Below are positions 1 through 64,000 of a DNA stretch of 64,000 bases, piece by piece. The DNA lies in the NCBI RefSeq assembly GCF_000756715.1, contig NZ_CCSE01000001.1, forward strand, positions 2,076,001-2,140,000. Reading direction: 5' to 3'. The first letter of the stretch is position 1; each line of letters starts with the position of its first letter. A program made the position numbers and the translations under genes. The notes under the pieces are model-generated. The model was not told the DNA's origin. It did not search any database and saw nothing but the letters and a program-made list of their open reading frames with translations. The stretch comes from Jeotgalicoccus saudimassiliensis. GTDB taxonomy: Bacteria; Bacillota; Bacilli; Staphylococcales; Salinicoccaceae.

Positions 1-1185
1 AGAAAGAATATCGACCGGCACGAAGCTGCGTTGCTGGAAAAATCCAAAGCAAAATATGAAGCCCTGGTTGAATCAGAAGTGATTCCGGAAATGATTCGGG
101 AATCGGAGGGGCCATTAACGGCATCAGAATTGGCGCATATCCATACGCAACTGATAGAAAGCGAAACCGGTTTAACTGAACAGATTAACGGTACGGAAGA
201 TATGCCGACCCGTAAAGCCATTCGGTCGGAACGCTCAGAGATTCGCAAATCCAAGAAAGCGATGAAGGATTACTTGGACCGACGGCTCAACTACCAGAGA
301 CAACGCTCACTGATGGGCGATCGCAACAGTTATTCCAAAACCGATACGGATGCGACATTCATGAGAATGAAAGATGATCACATGCAGAACGGTCAGTTGA
401 AATCCGGATATAACTTACAGATTGCGACCAACAATCAGTTTGTACTGGGATACGATATTTATTGGAATCCCACCGATACCCGCACGCTCGATCCATTTCT
501 TCATACGATGCAGCACACGTTCCAACACCTGCCGGAATATATTGTCGCCGATGGAGGGTATGGCAGTGAATTCAATTATGAGTGCGTGGCCGACAAATAT
601 GAACGTGAGGCATTGATTCCCTACAATACGTACTATAAAGAACAAAAGAAACGGTATAAAACAGATGCGATACATCCGAATCATTGGGAATATAACGAAA
701 TCGATGATTACTATGTCTGTCCGAACAATCACCGACTACCTTTGAAACGTCATACCACTCGAACGGACACATATGGTTATCAGCGAGTATTTAAAATATA
801 TGAATGCGAGGACTGTCGGGATTGTCCGTTGATGGCGTTGTGTAAAACATCTGCACCGGACCAGCCGAAACGGATTCAAAAAAATATGAACCTGGAGTAT
901 TTCAAAGCCCAGGTGACGCAGACGCTTTCAAGCCCAGAAGGTCGACGTCGATATGCCCAACGCAAAATCGATGTCGAAACGACTTTTGGGAATTTGAAGG
1001 CGAATTTAGGGTTCACTCGGATGTCTGTACGAGGGAAAGATCCGGTGCGTAACGAGCTGGGCATCGCTTTAATGGCGGTGAACCTGAGAAAACTCGTCCG
1101 GCAACCTGTACTTTCTATACTCAAACAATCACAAAACGGCTTGGACATCTTAAAATCAAGATGTCCAAGCCGTTTCTCTTATTGA
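1..1185 (+). CDS. IS1182-family transposase, 5' truncated by window edge
   Basis: DDE transposase of an insertion sequence. The frame is open from base 1, so the start lies outside the window and only the C-terminal part is seen. The catalytic-domain segment ADGGYGSE carries an Asp, a Cys-rich insert follows (CEDCRDCPLMALC), and the conserved block ending in RKIDVETTFGNLK carries the catalytic Glu. This layout is typical of IS1182/IS1272 transposases. No frameshift or stop is seen in the visible part. The element ends three bases before the stop codon of the methyltransferase gene on the other strand. Family assignment is from resemblance. Confidence 0.85.
   Translation, partial: RKNIDRHEAALLEKSKAKYEALVESEVIPEMIRESEGPLTASELAHIHTQLIESETGLTEQINGTEDMPTRKAIRSERSEIRKSKKAMKDYLDRRLNYQRQRSLMGDRNSYSKTDTDATFMRMKDDHMQNGQLKSGYNLQIATNNQFVLGYDIYWNPTDTRTLDPFLHTMQHTFQHLPEYIVADGGYGSEFNYECVADKYEREALIPYNTYYKEQKKRYKTDAIHPNHWEYNEIDDYYVCPNNHRLPLKRHTTRTDTYGYQRVFKIYECEDCRDCPLMALCKTSAPDQPKRIQKNMNLEYFKAQVTQTLSSPEGRRRYAQRKIDVETTFGNLKANLGFTRMSVRGKDPVRNELGIALMAVNLRKLVRQPVLSILKQSQNGLDILKSRCPSRFSY
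1134..1180 (+). terminator. hairpin overlapping the end of the transposase gene
   Basis: Perfect 18-bp inverted repeat (1134-1151 and 1158-1175) with a six-base loop, followed by CTCTT. It spans the last transposase codons and probably ends transposase transcription or blocks read-through out of the element. The T-run is short, so termination is an inference. Confidence 0.6.
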
Positions 1186-1189
1186 TTCA

Positions 1190-1208
1190 GGGCTTTTGTC
1201 CCAGCCCC
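1190..1208 (-). repeat. right terminal inverted repeat of the IS1182-family element
   Basis: Read on the minus strand this is GGGGCTGGGACAAAAGCCC, the type of end seen on staphylococcal IS1182/IS1272 elements. It marks the probable right end of the element. The left end is outside the window, so the match between the two ends could not be tested. Confidence 0.6.
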
Positions 1209-1211
1209 TTT

Positions 1212-1982
1212 TTATCGTTTTACAGCATTCAGCAGCATTGCTTCGCCCTGGAATGTTTCAACTTTGCCGTCAAATTCCTTTATGCGGAATTTCTGTTTTA
1301 TATCCTCTTCTGTGTGAATCATAATATGATTCAGGTTCTCTGTCTCTTCGTGTGTCAGCTGCATGCGGGCGCACCAGTCTTCAAAATCAAATGTCTTTTC
1401 AAAACGGTGCATATCAAAAATTTCAAAGTCTGCCATTTCCAGCATCCGGAACCATTCTGTTTTCTTCCATGCGCGGAAATGGCTGTAGTCTCTCAGCTTT
1501 TCAATTTTATTATAAAAATGATCGAATTCGTCTTTTTCAGGTACTGTATTATCATTTAGCAGAAAACGCCCTCCCGGTTTTAATACCCGGGAAACTTCGC
1601 TTATAAATGATTTAATATCAGGGAAATGATGAGGGGCAATACGGCATGTGACGATATCGAATGTGTCATTGTCAAAAGGCATTTTCTCTGCATCTCCTTC
1701 AATGAAATCCACATTGGTATGCCCGCTGCCGGTTATGAATTTTTCAGCGGCATCCAGCATTTCCGGAGTCAGGTCGAAAGCTGTCACATGATGTACAAGC
1801 AGTGCCAGTGCGTTTGCGGTGTGACCGCCGCCTGTTGCGACATCTAATGCAACGTCTTTTTTATCGGCGTTCGCCATTTCAATTAATGTATGTAAATCTC
1901 CGCCGAGCCGGTGTATTTTACTGCTGACGTATGAACCTGCACTTTTGCTGAACTGCTTTTTAACATCCTGTTTATTATCCAT
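1212..1982 (-). CDS. class I SAM-dependent methyltransferase (UbiE-like)
   Basis: Transfers a methyl group from S-adenosylmethionine to an unknown acceptor. Motif I is DVATGGGHTAN near residue 47, followed by the acidic turn TAFDLTPEM, motif II EGDAEKMPFD and the post-motif block RVLKPGGRFLL. The start is placed at the second ATG because an AAAGG ribosome binding site lies nine bases before it, while the first ATG at 1991 directly abuts that site. It is the last gene of a minus-strand lipid-type operon, 22 bases after the membrane-protein gene, so a lipid or headgroup acceptor is plausible but unproven. Its downstream region is occupied by an insertion sequence. Confidence 0.8.
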   Translation of the reverse strand: MDNKQDVKKQFSKSAGSYVSSKIHRLGGDLHTLIEMANADKKDVALDVATGGGHTANALALLVHHVTAFDLTPEMLDAAEKFITGSGHTNVDFIEGDAEKMPFDNDTFDIVTCRIAPHHFPDIKSFISEVSRVLKPGGRFLLNDNTVPEKDEFDHFYNKIEKLRDYSHFRAWKKTEWFRMLEMADFEIFDMHRFEKTFDFEDWCARMQLTHEETENLNHIMIHTEEDIKQKFRIKEFDGKVETFQGEAMLLNAVKR

Positions 1983-2004
1983 TGTTTTCATCCTTTATAC
2001 TTTT

Positions 2005-2550
2005 TTAAAATGGGCTGTGTATGCTGAAGTATATAAAGTAGACAGTAATCCATACACAGCACCAGATGATAATTTTTAAACGTCCTGATAACGTTGTAAA
2101 TACATAGCTTGACAGTACGAATGCCACTGTAGATACAGCGATAAATCTGAGCAGTCTTGCAGGAACTGTAAACAGCAGAAACAGAACAATTCCTGTGTAT
2201 TCAGGTGCGGCTGCAGCAAACAGTTTATAGGGTACGCCGAACAGGGGACCGGTAATCAATGCTGTCAATATACTGTCGGTCATAGCGCGGTGAACATGTT
2301 CAATCATGTAATCGTGAACCGCAGGAATACCGGTCATAAAAGCTTCTGCCCGCCCGGCATCGAGACTGCTCCAGATGAACACATATACACCGCCGGCCGC
2401 TGCGCCGGTAACACAGATGAGGTTCGCGTAAAGAACATATTTAAATTTTTTTGTCCGGAGTGCGTGCAGCGACAAAATAACATCCGGGATGATAAAAAAC
2501 CATACAGCTTCACTGAATCCCCATATAAAAACCAGCATCATCATTACCAT
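2005..2550 (-). CDS. uncharacterised polytopic membrane protein
   Basis: 181 residues, with about five hydrophobic segments and little soluble sequence. It starts with a hydrophobic stretch containing WGFSEAVWFFIIPD. No family could be named with confidence. The first seven bases overlap the end of the acyltransferase gene, so the two are translationally coupled. The position between an acyltransferase and a methyltransferase suggests a part in the same lipid process. ATG codons at 2550 and, slightly downstream, in the run MVMMM are all possible starts. Confidence 0.65.
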   Translation of the reverse strand: MVMMMLVFIWGFSEAVWFFIIPDVILSLHALRTKKFKYVLYANLICVTGAAAGGVYVFIWSSLDAGRAEAFMTGIPAVHDYMIEHVHRAMTDSILTALITGPLFGVPYKLFAAAAPEYTGIVLFLLFTVPARLLRFIAVSTVAFVLSSYVFTTLSGRLKIIIWCCVWITVYFIYFSIHSPF

Positions 2551-3170
2551 TCGTTAAAGTGTCCTTCCCGCTGCAGTGTATCCATACGTTCGTTCAGTTC
2601 CGTCATAAAATCATGACGGTTATCCGTATAGTAAAACGTCTCTCCGACAAATATATCGATAAAAAACGGTACAAACACAAATGAACCTTTCGGCAGCGCT
2701 TTACCGAGACCGTGAATAAACAGCGGCACAATCGGAATACCCGGTTGTTCACGCATCAGATAATATATTCCGCTTTTGTATTTACTCAGCTGTTCCGCTT
2801 CGCCGCGTGATCCTTCCGGAAACAGAATAATAATTCCATCATCATCGAGCGCTGACAGTACCGGCTCAAACATTCCCCTGAAATCGCGTGTCATCTTTCG
2901 TTCAATCGGAATGATGTTCATTACTTTCGTCGAGAAGAAAGCGAGGAATTTATTTTTCATAAAGTAATCACCCGCAGCCACCGGACGGACTTTTGAAAAG
3001 CTTCTTCCTCTAAACAGAGACATCAGCACGAGTGTATCGAGGTGGCTGTTATGATTCGCAATAATGACGCACGGACCTTTATCCGGCAGCTTATTCCTGC
3101 CGCGTATATTAAGTCCGAGGATAAACAGAATAACCGGTCTTACCAAAATAGCAAACAGCAGATTTTTCAT
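2544..3170 (-). CDS. PlsC-type lysophospholipid acyltransferase
   Basis: Acyltransferase of the 1-acyl-glycerol-3-phosphate O-acyltransferase family, adding an acyl chain to a lysophospholipid or similar acceptor at the membrane. It shows the catalytic motif NHNSHLD (NHx4D) near residue 39 and the acceptor-binding motif FPEGSRG near residue 115, with an N-terminal hydrophobic stretch. The start at 3170 is preferred because AGGTG lies just upstream; GTG at 3179 and ATG at 3176 overlap that site. It sits between a CdsA-like gene and a membrane-protein gene. It may be an accessory enzyme rather than the housekeeping PlsC of phosphatidate synthesis. Confidence 0.85.
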   Translation of the reverse strand: MKNLLFAILVRPVILFILGLNIRGRNKLPDKGPCVIIANHNSHLDTLVLMSLFRGRSFSKVRPVAAGDYFMKNKFLAFFSTKVMNIIPIERKMTRDFRGMFEPVLSALDDDGIIILFPEGSRGEAEQLSKYKSGIYYLMREQPGIPIVPLFIHGLGKALPKGSFVFVPFFIDIFVGETFYYTDNRHDFMTELNERMDTLQREGHFNEW

Positions 3171-3179
3171 AGTCATCAC

Positions 3180-4118
3180 CTAAAAGTAGAAGTATCTCGT
3201 AAAGTGGAAAAACAGCGGTGCTGTATATGTCAGTGAATCGACACGGTCTAAAATTCCGCCGTGCCCCGGAATAATTGCCGAGGTATCTTTAATATTCAAA
3301 TCCCGTTTCAGTGCAGAAATATTAACATCACCGATAAATCCGGTCAGTCCGATATACAGCCCGGCAATAATGCTTGCAACAAGGGAAAACGGTGTAATCA
3401 GCGGAGCAAGTATAACAGCGAGAACTGTCGTCGTCAGCACACCGCCGATAAATCCGGCCCATGTTTTATTAGGAGACACTTTTGGAATGATTTTCTTCTT
3501 GCCAAGCATTTTCCCCCATATAAACTGTGCAACATCATTCGCCTGTGTCAGGACGACGAGAAACAGTACCAGTCCTGCTCCGGCAATGCTGTTTTCGCGT
3601 CCCGGCAGCACGAGCAGAAATGCAAGATGGGACAGCCCGAATACCATCAGCATGACTCCCCATTGAACTGTCGCAATAGATCGGAGGAAGTTTTTTGTCT
3701 CCCCGACGATAATTGCCTGTATCGGAATAAGCAGGAACATATATACAGGTATGAATACGATAAACATGCCGTACCAGCCGAGATATATTAACAGAAACTG
3801 AATGGGAATCGTCAGATATGCCCAGAACAGAACGAGCCGGTGTGCGCGGTTAAACGGTATAAGTGAAAAATATTCTTTCAGCGCAAGGAAGCAGAGCAGA
3901 GCCATAAAAATCAGTGAAATGGTCGAATGAATAACGAGGGCAAACGTAAAGATTATAAACATCACCCACCAGGAGCGGATACGCATTTCAACTTCTTTCA
4001 GGCCGTCCGAATTATTTTTCTGTTTCATAAGTTTAGTAATAATTGTCGAGATGACGAGTACTGCTACGATACCAATCAGTACGTAAAGTACTTCATCTGT
4101 CAGTAAATTTATATTCAT
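3180..4118 (-). CDS. CdsA-like phosphatidate cytidylyltransferase
   Basis: Makes CDP-diacylglycerol or a related CDP-lipid from phosphatidate and CTP. 312 residues with eight or so membrane segments. The C-terminal signature is present: ALKRDLNIKDTSAIIPGHGG followed by ILDRVDS, matching the CDP-diglyceride synthase pattern. Its stop-start overlap with the upstream CDP-alcohol phosphatidyltransferase gene (TGATG) ties the two together: one would make the activated lipid and the other use it. A housekeeping cdsA normally sits with uppS and rseP, so this is probably a second, pathway-specific copy. Confidence 0.85.
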   Translation of the reverse strand: MNINLLTDEVLYVLIGIVAVLVISTIITKLMKQKNNSDGLKEVEMRIRSWWVMFIIFTFALVIHSTISLIFMALLCFLALKEYFSLIPFNRAHRLVLFWAYLTIPIQFLLIYLGWYGMFIVFIPVYMFLLIPIQAIIVGETKNFLRSIATVQWGVMLMVFGLSHLAFLLVLPGRENSIAGAGLVLFLVVLTQANDVAQFIWGKMLGKKKIIPKVSPNKTWAGFIGGVLTTTVLAVILAPLITPFSLVASIIAGLYIGLTGFIGDVNISALKRDLNIKDTSAIIPGHGGILDRVDSLTYTAPLFFHFTRYFYF

Positions 4119-4720
4119 CAGTTTTCCTCCAGTCCGCCAAGTACGCGTTTATAAATATTAACTGCGATTAACAGTGAAGCGGCAATAAAGACGATGTGCA
4201 GGTAGGGTTCAAGCGGGACGCTGAACAGAATAAGTACTGAAACAGCGCCGATCAGAAAGGCGCGGTCACTCTTACCCATCGGACCGTCGTACCGCCGTTT
4301 GCCTGAAGTGACTTCCGCAAGAACACCTGACATTTCGCTGATGATGGAAAGCGCGATAAATATAATAACAGCCGCCTGGAACGTTTGAGTCAAAAGTATA
4401 AAAGGTATGAACAATACAGTATCGCTGATAACATCGGTGAGTTCATTTAAAAACTTGCCGAGCCTGCTTTCCAGATTGAATTTCTTTGCAAGTACACCGT
4501 CGATGGCATTCATTGCCATCCGGACAAACATAAAGACAGGAAGTACCGCATATATCCAGCCGGACTCAAAATTGAAATAAAAAAGCATACCTATAATTAT
4601 GGATAATAGGCATGCTGATACAGTCACCTGGTTAGGGGTGACATTATGTTTATAAAGATAGTCGACGAACGGCATAAGCATCTGCTGGAATTTTGGTTTT
4701 AATTCATAAATGCTGATCAT
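4118..4720 (-). CDS. CDP-alcohol phosphatidyltransferase family protein with altered signature
   Basis: Membrane enzyme expected to swap CMP of a CDP-alcohol for another alcohol. About six hydrophobic segments. The family signature DxxDGxxARx8GxxxDxxxD is present in spacing but altered: NAIDGVLAKK near residue 72 and GKFLNELTD after it. The first Asp is Asn, Arg is Lys and the third Asp is Asn. The second and fourth Asp are kept. The same kind of change is, to my memory, found in the YnbA-like subfamily that also neighbours a CdsA-like gene. First gene of the lipid-type operon. Substrate unknown; activity may differ from that of PgsA. Confidence 0.75.
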   Translation of the reverse strand: MISIYELKPKFQQMLMPFVDYLYKHNVTPNQVTVSACLLSIIIGMLFYFNFESGWIYAVLPVFMFVRMAMNAIDGVLAKKFNLESRLGKFLNELTDVISDTVLFIPFILLTQTFQAAVIIFIALSIISEMSGVLAEVTSGKRRYDGPMGKSDRAFLIGAVSVLILFSVPLEPYLHIVFIAASLLIAVNIYKRVLGGLEEN

Positions 4721-4752
4721 TTAAAATCACTCCAATATTCTTTAGCCGGAAG

Positions 4753-5181
4753 CTAGTATTTAATTTCCCGATCGAGCAGATACAAAATGATACTTTCGGT
4801 TTCTGCGAGAAGTTTAAACCCTTTATACTGCAGCCACGTCTTTGCAAACGATGTACGGTAATGCGTGTGGGATAATATGTATATTTTACTGACATCTGCT
4901 GTTTCATTTAAGTAAGTGTCGAGCAGTTTTGAACCGATGCCATGTGTAGGATAACCGGCATGCATGACGATTTCTGCAATATACTGGTTCATATTACCGT
5001 CACCGTTTGAACGGATAATACCGACCAGCCTGTTTTCGTCACGGACTGTAATACAGTAATCCGAGCCGAGGATACTCTGATAGAGTTCATCGTAATCTGT
5101 GTAGAGTTCTTCATCTCCGGATGTGTAAAGTTCGACAACGTCGTCGCGGGACATGTTTTTCTCATTTGAAATAATAACCAT
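4753..5181 (-). CDS. GNAT-family N-acetyltransferase
   Basis: 142-residue single-domain acetyltransferase using acetyl-CoA; acceptor unknown. The central part has the expected strand-loop-helix: AEIVMHAGYPTHGIGSKLLD, where the RGxGxG-like pyrophosphate loop reads YPTHGIGSK, then a C-terminal YKGFKLLAET typical of the family. GGGGTGAACC before the ATG is a good ribosome binding site. It lies 32 bases upstream of the lipid-type operon on the same strand and could be cotranscribed with it. No specific partner is suggested. Confidence 0.75.
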   Translation of the reverse strand: MVIISNEKNMSRDDVVELYTSGDEELYTDYDELYQSILGSDYCITVRDENRLVGIIRSNGDGNMNQYIAEIVMHAGYPTHGIGSKLLDTYLNETADVSKIYILSHTHYRTSFAKTWLQYKGFKLLAETESIILYLLDREIKY

Positions 5182-5234
5182 GGTTCACCCCGTGTTTAAT
5201 GTAAGTACTTTATTATAACAAGAATTTTCTGACA

Positions 5235-5263
5235 TTGAAAGAAACTGTACTGTTGTTTATAAT
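5235..5263 (+). promoter_or_regulatory. sigma-A type promoter before the 5-oxoproline region
   Basis: TTGAAA at 5235-5240 and TATAAT at 5258-5263 with a 17-base spacer. It would drive the small SRPBCC-like gene at 5332 and, since the next gaps are short and no terminator is visible, probably the whole operon to 12065. Confidence 0.6.
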
Positions 5264-5331
5264 CATAACTGTATACGGTTTCAAATAACAGTGATATGAA
5301 AGTAAAATACTTGGGAAACAGGGTGGAATTA

Positions 5332-5763
5332 ATGGAACTTCAATTACAATTGTATTTTTATCATCGGGAAATAGATAAAACACCTGCGGAAATTTTCAGA
5401 ACGGTTGACAGCGACGAGGCACTGTTAAAAGGTATTGAAAAATTAACTGATATTGAATATCTCAACGGTGCATTAAATTCACGTGAAGCGGGTACAAAAG
5501 GTATATTACGATATGGTGATTCGCCTGTCGAAACTGAGATTACCAGTTATACAAAGAACAGAAGAATTGAGCTTAAAAAAGAAATAACTGCCGGGACGCT
5601 CGTGACAATGTTTAATGTCGTTCCGGTTGAAGACCGTTCGGAAGTGACAATATCGACGAAGCTGTTTACGGATTCTGCAGCGACATTTGCAGTCTATGCA
5701 CTGAAGATTCCAAGAATTAAAAAACAGTTTAACCAGAATATGGAGCGACTCGAAAACAGTTAA
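5332..5763 (+). CDS. small SRPBCC/START-like protein
   Basis: 143 residues. The pattern of an early strand with an aromatic run (LQLYFYHREIDKTPAEIF), a long beta-rich middle and a C-terminal helix (PRIKKQFNQNMERLENS) suits the SRPBCC (polyketide-cyclase-like) ligand-binding fold, but no motif proves it. The start at 5332 is chosen because GGTGG lies five to six bases before it; the ATG at 5296 has no such site. It is first in line before pxpB (34 bases apart) and could be cotranscribed with the operon. No ligand can be named. Confidence 0.55.
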   Translation: MELQLQLYFYHREIDKTPAEIFRTVDSDEALLKGIEKLTDIEYLNGALNSREAGTKGILRYGDSPVETEITSYTKNRRIELKKEITAGTLVTMFNVVPVEDRSEVTISTKLFTDSAATFAVYALKIPRIKKQFNQNMERLENS

Positions 5764-5797
5764 CGGAGTTATGCATTGAACGGAAGGGAGCATGACC

Positions 5798-6526
5798 ATG
5801 GAAGTAAAACAGTATGCGGAAGATGCACTGACAATTAATCTCGGCAGCGAAGTTGATGAGCGGATCAACAGACAGCTGGTTCAGCTGAAAAATGCTGTCA
5901 CCGGGCTCGGGCAGGAAGGCATCACAGATATCGTTTTATCCTATACGAGTCTAATTATTTATTTTGATGTGCTGAAAGCCGACGTAAAAAAAATAACGAA
6001 AGCAGTTCAGAAGCTCAATATGGATGAGCTGGAAGACCGGGAATATACATATAAAACCGTTAAAATACCTGTATGCTACGGCGGGGATTTCGGACCGGAT
6101 CTCGGACTTTTTAAAGAGAACGGCCTGACTCCGGATGAAGTCATCCGGATGCACAGCAATACAGAGTACCTTGTCTATATGCTTGGATTTATGCCGGGAT
6201 TCCCGTTCCTTGGGGGACTCAGCGAGAAGCTGCATAAAGCCAGACTTGATTCACCGCGTACAAATATCCCGGCAGGCTCGGTCGGCATCGGCGGGCGTCA
6301 GACAGGTATGTATCCGTTTGATTCCCCGGGCGGCTGGAATCTGCTCGGCAGAACACCGATACCGCTTTATGACAGTGAACGGGAGAATGCGATTCTCTAC
6401 GAAGCCGGAGACAGAATTATCTATATACCGATAGATGAAAAGGAGTACTGCCGTATAAAAAATGCGTATGCAGACGGTGAGTACACGGTGGAAGTCGAAA
6501 CAAGAGGTGAAGAGCATGGCGCTTAA
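5798..6526 (+). CDS. pxpB: 5-oxoprolinase subunit B (KipI-like, AHS1 domain)
   Basis: With PxpA and PxpC it forms the ATP-dependent 5-oxoprolinase that opens pyroglutamate to glutamate. The conserved family block MLGFMPGFPFLGGL is near residue 130, followed by RTNIPAGSVGIGGRQTGMYP, which is diagnostic of the KipI/AHS1 family. The ATG at 5798 fits the GGGAG site (eight bases away) better than the ATG at 5792, which abuts it. The 3' end overlaps pxpC by 11 bases. In Bacillus subtilis the homologue was first named KipI, an inhibitor of sporulation kinase A; no such partner is expected in a non-sporulating coccus. Confidence 0.9.
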   Translation: MEVKQYAEDALTINLGSEVDERINRQLVQLKNAVTGLGQEGITDIVLSYTSLIIYFDVLKADVKKITKAVQKLNMDELEDREYTYKTVKIPVCYGGDFGPDLGLFKENGLTPDEVIRMHSNTEYLVYMLGFMPGFPFLGGLSEKLHKARLDSPRTNIPAGSVGIGGRQTGMYPFDSPGGWNLLGRTPIPLYDSERENAILYEAGDRIIYIPIDEKEYCRIKNAYADGEYTVEVETRGEEHGA

Positions 6527-7505
6527 AATTATTAATCCGGGACTTTTTACGACTGTACAGGATTTAGGCAGGTACGGTTATGAATCATACGGTTTCACAC
6601 CTGCGGGGGTCATGGACTATGAAAGCTTTTATCTCGCGAATGCACTGCTCGGCAACAGTAATGATACCGCTGTGCTCGAGATGACTCTTTACGGGGTAAC
6701 TTTTGAAGTGCTGCACAGTACAAGCATGGCAACAGCAGGCGCATTGATGGAACTGACAATTAACGGTGAACCTTATAATACAGGAACCGCGCTCGATCTT
6801 GTTAAAGGGGACATCGTGAAGTTTGGCGGAGTAAAATCAGGCGCCCGTACATATGCAGCTTTCAGCGGCGGACTGGATCTGCCGAAGGAGCTCGGCAGCT
6901 ATTCCACACATACGCGAAGCAAAATGGGCGGCTTTAAAGGCCGGGTGCTTGAAGCAGGGGACGTTTTACCGGTTAAAGGTAAAATTGTTGAGCACAATTT
7001 TAGAAGCATTCGGAAAGAAAAAGCTGAAGGTACTGAAATCCGGTTTATTCCGGGACAGCAGTATGACCGTTTCACAAAAGACAGCAGACTCGCTTTTGCA
7101 GACAGTGAATATACAGTAACAAAAGACAGTGACCGGATGGGGGCCAGACTTGAAGGTACGGTACTGGAGTCATCCGACGCTGACGATATATTAAGTGAAC
7201 CGACGCAGTTTGGCAGTATTCAGGTACCGAAAAACGGTCAGCCGATTATTCTGCTGGCAGATCGCCAGACAGCGGGCGGCTATAAAAAAATCGGTACAGT
7301 TGCCAAAGTGGACCTGCCTAAAATTGCCCAGAAAAAGCCGGGTGAAAAAATTACATTTACAGAAATCAGTGTGGAAGAAGCATCCGGTTTATACAAAGAC
7401 AGCCTGAAAGCACTGACTGACGGGACTTACATTGAAACTTCAGTGAAATTTAATAATGCGAGAAGACGGGATGCTTTAAGCATTGCGCAATTAATGGAGG
7501 GCTAA
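6516..7505 (+). CDS. pxpC: 5-oxoprolinase subunit C (KipA-like, AHS2 domain)
   Basis: Partner of PxpB. The family opening TTVQDLGRYGYESYGFTPAG is at residues 11-30, and the block IILLADRQTAGGYKKIGTV near residue 248 is the second conserved region. Start ATG 6516, with AGGTGAAG just upstream, inside the end of pxpB (translational coupling). AHS1 and AHS2 together resemble the carboxyltransferase part of urea carboxylase, which matters here because biotin carboxylase and biotin carrier genes follow directly. Confidence 0.9.
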   Translation: MALKIINPGLFTTVQDLGRYGYESYGFTPAGVMDYESFYLANALLGNSNDTAVLEMTLYGVTFEVLHSTSMATAGALMELTINGEPYNTGTALDLVKGDIVKFGGVKSGARTYAAFSGGLDLPKELGSYSTHTRSKMGGFKGRVLEAGDVLPVKGKIVEHNFRSIRKEKAEGTEIRFIPGQQYDRFTKDSRLAFADSEYTVTKDSDRMGARLEGTVLESSDADDILSEPTQFGSIQVPKNGQPIILLADRQTAGGYKKIGTVAKVDLPKIAQKKPGEKITFTEISVEEASGLYKDSLKALTDGTYIETSVKFNNARRRDALSIAQLMEG

Positions 7506-7509
7506 CGCA

Positions 7510-7935
7510 ATGAATTATAAGGAAATTAAAAAACTGGTTAAATTACTGAAAGAAGAGGACCTTGCTGTACTGAGTGTTTCGGACAATGACACGTACATTC
7601 ATATCGAACAGAAAAACAGCGGTACTGTAACGGAGCAGTCTTCGCCTGCTTTTGAGCCGGCAGGAACTGAAGCGGCGTCTTCGGGGCTTGTTGAGATTAC
7701 AGCGGGACAAATTGGTACATTTTATAATCAGAAAGATGAAAACAGTGATGAAACATTTGTTTCAGAAGGCAGTAAAATATCCAAAGGAGACCAGGTTGGA
7801 TTTATCGAAGCGATGAAAGTGTTCAACGACGTGAAAAGCGATGTATCCGGAACAGTTGAAGAAATTGCTGTCAGTAACGGGGACGCTGTTGAATTCGGTG
7901 ACGTACTGATTCGCGTGCGTCCGGAGGAGGCGTAG
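7510..7935 (+). CDS. accB: biotin carboxyl carrier protein (AccB-like)
   Basis: 141 residues. The C-terminal biotinyl domain has the motif FIEAMKVFNDVKSDVSG near residue 100, where the Lys of AMK would be biotinylated by BirA; the usual Met after AMK is Val. The N-terminal segment (YKEIKKLVKLLKEEDLAVLS) is like that of AccB, and a Ser/Pro/Ala-rich linker joins the parts. It is four bases after pxpC and three before accC. This may be a second copy devoted to the 5-oxoproline operon rather than the fatty-acid enzyme. No carboxyltransferase genes of the AccA/AccD type are nearby. Confidence 0.9.
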   Translation: MNYKEIKKLVKLLKEEDLAVLSVSDNDTYIHIEQKNSGTVTEQSSPAFEPAGTEAASSGLVEITAGQIGTFYNQKDENSDETFVSEGSKISKGDQVGFIEAMKVFNDVKSDVSGTVEEIAVSNGDAVEFGDVLIRVRPEEA

Positions 7936-7938
7936 CAG

Positions 7939-9285
7939 ATGAAGAAAGTTTTGATTGCGAACCGCGGAGAAATTGCCGTAAGAATTATCCGGACGCTGAA
8001 GGAAATGAATATTGCGAGTGTTGCCGTATACTCGAGCGGTGATAAGGACAGCCTGCATGTTGCCCTGGCTGACGAAGCATATTGTATCGGCGGACCGAAA
8101 AGCAGCGACAGCTACTTAAATATCGACAACATTCTGCAGGCGGCACTGATGAGTAAAGCGGATGCGGTTCATCCCGGCTACGGTTTCTTATCTGAAACAC
8201 CTGAATTTGCCGAACGGACTGAAGCACTCGGTTTGATTTTCATCGGGCCGTCAGCTGAAACGATGGCGAAAATGGGAAATAAATCGATGGCCCGTCAGAC
8301 GATGGAAAAAGCGGGTGTACCTGTCATTCCGGGCAGTGATGGTATTGTCGAATCAAAAGATGAAGTGAAAAAGCTCGCTGCAGAGATCAGCTACCCGATA
8401 GTGATTAAAGCTGTTTCTGGCGGCGGGGGTAAAGGAATGCGCTTTGCCCACAGCGATGAAGATGTAAATAAGCTGTACGATGAAGCGAAAAAAGAAGCGA
8501 AGACTTCTTTCAACGACGACCGGCTGTATATAGAGAAGTACATTCCAAAAGCACGACATATTGAAATACAGGTGATTGGTGATGGTAAAGGCGGAGCGGT
8601 TCATTTATTTGAACGCGACTGCACGATTCAGAGAAATAACCAGAAGCTGCTGGAAGAAGCACCGGCTGTTATTTTAAGTGACAAAGAGCGCAGCGACATT
8701 ACAGAAACGACACGACAGGCTGTTGCGAAACTGAATTACCGCGGAGCCGGCACGATTGAATACTTATATGTCTCAGCAGAAAAACGTTTTTACTTTATCG
8801 AAATGAACACCCGTGTGCAGGTGGAACATACGGTTTCGGAAGAAGTAACAGGGATGGATATTATCAAAGCACAGATAAACGTGGCATTTAACAGTGAAAT
8901 CGGATTTACACAAAACGAAGTAAAACTTACAGGTCATGCGATTGAAGCGAGACTGAATGCGGAAGATCCGGAAAACCGCTTTATGCCGTCACCGGGTAAA
9001 ATTGAAAAGCTGCATTTCGGTCAGGGCAGAAATGTCCGCATAGATACTCATATTTACAACGGTTATTCGATTCCGCCGTACTATGATTCAATGATAGCGA
9101 AAGTAATCGTAAAAGCTGAAAATCGTGAAGATGCACTGTATAAACTGAAGCTCGTTCTTGGTGAAACAGTCATTGAACCGATAAAAACCAATTTGGATTT
9201 CCAGTATTATCTGCTCGGTCATCCGAAAGTTTCAGAGAATGATTACGATATTAAGTTTATCCATACCGAGAATATTATTGAGTAA
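7939..9285 (+). CDS. accC: biotin carboxylase (AccC-like)
   Basis: ATP-dependent carboxylation of biotin on the carrier protein. 448 residues, normal length. The N-terminal domain begins KKVLIANRGEIAVRIIRT, the ATP-grasp glycine loop is KAVSGGGGKGMR near residue 157, and the catalytic block EMNTRVQVEHTVSEEVTG is near residue 290, followed by the C-terminal domain MPSPGKI. All expected residues appear intact. Neighbours on both sides are 5-oxoprolinase genes, so the carboxyl acceptor may be 5-oxoproline or a related amide through PxpB and PxpC; this is inference. Confidence 0.92.
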   Translation: MKKVLIANRGEIAVRIIRTLKEMNIASVAVYSSGDKDSLHVALADEAYCIGGPKSSDSYLNIDNILQAALMSKADAVHPGYGFLSETPEFAERTEALGLIFIGPSAETMAKMGNKSMARQTMEKAGVPVIPGSDGIVESKDEVKKLAAEISYPIVIKAVSGGGGKGMRFAHSDEDVNKLYDEAKKEAKTSFNDDRLYIEKYIPKARHIEIQVIGDGKGGAVHLFERDCTIQRNNQKLLEEAPAVILSDKERSDITETTRQAVAKLNYRGAGTIEYLYVSAEKRFYFIEMNTRVQVEHTVSEEVTGMDIIKAQINVAFNSEIGFTQNEVKLTGHAIEARLNAEDPENRFMPSPGKIEKLHFGQGRNVRIDTHIYNGYSIPPYYDSMIAKVIVKAENREDALYKLKLVLGETVIEPIKTNLDFQYYLLGHPKVSENDYDIKFIHTENIIE

Positions 9286-9297
9286 AGGATGATTTCT

Positions 9298-10062
9298 TTG
9301 AGTAAATTAACAATCGATTTAAATGCAGATCTGGGAGAGAGTTTCGGAAATTATAAAGTCGGCAGTGATGCGGAAATTATTCCACTCATTTCATCTGCAA
9401 ATGTCGCGTGCGGATTTCATGCCGGTGATCCCGCAGTGATGATTGAAACCGTAAAACGCATTAAGGCTTCAGGAACGACAGGTCTTGGTGCACATCCCGG
9501 TTTTCCGGATTTAATGGGATTCGGACGCCGTTATATGGAATTATCAGATGATGAAGTGTACAGCATTATGCTGTATCAGCTGTCTGCACTGGACGGCATT
9601 GCGCGTACGAACGGATTGAAACTCAATCATGTGAAGCCGCACGGTGCACTGTACAATGCAACATTTAAAAACGAAAATCTGGCACGTGTTATTGCGAAGT
9701 CTGTTAAAGACTTTAATCCTGAACTTAAGCTGATGGGGCTTGCGAACAATAACCTTGTTAAAGCAGGAAAAGAAATCGGCCTCGCAGTGGTCAATGAAGT
9801 ATTCGCTGACAGGGGATACGAAGATGACGGTACACTTGTGTCCCGAAGTAAAGAAGGTGCGATGATTACTGACAGTACACTGGCAACAGAACGAGTAGTA
9901 CGTATGATCACAGAGGGTAAAGTGGAAAGTATTAACGGAAATGATGTAGATATTCAGGCTGACAGTATATGCGTTCACGGCGATGGTGAAAAGGCATTGG
10001 AGTTTGTAAGGGAAATCAGAAACCAGCTGGAAGCGAAAGGGATTTCTATCGAAACGTTATAA
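9298..10062 (+). CDS. pxpA: 5-oxoprolinase subunit A (LamB/YcsF family)
   Basis: Third subunit of 5-oxoprolinase. Opens with the family signature IDLNADLGESFGNYKVG and continues NVACGFHAGDP, GLGAHPGFPDLMGFGRR and HVKPHGALYN, the conserved Asp, His and Arg blocks of LamB/YcsF proteins. A TTG start at 9298 is preferred because AAAGGATG sits seven to nine bases upstream; the ATG at 9289 lies inside that site. The gap to accC is 12 bases and to the transporter gene 15 bases. Length of 254 residues is normal. Confidence 0.9.
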   Translation: MSKLTIDLNADLGESFGNYKVGSDAEIIPLISSANVACGFHAGDPAVMIETVKRIKASGTTGLGAHPGFPDLMGFGRRYMELSDDEVYSIMLYQLSALDGIARTNGLKLNHVKPHGALYNATFKNENLARVIAKSVKDFNPELKLMGLANNNLVKAGKEIGLAVVNEVFADRGYEDDGTLVSRSKEGAMITDSTLATERVVRMITEGKVESINGNDVDIQADSICVHGDGEKALEFVREIRNQLEAKGISIETL

Positions 10063-10077
10063 TTAAGGGGTGCAATT

Positions 10078-11289
10078 ATGGATAATAAACCGAGAATGAC
10101 AGCCGCACAGCGCAGACTGCTGTTCGGTGCAGTGTTCCTGATGGCGACATCGTCTATCGGGCCTGCATTCTTAACACAGACAACAGTTTTTACACAGCAG
10201 TTTATGGCGAGCTTTGCCTTTGCAATTGTAGCATCCATAGTCATTGATATTGGTGCGCAGCTGAACATCTGGCGCGTCCTGTCAGTGAGCGGGAAACGCG
10301 GTCAGGATGTAGCAAACGAAGTATTTCCGGGACTCGGCTCATTCGTAGCTGTCCTGATTATTATCGGGGGCTTCGCATTTAATATAGGTAACGTGGCCGG
10401 TGCGGGCCTCGGTTTCAATGCGATTTTCGGCTGGGATGTACGCATAGGAGCCGCAATTACGGGTGTTATCGCAATTATTATATTTTTAATTAAAAATGGC
10501 CGCGCAGTTATGGATATTGTCACACAGGTACTCGGTGTGCTGATGATTGGTATCGTTACATATGTAATGATTATTTCAGAGCCTCCGGTCGGTGAAGCAG
10601 CGAAACGTGCTGTTCTTCCGGAAGAGCCGCTGACGATGCTTCTGCCGATTATTACTTTGGTCGGCGGTACGGTTGGAGGATATATTACGTTCGCCGGTGC
10701 CCACCGACTGATTGAAGCGGGTATGACAGGTGAGAAGAACCTCCGTTTTGTAAGTCACTCAGCCAACTGGGGTATTTTAACTACCGGTGTCATGAGGGTG
10801 CTGCTGTTTATGGCAGTACTTGGTGTTCTGACACAGGGCGCCGTTTTATCAGAAGAAAATCCGCCGGCTTCAGTATTTGAATTCGCACTCGGCGATATCG
10901 GAATGAAAATTTTCGGTGTAGTGCTTCTTGCTGCCGCGTTATCTTCAGTAATCGGTGCAGCATTTACAAGTGCGAGCTTTATGCGTTCATTTAACAAAGT
11001 ATTTGACCGCTATAACAATATTGTTATCGTTGTATTTATCGCAACATCGACATTAATCTTCTTATTCGTCGGGCGTCCGGTAACACTGTTAATACTGGCA
11101 GGTTCGTTCAACGGACTGATTCTGCCGATCACACTTGGTGCGATACTTCTCGCATCACGCAAAAAGAGCATCGTTGGAAATTACCACCATCCGACATGGA
11201 TGATTGTATTTGGTGTTATTGCTGTAATCGTTACGTTAATCGCAGGATTTATGTCGCTTCAGGGTCTTGCAGACTTATGGAATGGATAG
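10078..11289 (+). CDS. ycsG: NRAMP-related membrane transporter (YcsG-like)
   Basis: 403 residues with about eleven membrane segments. It belongs with YcsG, the NRAMP-superfamily protein of the B. subtilis ycsF-ycsG-ycsI-kip cluster. In metal-carrying NRAMP proteins the first segment has a DPGN motif; the matching part here reads SSIGPAFLTQTTVF and lacks it. A metal is therefore an unlikely substrate. The operon suggests uptake of 5-oxoproline or a precursor, or counter-ion movement; neither is shown by sequence. RBS AGGGG precedes the ATG. Confidence 0.8.
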   Translation: MDNKPRMTAAQRRLLFGAVFLMATSSIGPAFLTQTTVFTQQFMASFAFAIVASIVIDIGAQLNIWRVLSVSGKRGQDVANEVFPGLGSFVAVLIIIGGFAFNIGNVAGAGLGFNAIFGWDVRIGAAITGVIAIIIFLIKNGRAVMDIVTQVLGVLMIGIVTYVMIISEPPVGEAAKRAVLPEEPLTMLLPIITLVGGTVGGYITFAGAHRLIEAGMTGEKNLRFVSHSANWGILTTGVMRVLLFMAVLGVLTQGAVLSEENPPASVFEFALGDIGMKIFGVVLLAAALSSVIGAAFTSASFMRSFNKVFDRYNNIVIVVFIATSTLIFLFVGRPVTLLILAGSFNGLILPITLGAILLASRKKSIVGNYHHPTWMIVFGVIAVIVTLIAGFMSLQGLADLWNG

Positions 11290-11297
11290 GTGATTAA

Positions 11298-12065
11298 ATG
11301 AACACTGAAAGCATCAGAATGGCAATCAGAAACGGTGAGCATTCAGGACCGACTTCAGGTATTTCCGGGGATAAAGTACAGGCAAACCTGGCAATACTGC
11401 CAAAAGAATATGCATTTGATTTCCTGTTATTTGCGATGCGCAATAATAAGCCAGTACCGATTATTGAAGTGCTGGAAGCAGGGGGATTTGTCAGCAGGTA
11501 TGCAAAAAACTCGGACATCCGTACGGATGTCCCGCTTTACAATATTTATAAAGACGGTGAACTTTTGGAAACGGTCAGTGACATTACAAATTACTGGCGC
11601 GACGACTTTGTAACATTTTTAATCGGCTGCAGTTTTACGTTTGAACAGGCAATACTTGATGCCGGCATTAATATTAAACATATTGACGAAGGCCGCAATG
11701 TCGCAATGTACAAAACGAATATTAAAACTGAACCGGCCGGCATCTTTTCAGGTGACACGGTTGTATCGATGCGTCCTTTTAAAAAGGAACTTGTCGATAA
11801 GGTTACAGAAATTACAAATGAGTTTCCGAACATGCACGGCGGACCTGTGCATGCAGGTGATCCGGCTGCAATCGGCATAGAAGACATCGATGCTCCGGAC
11901 TACGGCGATGCAATTGAAATTGCACCGGATGAAGTTCCGGTATTTTGGGCATGCGGAGTCACACCTCAAAATGTGGTACTGAATGCGAAACCTGAAATTT
12001 TAATCAGCCATGCGCCGGGACATATGTTTATTACAGATATTAATAATGAGGAATATAAAAACTGA
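11298..12065 (+). CDS. ycsI: DUF1445 / putative hydro-lyase (YcsI-like)
   Basis: 255 residues matching the YcsI family (DUF1445): SGPTSGISGDKVQANLAILP near residue 14, CSFTFEQAIL near residue 110, MRPFKKELVD, HGGPVHAGDP and a C-terminal AKPEILISHAPGHMFITD. The family contains the mammalian mitochondrial D-glutamate cyclase, which forms 5-oxo-D-proline from D-glutamate. A role in D-glutamate or 5-oxo-D-proline metabolism is thus a fair inference given PxpABC in the same operon. Last gene of the operon, with a strong terminator directly after. Confidence 0.85.
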   Translation: MNTESIRMAIRNGEHSGPTSGISGDKVQANLAILPKEYAFDFLLFAMRNNKPVPIIEVLEAGGFVSRYAKNSDIRTDVPLYNIYKDGELLETVSDITNYWRDDFVTFLIGCSFTFEQAILDAGINIKHIDEGRNVAMYKTNIKTEPAGIFSGDTVVSMRPFKKELVDKVTEITNEFPNMHGGPVHAGDPAAIGIEDIDAPDYGDAIEIAPDEVPVFWACGVTPQNVVLNAKPEILISHAPGHMFITDINNEEYKN

Positions 12066-12066
12066 G

Positions 12067-12091
12067 AAACCGGGCTTTTGCCCGGTTTTTT
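12067..12091 (+). terminator. rho-independent terminator of the 5-oxoproline operon
   Basis: Eight-base stem AACCGGGC / GCCCGGTT with a TTTT loop, then a T-run. Ends the operon two bases after the ycsI stop codon. Confidence 0.9.
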
Positions 12092-12148
12092 GTGCTTTTT
12101 AGAGTAAATATGCCTTAAAAACGTACAATAAAGTAAATAATTTAAGTA

Positions 12149-12176
12149 TTGACATTTAATATACGTACATTATAAT
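12149..12176 (+). promoter_or_regulatory. promoter of the purine operon
   Basis: TTGACA at 12149-12154 and TATAAT at 12171-12176 with a 16-base spacer: a near-ideal sigma-A promoter. The untranslated leader to purE is only about 35-40 bases, too short for a purine riboswitch. Confidence 0.75.
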
Positions 12177-12199
12177 TAATATCGTAAGTAATGTTCGTT
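12161..12199. promoter_or_regulatory. possible PurR box pair at the purE promoter
   Basis: TAATGTTCGTT at 12189-12199 reads AACGAACATTA on the minus strand and fits the core CGAACATT of the Firmicute PurR box. A weaker facing copy, ACGTACATTA, lies at 12163-12172 over the -10 box, with one mismatch in the core. The arrangement as two inverted boxes resembles known PurR operators but the second box is imperfect. Confidence 0.4.
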
Positions 12200-12219
12200 A
12201 AAATAGGAGTGCATATAAC

Positions 12220-12702
12220 ATGACAGTAGGTATTATTATGGGCAGTTCTTCGGACTGGAGTACTATGAAACACAGTGCTGAGATGCTGGATTATTTCGGA
12301 ATCAGCTATGAAACAAAAGTGGTCAGCGCGCATCGTACACCGGAGATGATGGTGGAATACGCTAAAAGTGCAACGTCGAAAGGCATTAATATTATTATTG
12401 CCGGTGCCGGGGGAGCAGCACACCTTCCGGGAATGGTTGCTTCATTGACACACGCACCAGTAATCGGGGTACCGATTGAATCCAAATCTTTAAAAGGGAT
12501 GGACTCACTGCTGTCGATAGTTCAGATGCCGGGTGGAATTCCGGTGGCGACACAGGCTGTCGGGGTACCGGGAGCCAAAAATGCAGGACTGCTTGCAGCG
12601 AGAATGCTGGCTATATCCGATACAGACGTTTTTGAAAAGCTCGGAGAATATACAGAAAGTCTCGAAAAGAAAGTTGAGGATATGCAAAATGACCTTAAGT
12701 AA
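12220..12702 (+). CDS. purE: N5-carboxyaminoimidazole ribonucleotide mutase
   Basis: Converts N5-CAIR to CAIR in de novo purine synthesis. 160 residues, the usual length of class I PurE. Residues GSSSDWSTM (8-16) and SAHRTPEMM (about 40-48) form the nucleotide and active site; the His of SAHR is the catalytic one. AGGAG precedes the ATG. Its end overlaps the start of purK by 14 bases, and the pair act in sequence. First gene of the operon. Confidence 0.95.
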
Positions 12703-13816
12703 ACGATTATATCCGCCGGCTGTTATTGGTATTATCGGCGGCGGACAGCTTGGTAAAATGCTTGCACAGAGTGCTCAGCGAATGGGATACAAAGTTGCGG
12801 TGCTGGATCCGTCAGAGGACGCGCCTGCACGCTCTGTCTGCCACACTTTTATACATGCCGACTTCAGCGATGAAGATGCACTGATCAGACTGAGTGATAT
12901 GTCGGATGTGGTCACTTACGAATTTGAAAATATCGATGCTCATATTTTAAGGAATCTTGTTTCTGATTATTACGTGCCGCAGGGTGCTGAAACAGTTTTA
13001 ACACTGCAAAACCGCACGGCTGAAAAAAATGCAGTTAAAGCATCAGGTGCCAGGGTGGTACCGTTTGAAAATATTTCATCGACAGACGATATAAAAGCTT
13101 TTGCAGATAAACATTCGTATCCGTTAATTGTGAAGACGACTACCGGAGGATACGACGGGAAAGGCCAGTATTATCTCGAGACTGCAGAAGATTTAGCTGA
13201 TGAAAACATTCCTTTTTCAGATACGGAGTTTATCGTTGAGAAATATATCGGACTGGACAGAGAAGTCTCATTGACCGCAGCGCGCAGCGCGGGCGGGGAA
13301 ATAGTATATTTCCCGCTGCAGGAAAACCTTCACCGGGATCAGGTTTTATACCGCACGATTGCACCGGCGAGAGTGGATTATTTTGAAGAGGCAAAAGCAG
13401 AAGCAGAGAAGATTATGAATGCGATGCTGTTCGTCGGCGTGTTTACAATCGAATTCTTCATCGATAAAAATGGAGAACTCTACGTTAATGAAATCGCTCC
13501 AAGACCGCATAACTCAGCGCATTACACTATTGAAGCATGTAATATCAGCCAGTTTGATGCACATATTTTAAGCGTAACGAACCAGCCGCTGCCGGAAGTT
13601 TATCAGCACAAAGATGCAATTATGATGAACCTGCTCGGCGAAGATCTGGACCGTCTGGACCTTGAATTGTTTGATTATTCGGAATGGAACGTTCATTTAT
13701 ACGGAAAATCAGACCGCAAACCGGCGAGAAAGATGGGGCATGTCACAATACTGACTGATGATATTGACGCGGAAATTGTAAAACTTAAAAAGAATTTTGA
13801 AAAAGAAACACAGTAA
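12689..13816 (+). CDS. purK: N5-carboxyaminoimidazole ribonucleotide synthase
   Basis: ATP-grasp enzyme making N5-CAIR from AIR, bicarbonate and ATP. 375 residues. [20 protein letters not shown] forms the N-terminal nucleotide fold (from about residue 14), [10 protein letters not shown] is the ATP-grasp loop, and the C-terminal [18 protein letters not shown] is strongly conserved. The start at ATG 12689 lies inside the end of purE. After its stop the operon has a 70-base gap and then purL; purC, purS and purQ, which usually follow purK in this family, are absent. Confidence 0.95.
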
Positions 13817-13886
13817 TTACCGATACTAATTTGACGCACTGTTTGAAACGCATACTAAATTTACAATAATCTGGAGGAAATTTAAG
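13817..13886 (+). other. 70-base gap where purC-purS-purQ are expected
   Basis: No ORF fits here. It holds TTGACG at about 13831, a weak TACTAA ten-box-like element after it, and the purL ribosome binding site GGAGG. A clean loss or relocation of three genes would leave such a junction. No repeat or insertion-sequence scar is visible. Confidence 0.6.
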
Positions 13887-16055
13887 ATGAAATTCAATGA
13901 ACCGACAAATCAGGAAATCAGAGAACAAAAGCTGTACGCGGAAATGGGTTTAACAGATTCAGAGTTCGATAAAATTAACGAAATTTTAGGCAGAGAGCCT
14001 AACTATACTGAGACTGGTATTTTTTCTGCAATGTGGAGTGAACATTGTTCCTACAAGCACTCAAAACCGTTCCTGAAACAATTCCCGACTGAAGGAAAAC
14101 ATGTGTTAATGGGACCGGGTGAAGGTGCCGGAGTTGTTGATATCGGCGATAACCAGGGGATTGTATTTAAAGTCGAATCTCATAACCACCCGTCGGCGGT
14201 AGATCCGTACCAGGGTGCTGCAACCGGTATCGGAGGCATTGTCCGCGACATCGTTTCAATCGGTGCACGTCCTATCGGTTTATTAAATTCACTGCGTTTC
14301 GGGGAACTTGATGACAAACAGAATAAATGGCTGCTTCAGGGTGTTGTGGACGGTATGTCTGATTACGGCAACACGATGGAATTACCGGCAATATCGGGCG
14401 AGGTTGAATTCGATGCTTCTTATCATGAAAATCCGCTGGTTAATGCAATGGGTGTTGGTCTGATTACACATGACAAGATTCAAAAAGGAACAGCAAAAGG
14501 TATCGGCAACAAAGTGGTATACGTTGGACTTCCTACTGGCAGAGACGGTATTAACGGTGCAAGCTTTGCTTCAGGTGAGCTCAGCGATGACAACCGTCCG
14601 GAAATTCAAAAAGGGCATCCTGAAGCAGGGAAACTGCTGATGGAAGCTACACTGAAAGCAATCGACATGAAAGAACTTGTCGGAATTCAGGATATGGGTG
14701 CAGCGGGACTAACTTCTTCAAGTGCGGAGATGGCGGACAAAGGTGGTTCTGGAATGAAGCTTTACCTGGACCGAGTGCCTGTGACTCACAGCGACATGTC
14801 ACCGTATGAAATGATGCTGTCTGAAACGCAGGAGCGTATGCTGCTTGTCGTTGAAAACGGCTCTGAAGATAAATTTATGAATATGTTTAAAGAAATGAAA
14901 CTCGATACTGCGGTTATCGGTGAAGTGACTGAAGGTGACCGCCTGAAACTTTACTATGAAGATGAACTCTTTGCAGATCTTCCTGTTGCACCGTTATCCG
15001 ATGATGCACCGGTTTATGTACTGGAAGGTACTGAACCAAAACAGGATGAGGCACGTACAGACTACAGCAATGAAGATCTTGAAACGGTATTTGACAACTT
15101 AATTTCTCATCCGACAATCGGTGATAAGTCGTTTATCTATAATGAATTCAACAGTACAGTGGGCGGCAATACGATTCAGGATTCAGGGTTCGGTGCAGGT
15201 ATTGTTCAAATCGAAGGTACTGACAAAGCAGTCAGCATGGTACTTGACGGCAAGAGCCGCTACGTATTTGCGGATCCGTACAACGGCGGTAAAGAAGTGG
15301 TTGCACAGACATTCAGAAGTGTTATAGCTACAGGTGCAGTGCCGCTCGGCATGACGGACTGCCTGAACTACGGTTCTCCTGAAAAGCCTGAGATTTACAA
15401 CCAGCTGGATAAGTCGACTAAAGGTATGGCAGAAGCGTGTCTGGCGTTATCGACACCTGTCGTTTCAGGTAACGTCAGTCTGTACAACGAACACAGTGCG
15501 GGTGGAATTCTGCCGACTCCAATTATTGGAATGATTGGTTTAATTGATAATATAAATGAGCTTAAGCACGAAGGTGTCAACGAAGGTGATGCGCTGTACC
15601 TCGTTGGTGAATTAACACCGTCATTTGCGGGAAGTCAGCTTGAGAAACAGCTTGAAAACACAATTCGTCAGACAGAACGTTCAATCGACCTTGAACTTGA
15701 ATATAAACGCGGTATGATGCTGCGAGACAAACTCGTTAACGGTGAAATCAATAAGATTGCCCCGCTTGGACGCGGCGGACTGATTGCCAAACTTGCACAG
15801 CTTGCAAGCTTCAACAACATTGGACTGGAAGCAGCTGTCGATGTGCGTAAAGATCTGTTATTTGCTGAAGGAGCTTCTAACTACATCGTTACTGCACCTG
15901 CCGGCCTTGAAATAGAAGGCGCAGTGGAGATTGGTAAACTGACAGGCGATAAATTTATCGTTAAAGCACAGGATTTCGAAATTAACCGTGAATTATCAGA
16001 TGTCAAAAGCGCATGGGAGGGGGCAATCCCGTCATGTATGAACTCAGAGGACTAA
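13887..16055 (+). CDS. purL: phosphoribosylformylglycinamidine synthase, large subunit (PurL, short type)
   Basis: Makes FGAM from FGAR, ATP and ammonia. 722 residues: the short form that needs separate PurS and PurQ partners, unlike the about 1,300-residue single-chain type. SEHCSYKHSKPFL near residue 50, VFKVESHNHPSA near residue 93 and the GIGGIVRDI block are the active-site and ATP motifs; a second repeat of the fold begins near residue 400. The partners PurS and PurQ are not in this operon. GGAGG lies before the ATG. The end overlaps purF by 22 bases. Confidence 0.95.
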   Translation: MKFNEPTNQEIREQKLYAEMGLTDSEFDKINEILGREPNYTETGIFSAMWSEHCSYKHSKPFLKQFPTEGKHVLMGPGEGAGVVDIGDNQGIVFKVESHNHPSAVDPYQGAATGIGGIVRDIVSIGARPIGLLNSLRFGELDDKQNKWLLQGVVDGMSDYGNTMELPAISGEVEFDASYHENPLVNAMGVGLITHDKIQKGTAKGIGNKVVYVGLPTGRDGINGASFASGELSDDNRPEIQKGHPEAGKLLMEATLKAIDMKELVGIQDMGAAGLTSSSAEMADKGGSGMKLYLDRVPVTHSDMSPYEMMLSETQERMLLVVENGSEDKFMNMFKEMKLDTAVIGEVTEGDRLKLYYEDELFADLPVAPLSDDAPVYVLEGTEPKQDEARTDYSNEDLETVFDNLISHPTIGDKSFIYNEFNSTVGGNTIQDSGFGAGIVQIEGTDKAVSMVLDGKSRYVFADPYNGGKEVVAQTFRSVIATGAVPLGMTDCLNYGSPEKPEIYNQLDKSTKGMAEACLALSTPVVSGNVSLYNEHSAGGILPTPIIGMIGLIDNINELKHEGVNEGDALYLVGELTPSFAGSQLEKQLENTIRQTERSIDLELEYKRGMMLRDKLVNGEINKIAPLGRGGLIAKLAQLASFNNIGLEAAVDVRKDLLFAEGASNYIVTAPAGLEIEGAVEIGKLTGDKFIVKAQDFEINRELSDVKSAWEGAIPSCMNSED

Positions 16056-17452
16056 ATGAAGAATGCGGTCTCTTTGGTATTTGGGGACACCCTGAAGCCA
16101 GTGAACTAACGTATATGGCACTGCACAGTCTCCAGCACCGCGGTCAGGAAGGAGCAGGAATCGTCGCTACAGGCGGCGATTACCTGTTCGGTGCACGCGG
16201 CATGGGTCTGCTTACGGAAGCATTGTCACAGTCGCAGCTTGAATCATTAAGACCATTTTCGAAATCTATCGGTCACGTGCGTTATGCAACGAGTGATTCC
16301 AGTGCATTATCTAACGTGCAGCCGTTTTTATTTAAAAGTCATATCGGCGATCTCGGTCTTGCGCATAACGGAAATATCGTGAACGCACTGCAGATCAGAC
16401 GTGCGCTGGAAGATGACGGTGCAATTTTCCAGACGACATCGGACTCGGAAGTATTTGCGCATCTGTTAAGGAGAGCCAAAGGGCCGTCCAGAAAAGCACG
16501 TATTAAAACGACGCTGCAGCAGTTAAAAGGTGCTTTTGCTTTCGTTATTCTGCACGAGGATGCAATGACTGTTGCACTGGACGATCACGGTGTCCGCCCG
16601 TTGATGCTCGGCATGCTGGATGGTGCATACTGCGTTGCAAGTGAAACATGTGCATTTACTGCAATCGGTGCAGAGTACATCCGGGACCTTGAACCGGGGG
16701 AATTAATTACAATCAGTGATGACGGTATTGATTTTGACCGTTATACGGCTTTTGAAAATCCGAGCATGTGCTCGATGGAATATATCTATTTTGCCCGTGC
16801 CGATTCTGAATTCCGCGGCACATCAACGTATACGATCCGTAAAGCGCTCGGTGAAGAACTGGCGAAAGAAATGGATATTAAAGCTGATATCGTTATCGGT
16901 GTACCGGATTCCAGTCTTGCCGCAGCAAAAGGTTTCAGTGATGAATCAGGTATTCCCGGCGAGCAGGGACTGTTGAAAAACCGCTATGTCGGCCGGACAT
17001 TTATCGCTTCGGGACAGGAAGCACGGGAACGTGCAGTCAGAATGAAGCTGTCACCGGTAAGGGATATTGTTGAAGGTAAAAGTATTATCGTTATCGATGA
17101 TTCAATCGTCCGGGGGACGACGAGTAAATTTATTGTTAAAGCATTGAAAGAAGCAGGAGCGAGAGAAGTCCACATGGGTGTGTCATCTCCACCGCTCAAA
17201 AATCCGTGCTATTACGGTATCGATGTGTCGACGCATGCGGAAATTATCGCATCGTCAAAATCCAATGAGGAAGTACGTGAAGAAATCGGTGCCGACTCCC
17301 TGACTTATCTGTCGGTTGAAAGAATGCACCAGGTGTATGAAAGATTTGGCTCGCGCGGACAGTGCGATGCATGTTTCACAGGGAATTATCCGATTGAAAA
17401 TACTGACGGCCTGCTGCCGCAGGAAAAAGATGCGAAAACGAAAGGAGTATAA
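16034..17452 (+). CDS. purF: amidophosphoribosyltransferase
   Basis: First step of purine synthesis: PRPP plus glutamine gives phosphoribosylamine. 472 residues. Ten-residue propeptide before Cys11 ([11 protein letters not shown]), which would become the N-terminal catalytic nucleophile after self-cleavage, as in B. subtilis. The PRPP loop is [15 protein letters not shown] near residue 350. Cys residues at SMCSMEY, NPCYYG and GQCDACF match the set that binds a 4Fe-4S cluster in the Bacillus enzyme. Start ATG 16034 has GGGAGGGGGC upstream, inside the end of purL. Confidence 0.95.
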
Positions 17453-17454
17453 CG

Positions 17455-18477
17455 ATGTCTGAACAATATAAAAAAGCCGGTGTTGATATAAATGCCGGAT
17501 ATGAAGCGGTCGAACAGATGAAAGGGCATGTGAAAAGAACGATGCGTCCGGAAGTTATCGGCGGTCTTGGAGGGTTCGGTGCAGCGTTTGATCTGTCGCA
17601 GTTAAATATGACTGCACCTGTACTCGTATCCGGTACAGACGGTGTAGGCACGAAGCTGAAGCTGGCAATTGACTACGACCGTCACGATACCATCGGTATT
17701 GATGCGGTTGCGATGTGCGTCAACGATATTATTACAACCGGTGCAGAACCGTTATATTTCCTCGATTATATCGCTGTAAACAAAGTGGTTCCGGAGCATA
17801 TTGGAGAAATCGTTAAAGGCGTATCGGAAGGCTGCGTACAGTCTGAATGTGCACTGATCGGCGGAGAGACTGCCGAAATGGGCGAAATGTACGGTGAAGG
17901 CGAATATGATATTGCCGGATTTGCTGTCGGAGCTGTCGAAAAAGATCAGTATATCGACGGAACAGATGTTAAAGCCGGAGATAAAATTATCGGACTTGCT
18001 TCAAGTGGTATTCATTCCAACGGCTACAGCCTGGTGAGGAAAATTATTGCGGATAACAATATCGATGTTACTGCGGAACTCGACGGGGATAAGCTTTTGG
18101 ACCTGCTGCTTGAACCGACGCGAATTTACGCACAGGAAGTTAAAGCATTAAAAGATAAAGTCACTGTTAAAGCGATGAGCCATATTACAGGCGGCGGATT
18201 TATCGAAAATATTCCAAGAGCACTCCCGGAAGAATTTGGTGTGCAGCTCGATGTTTCAAATGTTGAAGTGCCTAAGGTGCTTTCGTGGCTCCTTGAAACC
18301 AGCGGCATGAAGCACGAAGAAGCCTACAACGTATTTAATATGGGGATCGGCTTTATTATCGTTGTGCCAAAAGAAGAAGCGGCTAAAGCGCTCGATATTT
18401 TGAAAGACTTTGATTTTGCGAGCAGTGTTATCGGTGAAGTAACAGCTGAACAGGGAATTGAAATCAATGGTCAGTAA
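17455..18477 (+). CDS. purM: phosphoribosylformylglycinamidine cyclo-ligase
   Basis: Closes the imidazole ring to give AIR from FGAM and ATP. 340 residues, normal for Pur[13 protein letters not shown] near residue 63, [19 protein letters not shown] near residue 88, GGETAEM near residue 138 and [11 protein letters not shown] near residue 183 are the family's ATP and substrate blocks. It begins two bases after purF and ends overlapping the start of purN by 11 bases. Confidence 0.95.
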
Positions 18478-19036
18478 TGTTGCAGTATTTGCGTCCGGTG
18501 GCGGTTCCAACTTTGAAAACCTGGCGTTAAAAAGTGCAGCTGCCGGCATTGAAATTCAGGTACTGATTGCCGACTCACCGGATGCATTTGCCGTGAAACG
18601 GGCGGAGAAATTAAATATTCCTTCGGTTATCGTTGACCGCAGTGCATATGCCGGTAAACATGAATTTGAAAAAGGCATTAGAGAGGCGCTCTCTGAGTTC
18701 GATATTGAGTATATTGTACTCGCAGGATTTATGAGAATTTTATCGGCTGAATTTATAAATGATTTTAAAGACAGAATCATCAATCTGCATCCGTCGCTGC
18801 TGCCGTCATTTAAAGGCAGAAACGGAATCGAAGATGCATTTAATTACGGTGTGAAAGTGACCGGCGTCACAGTACATTACGTGGATGCCGGCATTGACAC
18901 AGGTAAGATTATTGCACAGGCTGCAGTGATAATAGAAGATGATGACACACTGGAATCACTGGAGCAGAAAATACATCAGACAGAGTACGAATTATATCCT
19001 GAAGCTCTGAAGAAAGTACTGGATAGGAGAGTTTAA
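18467..19036 (+). CDS. purN: phosphoribosylglycinamide formyltransferase
   Basis: Transfers a formyl group from 10-formyl-THF to GAR. 189 residues. [12 protein letters not shown] at the N-terminus binds phosphate, [16 protein letters not shown] near residue 104 holds the catalytic Asn and His, and [15 protein letters not shown] near residue 133 holds the catalytic Asp. The usual Ala-Phe-Pro after LLP reads SFK, a mild variant. Start ATG 18467 lies within the end of purM. Confidence 0.95.
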
Positions 19037-19038
19037 CT

Positions 19039-20514
19039 ATGAAAGCATTGCTGAGCGTATCAAACAAAACAGGCATTGAGAAATTTGCATCCGGCCTTAT
19101 TGAACAGGGCTATGAGCTCTATTCAACGGGCGGCACGTTTAAAGCTCTGGAAGACGCTGGTATTGCTGTAAAGCAGGTCAGCGACTTAACGGATTTTAAT
19201 GAAATTATGGACGGCCGTGTTAAAACACTGCATCCTGCAGTTCACGGCGGAATTTTGGCCGACCGGGATAATCCGGAACATATGGAAGATCTTCGTAAAA
19301 ATAATATAGAAACGATTGACCTTGTTGCGGTGAACTTATATCCGTTTAAAGAAACGGTTAAAAAAGCGGATGTGACTGAAAGTGATGCGGTTGAAAACAT
19401 CGATATCGGCGGTCCGACGATGCTTCGCGCAGCAGCGAAAAACTACAGTCATGTAACGACGGTCGTCGATCCTTTAGATTACGAAGAGGTGCTTGAACGT
19501 CTAAAAAATAATGCGCTTGATAAGGACTTCCGCAAAAAGCTGATGATTAAAGTATTCCGTCATACGAACGACTACGATCAGGCTATTGTGAACTTCTTTG
19601 CACAGAGCGAGAAAACACTCCGTTACGGTGAGAACCCGCATCAGAGTGCGAAATACGTTAAAACTTCAGATGATAAAAATACGATTCTTAATGCCGATGT
19701 ACTGCACGGCAAGGAACTGAGCTATAACAATTTACGGGATGCTGACAGTGCATTCCAGCTCGCAAAGAAATTTGATCTGCCGGCCGCAGTTGCGGTGAAA
19801 CACATGAACCCTTGCGGTGTCGGTACAGGAGACACAATCGAAGAGGCATTCCAAAATGCATTTGACGCGGATAATCAGTCGATTTTCGGCGGTATTGTTG
19901 CACTGAATAAGACAGTAAACGAAGCGGCTGCGGAAAAATTAAGCAAAGTATTTTTAGAAGTCATTATTGCGCCGCATTTCTCTGAGGAAGCTTTAAATAT
20001 TTTAACAGCGAAGAAAAATATCCGTCTGCTGCAGGTCGACTTCACTGAAGATGCTGTACAGGATGAGTTTGTCAGCGTATCCGGCGGATATCTGGTTCAG
20101 TCACGCGATACAGGGAAACTCGATAAGGATTCTCTGGAATACGTTACGGAGAAAAAACCTGATGAAGAGCAGCTGAAAGCACTCGCACTTGCATGGGAAG
20201 TATCCAAACATGTTAAATCCAATGCGATTGTACTGGCGAACAGCAGACAGACAGTGGGAATCGGCGCCGGTCAGATGAACCGTGTCGGCGCACTGAAAAT
20301 CGCAGCGGAACGCGCAATTGAACTCGGGGAAAATATTGTACTGGCAAGTGATGGATTCTTCCCGATGCCGGACACTGTGGAAAACGCATATAAATACGGC
20401 ATTAAAGCGATTATTCAGCCGGGTGGTTCGAAACGGGATAATGAGTCAATTGATTTTTGTAACGAGAACGGTATTGCAATGGTATTTACAGGAATGCGTC
20501 ATTTCAAACATTAA
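19039..20514 (+). CDS. purH: bifunctional AICAR formyltransferase / IMP cyclohydrolase
   Basis: Last two steps to IMP. 491 residues. The N-terminal MGS-like domain carries [15 protein letters not shown] and STGGTFKAL (IMP cyclohydrolase); the C-terminal domain carries [10 protein letters not shown] near residue 195 and [13 protein letters not shown] near residue 253 (formyltransferase, with the Lys-His of KHMNPCG). Both domains look complete. GGAGAG lies before the ATG, and purD follows 19 bases later. Confidence 0.95.
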
Positions 20515-20533
20515 TACTGGAGGACGGAAATCA

Positions 20534-21784
20534 ATGAATGTATTAGTAATCGGCGGCGGCGGCCGGGAGCATGCGCTCGTTAAAGCGCTGAGCCGTTCAA
20601 AGCATACGGAAAAAATACACGCGGTACCCGGTAATGACAGCATGAAAAAATATGCTGAAATTCATAACGGTATCAGTGATTCGGATATAGAACCGATTGT
20701 TGAACTTGCTGTGAAGGAGAATATTACGTGGACTGTCATCGGCCCGGAAGCACCGCTCACTGCAGGTCTCGCTGATTCACTTGAGGCTGCAGGTGTCAAA
20801 GTATTCGGTCCGAGAAAGCGTGAAGCTCAGCTGGAGTCATCAAAAACTTTCGCAAAAAACATCATGATGAAATACGGCATTCCGACTGCGGAGTACCGTG
20901 CATTCACGAATTTAATCGAGGCATCGGAATACGTGAAAGAACAAGGGGCACCAATCGTTATTAAAAAGGACGGCCTTGCTGCCGGAAAAGGCGTTGCTGT
21001 TGCGATGACTGAAGACGAGGCACTCGATGCCCTGCGTGAAATGTTTGTTGAAGGTGAAAACAATCCGGTGGTCATTGAGGAATTCCTTGAAGGTGAGGAA
21101 TTCAGCTTAATGGTGCTTGTAAATGGTGAGTACACTTTACCGTTTGACATCGTTGCCCAGGATCATAAACGTGCATTTGACGGAGATACAGGACCGAACA
21201 CAGGCGGTATGGGTGCCTATGCACCGGTGACGCATATCGGTCATGATGTTATCGACGAAGCGGTTGAAAAAATTGTTCAGCCGACTGCGGATGCAATGGT
21301 TAAAGAAGGACTGGATTATTTCGGTGTCATGTATCTCGGAGCAATTATTACTAAAGACGGCGTTAAAACAATTGAATTTAACGCCAGATTCGGCGATCCG
21401 GAAGCCCAGGTACTGCTCGAACTTCTCGAATCGGATTTTATCGATGTGCTTGAAGCAGTTAAAAATAAAGAACCTTATAAACTGCAGTTCAGCAGTGATT
21501 CAATGCTCGGTGTCATTATGGCATCACAGGGATATCCTAAAGATTACGACAAAGGTACCCAGGTTGTTATACCTGAATCAATTGAAGATGAAGTGTTTAA
21601 CAGCGGCCTTAAACATGTCACAGACGACCGTTATGAAACGGCGGGCGGCAGAGTTATGCTAGTAACAGGACGCGGCAATACGCTTGAAGATGCAAAACAG
21701 GCGGCATATAAAAATACAGAGCAGATAGAATTTAATAATGATGCACTGTTTTACCGGAATGATATCGGTGAACGGGGCGTTTAG
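20534..21784 (+). CDS. purD: phosphoribosylamine-glycine ligase
   Basis: Joins glycine to phosphoribosylamine using ATP. 416 residues. The start at ATG 20534 has GGAGGACGG upstream and gives NVLVIGGGGREHALV at the N-terminus. The ATP-grasp part has KKDGLAAGKGVAVA near residue 142, EEFLEGEEFSLM near residue 180 and the metal-binding FNARFGDPEAQ near residue 286. Last gene of the purine operon; a terminator begins at its stop codon. Confidence 0.95.
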   Translation: MNVLVIGGGGREHALVKALSRSKHTEKIHAVPGNDSMKKYAEIHNGISDSDIEPIVELAVKENITWTVIGPEAPLTAGLADSLEAAGVKVFGPRKREAQLESSKTFAKNIMMKYGIPTAEYRAFTNLIEASEYVKEQGAPIVIKKDGLAAGKGVAVAMTEDEALDALREMFVEGENNPVVIEEFLEGEEFSLMVLVNGEYTLPFDIVAQDHKRAFDGDTGPNTGGMGAYAPVTHIGHDVIDEAVEKIVQPTADAMVKEGLDYFGVMYLGAIITKDGVKTIEFNARFGDPEAQVLLELLESDFIDVLEAVKNKEPYKLQFSSDSMLGVIMASQGYPKDYDKGTQVVIPESIEDEVFNSGLKHVTDDRYETAGGRVMLVTGRGNTLEDAKQAAYKNTEQIEFNNDALFYRNDIGERGV

Positions 21785-21812
21785 ACAGATGATTATTTCA
21801 TCTGTCTTTTTT
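21784..21812 (+). terminator. rho-independent terminator of the purine operon
   Basis: Nine-base stem GACAGATGA / TCATCTGTC, five-base loop, T-run of six. Confidence 0.9.
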
Positions 21813-21890
21813 ATTACAAAAAATGGGTATAGCGGAAAGCATCAATTCATAGTATACTAATATGGATTTTGAAAAATTGGAGGAAATACA

Positions 21891-23465
21891 ATGAAGAAAT
21901 TATCGATACTGTTAATGACAGTATTTATGCTGATGCTTGCGGCATGTTCGGATGACAGTAATGTCGAAGAATCAATTACCGATTCTGAGAACGGTGAATC
22001 AGCAGAAGGGGAAACAATTGATTTCAGCATTATGTCTTTGCCGAACTCACTTGACCCGCACGCAGCAAACGACGGTTATTCGCTTTATGTGATGACAAAC
22101 ATTTATGAAACACTTGTAAAACTTAATCAGGACCTAGAATTAGAGCCGGGTCTTGCCGAAAGTTACGAGCAGATTTCAGAAACTGTATGGGAGTTCAAGC
22201 TTCGCGAGGGAGTTAAATTCCACGACGGCAGCGACTTTAACGCAGAAGTAGTTAAAGCAAACCTTGACCGCGTGCGCGATGAAGAAGTAGGCGCACCGCT
22301 TGCATTTCTTTTCACAGAGATTTCAGAAGTGGAAATTATTGATGACTACACGGTTCAAATACATACAAAAGAACCATTTGCAGCACTGCCTTCACACCTC
22401 GCACATCCGGGTGGGCACATGATCAGTAAAGAAGTAATCGATAAAGATTATGCTCAAATTGAAGAAGGCGGAAATCCGCTGACTGAAGTGAACCGTACAC
22501 CAATCGGTACCGGGTTCTTTAAGTTTGAAGATATTACTGAAGGTGAGCAGATTACATTAGTACGTAACGAAGAATACTGGGGAGAACCGGCGAAGCCTGC
22601 ATCGATCATCTTCAGAGCAGTTCCGGAAGACCAGTCACGTATCGCTGAATTAACTGCAGGAACGACGGACCTCATTTATCCGATGGACCCTAACGATGTT
22701 GAGCAGGTCGATGCAAACGAAGGCAGTGAAGTACAGCAGCGTCCGAGTGCGAACATGACGTACTTAGGATTCAATACTGAGAAAGAACCATTCAACGATA
22801 AAAATGTACGTCTGGCAATCGCATCTGCAATTGATAAAAATGCGATTATCGAAAGTATTTTAATTAATATTCATGAAAAAGCAGAAACACCGTTAAACCC
22901 GACAGTTTACGGTTACAGTGAAGATCTTGAGACAATCGATTACGATTTAGAACAGGCTAAAGAATATATGGCACAAAGTAATCACCCTGACGGTTTTAAA
23001 GCTGAAATTGTTTTAAACTCAAGAACACATCAGGATGTTGCGACATACCTTCAGGAAATCTTAGCTGAAATTGGTGTCGACCTTGAAATTTCATTAATGG
23101 AAGCTGGTGCATTCCAGGAATATACTTCGAACGGGCATCACGAAATGTCTATGGGCAGCTGGGGAACTGTCACACTGGATGCAGACTATGGCCTGTATCC
23201 GATGTTCCACTCTGACAACATTGGAGCAGCAGGAAACAGCACAAGATATTCAAACCCTGAAGTTGATGAATTATTAGACAACGCACGTGTAGAAATGGAT
23301 GAGGAAACACGTCTTCAAATGTATGAGGACGCACAGCAGATCATTATTGATGAATCACCGCTTGTTCCTATATATCACACGAAATTATTAACGGGGATTA
23401 ACTCTGACCTGGACGGTTATTATCAGTACCCGAGCAGTTTCCCTTACCTTAAGAATTTAGAGTAA
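21891..23465 (+). CDS. oligopeptide-type ABC transporter substrate-binding lipoprotein, solitary
   Basis: Extracellular solute-binding protein of family 5 (OppA/DppA/NikA type), 524 residues. The signal peptide ends in the lipobox LAAC (Cys20), so it would be lipid-anchored. The family core is clear: SLPNSLDPHAANDGYSLYVM, LAESYEQIS, WEFKLREGVKFHDG and, near the C-terminus, YEDAQQIIIDESPLVPIYH. No permease or ATPase gene adjoins it, so it must share a transporter coded elsewhere. Ligand unknown (peptide, glutathione and metal chelates all occur in the family). GGAGG before the ATG; own terminator. Confidence 0.88.
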   Translation: MKKLSILLMTVFMLMLAACSDDSNVEESITDSENGESAEGETIDFSIMSLPNSLDPHAANDGYSLYVMTNIYETLVKLNQDLELEPGLAESYEQISETVWEFKLREGVKFHDGSDFNAEVVKANLDRVRDEEVGAPLAFLFTEISEVEIIDDYTVQIHTKEPFAALPSHLAHPGGHMISKEVIDKDYAQIEEGGNPLTEVNRTPIGTGFFKFEDITEGEQITLVRNEEYWGEPAKPASIIFRAVPEDQSRIAELTAGTTDLIYPMDPNDVEQVDANEGSEVQQRPSANMTYLGFNTEKEPFNDKNVRLAIASAIDKNAIIESILINIHEKAETPLNPTVYGYSEDLETIDYDLEQAKEYMAQSNHPDGFKAEIVLNSRTHQDVATYLQEILAEIGVDLEISLMEAGAFQEYTSNGHHEMSMGSWGTVTLDADYGLYPMFHSDNIGAAGNSTRYSNPEVDELLDNARVEMDEETRLQMYEDAQQIIIDESPLVPIYHTKLLTGINSDLDGYYQYPSSFPYLKNLE

Positions 23466-23478
23466 CTAATGGATAATG

Positions 23479-23518
23479 AACCTCCGGTGATGCAGAGCAT
23501 TGCCGGAGGTTAGTTTTT
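23479..23518 (+). terminator. rho-independent terminator after the solute-binding protein gene
   Basis: AACCTCCGG (23479-23487) pairs with CCGGAGGTT (23503-23511); T-run of six follows at 23513. The first repeat array starts just after it. Confidence 0.85.
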
Positions 23519-23540
23519 TGATGGTGGAGGGCGGGTTGGA

Positions 23541-23765
23541 TGACAACGGTGGCTCGCCGTTGTGAACCGGGGTGTCTGGAATGACAACGGTGTTTCGCCG
23601 TTGTGAACCGGGGTGTCTGGAATGACAACGGTGGCTCGCCGTTGTGAACCGGGATGGCTGGAATGACAACGGTGGCTCGCCGTTGTGAACCGGGGTGTCT
23701 GGAATGACAACGGTGGCTCGCCGTTGTAAACCAAAGCGGCTGGAATGACAACGGTGGTCATCTAC
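23541..23765. repeat. 41-bp tandem hairpin repeat array 1 (five full units plus partial)
   Basis: Units begin at 23541, 23582, 23623, 23664 and 23705, exactly 41 bases apart, with a sixth, partial unit at 23746. Each unit opens TGACAACGG and holds the inverted repeat ACAACGG / CCGTTGT round a seven-base loop, then a spacer ending GTGTCTGGAA or a variant. Units 1 and 4 are identical; unit 2 differs in the loop, units 3 and 5 mainly in the spacer, while the stems do not change. Minus-strand frames read through the array with periodic peptides, but 41 is not a multiple of three and no start or known domain is present, so it is not coding. Confidence 0.95.
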
Positions 23766-23940
23766 CCCCAACCGCCCCCGAACCACCTGCCACCGCATCA
23801 TATATCCACCGTTTTTTTACAAAAAAAGACAAAAAAATCACATCCAATACATAGAAATTTCACACTTTTCAGCTGTTTTATGCTACTATTTATTTACTTA
23901 TTACTTTTTTCTCAGAGTAATATAAAAAGGATGATAATTT
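23766..23940 (+). other. intergenic region before pcp
   Basis: A C-rich stretch (23763-23810) that is partly the inverted complement of the array's left flank, then A+T-rich sequence with poly-A and poly-T runs. AAAGGATG before the pcp ATG is the ribosome binding site. A pcp promoter is expected here but no pair of boxes stands out. Confidence 0.5.
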
Positions 23941-24546
23941 ATGAAGAAGTTACTATTAACTGGCTACGAACCGTTTTTAAAATTTAAAACCAATCCGACA
24001 CAGTCTGTCGTGGAGAGTTTAGAAGGCAAAGTAATCGGAGATTATAAAATTATCGGCAAGGTTTATCCTGTTGTATTTAAGGAAATAAATGCATTGATAG
24101 AGCAGGATATCGAAGACATTGAACCTGACGCTGTCGTGTCTTTAGGGCTTGCGAGCGGAATCTCAAGTATTCATCTCGAGCGTATCGCGATTAATACGAT
24201 CGACGGACGTAAGGATAATACCGGTTTTAAACCTGATGGTGAGAAGATTTATGAGAATGGTGCAGACGGTATTTTTTCTACATTGCCGTTGAAGCAGCTT
24301 GAATCTGCATTGCTTGATGAGAATATCCCTGTAAATATTTCAAATTCGGCCGGTACTTATTTATGCAACAATTTAATGTACAGCGAATTACATTATTTAC
24401 AGCAGAAGGAACTGGATATTCCGGCAGGTTTTATCCACGTGCCGCCAAGTCATGAGATTGGTATTGCACAACGTGTGCCGAGCTGGTCTCAGGAAGACAT
24501 TACTCGCGCGATTCATATTATTATTGAAAACCTGCAGTCAAATTAG
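23941..24546 (+). CDS. pcp: pyroglutamyl-peptidase I
   Basis: Cytosolic cysteine peptidase that removes N-terminal 5-oxoproline from peptides. 201 residues. Opens LLTGYEPFLKFKTNPTQ; the catalytic Glu lies in SIHLERIAINTID near residue 81, the Cys in SNSAGTYLCNNLMY near residue 145 and the His in GFIHVPPSHE near residue 168. The triad is complete. It follows the 5-oxoproline operon at a distance of 12 kb and could supply its substrate. nagB lies nine bases downstream, so the two are probably cotranscribed, an odd pairing. Confidence 0.93.
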   Translation: MKKLLLTGYEPFLKFKTNPTQSVVESLEGKVIGDYKIIGKVYPVVFKEINALIEQDIEDIEPDAVVSLGLASGISSIHLERIAINTIDGRKDNTGFKPDGEKIYENGADGIFSTLPLKQLESALLDENIPVNISNSAGTYLCNNLMYSELHYLQQKELDIPAGFIHVPPSHEIGIAQRVPSWSQEDITRAIHIIIENLQSN

Positions 24547-24555
24547 GAGGACATT

Positions 24556-25275
24556 ATGGAGTTAGTAAAAGTTAGCAATTATGAAGAAATGAGCAAGAAA
24601 GCATCGGAAATTTTATTTGATGTTATTAAAGAAAATGAAAAACCGGTTATCGGTCTTGCGACAGGTTCTACACCTGAAGGGACTTACAAAGAGCTGATTC
24701 AGAAATTAAACGGGAGTGACGTTGATCAGAACAACATTACAACGTTCAACCTGGATGAGTATGTGGGTCTCGATAAAGACCACGAACAGAGCTACTCATA
24801 CTACATGCACGAAAACTTCTTTAATCACGTGTCAATCCCGGCTGAAAACGTTCATTTATTAAACGGTAAAGCGGAAGATGCTGAAAGTGAAGTGACTGCG
24901 TACGAAGAGGCGATTGATGAAGCCGGTCTTGATGTACAGTTATTGGGTATCGGACGTAACGGTCACATTGCATTTAACGAACCTGGAACGTCTTTCGAGT
25001 CATTAACTCACGTTGTGGACTTAACGCCGGAAACTATCGAAGATAACTCACGTTTCTTTGACAATTTGGGCGACGTGCCTTCAAAAGCATTCACTATGGG
25101 ATTAAAGTCTATTATGAAAGCTAAAAAGGTAGTCATTCTGATTTACGGTGAAAACAAAAAAGAAGCACTTCAGGCACTGTTAAGCGGTGAAGTAACGGAA
25201 GAGAACCCGGCTTCTGTTTTAAATAATCACAACGATGTAACAATCATTGCAGATGCTGCTGCGATTGGTGAATAG
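24556..25275 (+). CDS. nagB: glucosamine-6-phosphate deaminase
   Basis: Turns glucosamine 6-phosphate into fructose 6-phosphate and ammonia. 239 residues. GLATGSTPEGTYKELI near residue 34, FNLDEYVGLDKDHEQSY near residue 64 and GIGRNGHIAFNEPGT near residue 133 carry the phosphate-binding, Asp and catalytic His residues. AGGAGG precedes the ATG. nagA is not adjacent. The short form, without the C-terminal allosteric extension of the Escherichia coli enzyme, is usual in Firmicutes. Confidence 0.95.
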   Translation: MELVKVSNYEEMSKKASEILFDVIKENEKPVIGLATGSTPEGTYKELIQKLNGSDVDQNNITTFNLDEYVGLDKDHEQSYSYYMHENFFNHVSIPAENVHLLNGKAEDAESEVTAYEEAIDEAGLDVQLLGIGRNGHIAFNEPGTSFESLTHVVDLTPETIEDNSRFFDNLGDVPSKAFTMGLKSIMKAKKVVILIYGENKKEALQALLSGEVTEENPASVLNNHNDVTIIADAAAIGE

Positions 25276-25327
25276 AATTAAATTATGAGATAATACTTCT
25301 AATACATATGTGTTAGGAGTATTTTTA

Positions 25328-25507
25328 ATGAATGAATACAAACAGAAAATAATATATACAGCAGCGATGCTCGTTATATTTTTAATTATCGCGAATACGA
25401 TAGTCGAAGTGAACTGGATACTGCAGGTCATTGCGGTACTTTTTTCAGGCTATTATATTTGGCAGAGTGTTAGATCCATGAAAGAAGAACAAAAAGAAAA
25501 GTATTAA
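25328..25507 (+). CDS. small membrane protein of unknown function
   Basis: 59 residues with two hydrophobic segments (about 8-26 and 30-46) and a charged C-terminal tail (SMKEEQKEKY). Start ATG 25328 has TTAGGAG seven to eight bases upstream; GTG at 25310 lacks a site. It follows nagB by 52 bases and ends at a strong bidirectional terminator. No family recognised. Confidence 0.6.
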   Translation: MNEYKQKIIYTAAMLVIFLIIANTIVEVNWILQVIAVLFSGYYIWQSVRSMKEEQKEKY

Positions 25508-25555
25508 AATAACGGCACTGAATTCTAAAATTAGATTTCAGTGCCGTTTTATACG
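25507..25555. terminator. bidirectional terminator
   Basis: Stem AACGGCACTGAA / TTCAGTGCCGTT, extended inside by TCTAA / TTAGA, with A- and T-rich ends. Lies between a plus-strand gene and a minus-strand gene that converge. Confidence 0.85.
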
Positions 25556-25575
25556 TTTTTGACATTATTTAAAAG

Positions 25576-25941
25576 TTAAACTTTCTGTTTCTCCGCTACT
25601 TCCATCTGGTTTCTAATTCGTTTCGGAATCATAACGACTTCTGTTTTTAAGTTTTTCGGACGGTAAGTCACATCGATACATCTTTGGAAATAATCGAGGT
25701 GCTTTTTATCGATGCATTGTTCAGTTTCCGAGCTGGAGCCGCCGTCATCTGCCTGAATAGAATACCAGTAAAGATAATCGTGAACACCCATAGTGTCTCT
25801 CATTATTGTCTCGACAAACATTTTCTCGCCATCCAGCGTAAGAAGTACATCGCTCATATGTTCATTTAGGAATTCCATCCATTGATCGACCAGTTCTTCT
25901 TTACCTTTCTTCACCCTAAATCGTGTTAATTCTACTTGCAT
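25576..25941 (-). CDS. uncharacterised protein, DUF6176-like
   Basis: 121 residues, soluble, no signal peptide. Starts QVELTRFRVKKGKEELVDQW and includes ETIMRDTMGVHDYLYWYSIQ, a pattern I associate with DUF6176, a dimeric alpha-beta-barrel-like family of unknown role; this naming is uncertain. AGGAGTCC before the ATG is a good binding site. Monocistronic, with terminators on its 3' side and a long A+T-rich region upstream. Confidence 0.5.
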   Translation of the reverse strand: MQVELTRFRVKKGKEELVDQWMEFLNEHMSDVLLTLDGEKMFVETIMRDTMGVHDYLYWYSIQADDGGSSSETEQCIDKKHLDYFQRCIDVTYRPKNLKTEVVMIPKRIRNQMEVAEKQKV

Positions 25942-26105
25942 ATTCAGGACTCCTTTGTTTTTCGTCTACATCATGATACAACATTCTTATGCTTTGTCAA
26001 CAATAAATCAGCATTTTTTTTTCATCGTGAAATAAGCGCATATTTTAACGATAAATAGAAATTTATTTTTAAGTAATTTATTGCACAAAAATGCATTCAA
26101 AAATG

Positions 26106-26150
26106 AAATAATCCCGTTCACACTTTGTGTGAGCGGGATGTTTATACATC
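26106..26150 (-). terminator. terminator of the ABC exporter operon
   Basis: Stem CCCGTTCACAC / GTGTGAGCGGG with a TTT loop, between 26111 and 26139, reading A-rich to T-rich on the minus strand after the permease gene. Confidence 0.75.
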
Positions 26151-26153
26151 ATT

Positions 26154-27362
26154 TTATTTTCTGATGCGCTTAATGTTTTTCATAATGCCGCTTTCTGTGG
26201 ACAGCACGCTTCTCTTATAGACGAAACCTGCGAGTCCGAGAGTAATAATAATCGTAATTACCATAATGCCGATACCGATGAGCATCGGTGCATGTCCTGT
26301 ATCGCTGACGAGCAGGCGGAGCGGCATGACGAACGGTGTAAAGAACGGGAAGTAGCTCGTAATGGTTACTGCAATGTGATCTGCAAACGACATGCCGCCG
26401 AGCGCGATAAAGTACCCGATCATGCTGAGCGTCGTTACAGGCATGAGCCCCTGCTGCAGGTCTTCCATTCTGCTGATGAATGAGCCGAGCATGGCAGCTA
26501 CTGACAGGTAAAGTACAAGACCAAGAATAACGTAAATGATGCAGTAAACAACAATTTTTGTTGTCTGTTCATTGGCTTCCAGTCCGAATTGATCGAGCAG
26601 TGCAGACGTATCCGAGAAATAAAATGCAACGAGGCCTCCTGCAGTAATTAAAACGACCTGCAGCACGCTGACAGAAATCATCGCGAATACTTTCGCCATT
26701 AAATGCTGTGTCGGACGAATGCTGGATACGATCATTTCGATAACCCGGGATGATTTCTCATTTGCAATTTCCGTTGCAATCTGACTGGCGTAGTTAAGAA
26801 TAATGATGAACATCAGAATGACCGAAAAATAGAAAATAATCATATTCAGCAAATTCATCTCATCGTCATCGGCTGCTTCAAAGTCACCTGACTCATCGTC
26901 TGCAGCAACTAAAAATTCAACGGGGACTTCCGCATACATCTGGGCAATTTCGTCCTGGCTCAGCCCGAGCGTCTGCACGACGTAAGCACGGTTTGTTTCA
27001 TTTAATGCAAGCTGAATACTTTCTTCCTGCGAAGATGAAATTTCTTCTTCCATCCGCATTTCCACTTCAAGCGGCTCGTTATTTATAACTTCGAGCACCG
27101 CACTGCCGTCATCATCAACAATTTCAATCGTATCGTCATAGGACTGGAGCGTCGGTTCAAATACCCCGAGGAACGTTTCATCTGCTTCAACTTCAAGCGT
27201 TACTGTATCGTCTTCCGAGTCGAACAGGCCAATAATTTTATCGAGGTTGAACGCGATAAACATCCCGGCGATAATGATCAATGTTGTAATTAAAAATGAT
27301 TTCGCCTTAAGCTTTGAGAGGAACGTGAGTTTGAATGTCGTCATAAATTTATTCATAATCAC
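26154..27362 (-). CDS. ABC-2 type exporter permease (NatB/YhaP-like)
   Basis: 402 residues. One N-terminal membrane helix (residues 22-43), a large extracytoplasmic acidic domain, then about five helices from residue 170 on. The block ATEIANEKSSRVIEMIVSSI, followed by RPTQHLMAKVF, is typical of Na+-efflux and antibiotic-export permeases of the NatB/YhaP group. The start overlaps the ATPase gene by 14 bases. Substrate unknown; by family it could be Na+, a peptide or a cell-envelope drug. Confidence 0.85.
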   Translation of the reverse strand: MIMNKFMTTFKLTFLSKLKAKSFLITTLIIIAGMFIAFNLDKIIGLFDSEDDTVTLEVEADETFLGVFEPTLQSYDDTIEIVDDDGSAVLEVINNEPLEVEMRMEEEISSSQEESIQLALNETNRAYVVQTLGLSQDEIAQMYAEVPVEFLVAADDESGDFEAADDDEMNLLNMIIFYFSVILMFIIILNYASQIATEIANEKSSRVIEMIVSSIRPTQHLMAKVFAMISVSVLQVVLITAGGLVAFYFSDTSALLDQFGLEANEQTTKIVVYCIIYVILGLVLYLSVAAMLGSFISRMEDLQQGLMPVTTLSMIGYFIALGGMSFADHIAVTITSYFPFFTPFVMPLRLLVSDTGHAPMLIGIGIMVITIIITLGLAGFVYKRSVLSTESGIMKNIKRIRK

Positions 27363-28248
27363 GGCCTACTTTCGATATGAAGATATCATTTAATGACGGT
27401 TCACTCACCTGGAATTTTTTAAAGAACCCGATATCCGTAATACGGTTATAAATATCTTCCGCATATTTTTCCTCGGCAATTTTAATGACATACTTATTTC
27501 TGACCTGTTTCATTTCGAGCACGCCCGGCATATCTTTTATAAATGATATATCGTGTTCTCCCTCGATGATGACTTCTTTCTGGCCGAAGTCTTTCTTAAT
27601 CTGGTCAATGTTGCCGCTGACAATCTGTCTGCCGCGGTCGAGTATGCATAATTCTTCGCACAGTTCTTCTACGTGTTCCATACGGTGGGTGCTGAATATA
27701 ATAGTGGAGCCCTGTGCATTTAATTCTTTTACAGCGTCTTTCAGCAATTCCACGTTCACGGGATCCAGTCCGCTGAACGGTTCGTCCAGAATAATCAGTT
27801 CGGGGTTATGGATGATGGAAGAAATCAGCTGGATTTTCTGCTGGTTCCCTTTGGAAAGTTTTTCGATTTTCTTAAATTTATTTTCCGTCACCTTAAAACG
27901 GTCGAGCCAGTAATCCAGTGCTTCATTTGCTTCTTTTTTGGACATACCTTTCAGTTCCGCCAGATAGAGCACCTGTTCCGATACTTTCAGTTTTGGGTGA
28001 AGTCCGCGTTCTTCAGGCAGATAGCCGATCTTATCCGTCATGTGATAACCGATTTTTTCTCCGTTATACGAAATGGAACCCGATGTCGGAGTGAGGAGTT
28101 TTAAAATCATGCGGAATGTTGTGGTTTTACCGGCACCGTTACCGCCGAGAAAACCGTACATACTGCCTTTCGTTACATTGATGTTAATTGAATCCACTGC
28201 TGTGTGTTCACCGAACACTTTGGTAATGTCTGAAATTTCCAGAGCCAT
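27349..28248 (-). CDS. ABC exporter ATP-binding protein (NatA/YhaQ-like)
   Basis: 299 residues. Walker A GGNGAGKTTTFRM near residue 35, signature LSKGNQQKIQLISS near residue 133, Walker B ELIILDEPFSGLDP near residue 152 and the switch His in STHRMEHVEEL. The C-terminal 80 residues are the regulatory extension (DUF4162-like) of this exporter group. Works with the permease coded right after it. AGGGGGATT precedes the ATG. Confidence 0.92.
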   Translation of the reverse strand: MALEISDITKVFGEHTAVDSININVTKGSMYGFLGGNGAGKTTTFRMILKLLTPTSGSISYNGEKIGYHMTDKIGYLPEERGLHPKLKVSEQVLYLAELKGMSKKEANEALDYWLDRFKVTENKFKKIEKLSKGNQQKIQLISSIIHNPELIILDEPFSGLDPVNVELLKDAVKELNAQGSTIIFSTHRMEHVEELCEELCILDRGRQIVSGNIDQIKKDFGQKEVIIEGEHDISFIKDMPGVLEMKQVRNKYVIKIAEEKYAEDIYNRITDIGFFKKFQVSEPSLNDIFISKVGRDYE

Positions 28249-28355
28249 AATAATCCCCCTTAACTTTATTAAGGTAATTTTACCATAATGCTTAATTACA
28301 TAAAAATCGTTATAATAATAGTGGGATTTACGAGAGGACTTTAACTTGAACAGCG

Positions 28356-28520
28356 ATGAGTAAATACTTAAGCGGCAGACTTGTGCCTGTTACCGCACAT
28401 CGTTTGTCGGCAATTGTGAAATCAGATAAGATATACTTTATCGATAACGGACAGCTGACATGTAAAGCACCGTACGACTTATGCAGAGCATTTACGAAAC
28501 AGCAATTAGAAGAAGATTAG
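28356..28520 (+). pseudogene. remnant of the C-terminal end of an ABC-transporter ATPase
   Basis: A 54-residue ORF starting at ATG 28356 reads VPVTAHRLSAIVKSDKIYFI, then DNGQLTCKAPYDLC and finally QQLEED. This is the H-loop and tail of the nucleotide-binding domain of an ABC exporter of the MsbA/LmrA kind (normal form IAHRLSTIxxADxIxxxDxG). No Walker A, signature or Walker B is present upstream: the preceding 100 bases are promoter sequence of the divergent exporter operon. Probably the leftover of a deleted gene, with one or two altered residues (AHRLSAI, CKAPYD in place of the usual GTHEEL). Confidence 0.7.
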
Positions 28521-28534
28521 AGGCATTATATTAT

Positions 28535-29083
28535 ATGGGAATATTATTTGAAGCATTTCAGCCGGTCATTCCGGTATTTGTTGTAATCTTCATGCTGATT
28601 ACGGTCATTACGCTGATGATTAACGTTAAACACGGCTACCAGCTGGATTCAATTTCGAAGAGAATAAAGTATTTATCAATAATCGGTTTGACGATGAGCA
28701 TCGTCGGGATCCTTCTCGTCACGCTGATGCCGACGTCAAACGACAGCGATATCGTCGAACTGACACCTTTTTTAAGCATTCGGGAGATGTGGTATTACGC
28801 AACGACAGAAGCGCTGATTAACAGTGTGCTGATGAATATTGTACTGTTTGTACCGGCAGGTTTTTTCCTGTATATCATTATCAGAAAAGAGCTGCTGACA
28901 ACGATATTCTGCCTGACACTGTCGATATTTATCGAAACGATGCAGTTCCTGCTGCCGATCGGCAGAATTACGAACATCGATGATATTATTTTAAATTCCA
29001 TCGGCGGAGTTGCCGGAACGCTGCTTGGTGTTGTATTTATAAAGTTTAAAAATGTTTACTATCTCCTGTTTGGTGGTAAATAG
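28535..29083 (+). CDS. VanZ-like membrane protein
   Basis: 182 residues, five hydrophobic segments. NSVLMNIVLFVPAGFFLYII near residue 89 and IETMQFLLPIGRITNIDDII near residue 130 with the following NSIGGVAGTLLG are the core of the VanZ family (resistance to teicoplanin in some settings, otherwise unknown). The start at 28535 is taken from family length; no strong ribosome binding site is seen apart from AGAGG eleven bases before it. A longer frame begins upstream but covers the ABC remnant and is unlikely. Confidence 0.75.
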   Translation: MGILFEAFQPVIPVFVVIFMLITVITLMINVKHGYQLDSISKRIKYLSIIGLTMSIVGILLVTLMPTSNDSDIVELTPFLSIREMWYYATTEALINSVLMNIVLFVPAGFFLYIIIRKELLTTIFCLTLSIFIETMQFLLPIGRITNIDDIILNSIGGVAGTLLGVVFIKFKNVYYLLFGGK

Positions 29084-29115
29084 ATATACAACATATAAAA
29101 AAGGGGATGTTGTCT

Positions 29116-29502
29116 ATGTACAACAAATTAAAACATATCGAAGGTGTGAATCTACTGCCGAAAGAAGTAGTTGGACCGGCTCTTGTAGGATCAGTGGAGT
29201 ATTTTAACGGGGAGAAAAGTACATACCACGGATCATTAGTTGCGACGACACACAGATTGTTTATGAATCTCGAAGATAATGATTTAGTATGCGTGGAGGA
29301 AATCAGTTTTGATAATATTACGCGTATTACAGTTGAAGAACTGCTGATGGTGGGACACATCCTTCACATTTGGCAGGACGACAAGCTTCTCATCAGCATT
29401 AAGAGCATATCTGAAGGGAAACTCGAAAAATTTCTCGAATTCTATTATAAATACAAAGCGCAGCATGCTGCAGATACTGCATCGGCAGAAGCGCTTGCAT
29501 AA
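29116..29502 (+). CDS. bacterial PH-domain protein (YokE-like)
   Basis: 128 residues. The segment ALVGSVEYFNGEKSTYHGSL, then VATTHRLFMNLEDNDLVCVE and EISFDNITRITVEE, follows the strand order of the bacterial pleckstrin-homology domains of the YokE type. Role unknown; probably protein or lipid binding inside the cell. Start 29116 is nine bases after AAGGGG; the ATG at 29107 abuts it. Ends with a low-complexity Ala-rich tail and a strong terminator. Confidence 0.65.
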   Translation: MYNKLKHIEGVNLLPKEVVGPALVGSVEYFNGEKSTYHGSLVATTHRLFMNLEDNDLVCVEEISFDNITRITVEELLMVGHILHIWQDDKLLISIKSISEGKLEKFLEFYYKYKAQHAADTASAEALA

Positions 29503-29507
29503 CGAAC

Positions 29508-29537
29508 AAAAAGCCGGGTATCGCCCGGCTTTTTTTA
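29508..29537 (+). terminator. rho-independent terminator
   Basis: AGCCGGG / CCCGGCT stem with a five-base loop and a run of seven T, directly after the PH-domain gene. Confidence 0.9.
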
Positions 29538-29538
29538 T

Positions 29539-29547
29539 GTGTATAAT
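29539..29547 (+). promoter_or_regulatory. extended -10 element before the iron-binding lipoprotein gene
   Basis: TGTGTATAAT (29538-29547) follows the T-run of the preceding terminator. It is an extended -10 box; no clear -35 box, and no Fur box was recognised. Confidence 0.4.
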
Positions 29548-29574
29548 GACGGTATCAATAGTGAAGGTGACGAG

Positions 29575-30507
29575 ATGAGACTTAAAATAATTATGCTGAT
29601 GACAGCTTTACTTATACTGACAGGCTGTTCAAGCTTCAGAGAAATTGATGTATCGGAAGATGGAGAAACAAGACGTATTACGACAGAAGACACGAATGAA
29701 ATTGATATTCCCGCACAGCCGGAAAACATCGTGCTGTTCCGGACAATCGATGCCGGAAATGCTGCTTTACTGGGATTTGATGTAAGCGGTGTCAATGCAG
29801 GATTGAAAAATAACAGTACCGTGGAAGAGGAGTTTGGTTCAGAAGTGACATATCTGGAACCGGGAGATATTGATTCATTGAAAGAAATTAACCCGGATTT
29901 AATAGTGACGTATTCACCGGATGAACACTTTGAAGCGTACATGGAAATTGCGCCGACAATCAGAATTACTTATTCTTCGGGGATTATGAGCCCGTTCAAT
30001 CCCCGTGCGTATTTAACACAGCTGTATTATTTAGGTGTCATACTGAATAAAGAACAGGAAGCGAATAAAATAGGTGATGAGTGGGAAGCGGAAACGACAG
30101 TGCTGAAACGGGAACTGTATGAACAGGTGGAAGACAGACAGGCGCTTGTCGCGGTGGAACATGAAGACGGTTATGTTATGTATAATGAATATATGAGTTA
30201 CGGAACTGAGGCGGTGTACGATGTGCTTGGGTTCCAAATGGACAGCAATGCCAAAGACAATCTGAAAGACAGCTTATTTGATGTGAAGCAGCCGGCAGAT
30301 TTTCGGGAATTTGAAGCGGATTATATGTTTGTAAATGTGGAAAATACGAATAACCCCGCACTGCAGGAAGAATTTGCAGAAGTGCTCGGTATTCCGTCGG
30401 ACCACGTAATTTTACTTAACAGCGAAGATTATATTACGAATGATTTAATATCGGTCAGGGAACAGACGGAGTATATCGTTAACAAAATTAATGAAGCAGG
30501 TGAGTAG
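29575..30507 (+). CDS. iron-siderophore ABC transporter substrate-binding lipoprotein
   Basis: 310 residues. Signal peptide with lipobox LTGC (Cys near residue 18). The mature part has the FecB/FhuD layout: EIDIPAQPENIVLFRTIDAG, a long linking helix and IPSDHVILLNSEDY with a C-terminal helix. Binds a ferric siderophore or haem at the cell surface. No permease or ATPase gene adjoins; it would use transporter parts coded elsewhere, as the staphylococcal siderophore-binding lipoproteins do. The ATG at 29575 is preferred, after GGTGACGAG. Confidence 0.8.
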   Translation: MRLKIIMLMTALLILTGCSSFREIDVSEDGETRRITTEDTNEIDIPAQPENIVLFRTIDAGNAALLGFDVSGVNAGLKNNSTVEEEFGSEVTYLEPGDIDSLKEINPDLIVTYSPDEHFEAYMEIAPTIRITYSSGIMSPFNPRAYLTQLYYLGVILNKEQEANKIGDEWEAETTVLKRELYEQVEDRQALVAVEHEDGYVMYNEYMSYGTEAVYDVLGFQMDSNAKDNLKDSLFDVKQPADFREFEADYMFVNVENTNNPALQEEFAEVLGIPSDHVILLNSEDYITNDLISVREQTEYIVNKINEAGE

Positions 30508-30508
30508 A

Positions 30509-31372
30509 ATGTCAGTCATTTATCCGGAAGAACTCGGAATGTATTTTAACCAGGGAAAATTTGAGACGATTTACTTTCAGACATTAAAAGGATATCAGGA
30601 TGTTATGCCGCTTGATCAGTTTAAAAGAGAAGCGTCACAGTTCCATGAAGGTACCGGTGACTTTCAGCTGTATAAATACAATCAGCTCGAACCGGGAGTG
30701 CTGCGCTACAGTTATGTGGACTATCAGACGATGCGCATGATTACCGCTGCGTTTTCCATTGAACGGGATATTGTCGGACTGCAGTTTGGGATGTTTGAGA
30801 AATTTGAAACCGATGAAATTTATACGGAAAAAGAATATATACTGCCGTTTCGAACGGACTGGTTCGTGCTGTGGGGCGGGGACAACAGTTTTTGGAACTA
30901 TCACTACCCGCATTCTTCCCAGCGCTATGCCTATGATTTTATCGTTAAAAAAGACGGCAGACCGTACGACGGGGACGGACGCCGTTTAACCGACCATTAC
31001 AGTTACGGTGAAGCGGTCACTGCACCGGGTGCCGGTACAGTAGTTAAAGTGTACGACGGTATTGCGGATAATGCACCGTTTTCAATGAATATGGAAGAGC
31101 CGCAGGGAAATGCGATTGTAATTAAGCATGCCGATAAAGAATTCTCCCTGCTCGCACATTTAAAAGCGGGAACGATTCTCGTTGAGGAAGGATCAGAAGT
31201 GCGCCCGGGAGATATTATCGCAGAATGCGGCAACAGTGGAGCGAGCGACACCCCGCACCTGCACTTTCACGTAATGGATGCACCGGTACCGGAAAAAGCA
31301 TTGTCGATACGCATCCGCTTTGAAGGCCTTCAGTTTGAACCAAAACAGGGTGATACTTTACGGGGTGAATAA
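30509..31372 (+). CDS. M23/LytM-like peptidase-fold protein, no signal peptide
   Basis: 287 residues. The last 130 residues are an M23 (lysostaphin-type) fold: AVTAPGAGTVVKVYDG, FSLLAHLKAGTILVEEGS and TPHLHFHVMD (HxH zinc motif). At the place of the first zinc pair HxxxD the sequence reads RYAYD, so the His is Arg. The first 120 residues are a separate domain with no name I can give. No signal peptide or membrane anchor is seen, so either it is cytosolic or a longer start is missed. Starts one base after the preceding stop codon, probably coupled. Confidence 0.7.
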   Translation: MSVIYPEELGMYFNQGKFETIYFQTLKGYQDVMPLDQFKREASQFHEGTGDFQLYKYNQLEPGVLRYSYVDYQTMRMITAAFSIERDIVGLQFGMFEKFETDEIYTEKEYILPFRTDWFVLWGGDNSFWNYHYPHSSQRYAYDFIVKKDGRPYDGDGRRLTDHYSYGEAVTAPGAGTVVKVYDGIADNAPFSMNMEEPQGNAIVIKHADKEFSLLAHLKAGTILVEEGSEVRPGDIIAECGNSGASDTPHLHFHVMDAPVPEKALSIRIRFEGLQFEPKQGDTLRGE

Positions 31373-32485
31373 TTGGTGAAAATTATTTTATCGGTATTTA
31401 TGTTTTTAAATTTGTTATCGGATTCCGGTGAGGAAATCGTGCACAAGGAATTTAATCAGATCGATAGAACACGGTTTTTAGATAATCTGAGTCAGTATAC
31501 GGAAAGGTCATTTACTTTTGCTGCAACAGGGGACATACTGATTCACGACTATCTGTACGAAGATGTGGAAACAACAGACGGTTATGATTTTGAATCCCGG
31601 GTTGAAAGTGTTGCACCGTATTTACAGCAGCAGGATCTTGTGTTTATGAACCAGGAAACACCGATTGGCGGAGAAGCACTTGGCTTAAGCGGCTATCCTG
31701 CGTTTAACGCGCCGGAGGAAGTGGCAGATCTTCTGAGTTATTTCGATGCGGATATCGTAAACTTTGCAAATAATCATACGCTTGACCGTGGTGCAGACGG
31801 AGTAATTGCGACAGCTGAAAACCTGACTGAGCGCGGTATTGATTATGTCGGTGCCAATGTCAGCCGGGAAGACATGGCACGCGACAGAATATTTAATGTT
31901 AACGGCATAGATGTCGGGTTTTTAGCATATACATACGGTACTAACGGGATTCCGGTGCCTGAAGGACAGGAATATCTGGTGAATATTATCGATATGCAGA
32001 GAATTGTATCGGACATTGAAGCGCTGAGAGAGAAAGTCGATGTGCTGATTGTCAGCTATCATCAGGGAGTGGAATACGATGATTTTCCACGTGAGGAACA
32101 TATCCCTGAATACCGCATGATGGCGGATGCAGGTGCCGATATTATCGTCGGTTCGCACCCGCACACACTGCAGCCGATTGAACATTACGAAAAAGAAGAC
32201 GGTACGGAAGCGGTTATTGCCTATTCGATGTCTAACTTTTTCAGTGCCCAGCAGTCGCTGAATACGCGTCTCGGAGGGATTCTTGAAGTTAATATTGAAC
32301 AGTCCGGCGGTAAAACGGACATCGGTGCGGTGCGTTTTATGCCGACTTATGTCGACAGCAGCGGGTACGAAGACTTTTATCTTCACCCGCTGGCGGATAT
32401 GGAAATGGATGATGTTTACGGTGATGTCCGGGCGCATATGACATCCTACAGCGACCGGATTGATTTTGTACCGTACCTCGACTAG
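31373..32485 (+). CDS. CapA-family protein (poly-gamma-glutamate synthesis type, calcineurin-like)
   Basis: 370 residues with a short hydrophobic N-terminus (KIILSVFMFLNLLS). The metallophosphatase-like motifs are TFAATGDILIHD near residue 50, FMNQETPIGG, NFANNHTLDRG near residue 130 and VGSHPHTLQPIEHY near residue 258. CapA/PgsA is part of poly-gamma-glutamate capsule synthesis, but pgsB, pgsC and pgsE are not adjacent, so this may be one of the solitary CapA-like proteins. The start is TTG 31373 or GTG 31376 after GGGGTG. Confidence 0.85.
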   Translation: MVKIILSVFMFLNLLSDSGEEIVHKEFNQIDRTRFLDNLSQYTERSFTFAATGDILIHDYLYEDVETTDGYDFESRVESVAPYLQQQDLVFMNQETPIGGEALGLSGYPAFNAPEEVADLLSYFDADIVNFANNHTLDRGADGVIATAENLTERGIDYVGANVSREDMARDRIFNVNGIDVGFLAYTYGTNGIPVPEGQEYLVNIIDMQRIVSDIEALREKVDVLIVSYHQGVEYDDFPREEHIPEYRMMADAGADIIVGSHPHTLQPIEHYEKEDGTEAVIAYSMSNFFSAQQSLNTRLGGILEVNIEQSGGKTDIGAVRFMPTYVDSSGYEDFYLHPLADMEMDDVYGDVRAHMTSYSDRIDFVPYLD

Positions 32486-32661
32486 TCTTCCGGTTCTTCC
32501 TTTTTAATGATTGAAATAACCGATGCTGCACCGAGCACGAGCAGCAGAATAATCAGCGGAATATTCCATGAAGCACTTAAAAAATCCTGTGAGAAGTAGT
32601 AAATTGCACCCAGTGCAACAATGATTAATATAATATTTAAACCTTTGCTTACCTTGAACAT
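32482..32661 (-). CDS. small two-helix membrane protein
   Basis: 59 residues: helices about 8-26 and 32-52 and a charged tail KKEEPED. Start ATG 32661 is five bases after GAGGTG. Its 3' end overlaps the capA end by four bases, in opposite directions, with no terminator between. No family recognised. Confidence 0.6.
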   Translation of the reverse strand: MFKVSKGLNIILIIVALGAIYYFSQDFLSASWNIPLIILLLVLGAASVISIIKKEEPED

Positions 32662-32741
32662 AACGTTCACCTCTAAATGTTTGTTTTCTTTAATTTATAG
32701 TATCATAATGGTGACAGAAAAGAATTTGAGGAGAGATTTTA

Positions 32742-33047
32742 ATGAACTATTTAATGAGTGTTCAGGTTTTACCGTACCATCCGGGCGATGCTCAGGTGTA
32801 TTCGCACACGACAGGTGCAATTGAACTGATTGAAAACAGTGGACTGACACATTTTGTCGGACCGCAGGAAACAACTGTGGAAGGCAGTCTCGATGAACTG
32901 TTTAACTTAGTTAAAAAGATTAATGCTCACCTTGCAAATGAAGGATGCGAGCATGTGACGACGAACATTAAGCTCGTACAGTCGAAAGAAGAAAACAACA
33001 TCAAGGACATCTTAAAAGATTACTATGAATTTGAAGATGACGAATAG
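32742..33047 (+). CDS. thiamine-binding protein family (YqgV/MTH1187, DUF77)
   Basis: 101 residues of the small alpha-beta family once called DUF77, some members of which bind thiamine. MSVQVLPYHPGDAQVYSHT at the start, FVGPQETTVEGSLDELFNLV in the middle and CEHVTTNIKLVQSKEEN near the end match the family. Ends with an acidic tail. GAGGAG before the ATG. Function in the cell is unclear; no thiamine gene is close. Confidence 0.75.
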   Translation: MNYLMSVQVLPYHPGDAQVYSHTTGAIELIENSGLTHFVGPQETTVEGSLDELFNLVKKINAHLANEGCEHVTTNIKLVQSKEENNIKDILKDYYEFEDDE

Positions 33048-33073
33048 GAAGAGCGAATACGCTCTTCTTTTTT
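33048..33073 (+). terminator. rho-independent terminator
   Basis: GAAGAGCG / CGCTCTTC with an AATA loop, then six T. Confidence 0.9.
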
Positions 33074-33114
33074 GTTATAATAACTTTGAGAAAAACGTAA
33101 AGTAAGGTGATGTC

Positions 33115-33438
33115 ATGGGAGAATGTCCGTACTGCAAACATAATTGGACATACAGGGAAAAACTGCTGGGCTATGCACTGAAACCAAGGACGCGTATTAA
33201 ATGTCCGGAGTGCAAAGAGTATCTGGAGCCGTCTACATTATCAATAATATACGATTACATTGCGATACTTTGTGTGGCGCTGTTTATCTTTATATTAATT
33301 CCGATTATGAGCTGGCCGATTGTGCCGTCCCTGTTAATCAGTTTTATAATGTTTCTGCTTTATTTACTGCTGTTTCAGCCGCTGACGGTGCGCTTTAAAC
33401 ATTATGAGTACAATATAAAAGATAAAACAAAGGGGTAA
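33115..33438 (+). CDS. zinc-ribbon two-helix membrane protein (CXXC-20-CXXC type)
   Basis: 107 residues. CPYC at residues 4-7 and CPEC at about 30-33, spaced like the CXXC-20-CXXC family found in Bacilli, followed by two membrane segments (about 45-68 and 70-88) and a basic tail. Role unknown. The next gene, an iron-type alcohol dehydrogenase, starts five bases later, so both may be on one transcript. Confidence 0.7.
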   Translation: MGECPYCKHNWTYREKLLGYALKPRTRIKCPECKEYLEPSTLSIIYDYIAILCVALFIFILIPIMSWPIVPSLLISFIMFLLYLLLFQPLTVRFKHYEYNIKDKTKG

Positions 33439-33442
33439 TAAT

Positions 33443-34549
33443 ATGTTTACTTTTAATAATACGACAGAGGTGCACTTCGGTGCAGGTGTGCTGCAGACTG
33501 TCGATACAGTGCTTGAAAGATACGGTTATAAATCATACGTTGTAATTGCATCAAATTCGCAGGTTAAAAACGGTATTACCGAACTGCTCGATTCGCTGCT
33601 GCCGGGACAGATTAAAGCAGTCGTGTCGGATATTGAAGAGAATCCGACAGTCGGCAATGTCGATGATATTATTAACGCTGCAAATGAACATGGTGCAGAA
33701 GCACTGATTGCTGTCGGCGGGGGATCGACGATGGACGCAGCTAAAGCAGCAGCGGCGGCAGTTGTTAAAAATGTGGATGCACGCACAATTATTTACGATA
33801 AAAATATTACCGAGGCGCTGCCGGTGATTGCACTGCCGTCAACGAGCGGTTCAGCTTCCGAAGTGACTCCGTTCAGCGTAATCAGCGATAAGGAAAAAGG
33901 TGTGAAAACATCTATCAGCGGAAAAGCGCTGTATCCGAAAATTGCATTTGTGGATCCGGAGCTTACATATACATGTCCGCCGAAAGTCACTGCGATTTCA
34001 GGTATCGATGTAATCTGTCATGCACTGGATTCGCTCGGTGCGGTGAACAGCAACCCGATTTCCGACAGTCTCGCAGTTACGGCACTGCGCCTGGCATTCA
34101 GTAATCTCGATACCGCGTACCGTGAAGGAGCAAACGCCAAGGCGCGTTCCAACATGGCACTTGCAAGTGCAACGGCGGGTATCGGTTTCAGCCAGACAGC
34201 AACGAGTGGTTCGCATGCGATGAGTTATTATTTAACGTCGGAATTTGATATACCACATGCTGAAGCATGTGCATTCAGTCTCGACCAGTGGATTCTTCAT
34301 AACGCAAAAGCGGAATCGAAACTTGATGAAGTGAGTGTACAGCTCGGTTTTGAAAACACAGAAGCGTTATCGAAAGAATTAAATGAATTGAAAAAACGTC
34401 TCGGACTCCGCACAACATTTGAAGAACTCGGTATTGAACGTAAACATATACCGGAAATAGCACGCCGCACGATGACAGCAGGAAATTACAAAAATAACAT
34501 CGCGCAGCTGTCCGAAGAAGAAATTATTGAAATGCTTGAAACGAAGTAA
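33443..34549 (+). CDS. iron-containing alcohol dehydrogenase
   Basis: NAD(P)-dependent group III alcohol dehydrogenase, 368 residues. AVGGGSTMDAAKAAA near residue 92 binds the cofactor; STSGSASEVTPFSVISD near residue 134; the metal ligands are expected in GIDVICHALDS (Asp and His) and ATSGSHAMSYYL with IPHAEACAFSL. Substrate not clear: butanol-, propanediol- and phosphonoacetaldehyde-reducing enzymes share this pattern. Neighbours do not help. Confidence 0.85.
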   Translation: MFTFNNTTEVHFGAGVLQTVDTVLERYGYKSYVVIASNSQVKNGITELLDSLLPGQIKAVVSDIEENPTVGNVDDIINAANEHGAEALIAVGGGSTMDAAKAAAAAVVKNVDARTIIYDKNITEALPVIALPSTSGSASEVTPFSVISDKEKGVKTSISGKALYPKIAFVDPELTYTCPPKVTAISGIDVICHALDSLGAVNSNPISDSLAVTALRLAFSNLDTAYREGANAKARSNMALASATAGIGFSQTATSGSHAMSYYLTSEFDIPHAEACAFSLDQWILHNAKAESKLDEVSVQLGFENTEALSKELNELKKRLGLRTTFEELGIERKHIPEIARRTMTAGNYKNNIAQLSEEEIIEMLETK

Positions 34550-34567
34550 TTATCGGAGGGTTTATGA

Positions 34568-34978
34568 ATGGCTAAAAAATATATAAGAGTCGTCGGAGCA
34601 GTAATTGAAGATGATAATAACTTTATCTTATGTGCTCAGCGTCCCGAAGGTAAAAACCTTGCGCTGAAATGGGAATTCCCGGGCGGAAAAATAGAAGAGG
34701 GCGAAACACCTGACGAAGCGTTAAAACGTGAACTGGTTGAAGAAATGACACTGGACATCAGTATCGGTGAAAAAATTACGACGACTGAATACGAGTATGA
34801 TTTCGGCATTGTAGAACTTACAACGTACTACGCTAAAATTCTAGCCGGAGAAATTGAACTGCTGGAACATGTACAGATGAAATGGGTGGATCCGGCGGAA
34901 ATCGATAAACTTGACTGGGCACCTGCAGATATTCCCGCAATCGGGATTATAAAACGAAAAAGTGGGAATAGAGTATAG
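34568..34978 (+). CDS. NUDIX hydrolase (MutT-like, CTP-pyrophosphatase type)
   Basis: 136 residues. The Nudix box runs GGKIEEGETPDEALKREL then VEEMTLDI, near residue 38; all acidic residues are in place, while the last Gly of the box is Thr. The approach segment LCAQRPEGKNLALKWEFPGG resembles MutT and CTP pyrophosphohydrolases that clean up oxidised or modified nucleotides. Nineteen bases after the alcohol dehydrogenase. Confidence 0.85.
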   Translation: MAKKYIRVVGAVIEDDNNFILCAQRPEGKNLALKWEFPGGKIEEGETPDEALKRELVEEMTLDISIGEKITTTEYEYDFGIVELTTYYAKILAGEIELLEHVQMKWVDPAEIDKLDWAPADIPAIGIIKRKSGNRV

Positions 34979-35003
34979 AAGTGTTAATTAAGGGGGAATC
35001 ATT

Positions 35004-35174
35004 GTGGATCTTATCAAGGGATTATTAGCTTTAGTATTTAAATTGTTCGTGGTCTTATTTGCATTAACTGCTGTTGCAGCAGTCGTACTTGCATTTATAC
35101 TTAAAAAAGATGTAGATGAAATCCGTGAATTCACTGAAAACATTAAGCATGACTTATATCGCGGCAGACAGTAA
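35004..35174 (+). CDS. small single-pass membrane protein
   Basis: 56 residues from GTG 35004, with AAGGGGG eight bases upstream. One long hydrophobic segment (about 5-33) and a charged tail that ends in YRGRQ; looks like other short membrane-anchored helix proteins of Bacilli. No family named. Ends just before a 13-base-pair terminator. Confidence 0.6.
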   Translation: MDLIKGLLALVFKLFVVLFALTAVAAVVLAFILKKDVDEIREFTENIKHDLYRGRQ

Positions 35175-35179
35175 AATAA

Positions 35180-35213
35180 AGAAAGTTCCCGGAATTATTC
35201 CGGGAACTTTTTA
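35180..35213. terminator. bidirectional terminator
   Basis: Perfect 13-bp stem (AAAGTTCCCGGAA / TTCCGGGAACTTT) with a TTA loop, between converging genes. Confidence 0.9.
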
Positions 35214-36185
35214 TTTGCTGTTGAGTGCTCTGTCGAGCGTTTCAATATTTTTACGCATCATCGACTGGTATGTCGCATCTTCAGGGTCATCCTGTGTCAG
35301 GGATTCCAGGTTGTTAAAGTAGAGCGGCTCTGTATTTGTCTCGCCGCGTATTACATCTGTTACAGATGATGAAACGTTTGGTTCATAAAGAATGTAGGGA
35401 ATATTCTGCGCTTCGATATTCTCGATAATGTCAGCCAGCTCCTGCTGCGACGGTTCCTGGTTGTTCAGACCGCTGATGCCGCTCTGATGGAAACCATACT
35501 GATGAGCGAGGTATCCGATTGATTCGTGAGAAATATAAACGTCCATATTGACCGGATCTTCAGTCACTTCACGCAGTTCCGCATCGATATTTTCGATATC
35601 GGCTTTCAATACTTCAAAGTTTTCATTATACATATCGGCATCTTCAGGACGATGTTCAACAAGTGCATCTTTTACTGACTCCGCCATTTCAGCAGCAAGT
35701 TTCGGGCTCAGCCATATATGCGGATCAAGGGCACCATGGTTGTGGCCATCGTGTGAATTTTCGTCGTGTCCGTGATCGTCGTGTGATTCTTCTTCGTGTC
35801 CGTGGTCGTCGCTGTGACTATGATCGTTCTCAAGAAAAGCTTCCGTATCAATATCAGCAGCTGTTTCAATTACTTCTGTATCGTTATTTATCGTTTTGGC
35901 AATACTTTCAGCAACAGGGTCCAGGTCATTTGAAGTGGTCATAAACAAATCACCGTCTGAGTAAGCCATCATATCTTTCTGCGTCGGTTCATACGAGTGC
36001 ATGTCGGCGCCGGATGGATAAATAGATTCTACATTAACAGTATCGCCGGCAATCTGTTCAACGAAACTCGTCAGCGGGAAGACAGTTGTATATATAGTAA
36101 AGTCGTCATTGTTATCACTTGTTTCTTCGCTGGTGCAGGCGGCAAGTATTAATAACAGAATTAAAACAGGGAACAATTTTTTCAT
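35211..36185 (-). CDS. zinc ABC transporter substrate-binding lipoprotein (ZnuA/AdcA type)
   Basis: Captures Zn2+ outside the cell. 324 residues; signal peptide with lipobox LAAC. The cluster A-I fold shows YPSGADMHSYEPTQKDM, a His/Asp/Glu-rich loop near residue 125 (repeats of HGH, SHDDH and HNHG), HIWLSPKLAAEMAE after it and ISHESIGYLAHQYGF near residue 215. The His-rich loop is the usual mark of zinc rather than manganese binding. The C-terminal ZinT-like domain of staphylococcal AdcA is absent. No permease or ATPase gene adjoins. A Zur box lies at its promoter. Confidence 0.9.
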   Translation of the reverse strand: MKKLFPVLILLLILAACTSEETSDNNDDFTIYTTVFPLTSFVEQIAGDTVNVESIYPSGADMHSYEPTQKDMMAYSDGDLFMTTSNDLDPVAESIAKTINNDTEVIETAADIDTEAFLENDHSHSDDHGHEEESHDDHGHDENSHDGHNHGALDPHIWLSPKLAAEMAESVKDALVEHRPEDADMYNENFEVLKADIENIDAELREVTEDPVNMDVYISHESIGYLAHQYGFHQSGISGLNNQEPSQQELADIIENIEAQNIPYILYEPNVSSSVTDVIRGETNTEPLYFNNLESLTQDDPEDATYQSMMRKNIETLDRALNSK

Positions 36186-36200
36186 GGATAACCTCTCTTT

Positions 36201-36217
36201 ATCGTAATGATTACGAT
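36201..36217. promoter_or_regulatory. Zur operator
   Basis: ATCGTAATGATTACGAT is a perfect palindrome (eight bases each side of one centre base) and fits the Zur box of Bacilli (TCGTAATNATTACGA). It sits just downstream of the -10 box, 16 bases before the ATG of the zinc-binding lipoprotein gene, a place that would block transcription when zinc is plentiful. Confidence 0.88.
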
Positions 36218-36222
36218 TTAAA

Positions 36223-36251
36223 ATTATATAGGAATATGCCGAAATGTGCAA
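36223..36251 (-). promoter_or_regulatory. promoter of the zinc-binding lipoprotein gene
   Basis: On the minus strand TTGCAC (36246-36251), 17-base spacer, TATAAT (36223-36228). Confidence 0.75.
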
Positions 36252-36276
36252 CAGTATATTTTAGATTAAGAAAGAC

Positions 36277-36305
36277 TTGAATTTTTCCGGCTCTGCTAGT
36301 AAAAT
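36277..36305 (+). promoter_or_regulatory. promoter of rpmG
   Basis: TTGAAT (36277-36282), 17-base spacer, TAAAAT (36300-36305). Leaves a leader of about 115 bases before rpmG. Confidence 0.6.
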
Positions 36306-36326
36306 AGATAAGGTGATTTACAAAAG

Positions 36327-36384
36327 TATATACCAATCATCTATGTGCGTGGATGATCAACTGGCCAGTTGATTCGAGTATATT
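36327..36384 (+). ncRNA. candidate structured leader of rpmG (three-way junction)
   Basis: ATATAC (36328-36333) pairs with GTATAT (36378-36383) to enclose two hairpins: ATCATC / GATGAT (36336-36341 and 36352-36357) and CAACT / AGTTG round a GGCC loop (36358-36371). It matches no riboswitch I recognise. Whether it regulates rpmG is unknown; the outer stem is A+T-rich and weak. Confidence 0.4.
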
Positions 36385-36426
36385 ATCATCTAATATCGAT
36401 TTAACTTAACGAAGGAGGCGACAGAA

Positions 36427-36576
36427 ATGAGAGTAATCGTTACACTAGCTTGTACTGAATGCGGAGACCGCAACTACAGCACTAAGAAAAACAAAAGAAA
36501 CAATCCAGAGCGTATCGAAATGATGAAATTCTGCCCTAGATTGAACAAGTACACTCTACACCGTGAAACTAAATAA
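36427..36576 (+). CDS. rpmG: ribosomal protein L33
   Basis: 49 residues; component of the 50S subunit. [20 protein letters not shown] near the start, then [18 protein letters not shown] and HRETK. The first zinc pair CxxC is kept, the second is CPRLN with only one Cys, so zinc binding is probably lost or weak, as in mixed-type L33 proteins of staphylococci. AAGGAGG before the ATG. It lies back to back with a Zur-controlled gene, but its own promoter carries no Zur box. Confidence 0.93.
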
Positions 36577-36584
36577 TTTCTTAT

Positions 36585-36616
36585 AGCTATCATCTCCGGA
36601 TGATAGCTTTTTTTTA
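36585..36616 (+). terminator. rho-independent terminator of rpmG
   Basis: AGCTATCATC / GATGATAGCT with a TCCG loop and a run of eight T. Confidence 0.9.
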
Positions 36617-36634
36617 TATTCCATTTAATTATGT

Positions 36635-36656
36635 TATAATTACCGATGGGTAATTA
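36635..36656 (+). promoter_or_regulatory. -10 box with overlapping inverted repeat before folD
   Basis: TATAAT at 36635-36640. TAATTACC (36637-36644) and GGTAATTA (36649-36656) form a perfect inverted repeat with a four-base centre, overlapping the -10 box. Placement suggests a repressor operator; the protein is unknown. No good -35 box. Confidence 0.45.
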
Positions 36657-36684
36657 ACCAGAAAAAGTAAGGAGAGTGCTTTTA

Positions 36685-37557
36685 ATGACAGTAATTATGG
36701 ACGGAAAAAAAGTAGCAGCACACTTATCCGAAGAAATTAAACAGGCTTTGGAAGTTTCCGAATCACACGGTATTAAACCAAAAGTAGCTTTCGTAAGAAT
36801 TGGAGATTTATCAGATTCAATCTCATATGAAAATGCTGCGGTAAAACGTTTTGAAAAACTGGGTATGGACACAGCACAGTACCACTTCCCGGAAGATGTA
36901 TCAGCAAAAGTGTTTTTAACTAAATTCAGAGAAATCAATGAAGATTATTCTATACACGGAATTCTGCTGCTGCAGCCGCTGCCGAAACATATTCCTATGA
37001 AGCGCGTTGCGGAAATCATGAACTCATTTAAAGATATCGACGGCATGAAAGCGTCGAACCTTGGTAAAGTTCTGACAAACGATTCTGACCGCCTTGAGCC
37101 GTGTACGCCGGCAGCTGTTATGAACATGCTTGATTTTTATGAAATCGACTTAAAAGGTAAAAACGTTACAGTAGTCGGTGCAAGTGCAGTAGTCGGAAAA
37201 CCTTTATCACTGTTAATGATGAACAGAGATGCAACGGTAACGACATGTAACCTGTACACAGACAGTCTTGTCGATAAATGTAAAGACGCAGACGTCATTG
37301 TCAGCGCAGCAGGTGCAATCAACCTGATTGACGAAGAACACGTTAAAGAAGGTGCAGTCGTTGTCGATGTCGGCATTAACTTTACAGAAGAAGGCAAGAT
37401 GGTCGGAGATGTGAACTACGAAGCTGTTAAAGATAAAGCATCGTACATTACACCAGTTCCGGGCGGAATCGGTGCAATTACTACGACAGTACTTGCATAT
37501 CACCTTGTAAAAGCGACAGAGCACCAGAAAGAACCGGTATTATTCCTCGAAAAATAA
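36685..37557 (+). CDS. folD: FolD-family methylenetetrahydrofolate dehydrogenase/cyclohydrolase, divergent
   Basis: Interconverts methylene-, methenyl- and 10-formyl-THF. 290 residues. The substrate part has SISYENAAVKRFEKLGMDT (catalytic Tyr and Lys), LLLQPLPKH and KDIDGMKASNLGK (usual DVDGF). In the cofactor part the usual GRSxxVGxP reads GASAVVGKP and the usual PGGVGPMT reads PGGIGAITT; the HSxT segment is also missing. It is thus unlike the usual FolD, and cofactor choice may differ. Start ATG 36685 follows AAGGAGAG. In S. aureus folD lies just before purE; here it does not. It may be a second copy. Confidence 0.82.
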   Translation: MTVIMDGKKVAAHLSEEIKQALEVSESHGIKPKVAFVRIGDLSDSISYENAAVKRFEKLGMDTAQYHFPEDVSAKVFLTKFREINEDYSIHGILLLQPLPKHIPMKRVAEIMNSFKDIDGMKASNLGKVLTNDSDRLEPCTPAAVMNMLDFYEIDLKGKNVTVVGASAVVGKPLSLLMMNRDATVTTCNLYTDSLVDKCKDADVIVSAAGAINLIDEEHVKEGAVVVDVGINFTEEGKMVGDVNYEAVKDKASYITPVPGGIGAITTTVLAYHLVKATEHQKEPVLFLEK

Positions 37558-37559
37558 TA

Positions 37560-37946
37560 TCAGCTTTTTGGCAGTATAAAAATATCGAGAATATCCATAA
37601 ACGGTACGAAGGTAAAATCTTCGGTACCGTAAATCTGACCAATGAGCACCATGCTCCATTGGTCTATTTTTATTATATGGAGAGAAACGTTGAACCGGCC
37701 GCCGTCGTAATAATAAGCAACCCGGATCGGCAGTTTCTCTTCTGCTGCATATTTTAAAGTCTGTTCGATTTCAACGAGCCGGTCATCCGACAGCTCCGGG
37801 CGTTTAATTTTCGTCTGGTCGCTCATCAGTCTGCTGACATTCTCAAACTGCTCCGGCATCGTGGCAAACGGCGCCCACTTTACCATACCGCGCCCTTCAG
37901 GCATGTCTTCCCGTAAATTTTCAGAAGGATAATTTCCATCGTGCAT
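37560..37946 (-). CDS. YolD-like protein under SOS control
   Basis: 128 residues. GRGMVKWAPFATMPEQFENV near the start, a middle helix ERLVEIEQTLKYAA-like segment (DDRLVEIEQTLKYAAEEKLP) and a C-terminal beta part are the YolD family, usually coded next to a Y-family DNA polymerase (UvrX/YqjW). No polymerase gene is beside it here. Start ATG 37946 is eight bases after AAGGG. The promoter holds a perfect LexA box, so expression on DNA damage is likely. It may act with a polymerase coded elsewhere. Confidence 0.8.
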   Translation of the reverse strand: MHDGNYPSENLREDMPEGRGMVKWAPFATMPEQFENVSRLMSDQTKIKRPELSDDRLVEIEQTLKYAAEEKLPIRVAYYYDGGRFNVSLHIIKIDQWSMVLIGQIYGTEDFTFVPFMDILDIFILPKS

Positions 37947-37979
37947 CACAAATCCCTTCTTTCTTTATCCGTTAACCAC

Positions 37980-38008
37980 ATTATACGAACATATGTTCGA
38001 TTTTTCAA
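37980..38008 (-). promoter_or_regulatory. LexA-controlled promoter (SOS box)
   Basis: On the minus strand TTGAAA (38003-38008), a 17-base spacer and TATAAT (37980-37985). The spacer contains CGAACATATGTTCG (37986-37999), an exact match to the LexA/DinR box CGAACN4GTTCG of Bacilli, fully between the -35 and -10 boxes. Confidence 0.93.
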
Positions 38009-38062
38009 GGCGCATATTTATGGTAAGTTATAGAGGATATAAAAAGTGAGTGAGGCAATAAG

Positions 38063-38347
38063 ATGAGACAGAAAATAGTATGGGGTATCATTACGGCGAT
38101 TGTCCTCGCTGTGCTGCTGCTTCCATTAGTCGATAAAACAAGCGGAACAACGAGAGTCATCGTGGATCATACAAGTAAGGAAATTGTTTATCCCGCCTGC
38201 TACGATCAGGCTGATTTAACGAACTGGATAGATGAAATGTCATTCAGCAATGCGCTGAACGAATATGAATACGATGTGAGAGACGACTGTTCGAAAGAAC
38301 ATCTGCAGGAAGGCAAAACGAGCGTTCTCATGAGAATATTTGGATAG
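38063..38347 (+). CDS. membrane-anchored or secreted protein of unknown function
   Basis: 94 residues. N-terminal hydrophobic segment (residues 6-22) that may be a signal anchor, then a soluble part with two Cys (ACYDQ and DDCSK) that could form a disulphide outside the cell. No family known. Its own terminator follows. GTGAGG before the ATG is a moderate binding site. Confidence 0.6.
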   Translation: MRQKIVWGIITAIVLAVLLLPLVDKTSGTTRVIVDHTSKEIVYPACYDQADLTNWIDEMSFSNALNEYEYDVRDDCSKEHLQEGKTSVLMRIFG

Positions 38348-38357
38348 AATAATGTGT

Positions 38358-38390
38358 TGAACCGGAGCTGTAAGAAGCTCCGGTTTTTTT
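38358..38390 (+). terminator. rho-independent terminator
   Basis: AACCGGAGCT / AGCTCCGGTT with a six-base loop and a T-run. Confidence 0.9.
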
Positions 38391-38560
38391 GTTTTTATTG
38401 GTTTATCGTTTATTTGGAAGTAAATTCCAAAATTAGCGGAGTTCGTGTAAAAGGTAAACCAGATTTGCTATTTTTGTATTAAAGTAACTTTTTTAAAAGG
38501 AAATCGCTGTTTTCGCCTATATATAGGGTAGAGGGATCTTTTTATTAAGGAGGAAACAGC

Positions 38561-39541
38561 ATGTACTTAAATGACAGAAAAGCGGGACCGGAATTATTGC
38601 ACTACCGGGCACTCGGCAAAAGAGCCAACTTAAGTTTTGACGATAAGAGGAACTTAAAAGTATATGAAGACGGATTTTCGGGAGAATGTCTGTACGACAA
38701 ACTGTTCGACGAAATCGGGCACGATAATCTTTATATATTCCGCGACGTTTATCTTACCGCCGGAAAAAGCGGAGCACAGTACGACAGTATCATTATTTCC
38801 GGGGATGAGATTACGATTAATGAAATTAAAAATTACACCGGGGAATATTACTATAAAGAAGGGCGGTTCATAAAGAATGGGGAAATTGTTCCGGACAATC
38901 CTTTTACACAGGTCGAACGGGCCGCCGGAAAATTATACCGAATCTGCCGCAATAGCAGGATTAATGCGGATGTTATCACAAAAGTTATATTTCCTAACGA
39001 CGATTTCAAATTATATTCCGAAGATAATTCCATCTGGAAAAACATCGTAATACGTATGGACATGAAGAAATACTTCCGCAGTTTTAAGGTGCAGCATAAT
39101 ACGGAAAAAGCCGGCCGGCTGGTGTCGATGATCCGCGGACACATTTCTGAGAACCCGTATTTTAACGGAAGCAGAAATACCGGCGATATTCGTCGGGGAT
39201 TGTACTGCGGCAACTGCGGAAACTTTAATCTGATAAAAACCCGATACCATCGCGAGTGCAGCCGCTGCAAAACGAAGGAATCCAATGAAACTCATATGCT
39301 CCGTGCGATGAGTGATTACAAATATTTATATTACGGGGGTGAGATGACACGGAGAAAACTGATGGAATTAATCGGGGATGATTTTCATCCGGAAGTTTTT
39401 AGAAGAGCACTGAATAAATATTGTGTGAAAAATAGAAAAGGGAAAAACACAGAGTATGTCTTTAAATACTATGATTTTGAAGAAGCAATGCAGCATCTGG
39501 ATCAAACATCCAAATATAAAAATTATCATGCGGAATTTTGA
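38561..39541 (+). CDS. NERD-domain (nuclease-related) protein with zinc ribbon
   Basis: 326 residues. Residues about 35-165 are a NERD domain: GFSGECLYDKLFDE, RDVYLTAGKSGAQYDSIIIS and INEIKNYTGEYYYKEG, which carry the Asp and ExK residues of the restriction-endonuclease-like core. A zinc ribbon follows near residue 215 (YCGNCGNF and RECSRCK), then a basic helical C-terminus. Likely DNA or RNA cleaving or binding; target unknown. AGGAGG before the ATG. The second 41-bp repeat array starts 18 bases after its stop codon with no terminator between. Confidence 0.8.
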   Translation: MYLNDRKAGPELLHYRALGKRANLSFDDKRNLKVYEDGFSGECLYDKLFDEIGHDNLYIFRDVYLTAGKSGAQYDSIIISGDEITINEIKNYTGEYYYKEGRFIKNGEIVPDNPFTQVERAAGKLYRICRNSRINADVITKVIFPNDDFKLYSEDNSIWKNIVIRMDMKKYFRSFKVQHNTEKAGRLVSMIRGHISENPYFNGSRNTGDIRRGLYCGNCGNFNLIKTRYHRECSRCKTKESNETHMLRAMSDYKYLYYGGEMTRRKLMELIGDDFHPEVFRRALNKYCVKNRKGKNTEYVFKYYDFEEAMQHLDQTSKYKNYHAEF

Positions 39542-39558
39542 GTGGATTTGGCTAATCA

Positions 39559-39948
39559 GATGTTGTGGTTTATGGAACGACGACGTTTACGGTGTCTTGG
39601 ATGTTGTGGTTTATGGAACGACGACGTTTACGGTGTCTTGGATGTTGTGGTTTATGAAACGACGACGTTTACGGTGTCTTGGATGTTGTGGTTTATGAAA
39701 CGACGACGTTTACGGTGTCTTGGATGTCGTGGTTTATGAAACGACGACGTTTACCGTGTCCTGGATGTTGTGGTTTATGGAACGACGACGTTTAAGGTGT
39801 CTTGGATGTTGTGGTTTATGAAACGACGACGTTCACCGTGTCTTGGATGTCGTGGTTTATGAAACGACGACGTTCACCGTGTCTTGGATGTCGTGGTTTA
39901 TAAAACGACGACGTTTACGGTGTCTTGGATGTTGTGGTTTATGAAACA
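39559..39948. repeat. 41-bp tandem hairpin repeat array 2 (nine full units plus partial)
   Basis: Units begin every 41 bases at 39559, 39600, 39641, 39682, 39723, 39764, 39805, 39846 and 39887, with a partial tenth at 39928. Each reads GATGTTGTGGTTTATG (or GATGTCGTGGTT), then a hairpin arm ACGACG and a spacer such as TTTACGGTGTCTTG. The left arm TGTTGT or TGTCGT pairs with ACGACG (G-U pairs allowed). Plus-strand frames stay open for long stretches only because of the repeat. No unique spacers, so not CRISPR. Confidence 0.95.
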
Positions 39949-39969
39949 AGACTACTTTCCCTCAAAAAA

Positions 39970-40003
39970 ACACAAAAAACCCGCCTCTTCAGGCGGGTTT
40001 CAC
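39970..40003 (-). terminator. terminator of ppaC
   Basis: AAACCCGCCT / AGGCGGGTTT with a CTTC loop; on the minus strand a long T-rich tract follows. Confidence 0.9.
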
Positions 40004-40011
40004 AAAATATA

Positions 40012-40938
40012 TTATAAATCTGACAGTGCTTTAGTAATGTTAGGTACAACCTGCTTCTTACGTGAGACAACACCTTCAAGGACTGCTGTGTTCTGGTCAA
40101 GTGCAACGTCGAATGCGCGTTCAACTGAAGAGAATTCCGGTCCTAAAGCGAGTACTTTAGAATTTGAGTTCAGAATATCCGTCACGATCAGTGTGAACAG
40201 GTCATATCCGTCGCGCTTGATTTCTTCATTGATTGCAATTTCGATTTCTTCGCGGCGTGCGAATACTTCGTCCACGTCAACTACGTTAACCTGAGCGATT
40301 CGCACGCTCTTTTCGCCGATGTCGAATGTTTTCGCATCGCCTGTAATTAACTGTTCTGCTGATTTATCAGAAGTTGATGCACCGGCTTTAAGCATTTCAA
40401 GTCCGTATGTTTCTAAATCAACGCCTGCGATGTCTTTAAGTTCCGCTGCTGCATCGATGTCTTCTTCTGTTGTTGTCGGAGATTTGAATAACAGCGTGTC
40501 TGAAATAATCGCCGAAAGCATTAGTCCTGCAGATTCTTTTGATATTGTTAAGTTTTTCTCTTTGTAAACTTTGTTCAGAATTGTTGCCGTACAGCCAACC
40601 GGTTCTGCGCGGTAGTACAGCGGACCTTCTGTTTCGAAGTTCGCAATTCTGTGGTGATCGAAAACTTTTGTAATTGTCGCGTTTTCAATTCCCGGTGCGG
40701 ATTGCTGTTTTTCATTGTGGTCGACTAAAATTACTTCGTCACCTGAACCCACTTCGTTTAATAATGCCGGTGCTTCCACCCCGAAGTACTCAAGTGCATA
40801 TGCAGTTTCACTGCTGATTTCACCTAAGCGGTAAGCTTTTGCATCGTTGCCGAGCTGTGCTTCGATATCAGCAGCTACAAGTGCTGAAGTAACCGTATCA
40901 GTATCAGGATTTTGGTGCCCGAATATTTTTTGTGTCAT
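40012..40938 (-). CDS. ppaC: manganese-dependent inorganic pyrophosphatase
   Basis: Family II pyrophosphatase; splits pyrophosphate to phosphate. 308 residues. Metal-binding motifs FGHQNPDTDTVTSAL (residues 6-20), ILVDHNEKQQ and the DHH signature KVFDHHRIANFE near residue 95, with the C-terminal substrate motif SRKKQVVPNI at the end. All as in Bacillus and Staphylococcus PpaC. AAGGAGA precedes the ATG. Single-gene unit between the repeat array and pncB. Confidence 0.95.
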   Translation of the reverse strand: MTQKIFGHQNPDTDTVTSALVAADIEAQLGNDAKAYRLGEISSETAYALEYFGVEAPALLNEVGSGDEVILVDHNEKQQSAPGIENATITKVFDHHRIANFETEGPLYYRAEPVGCTATILNKVYKEKNLTISKESAGLMLSAIISDTLLFKSPTTTEEDIDAAAELKDIAGVDLETYGLEMLKAGASTSDKSAEQLITGDAKTFDIGEKSVRIAQVNVVDVDEVFARREEIEIAINEEIKRDGYDLFTLIVTDILNSNSKVLALGPEFSSVERAFDVALDQNTAVLEGVVSRKKQVVPNITKALSDL

Positions 40939-41123
40939 TACTGTCTGTCTCCTTTTTCTTTGGACTAATATTATATATGATTACATTTTAACATTACTGG
41001 TTTTATCTATCTATATCTTAGTTTTCAAAACATGCATATAATAGTGTATTCAAATCGTTCATACGATAACTTTATATGATAAAATTAAAGCAAATAAATT
41101 GTTAATGCACAGGAGATGGATGT

Positions 41124-42575
41124 ATGTACCAGTATCAGGATGACAGCTTCATGCTGCACACGGATTTATATCAGATCAACATGGCAAAAACTTACTATGA
41201 ACAAGGTATACACGAGCGTCAGACAATTTTTGATTTATATTTCAGAAAAATGCCTTTTGAAAACGGCTATGCAGTTTTTGCGGGGTTAACGCATATTATT
41301 GATTATCTTAAAAATCTTCATTTTTCAAAGAGTGATATCGAATATTTAAGCACTCTCGGCTACAGCGATGACTTTTTAAATTACTTAAAAACAGTCCGGT
41401 TTACGGGTACGCTCCGTTCAATGGCTGAAGGGGAAACAGTATTTAACAACGAACCGCTTGTCCAGGTGGAAGCGACGCTTGCAGAGGCACAGCTGATTGA
41501 AACGGCATTATTAAACATCGTCAATTTCCAGACGCTGATTGCAACGAAAGCGAGCCGCATCAGACAGCTGGTTCCAGACGACAGCCTGATGGAATTCGGT
41601 ACGCGCCGTGCGCACGAATTCGACGCGGCACTGTGGGGTGCACGTGCTGCTGTAATCGGCGGATTTGACGGTACGAGCAACGTCAGGGCGGCGAAATTGT
41701 TCGGCCTGACACCGAGCGGGACGCATGCACATGCAATGGTGCAGGCGTACGGCAACGACTACGATGCGTTTAAAGCATACGCTGAAACTCATTACGACTG
41801 TGTATTTTTAGTGGACACATTCGACACGCTGAAGTCGGGTATTCCAACGGCTATTAAAGTTGCAAATGAGTACGGCGATAAAATTAATTTCAAAGGAATC
41901 AGAATCGATTCCGGCGACATTGCCTATTTAACGAAACAGGCACGTAAAATGCTGGACGAGGCAGGCTATACAGATGCGCAGATTATCGTATCAAACGACC
42001 TTGACGAGGTGACTATTCTGTCACTGATGTCACAGGGGGCTAAGGTTAACGGCTGGGGAATCGGTACGAAGCTGATTACCGCTTATGACAATCCGGCGCT
42101 CGGTGCAGTATATAAACTCGCAGCGATTCAGGATGACAAAGGCGTGTGGCAGAGCCGCATGAAACTGTCAGGAAACGTCGAGAAAACGACTACTCCGGGC
42201 AAGAAGAAAGTTTACCGCATCATCAATAAGGAAACAGGGATGTCAGAAGGGGATTATATTACACTTCACGACGAAACAGTGACAGCGGAGAAGCCGCTGT
42301 TAATGTTCCATCCGGTGCACACGATGAAGCGCAAACTGGTTAAATCATTTGAGCCGGTTGAACTGCTGCAGGATATATTTATCGGCGGTGAACTGATTTA
42401 CGAATCGCCGACGGTAAATGAAATGCAGGAAAACTGCCGCAGAAGTCTCGACACAATATGGGAAGAAACAAAGCGTTTCCTGAACCCGCAGGAGTATCCG
42501 GTGGATCTGTCGACTGAATTGTGGAATGTTAAAAATGATCTCATAGAAGAACTTTCAAATAAAACATTGGAGTGA
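41124..42575 (+). CDS. pncB: nicotinate phosphoribosyltransferase
   Basis: NAD salvage: nicotinate plus PRPP gives nicotinate mononucleotide. 483 residues. LHTDLYQINMAKTYYEQGIH near the start, EFGTRRAHEFDAALWGARAA near residue 155, GTHAHAMVQAY with the phosphorylated-His segment near residue 195 and GIRIDSGDIAYL near residue 258. GGAGATGGATGT before the ATG. nadE follows six bases later, so the two steps of the same pathway are coupled. A+T-rich 185-base region upstream faces ppaC. Confidence 0.95.
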   Translation: MYQYQDDSFMLHTDLYQINMAKTYYEQGIHERQTIFDLYFRKMPFENGYAVFAGLTHIIDYLKNLHFSKSDIEYLSTLGYSDDFLNYLKTVRFTGTLRSMAEGETVFNNEPLVQVEATLAEAQLIETALLNIVNFQTLIATKASRIRQLVPDDSLMEFGTRRAHEFDAALWGARAAVIGGFDGTSNVRAAKLFGLTPSGTHAHAMVQAYGNDYDAFKAYAETHYDCVFLVDTFDTLKSGIPTAIKVANEYGDKINFKGIRIDSGDIAYLTKQARKMLDEAGYTDAQIIVSNDLDEVTILSLMSQGAKVNGWGIGTKLITAYDNPALGAVYKLAAIQDDKGVWQSRMKLSGNVEKTTTPGKKKVYRIINKETGMSEGDYITLHDETVTAEKPLLMFHPVHTMKRKLVKSFEPVELLQDIFIGGELIYESPTVNEMQENCRRSLDTIWEETKRFLNPQEYPVDLSTELWNVKNDLIEELSNKTLE

Positions 42576-42581
42576 TTTTTT

Positions 42582-43400
42582 ATGGATGAACTGCAGCAGC
42601 AGATTATCGGGAAACTGCACGTTAAACCGGAAATCAATCCGGAAGAGGAAACCCGTGAACTGATTGATTTTCTAAAAAAATACGTCGGGAAGTATACGTT
42701 TATAAAGAGTTTTGTGCTCGGCATTTCAGGCGGTCAGGACTCGACACTGCTTGGAAAAATTGCCCAGCTTGCGGTCGATGAACTGAACGAAGAGGGACAT
42801 GATATTAAGTTTTACGGCGTCCGTCTGCCGTACGGTGAACAGCGCGATGAAGATGACGCGAAAGACGCAATGGACTTTATCAGCCCGAGCGTTGAAACGG
42901 TAATCAATATTAAACCTGCAGTCGATGCAGGTGTTCAGGCGCTTTCAGACAGCGGCTATGTACTGAGTGACTTTGTTAAAGGCAATGAAAAGGCGCGGGA
43001 GCGGATGAAAGTCCAGTATGCTATTGCTGCGCATACCGGAGGAGTTGTACTCGGTACAGATCATGCAGCAGAAGCGCTGACCGGCTTTTATACGAAGTAC
43101 GGTGATGGTGCAGCGGACCTTGCACCGCTGACAGGATTAAACAAACGTCAGGGCCGTGAGATTATGAAATATCTCGGAGCGTCCGCTCATCTGTATGAAA
43201 AGATTCCGACAGCAGATCTCGAAGATGATAAACCGCTCTTAAGCGACGAAGAAGCACTTGGTGTGACTTATGAGCATATCGATGATTTCCTCGAAGGAAA
43301 GTCAGTGCCTGATGAAGCATATGACAGAATTAAAACATTATATTATCAGTCACAGCACAAACGCGATTTACCTTACAATCGTTATAATTTACCAGTTTAA
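42582..43400 (+). CDS. nadE: NAD synthetase (ammonia-dependent)
   Basis: Last step of NAD synthesis. 272 residues, the single-domain form without glutaminase. P-loop [16 protein letters not shown] near residue 44, [17 protein letters not shown] near residue 85, [19 protein letters not shown] near residue 162 and [11 protein letters not shown] at the C-terminus. Follows pncB closely. Confidence 0.95.
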
Positions 43401-43426
43401 TTAAAGAAAGAAGGACAGATTAAATT

Positions 43427-44083
43427 ATGCTTCAGGCTATTTCAGAGAATCCGATGCTGATGATATTAGTGATATTCGTAATTAATATTATCTACGTTAC
43501 ATTTTTAACGATGCGGACAATAATGACATTAAAAGGTTACCGGTTCGTTGCAGCAGCATTCAGTATTTTAGAAACTTTTGTTTACGTAATCGGGCTCGGG
43601 CTTGTGCTCGACAACCTTGACCGCCCGCAGAATATCGTCGCATACGCGCTCGGTTTCGGGGTCGGGATACTCGTAGGGACGAAAATTGAAGAACAGCTGG
43701 CGCTTGGGTACACTGTAGTCAACGTCACGACAGCGAAAAAAGATATCGATCTGCCGAATGACCTGCGTAACCTGGGTTATGGTGTGACGCACGGCCATCA
43801 GTACGGACGCGACGGCCAGCGTACGGTGATGCAGATTTTAACGCCGAGAAAATACGAGCGTAAACTGATTGAAACGATACGGGAGCTCGATGACCGGGCG
43901 TTTATCATATCGCACGAACCGAAAAATATTCACGGCGGTTTCTGGACGAAAGGTCTCAGCAGACGCAAGATGAGCAATTACGAGCCGGAAAACGTTGAAG
44001 AAGTGCTGGAGGAAGTTTACGAAGCACAGGAACAGGGTGAGGTTCATGGCACAGAAAAAGCAGCCGAAAAAAAAGAAATTTAA
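43427..44083 (+). CDS. UPF0316 membrane protein with DUF2179 domain
   Basis: 218 residues. Three membrane segments in the first 90 residues (about 11-30, 36-60 and 66-86), then a soluble DUF2179/DUF5698-type domain. [20 protein letters not shown] and [19 protein letters not shown] are typical of staphylococcal UPF0316. Role unknown; in this family it sits upstream of the NETI gene and purB, as here. Followed by a charged Glu-rich tail. Confidence 0.85.
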
Positions 44084-44258
44084 AGTAGAACCGGGTGAAT
44101 CGCTGTCAGATGTACTGGCAGCGATGCGTTCGGAAGGCTATCAGCCGGTAAGAAGATTTGAGCAGCCGGTGTTCAAAGAGGAGAACGGTGAAATTACTGT
44201 CTCCCATCAGGAGATTATGTTTGAAGGCAAATTAATAAATGAGGATGAGCCAAAATGA
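44046..44258 (+). CDS. NETI-motif-containing protein
   Basis: 70 residues, basic N-terminus ([12 protein letters not shown]) and the motif block [20 protein letters not shown], then [11 protein letters not shown], matching the small NETI family coded before purB in staphylococci. Function unknown. Starts inside the UPF0316 gene after GGTGAGG and ends overlapping purB by four bases. Confidence 0.8.
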
Positions 44259-45550
44259 TACCTAGATATTCAAGAGAAGAAATGACGAAGATTTGGACAG
44301 AGGAAAACAGATTTGAAGCGTGGCTGGAAGTTGAAATTCTGGCATCTGAAGCATGGGCGGAACTCGGTGTAATTCCGAAGGACGAAGTTAAAAATATCCG
44401 TCCGAACGCGCGCATTGATGTAGACCGGATTAAAGAGATTGAAGCGGAAACACGTCACGATGTTGTGGCATTTACCCGTCAGATTTCAGAAACGCTCGGT
44501 GAAGAAAAGAAATGGGTTCACTACGGACTGACATCAACAGACGTGGTTGATACAGCACAGAGCTACATACTTAAACAGGCCAATGAAGTCATTGAAAAAG
44601 ACCTGAATAACTTTATTGAAATTTTAGCTGATAAAGCGCGCGAACATAAACACACACTGATGATGGGGCGTACGCACGGTGTGCATGCCGAACCGACATC
44701 ATTCGGTATTAAAATGGCGTTATGGCATCAGGAAATGACGCGTAACCTTAAGCGCTTTAAAGAAGTTCGTGAAGAAATTGAAGTCGGCAAGATGAGCGGT
44801 GCGGTTGGTACGTTTGCCAATATTCCTCCGGAAGTTGAAGAGTACGTGTGTAAACATCTTGGTCTGACACCTGCACCGGTGTCGACGCAGACGCTGCAGC
44901 GCGACCGTCATGCGCATTACATTGCCGTGCTTGCACTGATTGCAACATCTGTTGAGAAGTTTGCGGTTGAAGTGAGACACCTGCAGAAAACAGAAACGCG
45001 TGAAGTGGAAGAAGCATTTGCGAAAGGACAGAAAGGCTCAAGTGCAATGCCGCATAAACGCAACCCGATCGGCAGTGAGAACGTTACGGGTATTGCACGT
45101 GTCATCCGCGGCTACGTATCAACAGCGTATGAAAACGTGCCGTTATGGCATGAACGAGATATCTCTCATTCATCTGCAGAAAGAATTATGCTTCCGGACG
45201 TGACGATTGCACTGAACTATATGCTGAACCGTTTCGGCAGAATTATGAAGAATCTGACTGTCTTCCCTGAAAACATGAAGGCGAATATCGACAAGACTTT
45301 CGGTCTTGTGTACTCGCAGCAGGTAATGCTGACACTGATCGACAAAGGACTGTCCCGTGAAGAGGCGTATGACCTCGTTCAGCCGAAAGCGATGGAATCA
45401 TGGGAAACGAAAGTGCCGCTCCGCGAACTTGCAGGGAAAGATGAACGCATTCAGGAAGTGCTGACGGCTGAAGAACTCGATGAGTGCTTTAACGAATCAC
45501 ACCATCTGAGCCGCGTGGATACTATATTTAAACGTGCAGGGCTTGAGTAG
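44255..45550 (+). CDS. purB: adenylosuccinate lyase
   Basis: Two fumarate-releasing steps of purine synthesis. 431 residues. [17 protein letters not shown] near residue 67, [14 protein letters not shown] near residue 89, [15 protein letters not shown] near residue 140 with the catalytic His, and the signature loop [18 protein letters not shown] near residue 260. Supplies the two purB steps for the operon at 12220, though it is coded far from it. Coupled to the NETI gene by a four-base overlap. Confidence 0.95.
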
Positions 45551-45551
45551 G

Positions 45552-46229
45552 ATGAAGGTTTCAAGATTTATAGCTGCGGCATTTGCCGCAGCTGTTCTTA
45601 CAGCATGCAGCAGTGAAGCCCCGGAGGAGATCGCAGCAGCCGGTACGACGATAACCTATGAACCGCTGACATTCAGCGATCTGGATGTACCGGTAAATAT
45701 TGAGGTTATCGATGGCATTACATACGCAGACGGGGTACTGATTGTTAACAAGGAAATTCCGCTGCCGGCCGATTATAACCCGGAAATGCAGCCGGAAGTC
45801 ATTGAAGCATATACACAGCTGTTTAATGATGCAGAAAAACAGGGGCTGTACTTTGAACTGGTGAGCGGCTTCAGAAGCTACGACTACCAGGCGGGACTGT
45901 ATAACAACTATGTGGCAAGAGACGGCAAAGAGGCAGCTGACAGATACAGCGCCGAGCCGGGGCATTCGGAACACCAGACAGGACTGGCAATAGATGTCGG
46001 TTCATACGACAGTGCAGTGCTGCTCCAGACATCGTTTGAATACACACCCGAGTTTCAGTGGCTGAAAGACGTTGCCCATGAGTACGGATTTATAATCCGT
46101 TACATGAAAGGCAAAGAGCATATTACCGGTTATATGTATGAACCGTGGCACTTAAGATATGTCGGGGACAAAGCACCGGCGATATATGAGAGCGGCCTGA
46201 CGCTTGAAGAATACTTTGAACTGGATTAA
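45552..46229 (+). CDS. VanY-type D-Ala-D-Ala carboxypeptidase lipoprotein
   Basis: 225 residues. Signal peptide with lipobox LTAC. The M15B zinc peptidase core is complete: SGFRSYDYQAGLYNNYV near residue 108, PGHSEHQTGLAIDVG near residue 138 (His and Asp ligands) and YEPWHLRYVGDKA near residue 196 (catalytic Glu and third His). It trims peptidoglycan stem peptides outside the membrane. Start ATG 45552, one base after the purB stop codon. Confidence 0.9.
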   Translation: MKVSRFIAAAFAAAVLTACSSEAPEEIAAAGTTITYEPLTFSDLDVPVNIEVIDGITYADGVLIVNKEIPLPADYNPEMQPEVIEAYTQLFNDAEKQGLYFELVSGFRSYDYQAGLYNNYVARDGKEAADRYSAEPGHSEHQTGLAIDVGSYDSAVLLQTSFEYTPEFQWLKDVAHEYGFIIRYMKGKEHITGYMYEPWHLRYVGDKAPAIYESGLTLEEYFELD

Positions 46230-46251
46230 ATGATTATTATTTGAAGGATTA

Positions 46252-46323
46252 ATGAAGAAAAGAATTCAGGAAAAACATAATAAACCCGGTCGCAGGACTC
46301 CACGGGGAACAGCACCAGCTTGA
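46252..46323 (+). CDS. possible short basic peptide overlapping a structured RNA
   Basis: A 23-codon ORF (MKKRIQEKHNKPGRRTPRGT then APA) with GAAGGATTA before its ATG. Rich in Lys, Arg and Pro. Its second half runs through the left arm of the long hairpin at 46283-46368, an arrangement like leader peptides. It could equally be chance. Confidence 0.3.
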   Translation: MKKRIQEKHNKPGRRTPRGTAPA

Positions 46324-46368
46324 GACTACAGGCTCAAGCGGTGCCCCGGGAATGCTGGCGGCCGGGTT
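46283..46368 (+). ncRNA. strong nested stem structure, candidate RNA element or terminator
   Basis: AACCCGGTCGC (46283-46293) pairs with GCGGCCGGGTT (46358-46368) over 11 positions with one G-U pair. Inside, GGG-GCACC-GCTTGAG (46305-46324, with small bulges) pairs with CTCAAGC-GGTGC-CCC (46333-46347). CCAGC can also pair with GCTGG (46354-46358) in a rival fold. It is followed by TATTTTAT, a poor T-run. It does not match SRP, 6S or RNase P RNA by eye. At least it probably ends the purB transcript. Confidence 0.5.
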
Positions 46369-46471
46369 ATTTTATAATAATTAATTCTCTTTCAGTCATC
46401 TCTCCTTTAATGTTTTTTGACATATAAAAATGATATAATCATCTTATGAATTTTATAAAGGATATGGTCTC

Positions 46472-47137
46472 ATGACGCGACACGCAAAGCATATATTTAA
46501 ACTTGATCCGGCAAAGGAAATCGACGACAGCTCACTCGAACGGATCGTAAAATCAGGCACGGATTTAATACTGGTCAGCGGCACGGATAATGTAACGGAG
46601 GAAAACGTTTCGAAACTGCTCAGACGCATTAGACAGTTCGATGTTTCTGCAGCGCTCGAAATTTCACACCCGGATGCAGCTGTACCGGGTTTTAATCATT
46701 ATTTTATCCCGACGGTAATCAATACTGATGACGTGACATTTTCGCACGGCATGCTGGTTGAGGCACTGATGGAGTATCATGATTTTATCGATTACGACAG
46801 TGTGTCCCTTCTGCCTTATATTATAATGAATCAGAATTGCAAAGCGTTTAAACATGCGCAGTGTCATGCTGTGGAAGATGAGGAATTTATCGCGATGATT
46901 CACATGCTCGATAAATTGTACAAAATGGACTACATATATATTGAATACAGCGGTGTGTTCGGCGACCGCGACCTTGTTGCAGAGGCTTACGAGGCAGCGG
47001 AGCATGCAAATATCGTTTACGGCGGCGGTGTCGTATCTGAAGAAACCGCGCGCCGGATGGACAGCGTCAGCGATGTTATGGTTGTCGGCAATATTATTTA
47101 CGATGATGTTGAACAGGCATTGAAAACTATCATTTAA
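46472..47137 (+). CDS. pcrB: heptaprenylglyceryl phosphate synthase
   Basis: Joins a polyprenyl diphosphate to glycerol 1-phosphate, making an archaeal-type ether lipid precursor known in Bacilli. 221 residues. HIFKLDPAKEIDD near the start, LILVSGTDNVTEENV, VINTDDVTFSHG near residue 88, YIYIEYSGVFGD near residue 152 and YGGGVVSEETAR near residue 188. Nineteen bases before pcrA, the same pairing as in Bacillus and Staphylococcus. Confidence 0.93.
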   Translation: MTRHAKHIFKLDPAKEIDDSSLERIVKSGTDLILVSGTDNVTEENVSKLLRRIRQFDVSAALEISHPDAAVPGFNHYFIPTVINTDDVTFSHGMLVEALMEYHDFIDYDSVSLLPYIIMNQNCKAFKHAQCHAVEDEEFIAMIHMLDKLYKMDYIYIEYSGVFGDRDLVAEAYEAAEHANIVYGGGVVSEETARRMDSVSDVMVVGNIIYDDVEQALKTII

Positions 47138-47155
47138 CAAACTGGAGTTTTTATA

Positions 47156-49348
47156 ATGGATTTATCTACGATGAATAAAGAACAATTACAGGCGATTAAA
47201 ACCACGGAAGGCCCGCTTTTAATTATGGCGGGGGCGGGAAGCGGAAAGACGCGCGTGCTGACGCACCGCGTCGCTTACCTGCTCGATGAAAAACAGGTGC
47301 CTTCCTACAACATACTGGCAATTACGTTTACGAACAAAGCCGCTAAAGAGATGCGCGAACGTGTCGATAAACTGATTGCGGAAGATGCATCGAAAATGTG
47401 GATTTCAACATTCCACGCAATGTGCGTGCGAATTTTAAGAAGAGATATCAGCTATCTCGGCTATGATACGAGCTTTTCAATACTGGACCCGCTCGATCAG
47501 CAGTCGGTTGTCAGGGATATTTTAAAGACACGCAATCTCGATACGAAACAGCACAACCCGAGAAGTATTCTCGCAGTAATATCAAATTATAAAAACCAGC
47601 TGATTAAACCGGAAGAGGCGATCGCAGAAGCCGGTGGTTTCCAGGATGAGCTGTACAGCGAAATTTATAAGGACTACCAGGAAATTCTTTACCGCAACAG
47701 TTCGCTGGATTTTGATGATTTAATCATGCTGACTATCGAACTGTTCCAAAAAGAACCGAACGTGCTGAGTTATTATCAGACACGTTTCCAGTATGTTCAC
47801 GTGGATGAGTATCAGGATACGAACCACGCGCAGTATCAGCTGGTGCAGATGCTGGCTGCGAAATACCGCAACATCTGTGTTGTCGGTGACTCTGATCAGT
47901 CGATTTATAAGTTCCGCGGTGCGGACATTCAGAACATTTTAAACTTCGAAGAGGATTATCCGGAAGCGACGGTTATTAAGCTTGAGGAAAACTACCGTTC
48001 GACGAAGACAATACTGGATGCTGCGAATGCGGTAATCGGCAACAATACTGAACGTAAACCGAAAAACCTGCGCAGCAATAAAGGCGACGGTGTGAAAATC
48101 GATGTTCAGGTATCGTTCAGCGAACGTGAAGAAGGACAGCGCGTCGTGCAGAAGGTACAGGAACTGTCGGATAAATATTCATACGGCGATATGGCGATAC
48201 TTTACCGTGCGAATGCGCAGTCACGTGCTGTCGAGGATGCATTCGTTAAATCGAGCATCCCGTATAAAATGGTCGGCGGTACGAAATTCTACAGCAGAAT
48301 GGAAATTAAAGATCTGATGAGCTACTTAAAAGTAATTCAGAACCCGTTTGACGATATCAGTTTCCAGCGGATTATCAACGTGCCGAAGCGCGGCATCGGT
48401 GCAAAGACAATCGATAAGCTGCGTGCTCATGCAGAGCAGCTGAACTCGAGTATTTACGATGCCATCCGCGATGCAGACTTTTTAGGCATTCCGGCGAAAA
48501 CAGTCGGTAAACTGATGTCGCTTCTACAGGTACTCGATAACTTAAAAGAAAAATCGAAGTATATGACAATGACGGACCTCGTTGATGAAGTGCTTGCGGA
48601 TACCGGCTATCACGATATGCTCAGTTCTGATAAAACACTCGAAGCGAGAAGCCGTCTTGAAAACCTTGAAGAGTTCAAAACGGTAACGAAAGAGTTCGAT
48701 AACGACAATCCTGTGGCAGACGATAATCTGTTTAACTTCCTGAGCGATATGGCACTGGTGTCGGATCAGGACGGCATGGATGATACGGCAGGAGTTACGA
48801 TGATGACGATGCATGCATCGAAAGGTCTGGAGTTCCCGGTAATTTTCGTCGTTGGTCTTGAAGAAGGTATTTTTCCGTCGCGCCGTGTGCAGTTTGACGA
48901 CGGGGAGCTGGAAGAGGAAAGACGTCTGATGTACGTGGCACTGACACGTGCAATGGACCACCTGATTTTATCGCGTGCGGAATCGCGTATGCTTTACGGT
49001 AAAACCGAATCGAATATGCAGAGCCGCTTCCTGAGCGAAATTCCGGAGGAGCTGCTTGAATCTGCGGGTTCAATCGCAGCCGGTTTTTCAGGCGGGAAGA
49101 GCGGTGTAACGCCGACAACAGGTTCATCGTTCTCACGCGGGCCGAAGAAGCGCTCTCGTATTATCAATACTAATAAAACAGGAACTGATTTTAACGTCGG
49201 CGATAAAGTGTCCCACAAAGCATTCGGGGATGGAATCGTTTCACAGGTTAAAGGTGAAGGCGACAATACGGAATTGGATATTATTTTTAACTCTGCAGGG
49301 CCGAAAAGGCTTCTTGCAAACTATGCGCCGCTTGAAAAAAAGGACTGA
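47156..49348 (+). CDS. pcrA: ATP-dependent DNA helicase PcrA
   Basis: 3'-5' SF1 helicase for repair and rolling-circle replication. 730 residues. Q-motif MNKEQLQAI, Walker A AGAGSGKTRVLTHR near residue 27, DEYQDTN (motif II) near residue 224, GDSDQSIYKFRGAD (motif III) near residue 250, MTMHASKGLEFPVIF (motif V) and YVALTRAM (motif VI). The C-terminal TTGSSFS linker and RNA-polymerase-binding Tudor-like end (VGDKVSHKAFGDGIVSQVKG) are present. Confidence 0.97.
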   Translation: MDLSTMNKEQLQAIKTTEGPLLIMAGAGSGKTRVLTHRVAYLLDEKQVPSYNILAITFTNKAAKEMRERVDKLIAEDASKMWISTFHAMCVRILRRDISYLGYDTSFSILDPLDQQSVVRDILKTRNLDTKQHNPRSILAVISNYKNQLIKPEEAIAEAGGFQDELYSEIYKDYQEILYRNSSLDFDDLIMLTIELFQKEPNVLSYYQTRFQYVHVDEYQDTNHAQYQLVQMLAAKYRNICVVGDSDQSIYKFRGADIQNILNFEEDYPEATVIKLEENYRSTKTILDAANAVIGNNTERKPKNLRSNKGDGVKIDVQVSFSEREEGQRVVQKVQELSDKYSYGDMAILYRANAQSRAVEDAFVKSSIPYKMVGGTKFYSRMEIKDLMSYLKVIQNPFDDISFQRIINVPKRGIGAKTIDKLRAHAEQLNSSIYDAIRDADFLGIPAKTVGKLMSLLQVLDNLKEKSKYMTMTDLVDEVLADTGYHDMLSSDKTLEARSRLENLEEFKTVTKEFDNDNPVADDNLFNFLSDMALVSDQDGMDDTAGVTMMTMHASKGLEFPVIFVVGLEEGIFPSRRVQFDDGELEEERRLMYVALTRAMDHLILSRAESRMLYGKTESNMQSRFLSEIPEELLESAGSIAAGFSGGKSGVTPTTGSSFSRGPKKRSRIINTNKTGTDFNVGDKVSHKAFGDGIVSQVKGEGDNTELDIIFNSAGPKRLLANYAPLEKKD

Positions 49349-49354
49349 GTATAA

Positions 49355-51325
<1,971 letters not shown>

Positions 51326-51328
51326 GTT

Positions 51329-52537
51329 ATGAAGTTTAAATCGATATTACTCACAAGTGCAACTTTGCTGCTGCTTGCAGCCTGCGACGGTGCCAATGAA
51401 GCGGAAATCAGCGAGCAGATGGGTGAATCATCGCTCGAGAATGAAGTGTCGAACGTGCAGGTCGAAGAGCAGGACGATACGCTCACATCGAGCAGTGAAG
51501 AGTTTTACCGTTCTGTCGTTCCTTACGAACTGTCGCCGGCCCGCGGGTTGTCGAGTGCCAATTTAGTGTCTTCATATAATGTGGAAGAGTTTGAAAAAGG
51601 CCTGTTTTCAATCAGCCAGAGTGTGTTCCCGACAAACGAATATATATTCCGTGAAGGCCAGATTATTTCAGAAGAAATGATTAGGGGCTATTTAAGCCGC
51701 CAGTACACGAGTGAAGAGCTTGAGGAAATGGATGAGTCCGAACTGCTCGGCTCGGATGCGTTCAGCAACCTCGGTCTGAACCCGTCGACACAGGGTGAAA
51801 CAGACCCTGAAGTGATTGCAGAAGAAGCACCGCTGTACCTGTCACACATTCTCGAGCAGAACTATATGAAGGAAGATGAAGAAGGAAACCTGTCGTTTGA
51901 CGGCATTACTATCGGACTTGCAATGAACAGCGTTCATTACTATCAGACAGAACAGTACGGCCAGACGAAGGAACGTGCGCTGGATCCCAAAACAGTTAAA
52001 GAGGAAGGTCAGAAGATGGCTGCTGAAATCTTAAAGCGTATCCGTGCGAATGATAAGTATGTCGATAAAGAAATAGTCTTTGCGATTTTCATTCAGTCGG
52101 CTGATACGGATATCGTGCCGGGAAACTTTGTTTCCCAGGCAGTCGTTGCTCCCGGAGAGAATACGATCGAGTCATTTTCTGATATAGATGTTCAGAATAT
52201 CCTGCTGCCGTCGAGAGAAGCAGCGGAGATTTCCGAAGAAACAAACAGCGAGTATCAGAACTTCAACAGGGATTTAGCATCTTACTTTGACAGTTTTACA
52301 ACGTCTGTCGGCAGAGGGAAGTTCAGAGACGGAACGCTCGAGTCACTGACTGTTGAAATACCGATTGAGTATAACAGCCGCGGTGAAATGATCGGAATGT
52401 CCCAGTTCGTGAGAGATCTGGTTAACGAACACTTTACAGGTACGGATATCGAAGTGGAAATTAAGGATAAGTCACAGGTCTACAGTGTGATTACCCGTAA
52501 AGGTGAAGGGGAAGCCAATCTTTATATATTTGAATAA
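51329..52537 (+). CDS. camS: CamS family sex-pheromone lipoprotein
   Basis: 402 residues. Signal peptide with lipobox LAAC (Cys near residue 19), acidic linker, then the CamS domain: RSVVPYELSPARGLSS near residue 60, LNPSTQGE, EAPLYLSHILEQNYM and GLAMNSVHYYQTEQYG. In Enterococcus and Staphylococcus the cleaved signal peptide of such lipoproteins can act as a plasmid-mating pheromone; the mature role is unknown. Follows ligA by three bases, the staphylococcal order. Confidence 0.9.
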   Translation: MKFKSILLTSATLLLLAACDGANEAEISEQMGESSLENEVSNVQVEEQDDTLTSSSEEFYRSVVPYELSPARGLSSANLVSSYNVEEFEKGLFSISQSVFPTNEYIFREGQIISEEMIRGYLSRQYTSEELEEMDESELLGSDAFSNLGLNPSTQGETDPEVIAEEAPLYLSHILEQNYMKEDEEGNLSFDGITIGLAMNSVHYYQTEQYGQTKERALDPKTVKEEGQKMAAEILKRIRANDKYVDKEIVFAIFIQSADTDIVPGNFVSQAVVAPGENTIESFSDIDVQNILLPSREAAEISEETNSEYQNFNRDLASYFDSFTTSVGRGKFRDGTLESLTVEIPIEYNSRGEMIGMSQFVRDLVNEHFTGTDIEVEIKDKSQVYSVITRKGEGEANLYIFE

Positions 52538-52542
52538 GTAAG

Positions 52543-52570
52543 CACATGGAAATGTTCCGTGGTTTTTGGT
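52543..52570 (+). terminator. weak hairpin after camS
   Basis: CACATGGAA / TTCCGTG with a short loop and GGTTTTTGG after. One mismatch and a short T-run, so termination may be partial. Confidence 0.4.
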
Positions 52571-52608
52571 AAACTTTAAATGTTGTATTTATAGAAGGAG
52601 GGTCATTC

Positions 52609-52911
52609 ATGGAAGAACTTGATTTAAAGAAACTTCAGCGTGTGGCTGAGTTGTCTAAGATAGAAATTAAAGATGAAGAAGAACTTAGAAATTTATCTAC
52701 AAAAATTAAAAGTATTGTTGCGCACTCGGAGCGCTTGAATGACTTGGATTTATCGGGAGTGGAACCGATGACACATGCGATGCAGCTGGAGCAGGAAACA
52801 GCGGATTCACTGCGTAAAGATGAAGCGGGAGAACCTGTAACACAGGAAGAAGCGCTGAGAAATACAGAGTTCACAGAAGATGGACAATTCAAAGTACCTA
52901 GAATGATATAA
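52609..52911 (+). CDS. gatC: Asp/Glu-tRNA amidotransferase subunit C
   Basis: 100 residues; holds GatA and GatB together. LDLKKLQRVAELSKIEIKDE at the start, LNDLDLSGVEPMTHAMQ in the middle and FKVPRMI at the end match GatC. AAGGAGGG before the ATG; a separate transcript start is possible after the weak camS hairpin. Confidence 0.95.
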   Translation: MEELDLKKLQRVAELSKIEIKDEEELRNLSTKIKSIVAHSERLNDLDLSGVEPMTHAMQLEQETADSLRKDEAGEPVTQEEALRNTEFTEDGQFKVPRMI

Positions 52912-52926
52912 GGAGGGTTAACAATC

Positions 52927-54405
52927 GTGAATATGAATGAATTAACAGTAGAAGAACTATACACTAAAATTCACAGTAAAGAGATCAAACCTTCTGAAGT
53001 AGTAGGTGCTCTTTTTGACAGAATCGAAAAATATGACGGCAACATTAAGTCGTTTATCACATTAACTAAAGATCAGGCGATGGAAACTGCAGCGGAACTT
53101 GACCGTCTTCAGGAAGAAGACAAAATGGAAGGTTCACTGTTTGGAATTCCTGTCGGAATTAAAGATAACATCGTAACTAAAGATATTTTAACAACATGTG
53201 CGAGCCGCATGCTGGAAAACTTTAAGCCGGTATATGACGCAACGGTTATGACAAAGCTTAAAGACCAGAACTCAATTCTTATGGGGAAACTGAACATGGA
53301 TGAGTTTGCGATGGGATCAACATCGGAAACATCTTACTTCCAGACGACTAAAAACCCGTGGAACCTTGAATGTTCACCGGGCGGATCATCAGGCGGATCG
53401 GCTGCAGCAGTTGCAGCAGGATTTGTGCCTTATGCCCTCGGTACGGATACGGGCGGTTCTGTAAGACAGCCTGCCTCATTCTGCGGAATCGTCGGTATGA
53501 AACCAACATACGGCCGTGTATCACGACACGGACTGGTGGCGTTCGCATCTTCACTGGATCAGATTGGTCCGATGACACGTACAGTGCGTGACAACGCCAA
53601 AGTACTTGAAATGATTTCAGGTGAAGACAGCAGCCACGATATGACGAGTGCAAGAAATAAAGATACTGACTTCCTGAGCGGTATTGAAAAAGATATTAAA
53701 GGTATGAAACTGGCACTGCCTAAAGAATTTTTAGGTGACGACGTTGACGATTCAGTTACTGAAGCGGTATTAAAAGCGAAAGAACGCTTTGAATCTTTAG
53801 GTGCGATCGTTGAAGAAGTTGAAATGCCAAACCTTCAGTATGTAGTAAGCTCGTACTACTTAATTGCTTCAAGTGAAGCGAGTGCAAACCTTGCACGCTT
53901 TGACGGTATCCGTTACGGCTACCGTTCAGAAAATGCCAAAACACTTGAAGAGCTGTATACAAAATCACGCGGTGAAGGATTCGGCGATGAGGTAAAACGC
54001 CGTATTTTACTGGGAACTTACGTGTTAAGTGCCGGCCACTACGATGATTATTATTTAAAAGCGCAAAAACTCCGCCGTTTAGTGTCTGATGACGTTCAAA
54101 GAATTTTAGCGGATTACGATTTAATTATCGGACCGACTACGACAACGCCGGCACACAAATACGACGAAGTTAAAATTGAAGGTACGAAAGAATATAAAAA
54201 CGATATCCTGACAATTCCTGCGAACCTTGTGGGTGTGCCTTCATTAAGCATTCCATGCGGAGTGACTGAAGACAACAGACCAATCGGCATGCAGCTGATC
54301 GGTAACCACTTTGAAGAGCGCAAAATTTACAATGCAGCGTATCAGTTCGAAACTGTATACAACCTGCATGAAGAACTTAAAAATCTAACGATGGGGGCGG
54401 AGTAA
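52927..54405 (+). CDS. gatA: Asp/Glu-tRNA amidotransferase subunit A
   Basis: Glutaminase subunit; yields ammonia for Gln-tRNA and Asn-tRNA formation. 492 residues. Amidase core: [10 protein letters not shown] (catalytic Lys) near residue 78, [16 protein letters not shown] (cis-Ser) near residue 150 and [16 protein letters not shown] (nucleophile Ser) near residue 174. The start is taken as GTG 52927, ten bases after AGGAGG; the ATG at 52933 is further from that site. Confidence 0.96.
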
Positions 54406-54406
54406 G

Positions 54407-55837
54407 ATGCATTTTGAAACGGTTATCGGACTTGAAGTTCACGTTGAATTAAAAACAAATTCAAAAATATTTTCCAATGCCCCTCTGCATTACGGACATG
54501 AACCGAACACAAACCTTTCTGTAGTTGAACTCGGTTACCCGGGCACACTGCCGGTTCTGAACGAAACTGCAGTAGAGTACGGCATGAAAGCGGCAATGGC
54601 ATTAAACATGCAGATTGCTGAAAATACGAAGTTTGACAGAAAAAACTATTATTACCCGGATAATCCGAAAGCATATCAGATTTCACAGTTTGATAAACCG
54701 ATCGGGGAACACGGTTCACTCGATATTGAAATCGACGGCAAGAAGAAAACAATCGGTATTACACGTCTTCACCTTGAAGAAGATGCAGGTAAATCAACGC
54801 ATAAAGAAGACTACTCACTGGTTGACTTAAACCGTCAGGGTACGGCACTTGTCGAGATCGTATCGGAGCCGGATATCCGTACACCTGAAGAGGCGTACAA
54901 ATACCTTGAGAAAATCAAGTCGATCATTCAGTACACAGGCGTATCCGATGTGAAAATGGAAGAAGGTTCACTGAGATGTGACGCGAACATTTCAATCAGA
55001 CCTGTCGGCCAGAAAGAATTCGGTACGAAAACTGAACTTAAAAACTTAAACTCATTTAACTTCGTAAGAAAAGGACTTGAGTATGAAGTGAAACGTCAGG
55101 AGCAGGTACTGCTTGCAGGCGGGATTATCGAACAGGAAACACGCCGTTACGATGAAAAAACCGGTGAAACGGTATTAATGCGTGTTAAAGAAGGCGCGGA
55201 CGACTACCGTTACTTCCCGGAACCTGACCTGATGCACCTGCATATCGATGAAGAGTGGAGAGAACGCGTACGTGCGAGCATTCCTGTGCTTCCGGACGAA
55301 CTGCGTGAGAAGTACATCAACGAATACGATCTTCCGGTATACGATGCAGAAATTCTGACGATGAGAAAAGAAATGTCCGACTTCTTCAGCGACATGGTTG
55401 AAACTCATAAAGCAGACCCTAAACTGGCATCAAACTGGTTAATGGGAAGCGTGAACGAATACCTGAACAAAAACAACGTTGAACTGGAAGATACAGGCTT
55501 AACTGCTGAGAACCTTACAGGTATGATTAATATTATTGAAGACGGTACAATTTCAAGCAAACAGGCGAAGAAAGTATTCTCTGTACTTATTGAAAAAGGC
55601 GGCACTGCGAAACAGGTTGCGAAAGACCTCGGCATGGAACAGATCTCTGATCCTGCAGTACTGACTGGTATGGTTACAGAAGTACTCGATGCAAATGAAC
55701 AGTCTGTAGAAGATTACAAAAATGGTAAGGACCGTGCAATCGGATTCCTTGTCGGTCAAATCATGAAAAAATCTAAAGGACAGGCTAACCCTAAAATGGT
55801 TAACCAGATCCTTCTTGAAGAAATTAACAAGAGATAA
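54407..55837 (+). CDS. gatB: Asp/Glu-tRNA amidotransferase subunit B
   Basis: Kinase and transamidase subunit. 476 residues. [19 protein letters not shown] near the start, [19 protein letters not shown] near residue 85, [13 protein letters not shown] near residue 125, [17 protein letters not shown] near residue 142 and the C-terminal YqeY-like tail [20 protein letters not shown]. Starts one base after gatA. The operon ends with a strong terminator and then repeat array 3. Confidence 0.97.
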
Positions 55838-55840
55838 TCA

Positions 55841-55884
55841 TGAAAACACCTGCACTCCCGTTTGGGAATGCAGGTGTTTTTTGG
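55841..55884 (+). terminator. rho-independent terminator of gatCAB
   Basis: AAAACACCTGCA / TGCAGGTGTTTT, extended by TCCC / GGGA, then more T. Confidence 0.93.
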
Positions 55885-55899
55885 TGGTGGAATGATATT

Positions 55900-56094
55900 G
55901 TATGTTGTGGTTTATGAAATGACGACGTTTAACGTATGCAGGACGTCGTGGTTAATGAAACGACGACGTTTAACGTGTGCAGGACGTCGTGGTTAATGAA
56001 ACGACGACGTTTAACGTGTGCAGGACGTCGTGGTTAATGAAACGACGACGTTTAACGTGTGCTGGACGTCGTGGTCATAAAAACGACGACGTCA
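55900..56094. repeat. 41-bp tandem hairpin repeat array 3 (four full units plus partial)
   Basis: Units at 55900, 55941, 55982 and 56023, each 41 bases, and a partial fifth at 56064. Typical unit: GGACGTCGTGGTTAATG, then ACGACGACGTTTAACG and TGTGCA. Arm ACGTCGT pairs with ACGACGT. Unit 1 reads TGTTGTGGTTTATGAAATGA, nearly the same as units of array 2, which shows common origin. The last unit has GTGGTCATAA in place of GTGGTTAATG. Confidence 0.95.
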
Positions 56095-56108
56095 AAAACC
56101 TGTATAAA

Positions 56109-56143
56109 ACAAAAATCACCGGGATGTAATCCCGGTGATTTCT
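56109..56143 (-). terminator. terminator of the 56150 gene
   Basis: Perfect 13-bp stem AAATCACCGGGAT / ATCCCGGTGATTT with a GTA loop; serves the minus-strand gene. Confidence 0.88.
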
Positions 56144-56149
56144 AAATAT

Positions 56150-56905
56150 TTACTGGAATAAATAATTTGTAATGTTGCTGATCATTTCATCTTCCAGGGC
56201 CGGATTAAGCTGGCCGCTGTCGTAATCGTACGGATTTTCTGTCAGAGTGTCCTGATTATCGATATAAAAATAATCGTTTTCTGTAAAGAACTCAGCGTCT
56301 GTTTCCAGCTCAGCTGCAAGGTTTTCGTGTTCATGTGCATTCGGGTTACCAAGAAGGATAACCGTCTTGTCTGCGTTGTAAAGTTCCATATATGCACCTG
56401 TTAAGTTGTTCAGATTTCTCTCAGGCAGAACTTCATCGTTGTAATCTGCAATCTGCAGAGCATCCATAATAACAACATCGCTGTTGCCGTTCACAGTCAG
56501 TTCGTTCATGTCTGTTGTGTTCACGGGCAGTTCAATCTGATTGAATTGAACTGTGTTTGAGCCGGTCTGCTCACTAAGGCGTTCGGCAAAATTCCCGCTG
56601 TAGTGGGCAGGGAGCAGTACATCAACGATAAGCTGTTCATTGCTGCTCACGCGTTCGTCGTATTTTTCCTGAATCACCGGTTCATTAAATGCTAAACCAT
56701 TTGAATCATCAGCTGATTCTTCCTGTGCGCTGTCTTCTTGTGCTGTGTCGTCTGATTCCTGCTGTCCGTCTTCTGTAACTTCAGTGTCATCATTGGCCGT
56801 ATTTTCTGCGGCTTCATCCGTGAAAATAGGTCCGGTGTGCATGAAGTTGAAATATATTCCGGCAGCAAACAGTAAAAATAGTATAATCACTAGAGCTTTT
56901 TTCAT
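56150..56905 (-). CDS. membrane-anchored acidic protein of unknown function
   Basis: 251 residues. One N-terminal hydrophobic segment (residues 3-22) without a lipobox, a Glu/Asp/Ser/Gln-rich linker (about 32-68) and a C-terminal domain of about 170 residues. Pieces such as EQLIVDVLLPAHYSGNFAER, NSDVVIMDALQIADYND and TVILLGNPNAHEHENL suggest an alpha-beta fold somewhat like SGNH hydrolases, but the Gly-Asp-Ser nucleophile block is not seen. Probably extracytoplasmic. Single gene between array 3 and the grpB-like gene. Confidence 0.55.
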   Translation of the reverse strand: MKKALVIILFLLFAAGIYFNFMHTGPIFTDEAAENTANDDTEVTEDGQQESDDTAQEDSAQEESADDSNGLAFNEPVIQEKYDERVSSNEQLIVDVLLPAHYSGNFAERLSEQTGSNTVQFNQIELPVNTTDMNELTVNGNSDVVIMDALQIADYNDEVLPERNLNNLTGAYMELYNADKTVILLGNPNAHEHENLAAELETDAEFFTENDYFYIDNQDTLTENPYDYDSGQLNPALEDEMISNITNYLFQ

Positions 56906-57026
56906 GGTATCTCCTCAAATAATAATATCCCAAAGCATTACATATGATATAATGTTGGCAACATAATACTTTTAAATATTATTATACATGAATTGCGGAA
57001 GTAAGACATTATTTTAGGATGATTGT

Positions 57027-57533
57027 ATGAGTATAAATCAGTTTAATATAAATATTAAAGATAAATACATTGCACAGGCTTTCGAGATTTTAAATTTCTT
57101 TAAATCCATAATTATAGAAGTGCATCATATCGGTTCATCAAAGCTGGCGAAAATTCCGTACAGCTGCGATATGGACATTCTCTTTATCGTTAAATCATAC
57201 GATGATGTAAGGAATCTTGCGGATATTTTAATCGCTGAAGGATACGTTCAGATCAATCATTTTACTGATTACTTCAGGGATGACATGGTGATGAGAAAAG
57301 TAGTCGACGGACAGGTTATCAACATGATTTTTATGAGCAGTGCAAGTTACAAGAAAGAAGATATACTGGCATGCACGGAACATCTTGTCGAAAACGAAGA
57401 ATACTTCAGGGATTTTAAAAATTTAAAACGCTCATTCTTAAAAGATGAAGTGACCGAAGCTGAATACGATGAGCGCAAATACCAGCTTTTTCAAATGATG
57501 AAAGGCGAAGGAGATCATTCGACGAGCGTATAA
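57027..57533 (+). CDS. GrpB/UPF0157-family nucleotidyltransferase-like protein
   Basis: 168 residues. EVHHIGSSKLAKIPYSCDMD near residue 32 is the GS-DxD-like core of the GrpB (UPF0157) group of the nucleotidyltransferase superfamily; usual GrpB reads HIGSTAVPGLxAKPIIDI, here PYSCDMDILF. The C-terminal part YDERKYQLFQMM is also typical. Substrate unknown. dgkB starts 24 bases later. Confidence 0.72.
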   Translation: MSINQFNINIKDKYIAQAFEILNFFKSIIIEVHHIGSSKLAKIPYSCDMDILFIVKSYDDVRNLADILIAEGYVQINHFTDYFRDDMVMRKVVDGQVINMIFMSSASYKKEDILACTEHLVENEEYFRDFKNLKRSFLKDEVTEAEYDERKYQLFQMMKGEGDHSTSV

Positions 57534-57557
57534 TTTCTTATTGCAGAGGAGTTATTT

Positions 57558-58505
57558 ATGAAAACAGCGAGAATAATATATAATCCCACAGCCGGCAAAG
57601 AAGGGTTTCAGGAACAGCTTCCCGAAGTGCTGGCGCGTTTTGAAAGTGCGGGGTACATTACGAGTGCACATGCAACGACCGGACAGGATGATGCTACTTA
57701 TGCGGCGCGTTTTGCCTGTGAGCACGGCTTTGACTTAGTCGTAGCTTCAGGCGGGGACGGCACGGTCAATGAGGTCATCAACGGTCTTGCAGAATACGAT
57801 GAACGTCCGGAACTCGGTATTATCCCGATGGGCACGGTGAATGATTTTACACGTGCACTTAAAATTCCGAATGACATCGATGAGGCAGTCAGCATTATTT
57901 TGAACGGTAAAACGGGCAGAGTGGATCTCGGCAGCATGAACGGTAAATATTTTATGAATATTGCCGGCGGCGGCAAGATTACCGAAGTGTCCTATGAGGC
58001 ACCGAGCAGACTCAAAGCGATAATCGGCTCACTCGCCTATTACGTAAAGGGGATTGAACTGATTCCGCAAATGCGGAGTATCAATCTGCGTATTGAACAT
58101 GATGATGAACTGTTTGAAGGGGAAGTAATGATTTTTCTTCTCGGTCTGACAAACTCAATCGGCGGTTTCGAAAAACTCGTCCCGAATGCAAAGCTGAATG
58201 ACGGTTATTTCTCACTGCTGATACTTGAACATGTCAATCTTGCTGAGTTCGGTCATATACTGTCACTTGCGACACGCGGCGAGCATTTAAAGCATCCGAA
58301 AGTGCATTACTATAAAGCGGAGGATGTCAGAATTACTGCATACGATGAAGTTCAGCTGAATCTGGACGGTGAATTCGGCGGTGTGCTGCCGGCTCATTTC
58401 AAAAACTTAAAAGAGTTTCTGAAAATAAGAGTGTCGGATGAGTTTTATAATGAGCTGTACAGTGAAGATAACGGGTATACACTTCCTGACGTGGAACAAC
58501 AATAG
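57558..58505 (+). CDS. dgkB: diacylglycerol kinase
   Basis: Returns diacylglycerol, made in bulk by lipoteichoic acid synthesis, to phosphatidate. 315 residues. IIYNPTAGKEGFQEQLP near the start, ASGGDGTVNEVINGLAEYD (GGDGT motif) near residue 62, GIIPMGTVNDFTRAL near residue 93 and NLDGEFGG near residue 272. AGAGGAG before the ATG. Same place as in staphylococci, before rlmCD, here with one gene between. Confidence 0.93.
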   Translation: MKTARIIYNPTAGKEGFQEQLPEVLARFESAGYITSAHATTGQDDATYAARFACEHGFDLVVASGGDGTVNEVINGLAEYDERPELGIIPMGTVNDFTRALKIPNDIDEAVSIILNGKTGRVDLGSMNGKYFMNIAGGGKITEVSYEAPSRLKAIIGSLAYYVKGIELIPQMRSINLRIEHDDELFEGEVMIFLLGLTNSIGGFEKLVPNAKLNDGYFSLLILEHVNLAEFGHILSLATRGEHLKHPKVHYYKAEDVRITAYDEVQLNLDGEFGGVLPAHFKNLKEFLKIRVSDEFYNELYSEDNGYTLPDVEQQ

Positions 58506-58536
58506 TTATTTTATATCAACTTATGAGGTGAATACA

Positions 58537-60303
58537 TTGAAGCTTACAGTATTTGCAACAACAGATGTTCACGGTGCAGTTTATCCGTACAACTATTTTG
58601 ATAATGAACCGAAAGACAATGCGTTATTGAAATTCAAAACATATATTGATAAGTATAAAGCGATGAACGATGAGGAAGCGGTAATTACTGCAGATAACGG
58701 GGATCTGCTCCAGGGCGATGTATGGAGCGACTATGACAGCGACAATACAGATAAAGCACTGGTGCCCCGTATTATTAATGAAATGTACGATGTAATTGGA
58801 GCGGGCAACCATGAGTTTAATTTTGGTCTGCCTTTTTTAAATGAATTTTATAAACAGGTGACGGTGCCAATCGTTAATTCGAATGTGGATTTTATGGATA
58901 ATCCGTTAAAGGATATCGTTAAAAATACTTATATTCACGTAATCAAAACGGCTGACGGCCCGGTTAAAGTCGGTTTTCTGAGCGTGGTGCCGACACAGAT
59001 TTTAAAGTGGGATAAATTCCACCTGGAAGACAGGGTGAAGGTAAGCCCGATGACTGAAGCGGTCAGAGCGACAACAGCCCGGCTGAAAAATGACGGTGCG
59101 GATATCGTCATTTTGCTGTCGCATACAGGCATGAGTAATGCCGATGACGATTTGTCGCAGTTTGGAGAGAATCAGGCGATATTAATGGCAATGATGGAAG
59201 GTATAGACGGCATTGTATTCGGCCATACACACGACGTGTTTCCAAACGGTAATCTGCTGATTGAAGATGAACGTATTGATATCGGCAAAGGAACATTCAA
59301 TCATATACCGATGGTTCAGCCGGGAGTATCGGCAAGTCATCTAGGTGTATTGAATTTCGAACTGGCATACGACAATGGTATGTGGCAGGTTAAAAAAGCT
59401 TCAAGCCGGCTGATCAGTGCAGAAGACATCGTTTTAAAAGACGATGAGCTGGAAGACTATAAAGAGGAACATGAGAAGGTGCTCGGGTATTTAAATATTC
59501 CGATAGGCAAAACAGACTATCCGCTGAATACGTACTTTACGAGAGTCATACCTTCACGCGGCGTGCAGTTCGTATCCGAGGCGACGGTCTGGTTTGCGAA
59601 GGAACGGGCGGACTTTAAAGACAGCAGCCTCCCGGTTATCGGATTTAACTCTGCGGTGAAAGTCGGACGTGACGGACCTCATGACTATACAGCGATTCCT
59701 CCGGGTGAGATGACCATCGCAGACAGTATTGATATTTATAAACATGCGAACACGCTGCTGATTATAAAAATTAACGGTAAAGTGCTGAAAGAATGGCTTG
59801 AATGGGCTGCATCATCATTTAATAATTATGACGGTGAGGAAATTCTTCAGCCGAATAACTCGAGATACGGCTTCCCCGGTTATAATTTTGATACATTTTT
59901 CGATCTGGATTACACTTTTGATTTAACAAAACCGGCACGCTATGAAAGCTCGGCACGTCAGATCAGCGATTCTGAACGCGTGATTAAAATGTCATATAAA
60001 GGCGAACCGATTAAAGAGTCGGATGAATTTATCGTGCCGGCAAATAATTACAAAGTCGCTTATGCACCATTTTTAAGAGATGCGGAAATACTGTATGAAT
60101 CTGCGATTTCGGTAAGAGATATTGTTACCGAGTATATAAAGAGCGGGGAAACATTCGATTATCGCAACCCGATGACGATTATACCCCACGGCACATACAG
60201 GTTTACGACAGCAGCAGAAGCAAAGGAATATACTGCCGGTTTGCCGGTCGAACATTATAAAGACTTGGAAGACGGCTTCAGCATATTCAAAGTAGAGCTG
60301 TAA
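58537..60303 (+). CDS. bifunctional metallophosphoesterase/5'-nucleotidase (UshA/CpdB family), no signal peptide
   Basis: 588 residues. Metallophosphatase domain: VFATTDVHGAVYPYNYF near the start, ADNGDLLQGDVWSDYD near residue 49, IGAGNHEFNFG near residue 86, ILLSHTGMSN near residue 190 and VFGHTHDVF near residue 228. C-terminal 5'-nucleotidase domain from about 335 on, with the substrate loop FNNYDGEEILQPNNSRYGFP region near residue 427. Start is TTG 58537, eight bases after GAGGTG. Unlike most of the family it has no signal peptide or cell-wall anchor, so it acts inside or leaves by another route. Confidence 0.85.
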   Translation: MKLTVFATTDVHGAVYPYNYFDNEPKDNALLKFKTYIDKYKAMNDEEAVITADNGDLLQGDVWSDYDSDNTDKALVPRIINEMYDVIGAGNHEFNFGLPFLNEFYKQVTVPIVNSNVDFMDNPLKDIVKNTYIHVIKTADGPVKVGFLSVVPTQILKWDKFHLEDRVKVSPMTEAVRATTARLKNDGADIVILLSHTGMSNADDDLSQFGENQAILMAMMEGIDGIVFGHTHDVFPNGNLLIEDERIDIGKGTFNHIPMVQPGVSASHLGVLNFELAYDNGMWQVKKASSRLISAEDIVLKDDELEDYKEEHEKVLGYLNIPIGKTDYPLNTYFTRVIPSRGVQFVSEATVWFAKERADFKDSSLPVIGFNSAVKVGRDGPHDYTAIPPGEMTIADSIDIYKHANTLLIIKINGKVLKEWLEWAASSFNNYDGEEILQPNNSRYGFPGYNFDTFFDLDYTFDLTKPARYESSARQISDSERVIKMSYKGEPIKESDEFIVPANNYKVAYAPFLRDAEILYESAISVRDIVTEYIKSGETFDYRNPMTIIPHGTYRFTTAAEAKEYTAGLPVEHYKDLEDGFSIFKVEL

Positions 60304-60328
60304 AATTAATCAGGTAAGAGGTTTTAAA

Positions 60329-61684
60329 ATGAAGGCAATAACTAAAAATAATAACTATGAAGCGGTCGTGGAAGATTATACTCATGAAGGAATGGGCATC
60401 GTCAAAGTCGACGGCTACCCGGTGTTTCTGCCGGATGTGCTGAAAGGTGAGTCGGTTGAGTTTAAAGCAGTTAAAGTGAACAGCAGGTACGCTTTCGGTA
60501 AAGTTTTAAATGTGCTTGAGGCATCGCCGAACCGCCGGACACCGCCGTGTGAATATTATTTCCAATGCGGCGGATGCCAGATTCAGGTTATGAACGACGC
60601 CGAGCAGGCATCGTTTAAACGTCAGGTCGTAGCTCAGAATATCAATCAGCAGGCAAGACTTAATCTGCACATCAATGATACTGTGACAGGCGAGCCGTTA
60701 TACTACCGCAACAAATCACAGATACCTGTACAGAAAATTAACGGACAGGTCATTATGGGCTTCTATAAACCGCGTTCACACGATATCGTTGATATTGAGC
60801 ACTGTTATATTCAAAAGCGTGTACACAACGATATTATGATGTTTATTAAAAATAAATTGATCGAAGAGAACACTTCTATTTACGATGAAAAATCACATGA
60901 AGGACTGTTAAGACATCTCGTGATCCGTTCAAACAGTGATGACAGTGAAGTACAGGTTGTGTTTATAACAAACGGCAGGCGCAACGTGTTTATGTCGATC
61001 GTGAAGGCATTAAAAGAAGCGTTCCCGAATGTTAAAAGTATCGTGCAGAACATTAACGACGAGAAGACCAATGTGATATTCGGCAAACGTTCCATCGTTC
61101 TGCTCGGACATGATTACATTACAGATACCGTACTTGGAAAATCGTTTAAAATCCGCGACCGTTCTTTTTATCAGGTCAATCATGAACAGACCGAGAAGCT
61201 GTACCAGATCGGTCTGGATATGGTCGGATTAAACGGTGATGAAACGATTATTGACACGTATTCTGGAATCGGTTCAATCGGTCTGACAGCATCAGACCGT
61301 GTCAGCAAGATTATCGGTATAGAAGTTGTTGAAAGTGCAGTTGAGGATGCACGGGAAAATGCAAAACTTAACGGTATCGACAACGCCGACTATTATTTAG
61401 GCAAAGCTGAAGAAGTAATGCCGAAACTCGTTAAGGAAGGCGTCAGTGCGGATGTGGTATTCGTGGACCCGCCGAGAAAAGGATGTCATACAGAGTTTCT
61501 CGATGCACTGATAGAAGTGGCACCGAAAAAAATTGTCTACATTTCATGTAATCCAAGCACGCTGCAAAGAGACATGAAGTATCTCGACAGACACGGGTTT
61601 AAAGCAGCAGCAGTTACACCGGTCGACCTCTTTCCTCAAACGAAACACATCGAGGCAGTGACTGTACTGGAAAATAAAAAATAA
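60329..61684 (+). CDS. rlmCD: 23S rRNA (uracil-C5)-methyltransferase, RlmCD type
   Basis: Methylates 23S rRNA uridines. 451 residues. TRAM domain at residues 1-60, then the 4Fe-4S Cys set CEYYFQCGGC near residue 72, SAM site TYSGIGSIGL near residue 310, VFVDPPRKGC near residue 385 and catalytic Cys in YISCNPSTLQRD near residue 411. B. subtilis has a bifunctional enzyme of this type for positions 747 and 1939; the same is likely here. AGGTAAGAGG before the ATG. Confidence 0.93.
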   Translation: MKAITKNNNYEAVVEDYTHEGMGIVKVDGYPVFLPDVLKGESVEFKAVKVNSRYAFGKVLNVLEASPNRRTPPCEYYFQCGGCQIQVMNDAEQASFKRQVVAQNINQQARLNLHINDTVTGEPLYYRNKSQIPVQKINGQVIMGFYKPRSHDIVDIEHCYIQKRVHNDIMMFIKNKLIEENTSIYDEKSHEGLLRHLVIRSNSDDSEVQVVFITNGRRNVFMSIVKALKEAFPNVKSIVQNINDEKTNVIFGKRSIVLLGHDYITDTVLGKSFKIRDRSFYQVNHEQTEKLYQIGLDMVGLNGDETIIDTYSGIGSIGLTASDRVSKIIGIEVVESAVEDARENAKLNGIDNADYYLGKAEEVMPKLVKEGVSADVVFVDPPRKGCHTEFLDALIEVAPKKIVYISCNPSTLQRDMKYLDRHGFKAAAVTPVDLFPQTKHIEAVTVLENKK

Positions 61685-61696
61685 TTATAAATACAG

Positions 61697-61728
61697 CCGG
61701 ACAAATGGTTATTTGTCCGGTATTTTTA
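61697..61728 (+). terminator. rho-independent terminator of rlmCD
   Basis: CCGGACAAAT / ATTTGTCCGG with a GGTT loop and TATTTTT after. Confidence 0.9.
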
Positions 61729-61789
61729 TTCATAAATGTTATAATATTAGTACATGTATTTACTAATCGTACAGCTTGGAGGGGTATAT

Positions 61790-62575
61790 ATGTCAGATGA
61801 AAATATTAAAAATTCAGCGGATCACCTGCAGACGCTTGAAAAAGGGTTGAAAGTAATCGAAGCGTTTAACGACAGAGATCACTTAACGATTTCGGAAACC
61901 TCAAAAGCTGTCGGTATTTCAAGACCGACAGCGCGCCGTGTACTGATTACACTGGTGAATCTCGGGTACGCACAAATGCTCGATAACCGCTTTTACTTAA
62001 CACCGAAAGTATTATCACTTGGCTATTCATATATGACTGCACGCGACAGCTGGGAAATTACAACAACACTGCTGCGTGAATTATCAAAAGTGACCAATGA
62101 ATCCAGTTCTCTTGCAAAACTCGTCGGGGAAGAAATTGTTTATATCGGACGTGTACCGGCCAATAAAATTATGAAAATTTCGCTGAACATCGGTACACAT
62201 CTGCCGGCTTATGCGACGTCGATGGGGAAAGTGCTTCTTGCATATAAGAGCGAAGAAGAACTCGATACATATTTTAAAACGGCAGAATTAAAACCACTTA
62301 CGGAACATACTGTTTATAAAGAGGATGAACTGCGTAAAGAGCTTAAAGAAATTCGTAAACAGGGATATGCTATCAGTGAAGACCAGCTGGAGCACGGTCT
62401 GATATCTGCAGCGGCACCGATTCGTAATATGCGCGGTGATGTGATTGCTGCGATAAACTGTTCGGCAAACTCTTTACAGACAACAAGGGAAGAAGTAGAA
62501 AACAATTATCTGAATGTGTTAATGGAAACAGCGGAACAGATCAGCAGAAATACAGAAATAGAATTGCCGTTTTAA
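61790..62575 (+). CDS. IclR-family transcriptional regulator
   Basis: 261 residues. Winged-helix part: LTISETSKAVGISRPTARRV near residue 38, then the YFLTPKVLSLGYSY-like linker (FYLTPKVLSLGYSY). Effector domain: LPAYATSMGKVLLAYKS near residue 142, GYAISEDQLEHGLISAAAPI near residue 200 and AAINCSANS near residue 223. Such proteins often control aromatic-acid or beta-ketoadipate genes; the neighbours on the opposite strand code a beta-ketoadipyl-CoA thiolase and a CoA-transferase, which fits PcaR-like control. Start 61790 follows GGAGGGG. Confidence 0.9.
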   Translation: MSDENIKNSADHLQTLEKGLKVIEAFNDRDHLTISETSKAVGISRPTARRVLITLVNLGYAQMLDNRFYLTPKVLSLGYSYMTARDSWEITTTLLRELSKVTNESSSLAKLVGEEIVYIGRVPANKIMKISLNIGTHLPAYATSMGKVLLAYKSEEELDTYFKTAELKPLTEHTVYKEDELRKELKEIRKQGYAISEDQLEHGLISAAAPIRNMRGDVIAAINCSANSLQTTREEVENNYLNVLMETAEQISRNTEIELPF

Positions 62576-62591
62576 ACGGCTGAATATAAAG

Positions 62592-62627
62592 AAGGCTGAC
62601 AGCATTTGCTGTCAGCCCCTTTTTTTG
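62592..62627. terminator. terminator between converging genes
   Basis: GGCTGACAGC / GCTGTCAGCC with an ATTT loop and a long T-run on the plus strand; stands between iclR and the thiolase gene and may serve both. Confidence 0.88.
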
Positions 62628-63830
62628 TTACTCTATGTTGTCCACCATCAGAGAAATACCCTGACCGACACCGATACACATCGTCGCCAGTCCGACTTTC
62701 GTACCGCGTCGTTTCATTTCATAGATAAGATCGGTCAGAATACGTGCTCCACTTGCACCAAGCGGGTGTCCAAAACTGATTGCTCCGCCGTTAACGTTGA
62801 CGATTTCAGGGTTTAGTCCAAGCTGATTCATACATTCGATGGACTGTGAGGCGAAAGCTTCATTCAGCTCGACAAGGCCGATATCTTCAACAGAACGTCC
62901 CGTCTTCTCAAGAAGTTTTTTCGTTGAATCAATCGGTCCAAGACCCATTATTGCAGGTTCAACGCCTGCAGTTGCAGAAAATGTATATTTAACTAAAGGC
63001 TTAAGTCCAAGTTCTTCGGCTTTTTCCTTCGTCATCATTAAGAGAGCGCTGGCACCGTCGTTGACACCTGAAGCGTTGCCGGCAGTAATTGTTCCGTCCG
63101 GGAAGATGGTTCTCAACGTACCAAGCTTCTCAAGTGTTGTTTCAGGTCTCGGGTGCTCATCCTTATCGACGACTGTTTCGTTACCTTTACGATCAGTGAT
63201 CGTGACAGGCACCATCTGTTCTTTAAACTTATCAGCTTCCACTGCGGCTTTGGCACGCTGCTGGCTCTGATATGCAAATTCGTCCTGCGCTTCTCGTGAA
63301 ATATTAAAACGCTGTGCAACGTTTTCTGCAGTCTGGGGCATGGAATCTATACCGTGTTCTTTTTCGATTTTCTTATTCGGGAATCTCCAGCCGATAGTTG
63401 TATCGACGAGCTCCATATTGCCGCGCGGGAATTCTTTTTCGGGTTTAAGCATAACGTAAGGCGCGCGTGACATGCTTTCGGTGCCGCCCGCGATTGCTAT
63501 GTCGATTTCGCCTGTTAATATCGAGCGGGCGGCCATGGAGACTGCATCGAGGCTCGAACCGCAAAGACGGTTAATCGTCGTCCCGCCGACGCTTTCCGGC
63601 AGATCAGCGAGCAGGGCGGACATGCGTGCAACGTTGCGGTTTTCTTCTCCGGCACCGTTTGCGTTTCCGAATACCACTTCGTCAATCTGATTGACATCGA
63701 GACCCGGGTTCCGCTCTGTGAGTGCTTTAATAACAATCGCACCAAGGTCATCCGGGCGCACTGATTTCAAAGCACCTTTATAGCGTCCGATCGGCGTTCT
63801 GACTGCGTCTACAATTACTACTTCTGTCAT
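62628..63830 (-). CDS. pcaF: acetyl-CoA acyltransferase, probable beta-ketoadipyl-CoA thiolase
   Basis: 400 residues. Nucleophile Cys in TTINRLCGSSLDAV near residue 90, GGTESMSRAPYVM near residue 115, NEAFASQS near residue 330, His in SFGHPLGASGAR near residue 355 and second Cys in TMCIGVGQG near residue 385. The block DTTIGWRFPNKKIEKEHGID with SMPQTAENVA is like PcaF/PaaJ, which split beta-ketoadipyl-CoA to succinyl-CoA and acetyl-CoA. The upstream gene codes a CoA-transferase subunit, overlapping by one base (TAATG), which supports that role. A plain acetoacetyl-CoA thiolase is the alternative. Confidence 0.85.
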   Translation of the reverse strand: MTEVVIVDAVRTPIGRYKGALKSVRPDDLGAIVIKALTERNPGLDVNQIDEVVFGNANGAGEENRNVARMSALLADLPESVGGTTINRLCGSSLDAVSMAARSILTGEIDIAIAGGTESMSRAPYVMLKPEKEFPRGNMELVDTTIGWRFPNKKIEKEHGIDSMPQTAENVAQRFNISREAQDEFAYQSQQRAKAAVEADKFKEQMVPVTITDRKGNETVVDKDEHPRPETTLEKLGTLRTIFPDGTITAGNASGVNDGASALLMMTKEKAEELGLKPLVKYTFSATAGVEPAIMGLGPIDSTKKLLEKTGRSVEDIGLVELNEAFASQSIECMNQLGLNPEIVNVNGGAISFGHPLGASGARILTDLIYEMKRRGTKVGLATMCIGVGQGISLMVDNIE

Positions 63831-64000
63831 TATTCGACACTCCTTTTCAATGCATCTGAAACGACATAGTCAGCCTCAGTTTTTTCGGCGATTTCTTCAA
63901 GTGTTGCATCACCCATTAATTCTATCAGTTCGAACTGATCGCCTTTACGTTCGAACACAGCAAGGTCGGTAATAATCATGTCAATCTTGCGCGTGGATGT
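63830..64000 (-). CDS. CoA-transferase subunit B, C-terminal end (cut by window edge)
   Basis: The last 56 residues are visible: RKIDMIITDLAVFERKGDQF then ELIELMGDATLEEIAEKTEA and a short end. This is the tail of the beta subunit of 3-oxoacid/3-oxoadipate CoA-transferase (ScoB/PcaJ), which normally shows MIITDLxVFxV and TLEEIxxxT. The stop codon overlaps the thiolase start codon. The order pcaJ-pcaF is that of the beta-ketoadipate pathway. The rest, and any alpha subunit, lie beyond the window. Confidence 0.8.
   Translation of the reverse strand, partial: TSTRKIDMIITDLAVFERKGDQFELIELMGDATLEEIAEKTEADYVVSDALKRSVE

Follow-up and report, generated by a model that had tools for sequence, protein, structure and literature searches.

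Organization of the locus

Within the 64,000-nucleotide stretch of DNA analysed here (the window), which comes from a genome of the Jeotgalicoccus group, positions 5798-12065 hold one tight operon with the order pxpB-pxpC-accB-accC-pxpA-nramp-DGC, all on the forward strand. It opens with pxpB (AHS1, CT_C_D; 5798-6526; TIGR00370, PF02682), for which an earlier ATG lies at 5792, and pxpC (AHS2, CT_A_B; 6516-7505; TIGR00724, PF02626), whose start was picked from the sequence, the first ATG being at 6462. These are followed by the genes for a biotin carboxyl carrier, accB (7510-7935; PF00364), a biotin carboxylase, accC (7939-9285; NF006367, PF02785), the LamB/YcsF lactamase subunit, pxpA (9289-10062; NF003814, PF03746), an NRAMP-family transporter of the YcsG/PxpT type (10078-11289; PF01566) and a YcsI-like member of the D-glutamate cyclase (DGC) family (11298-12065; PF07286, NF003969). 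The tight linkage of the first five genes, already pointed out in an earlier note on this DNA, is borne out by an 11-base overlap between pxpB and pxpC and by gaps of 4 (pxpC-accB), 3 (accB-accC) and 3 bases (accC-pxpA), with 15 more to the NRAMP gene and 8 from there to the D-glutamate cyclase gene.

A putative intrinsic terminator on the same strand (12063-12092; a pattern match with 13 pairs, a 4-base loop and a T-rich tail after it) closes the operon. Upstream, a small forward-strand SRPBCC/polyketide-cyclase-like gene (5296-5763; PF10604, 21.3 bits, below the cut-off of 27.4) is probably the first gene of the transcript. By tblastn against the fetched loci, it is present in the window and nine other loci (L133-L140 and L200), all of the window's genus; the contigs of L200 and L133 are equally long, as are those of L201 and L152. 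The promoter-like TTGAAA-17-TATAAT at 5235-5263 on the forward strand agrees with the consensus at 11 of 12 positions, but as the region contains 18 such sites against 13.2 expected, we treat it as a pattern match only. A CodY-box-like site at 5223-5237 has three mismatches to what we take to be the consensus and is one of 11 such matches in the window (6.2 expected), and was discarded as evidence.

All products reach the cut-offs of their families: PxpB that of TIGR00370 (204.4 bits against 145.6), PxpC that of TIGR00724 (301 against 230), AccB that of PF00364 (64 against 22.1), AccC that of NF006367 (655 against 597), the transporter that of PF01566 (83 against 29.8), the D-glutamate cyclase family protein that of PF07286 (225 against 25), and PxpA that of NF003814 (353 against 226), which places a LamB/YcsF member in the operon. 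Scores fall short for three other models, TIGR00531 for AccB (88.6 against 115.2), TIGR00514 for AccC (621.5 against 626.5) and the equivalog NF045499 for PxpC (240 against 500, a cut-off that may not cover accepted Bacillota PxpC). The predicted structure of PxpC (pLDDT 89.8) is best matched by E. coli YbgK (5DUD chain A; Z 39.4, rmsd 2.0, 300 aligned) and also matches the K. lactis urea amidolyase 5I8I (Z 37.8, rmsd 2.1, 306 aligned). As to the transporter type, the available parts of the sources interpret PxpT as a 5-oxoproline uptake system (PMC13274462) and YcsG as a Mn importer (PMC10448178).

The linked biotin carboxylase and carrier proteins

AccB carries the biotin-accepting Lys of the E-A-M-K motif (Lys103, codon 7816-7818, in an intact EAMKVFN), and its biotinylation is predicted. 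In AccC, the residues K115, K157, H207, K236, E274, E288, N290, R292 and E296, which we take to be those of the active site after the E. coli biotin carboxylase, stand in the expected motifs. The full set of carboxylase parts previously proposed for the operon is thus present, and both genes are under purifying selection, with dN/dS values of 0.07 (accB) and 0.04 (accC) in comparison with L134.

A search for a separate accBC with accAD, as the earlier note had recommended, yielded a second, separate accBC pair elsewhere in the genome, which rules out that the linked pair is the only one, and a single accA/accD, the sole matches of their kind, about 1 Mb from the operon; the operon itself has no dedicated AccA/AccD partner. 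The linked proteins are 52% (AccC) and 33% (AccB) identical to the genome's other copies. AccBC could supply acetyl-CoA carboxylase with a second biotin carboxylase and carrier, co-produced with an enzyme that yields glutamate but having no contact with PxpBC, and the one accA/accD could share this pair; in S. aureus, the available text of PMC11315280 reads the accB/accC of an equivalent six-gene operon as serving fatty acid synthesis. We consider this rather unlikely, given the separate accBC, the low identity between the AccB copies, and the distance to accA/accD set against the constant position of pxpC upstream of the linked pair (see below).

Genomes in which no fatty-acid carboxylase or no biotin carboxylase was found

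Four MAGs (G432-G435; three Lachnospiraceae and one Clostridiales) retain linked accBC, and family-model searches found no AccA, AccD or FabD in them, their completeness being unstated, as throughout G430-G442. In G432, G433 and G434 the linked biotin carboxylase is the sole one, and G435 has it alongside another of 1143 aa; the AccA/carboxyltransferase models matched one distant MmdA relative in each of G432-G434 and nothing in G435. A role in acetyl-CoA carboxylation is hard to place in these genomes, but it gains from four other linked ones (G380, G174, G248 and G436) that have FabD without a true AccA/AccD match, in which the linked pair could serve malonyl-CoA via another carboxyltransferase. 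Gaps or other malonyl-CoA routes do occur, as seen in G442, an unlinked Lachnospiraceae MAG with FabD and no biotin carboxylase match. Taken together, the linked AccBC probably works with the 5-oxoprolinase rather than for fat synthesis.

Five genomes (G318, G361, G396, G021 and G442) encode PxpBC and gave no biotin carboxylase match, so the PxpBC core can probably work without biotin. Recombinant PxpABC is also said to have been active by itself in the 2017 work of Niehaus.

PxpBC might instead dock non-catalytically on biotin carboxylase/carrier complexes, regulating or holding them and so coupling carboxylase activity to the nitrogen state, with the operon keeping partner and regulator together. 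Such a role would fit PDB entry 9YX5, in which MSMEG_0435-0436 sit on an acyl-CoA carboxylase complex, and the 2.4-fold (MSMEG_0435) and 2.2-fold (MSMEG_0436) increases under nitrogen limitation given in the available part of PMC4617892. We find it improbable, as the searches of G432-G435 turned up no AccAD-type acyl-CoA carboxylase to regulate, and as pxpA and the transporter remain beside the genes.

Distribution and origins of the link

In the window's family, accB-accC lies behind pxpC in 30 of 33 genomes, which makes a chance arrangement untenable, and the other three have no accBC at the locus. The order pxpB-pxpC-accB-accC, with pxpC as the upstream neighbour, is kept in all 44 scored separate-gene linked loci; in L215, which stands outside the 44, accC comes 1.7 kb after accB. 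Most loci are unlinked, 116 of the 154 scored in one set and 68 of 80 in another, the latter being the named loci and an uneven sample made of the best 80 of 570 confirmed candidates. Genes from the transporter and D-glutamate cyclase families seen in the window also occur in unlinked operons.

The survey covered 120 genomes with PxpB besides the window's, with regions from 118 of them (all but G051 and G297) and not every second copy; links may be missed where regions stop at contig edges, and were scored by our own profiles. Four loci (L129, L094, L073 and L168) had no usable PxpB-PxpC pair and were dropped from the 154-locus scoring. After merging identical ones there were 227 different PxpB-PxpC pairs, 46 with AccC (44 separate-gene and 2 fused); the linked pair of L215 is scored as unlinked among the 227 and treated as linked in the tree tests. 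A "housekeeping" AccC is merely one that does not adjoin pxpC, and three so labelled at first (L184, L195 and L196) proved to be operon copies and were removed from the motif check and the AccC-tree test.

Linked loci are scattered over the 66-row PxpBC tree, with 7 label changes. A single clade is rejected for linked PxpBC (p 1.6e-6) and likewise for linked AccC, with the Lys-type L143 (see below) counted as linked, so one origin for the linked operons is rejected on both sides. In the AccC tree, groups b and e fall within a clade (98*) that holds 21 of the 25 non-linked AccC rows, whereas groups a and d are placed elsewhere, alongside two further rows (support 83), at a position that varies between methods. 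Different accBC pairs thus appear to have reached the same slot, which suggests that accBC pairs joined pxp gene sets more than once. That most sampled PxpABC loci do without accBC would suit a neutral passenger that became linked by chance and persists through co-transcription; since the link arose separately yet at one position and in one order, the biotin motif is intact and dN/dS is low, we regard this as exceedingly unlikely.

The carboxyltransferase subunits

The earlier note had suggested a split urea-carboxylase-like enzyme. The modules are indeed all there and look intact, as separate ORFs versus one fused chain in urea carboxylase, but a key residue differs. Lys1605 of the K. lactis urea amidolyase is most likely its essential general base, according to the available part of PMC5770610. 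The window's PxpB has Arg151 (numbered from 5792; codon 6242-6244) in this column, as do all 30 rows of its group, E. coli YbgJ, B. subtilis KipI and the AHS1 chain of 9YX5; Lys is found in 3/3 urea carboxylase rows and also in a second operon type with accBC and pxpA (L143, L145). Overall, Arg occupies the column in 43 of 45 biotin-linked separate-gene operons and in 177 of 180 unlinked PxpB, the latter count building on 174 unlinked rows (173 Arg, one gap) to which L018 and L102 (both Lys) and L141, L153, L154 and both L215 rows (all Arg) were added, with the linked pair of L215 counted among the linked in both fractions. This Arg rules out the strict split-urea-carboxylase reading.

Columns conserved at 85% in the 174 unlinked rows but lost in two or more of the five linked groups would mark linked PxpBC; there are none in PxpC and six in PxpB, with conservative or scattered changes, and AccBC accordingly looks like an addition to an ordinary PxpBC. 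A C-terminal extension of PxpC was considered as a docking mark and rejected, since the lengths of linked and unlinked rows overlap.

The absence of a shifted conserved PxpC column also gives no sign of a new substrate, and the same-family transporter and D-glutamate cyclase genes in unlinked operons argue in the same direction. We therefore think it very unlikely that AccBC-PxpBC carboxylates another amide or lactam (e.g., hydantoin, a ureide or 5-oxo-D-proline) with PxpA and the transporter handling the product, even though this chemistry would resemble that of urea carboxylase, the D-glutamate cyclase family gene points to D-glutamate/5-oxo-D-proline, and the distinct Lys-type operon (L143, L145) also holds accBC and pxpA.

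Proposed function

Glutamine and glutamate unavoidably give rise to 5-oxoproline, a damaged amino acid. The explanation we favour, and to which we give an even chance, is that these genes specify a form of the prokaryotic PxpABC 5-oxoprolinase that is coupled to biotin. AccC would carboxylate the biotin on AccB, using ATP and bicarbonate, and AccB would swing to the PxpBC heteromer, on which we infer that it docks. PxpBC would then pass the carboxyl to the 5-oxoproline lactam, at a putative site on N or O, and so activate it, and PxpA would open the activated ring, the carboxyl leaving as CO2 to give glutamate. The NRAMP and D-glutamate cyclase genes may serve uptake or the same substrate pool. 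This scheme builds on the genes, their intact motifs, the kept order and the separate origins of the link, and further on the linked accBC in MAGs where no fatty-acid carboxylase was found and on the title of 9YX5. Points against it are the five genomes with PxpBC and no biotin carboxylase match, the reported activity of recombinant PxpABC by itself, the missing urea carboxylase Lys, the lack of a clear shared change in linked PxpBC, the three family genomes that do without accBC and the mostly unlinked loci.

A wider proposal, which we deem unlikely, is that every PxpABC 5-oxoprolinase works through a hidden carboxylation of the lactam, PxpBC being a carboxyltransferase and the family carboxylation-driven lactam hydrolases. 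Carboxybiotin would donate the carboxyl wherever a biotin carboxylase is available (linked AccBC, mycobacterial AccA3), and ATP plus bicarbonate would provide it elsewhere.

In the literature searched, which covered few subscription papers, we found neither an experimental test of the accBC part nor a paper describing 9YX5. Should AccBC prove to drive PxpBC, biotin would open amides in a setting other than urea breakdown and the chemistry of the AHS1/AHS2 fold would be a shared one; accBC copies of this kind would then be misread as fatty acid genes, as may have happened in one study of S. aureus. With the genomes listed above, biotin coupling can be tested directly.

Comparison with known systems

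The operon shares its three Pxp subunits with the known PxpABC 5-oxoprolinases (B. subtilis ycsF-kipI-kipA, E. coli ybgJKL, C. glutamicum pxpTABC) and differs from them in its built-in biotin carboxylase and biotin carrier. In the available parts of the sources, a YcsG/PxpT-type transporter likewise accompanies the pxp genes in B. subtilis and C. glutamicum, as does ycsI in B. subtilis. The S. aureus six-gene operon, with its CcpE-bound promoter, brings pxpB, pxpC, pxpA, accB and accC together, and in the available text its authors took accBC as belonging to fatty acid synthesis (PMC11315280). The caprolactamase CapAB also opens a lactam with ATP and needs bicarbonate, and its authors weigh a carboxylated lactim in the available part of PMC8453981; it belongs to a different protein family, in which the authors see no similarity to PxpABC, and has no biotin. 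Urea carboxylase (K. lactis; bacterial fused forms L116 and L125) is built of the same modules, BC, AHS2, AHS1 and BCCP, whereas the window's operon has separate chains, Arg for Lys1605 and pxpA instead of an allophanate hydrolase. PDB 9YX5, going by its title the M. smegmatis long-chain acyl-CoA carboxylase with the PxpBC homologues MSMEG_0435-0436 bound, unites in one entry, as far as available, PxpC and PxpB homologues (the latter with Arg) and the BC-BCCP protein AccA3, with the difference that AccA3 is there a subunit of the acyl-CoA carboxylase.

Operon and accBC pairs of the genome

Gene calls place pxpB, pxpC, accB, accC, pxpA, an nramp gene and a D-glutamate cyclase family gene in this order, each abutting or overlapping its neighbour, which confirms the tight linkage of pxpB-pxpC-accB-accC-pxpA that had been read from the sequence. 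All seven genes have family-model matches. Pattern matches give a promoter-like site (5235-5263) and a terminator (12063-12092). Between the promoter-like site and pxpB stands a small SRPBCC-like gene (5296-5763), among the fetched loci seen only in the genus of the window, and over the site lies a CodY-box-like sequence (5223-5237) with three mismatches, the number of such matches being within chance expectation. The closest named locus by PxpC, among the matches listed, is that of Jeotgalicoccus aerolatus (78%).

Two elements of this arrangement are already in print. The relevant passages of one S. aureus study place pxpB, pxpC, pxpA, accB and accC in one operon and interpret the last two as serving fatty acid synthesis (PMC11315280), and a portion of Lombard and Moreira describes pairs of neighbouring genes related to the urea carboxylase carboxyltransferase, of function then not known (PMC3199775). 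An S. aureus codY mutant has raised pxpBCA, according to an excerpt of PMC11261909.

The linked pair is not, as the earlier note had allowed, the only accBC of the genome: this single contig of 2.19 Mb carries a second pair at ~801.9-803.5 kb (PF00364 and PF02785 profile search) and accA/accD at about 1,064.7-1,066.2 kb, and PF02785 revealed no third biotin carboxylase in it. The two AccC proteins share 52% identity and the two AccB proteins 33%, and structure 2VPQ, of S. aureus biotin carboxylase, is nearer to the other AccC (68.8%) than to the linked one (50.2%). The linked AccB keeps EAMK (Lys103 codon, 7816-7818), a motif present as E[AV]MK in 45 of the 47 AccB rows that follow pxpC, counting fused forms; the other two are ESMK in locus L102 and L125, part of a fused urea carboxylase. 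In the linked AccC, motifs around the positions of the catalytic residues of E. coli biotin carboxylase are intact. Unlinked AccC (24 rows) are invariant at 110 columns, nine of which are changed in over half of the 44 linked AccC.

Comparison with urea carboxylase

The earlier note had proposed a split urea-carboxylase-like enzyme, and this holds for the biotin modules, which are present with intact motifs, but not for the carboxyltransferase column of Lys1605 (K. lactis urea amidolyase), most likely the essential base in the part of PMC5770610 that treats it. Here Lys is found in 3/3 rows of urea carboxylases as well as in L143, L145, L102 and L018, and Arg in 30/30 rows of the window's group, in the 13 remaining separate-gene linked rows once L143 and L145 are set aside (43/45 linked in total), and in 177/180 unlinked PxpB rows, with L018, L102 and one gap as exceptions. 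E. coli YbgJ, B. subtilis KipI and MSMEG_0436 likewise align Arg at this column. Genomes G407 and G408 carry the common Arg-type operon plus a second, Lys-type pxpB-pxpC-accB-accC-pxpA set (L143 on G407:C8, L145 on G408:C4), which, judged by sequence, would be a better split urea-carboxylase-like candidate than the window's operon. AccB is short in L143 and L145, with a matched stretch of ~83 aa.

For the window's operon, the likeliest mechanism, to which we give an even chance, is a relay in which AccBC would act first, PxpBC second and PxpA last. The pertinent sections of PMC8453981 concern a bicarbonate-dependent lactamase of another family that works without biotin, discuss a carboxylated lactim, and state that earlier oxoprolinase studies reported bicarbonate as not required.

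Distribution and origins of the link

PxpB occurs in 121 of 398 genomes of the phylum. Among the 118 genomes with fetched regions (of 120 besides the window's), three have separate-gene linked operons (G174, G248, G380), two a fused urea carboxylase (G327, G367), and G280 a carrier-like gene by itself. In this last genome, which gave zero biotin carboxylase matches, the Lys-type pxpA-pxpB-pxpC of L102 (G280:C51:154600-169300) is followed by the biotin-carrier-like gene (VESMKMENEI). Within the window's family PxpB is found in 33/33 genomes, with accBC in the same slot in 30 and without it in three (L141, L153 and L154, of G398, G416 and G417), which offer a natural set in which to test for loss or absence of that biotin part; PxpBC branches are longer in these (L141, 1.33; L153/L154 stem, 1.47) than in linked tips (0.06-0.52). 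In L138 (G404:C25) pxpB appears broken into two pieces with internal stops, while pxpC, accB, accC and pxpA still match.

Among 80 named PxpC loci, the best of 570 confirmed candidates, 12 are linked: two from the window's family, six from Clostridia (Lachnospiraceae L202, L206 and L229, Clostridiales L210, Roseburia L212, Anaerostipes L275), and L215 (Pelosinus), L235 (Bacillus sp.), L244 and L274 (both Paenibacillus). All 44 scored separate-gene linked loci have the order pxpB-pxpC-accB-accC. L215 (Pelosinus propionicus) has two pxpBC pairs, with accB behind one only and parted from accC by two further ORFs.

On a 66-row PxpBC tree built by a quick method the linked label needs seven changes, a number that does not distinguish gain from loss, and a tree constrained to a single linked clade is worse by 370 log-likelihood units (p 1.6e-6). 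The AccC tree likewise rejects such a clade, L143 being counted as linked. L076/L096/L130, L235, L244, L274 and L215 share one clade (98*) with most unlinked AccC rows (21 of 25), outside which lie the window's and Clostridia groups, with L192 and L193 (support 83); because earlier FastTree AccC trees place these two groups otherwise, we use only their separation from the rest. Since linked AccC thus occupy separate parts of the tree, different accBC pairs arrived behind pxpC, and the AccC phylogeny speaks for gains over losses.

Role of the linked accBC

Five PxpBC genomes (G318, G361, G396, G021, G442) gave zero biotin carboxylase matches, no clear shared change of linked versus unlinked PxpBC was found at conserved columns, and B. 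subtilis PxpABC was reportedly reconstituted without added biotin proteins (Niehaus 2017). PxpABC can thus probably work alone, and AccBC would add to this enzyme or replace one of its steps.

Fatty acid synthesis was weighed in linked MAGs. Of four such MAGs (three Lachnospiraceae and one Clostridiales), G432-G434 have one biotin carboxylase match each, on the same contig as the pxp operon. All their hits to the AccA and carboxyltransferase models fall on a single protein per genome, distantly related to MmdA (359-381 bits; cut-off 998.8), near which lies a sodium-decarboxylase beta gene in G433 and an OadA/pyruvate-carboxylase-B-type gene in G434. G435 has the linked biotin carboxylase and another in a 1143-aa frame, with zero AccA or carboxyltransferase matches; FabD gave zero matches in all four. 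If these assemblies are near complete, an acetyl-CoA carboxylase role of their linked accBC is unlikely on gene content, a reading to be taken with caution since the unlinked Lachnospiraceae MAG G442 has FabD without a biotin carboxylase match, its weak AccA matches lying in full-length carboxyltransferase frames. Linked G430 and G431 have both AccA and FabD. In G380, G174, G248 and G436, FabD is present and the only AccA or PF01039 matches are MmdA-sized (kinship checked in the first three), so that there the linked pair might feed malonyl-CoA via another carboxyltransferase.

Structural precedent

Along most of its chain the predicted PxpC structure (pLDDT 89.8) matches E. coli YbgK as well as K. 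lactis urea amidolyase. PDB entry 9YX5, known here from its title, chain names and aligned sequence, contains M. smegmatis PxpB and PxpC homologues together with AccA3, and is titled as a long chain acyl-CoA carboxylase complex with MSMEG_0435-MSMEG_0436 bound.
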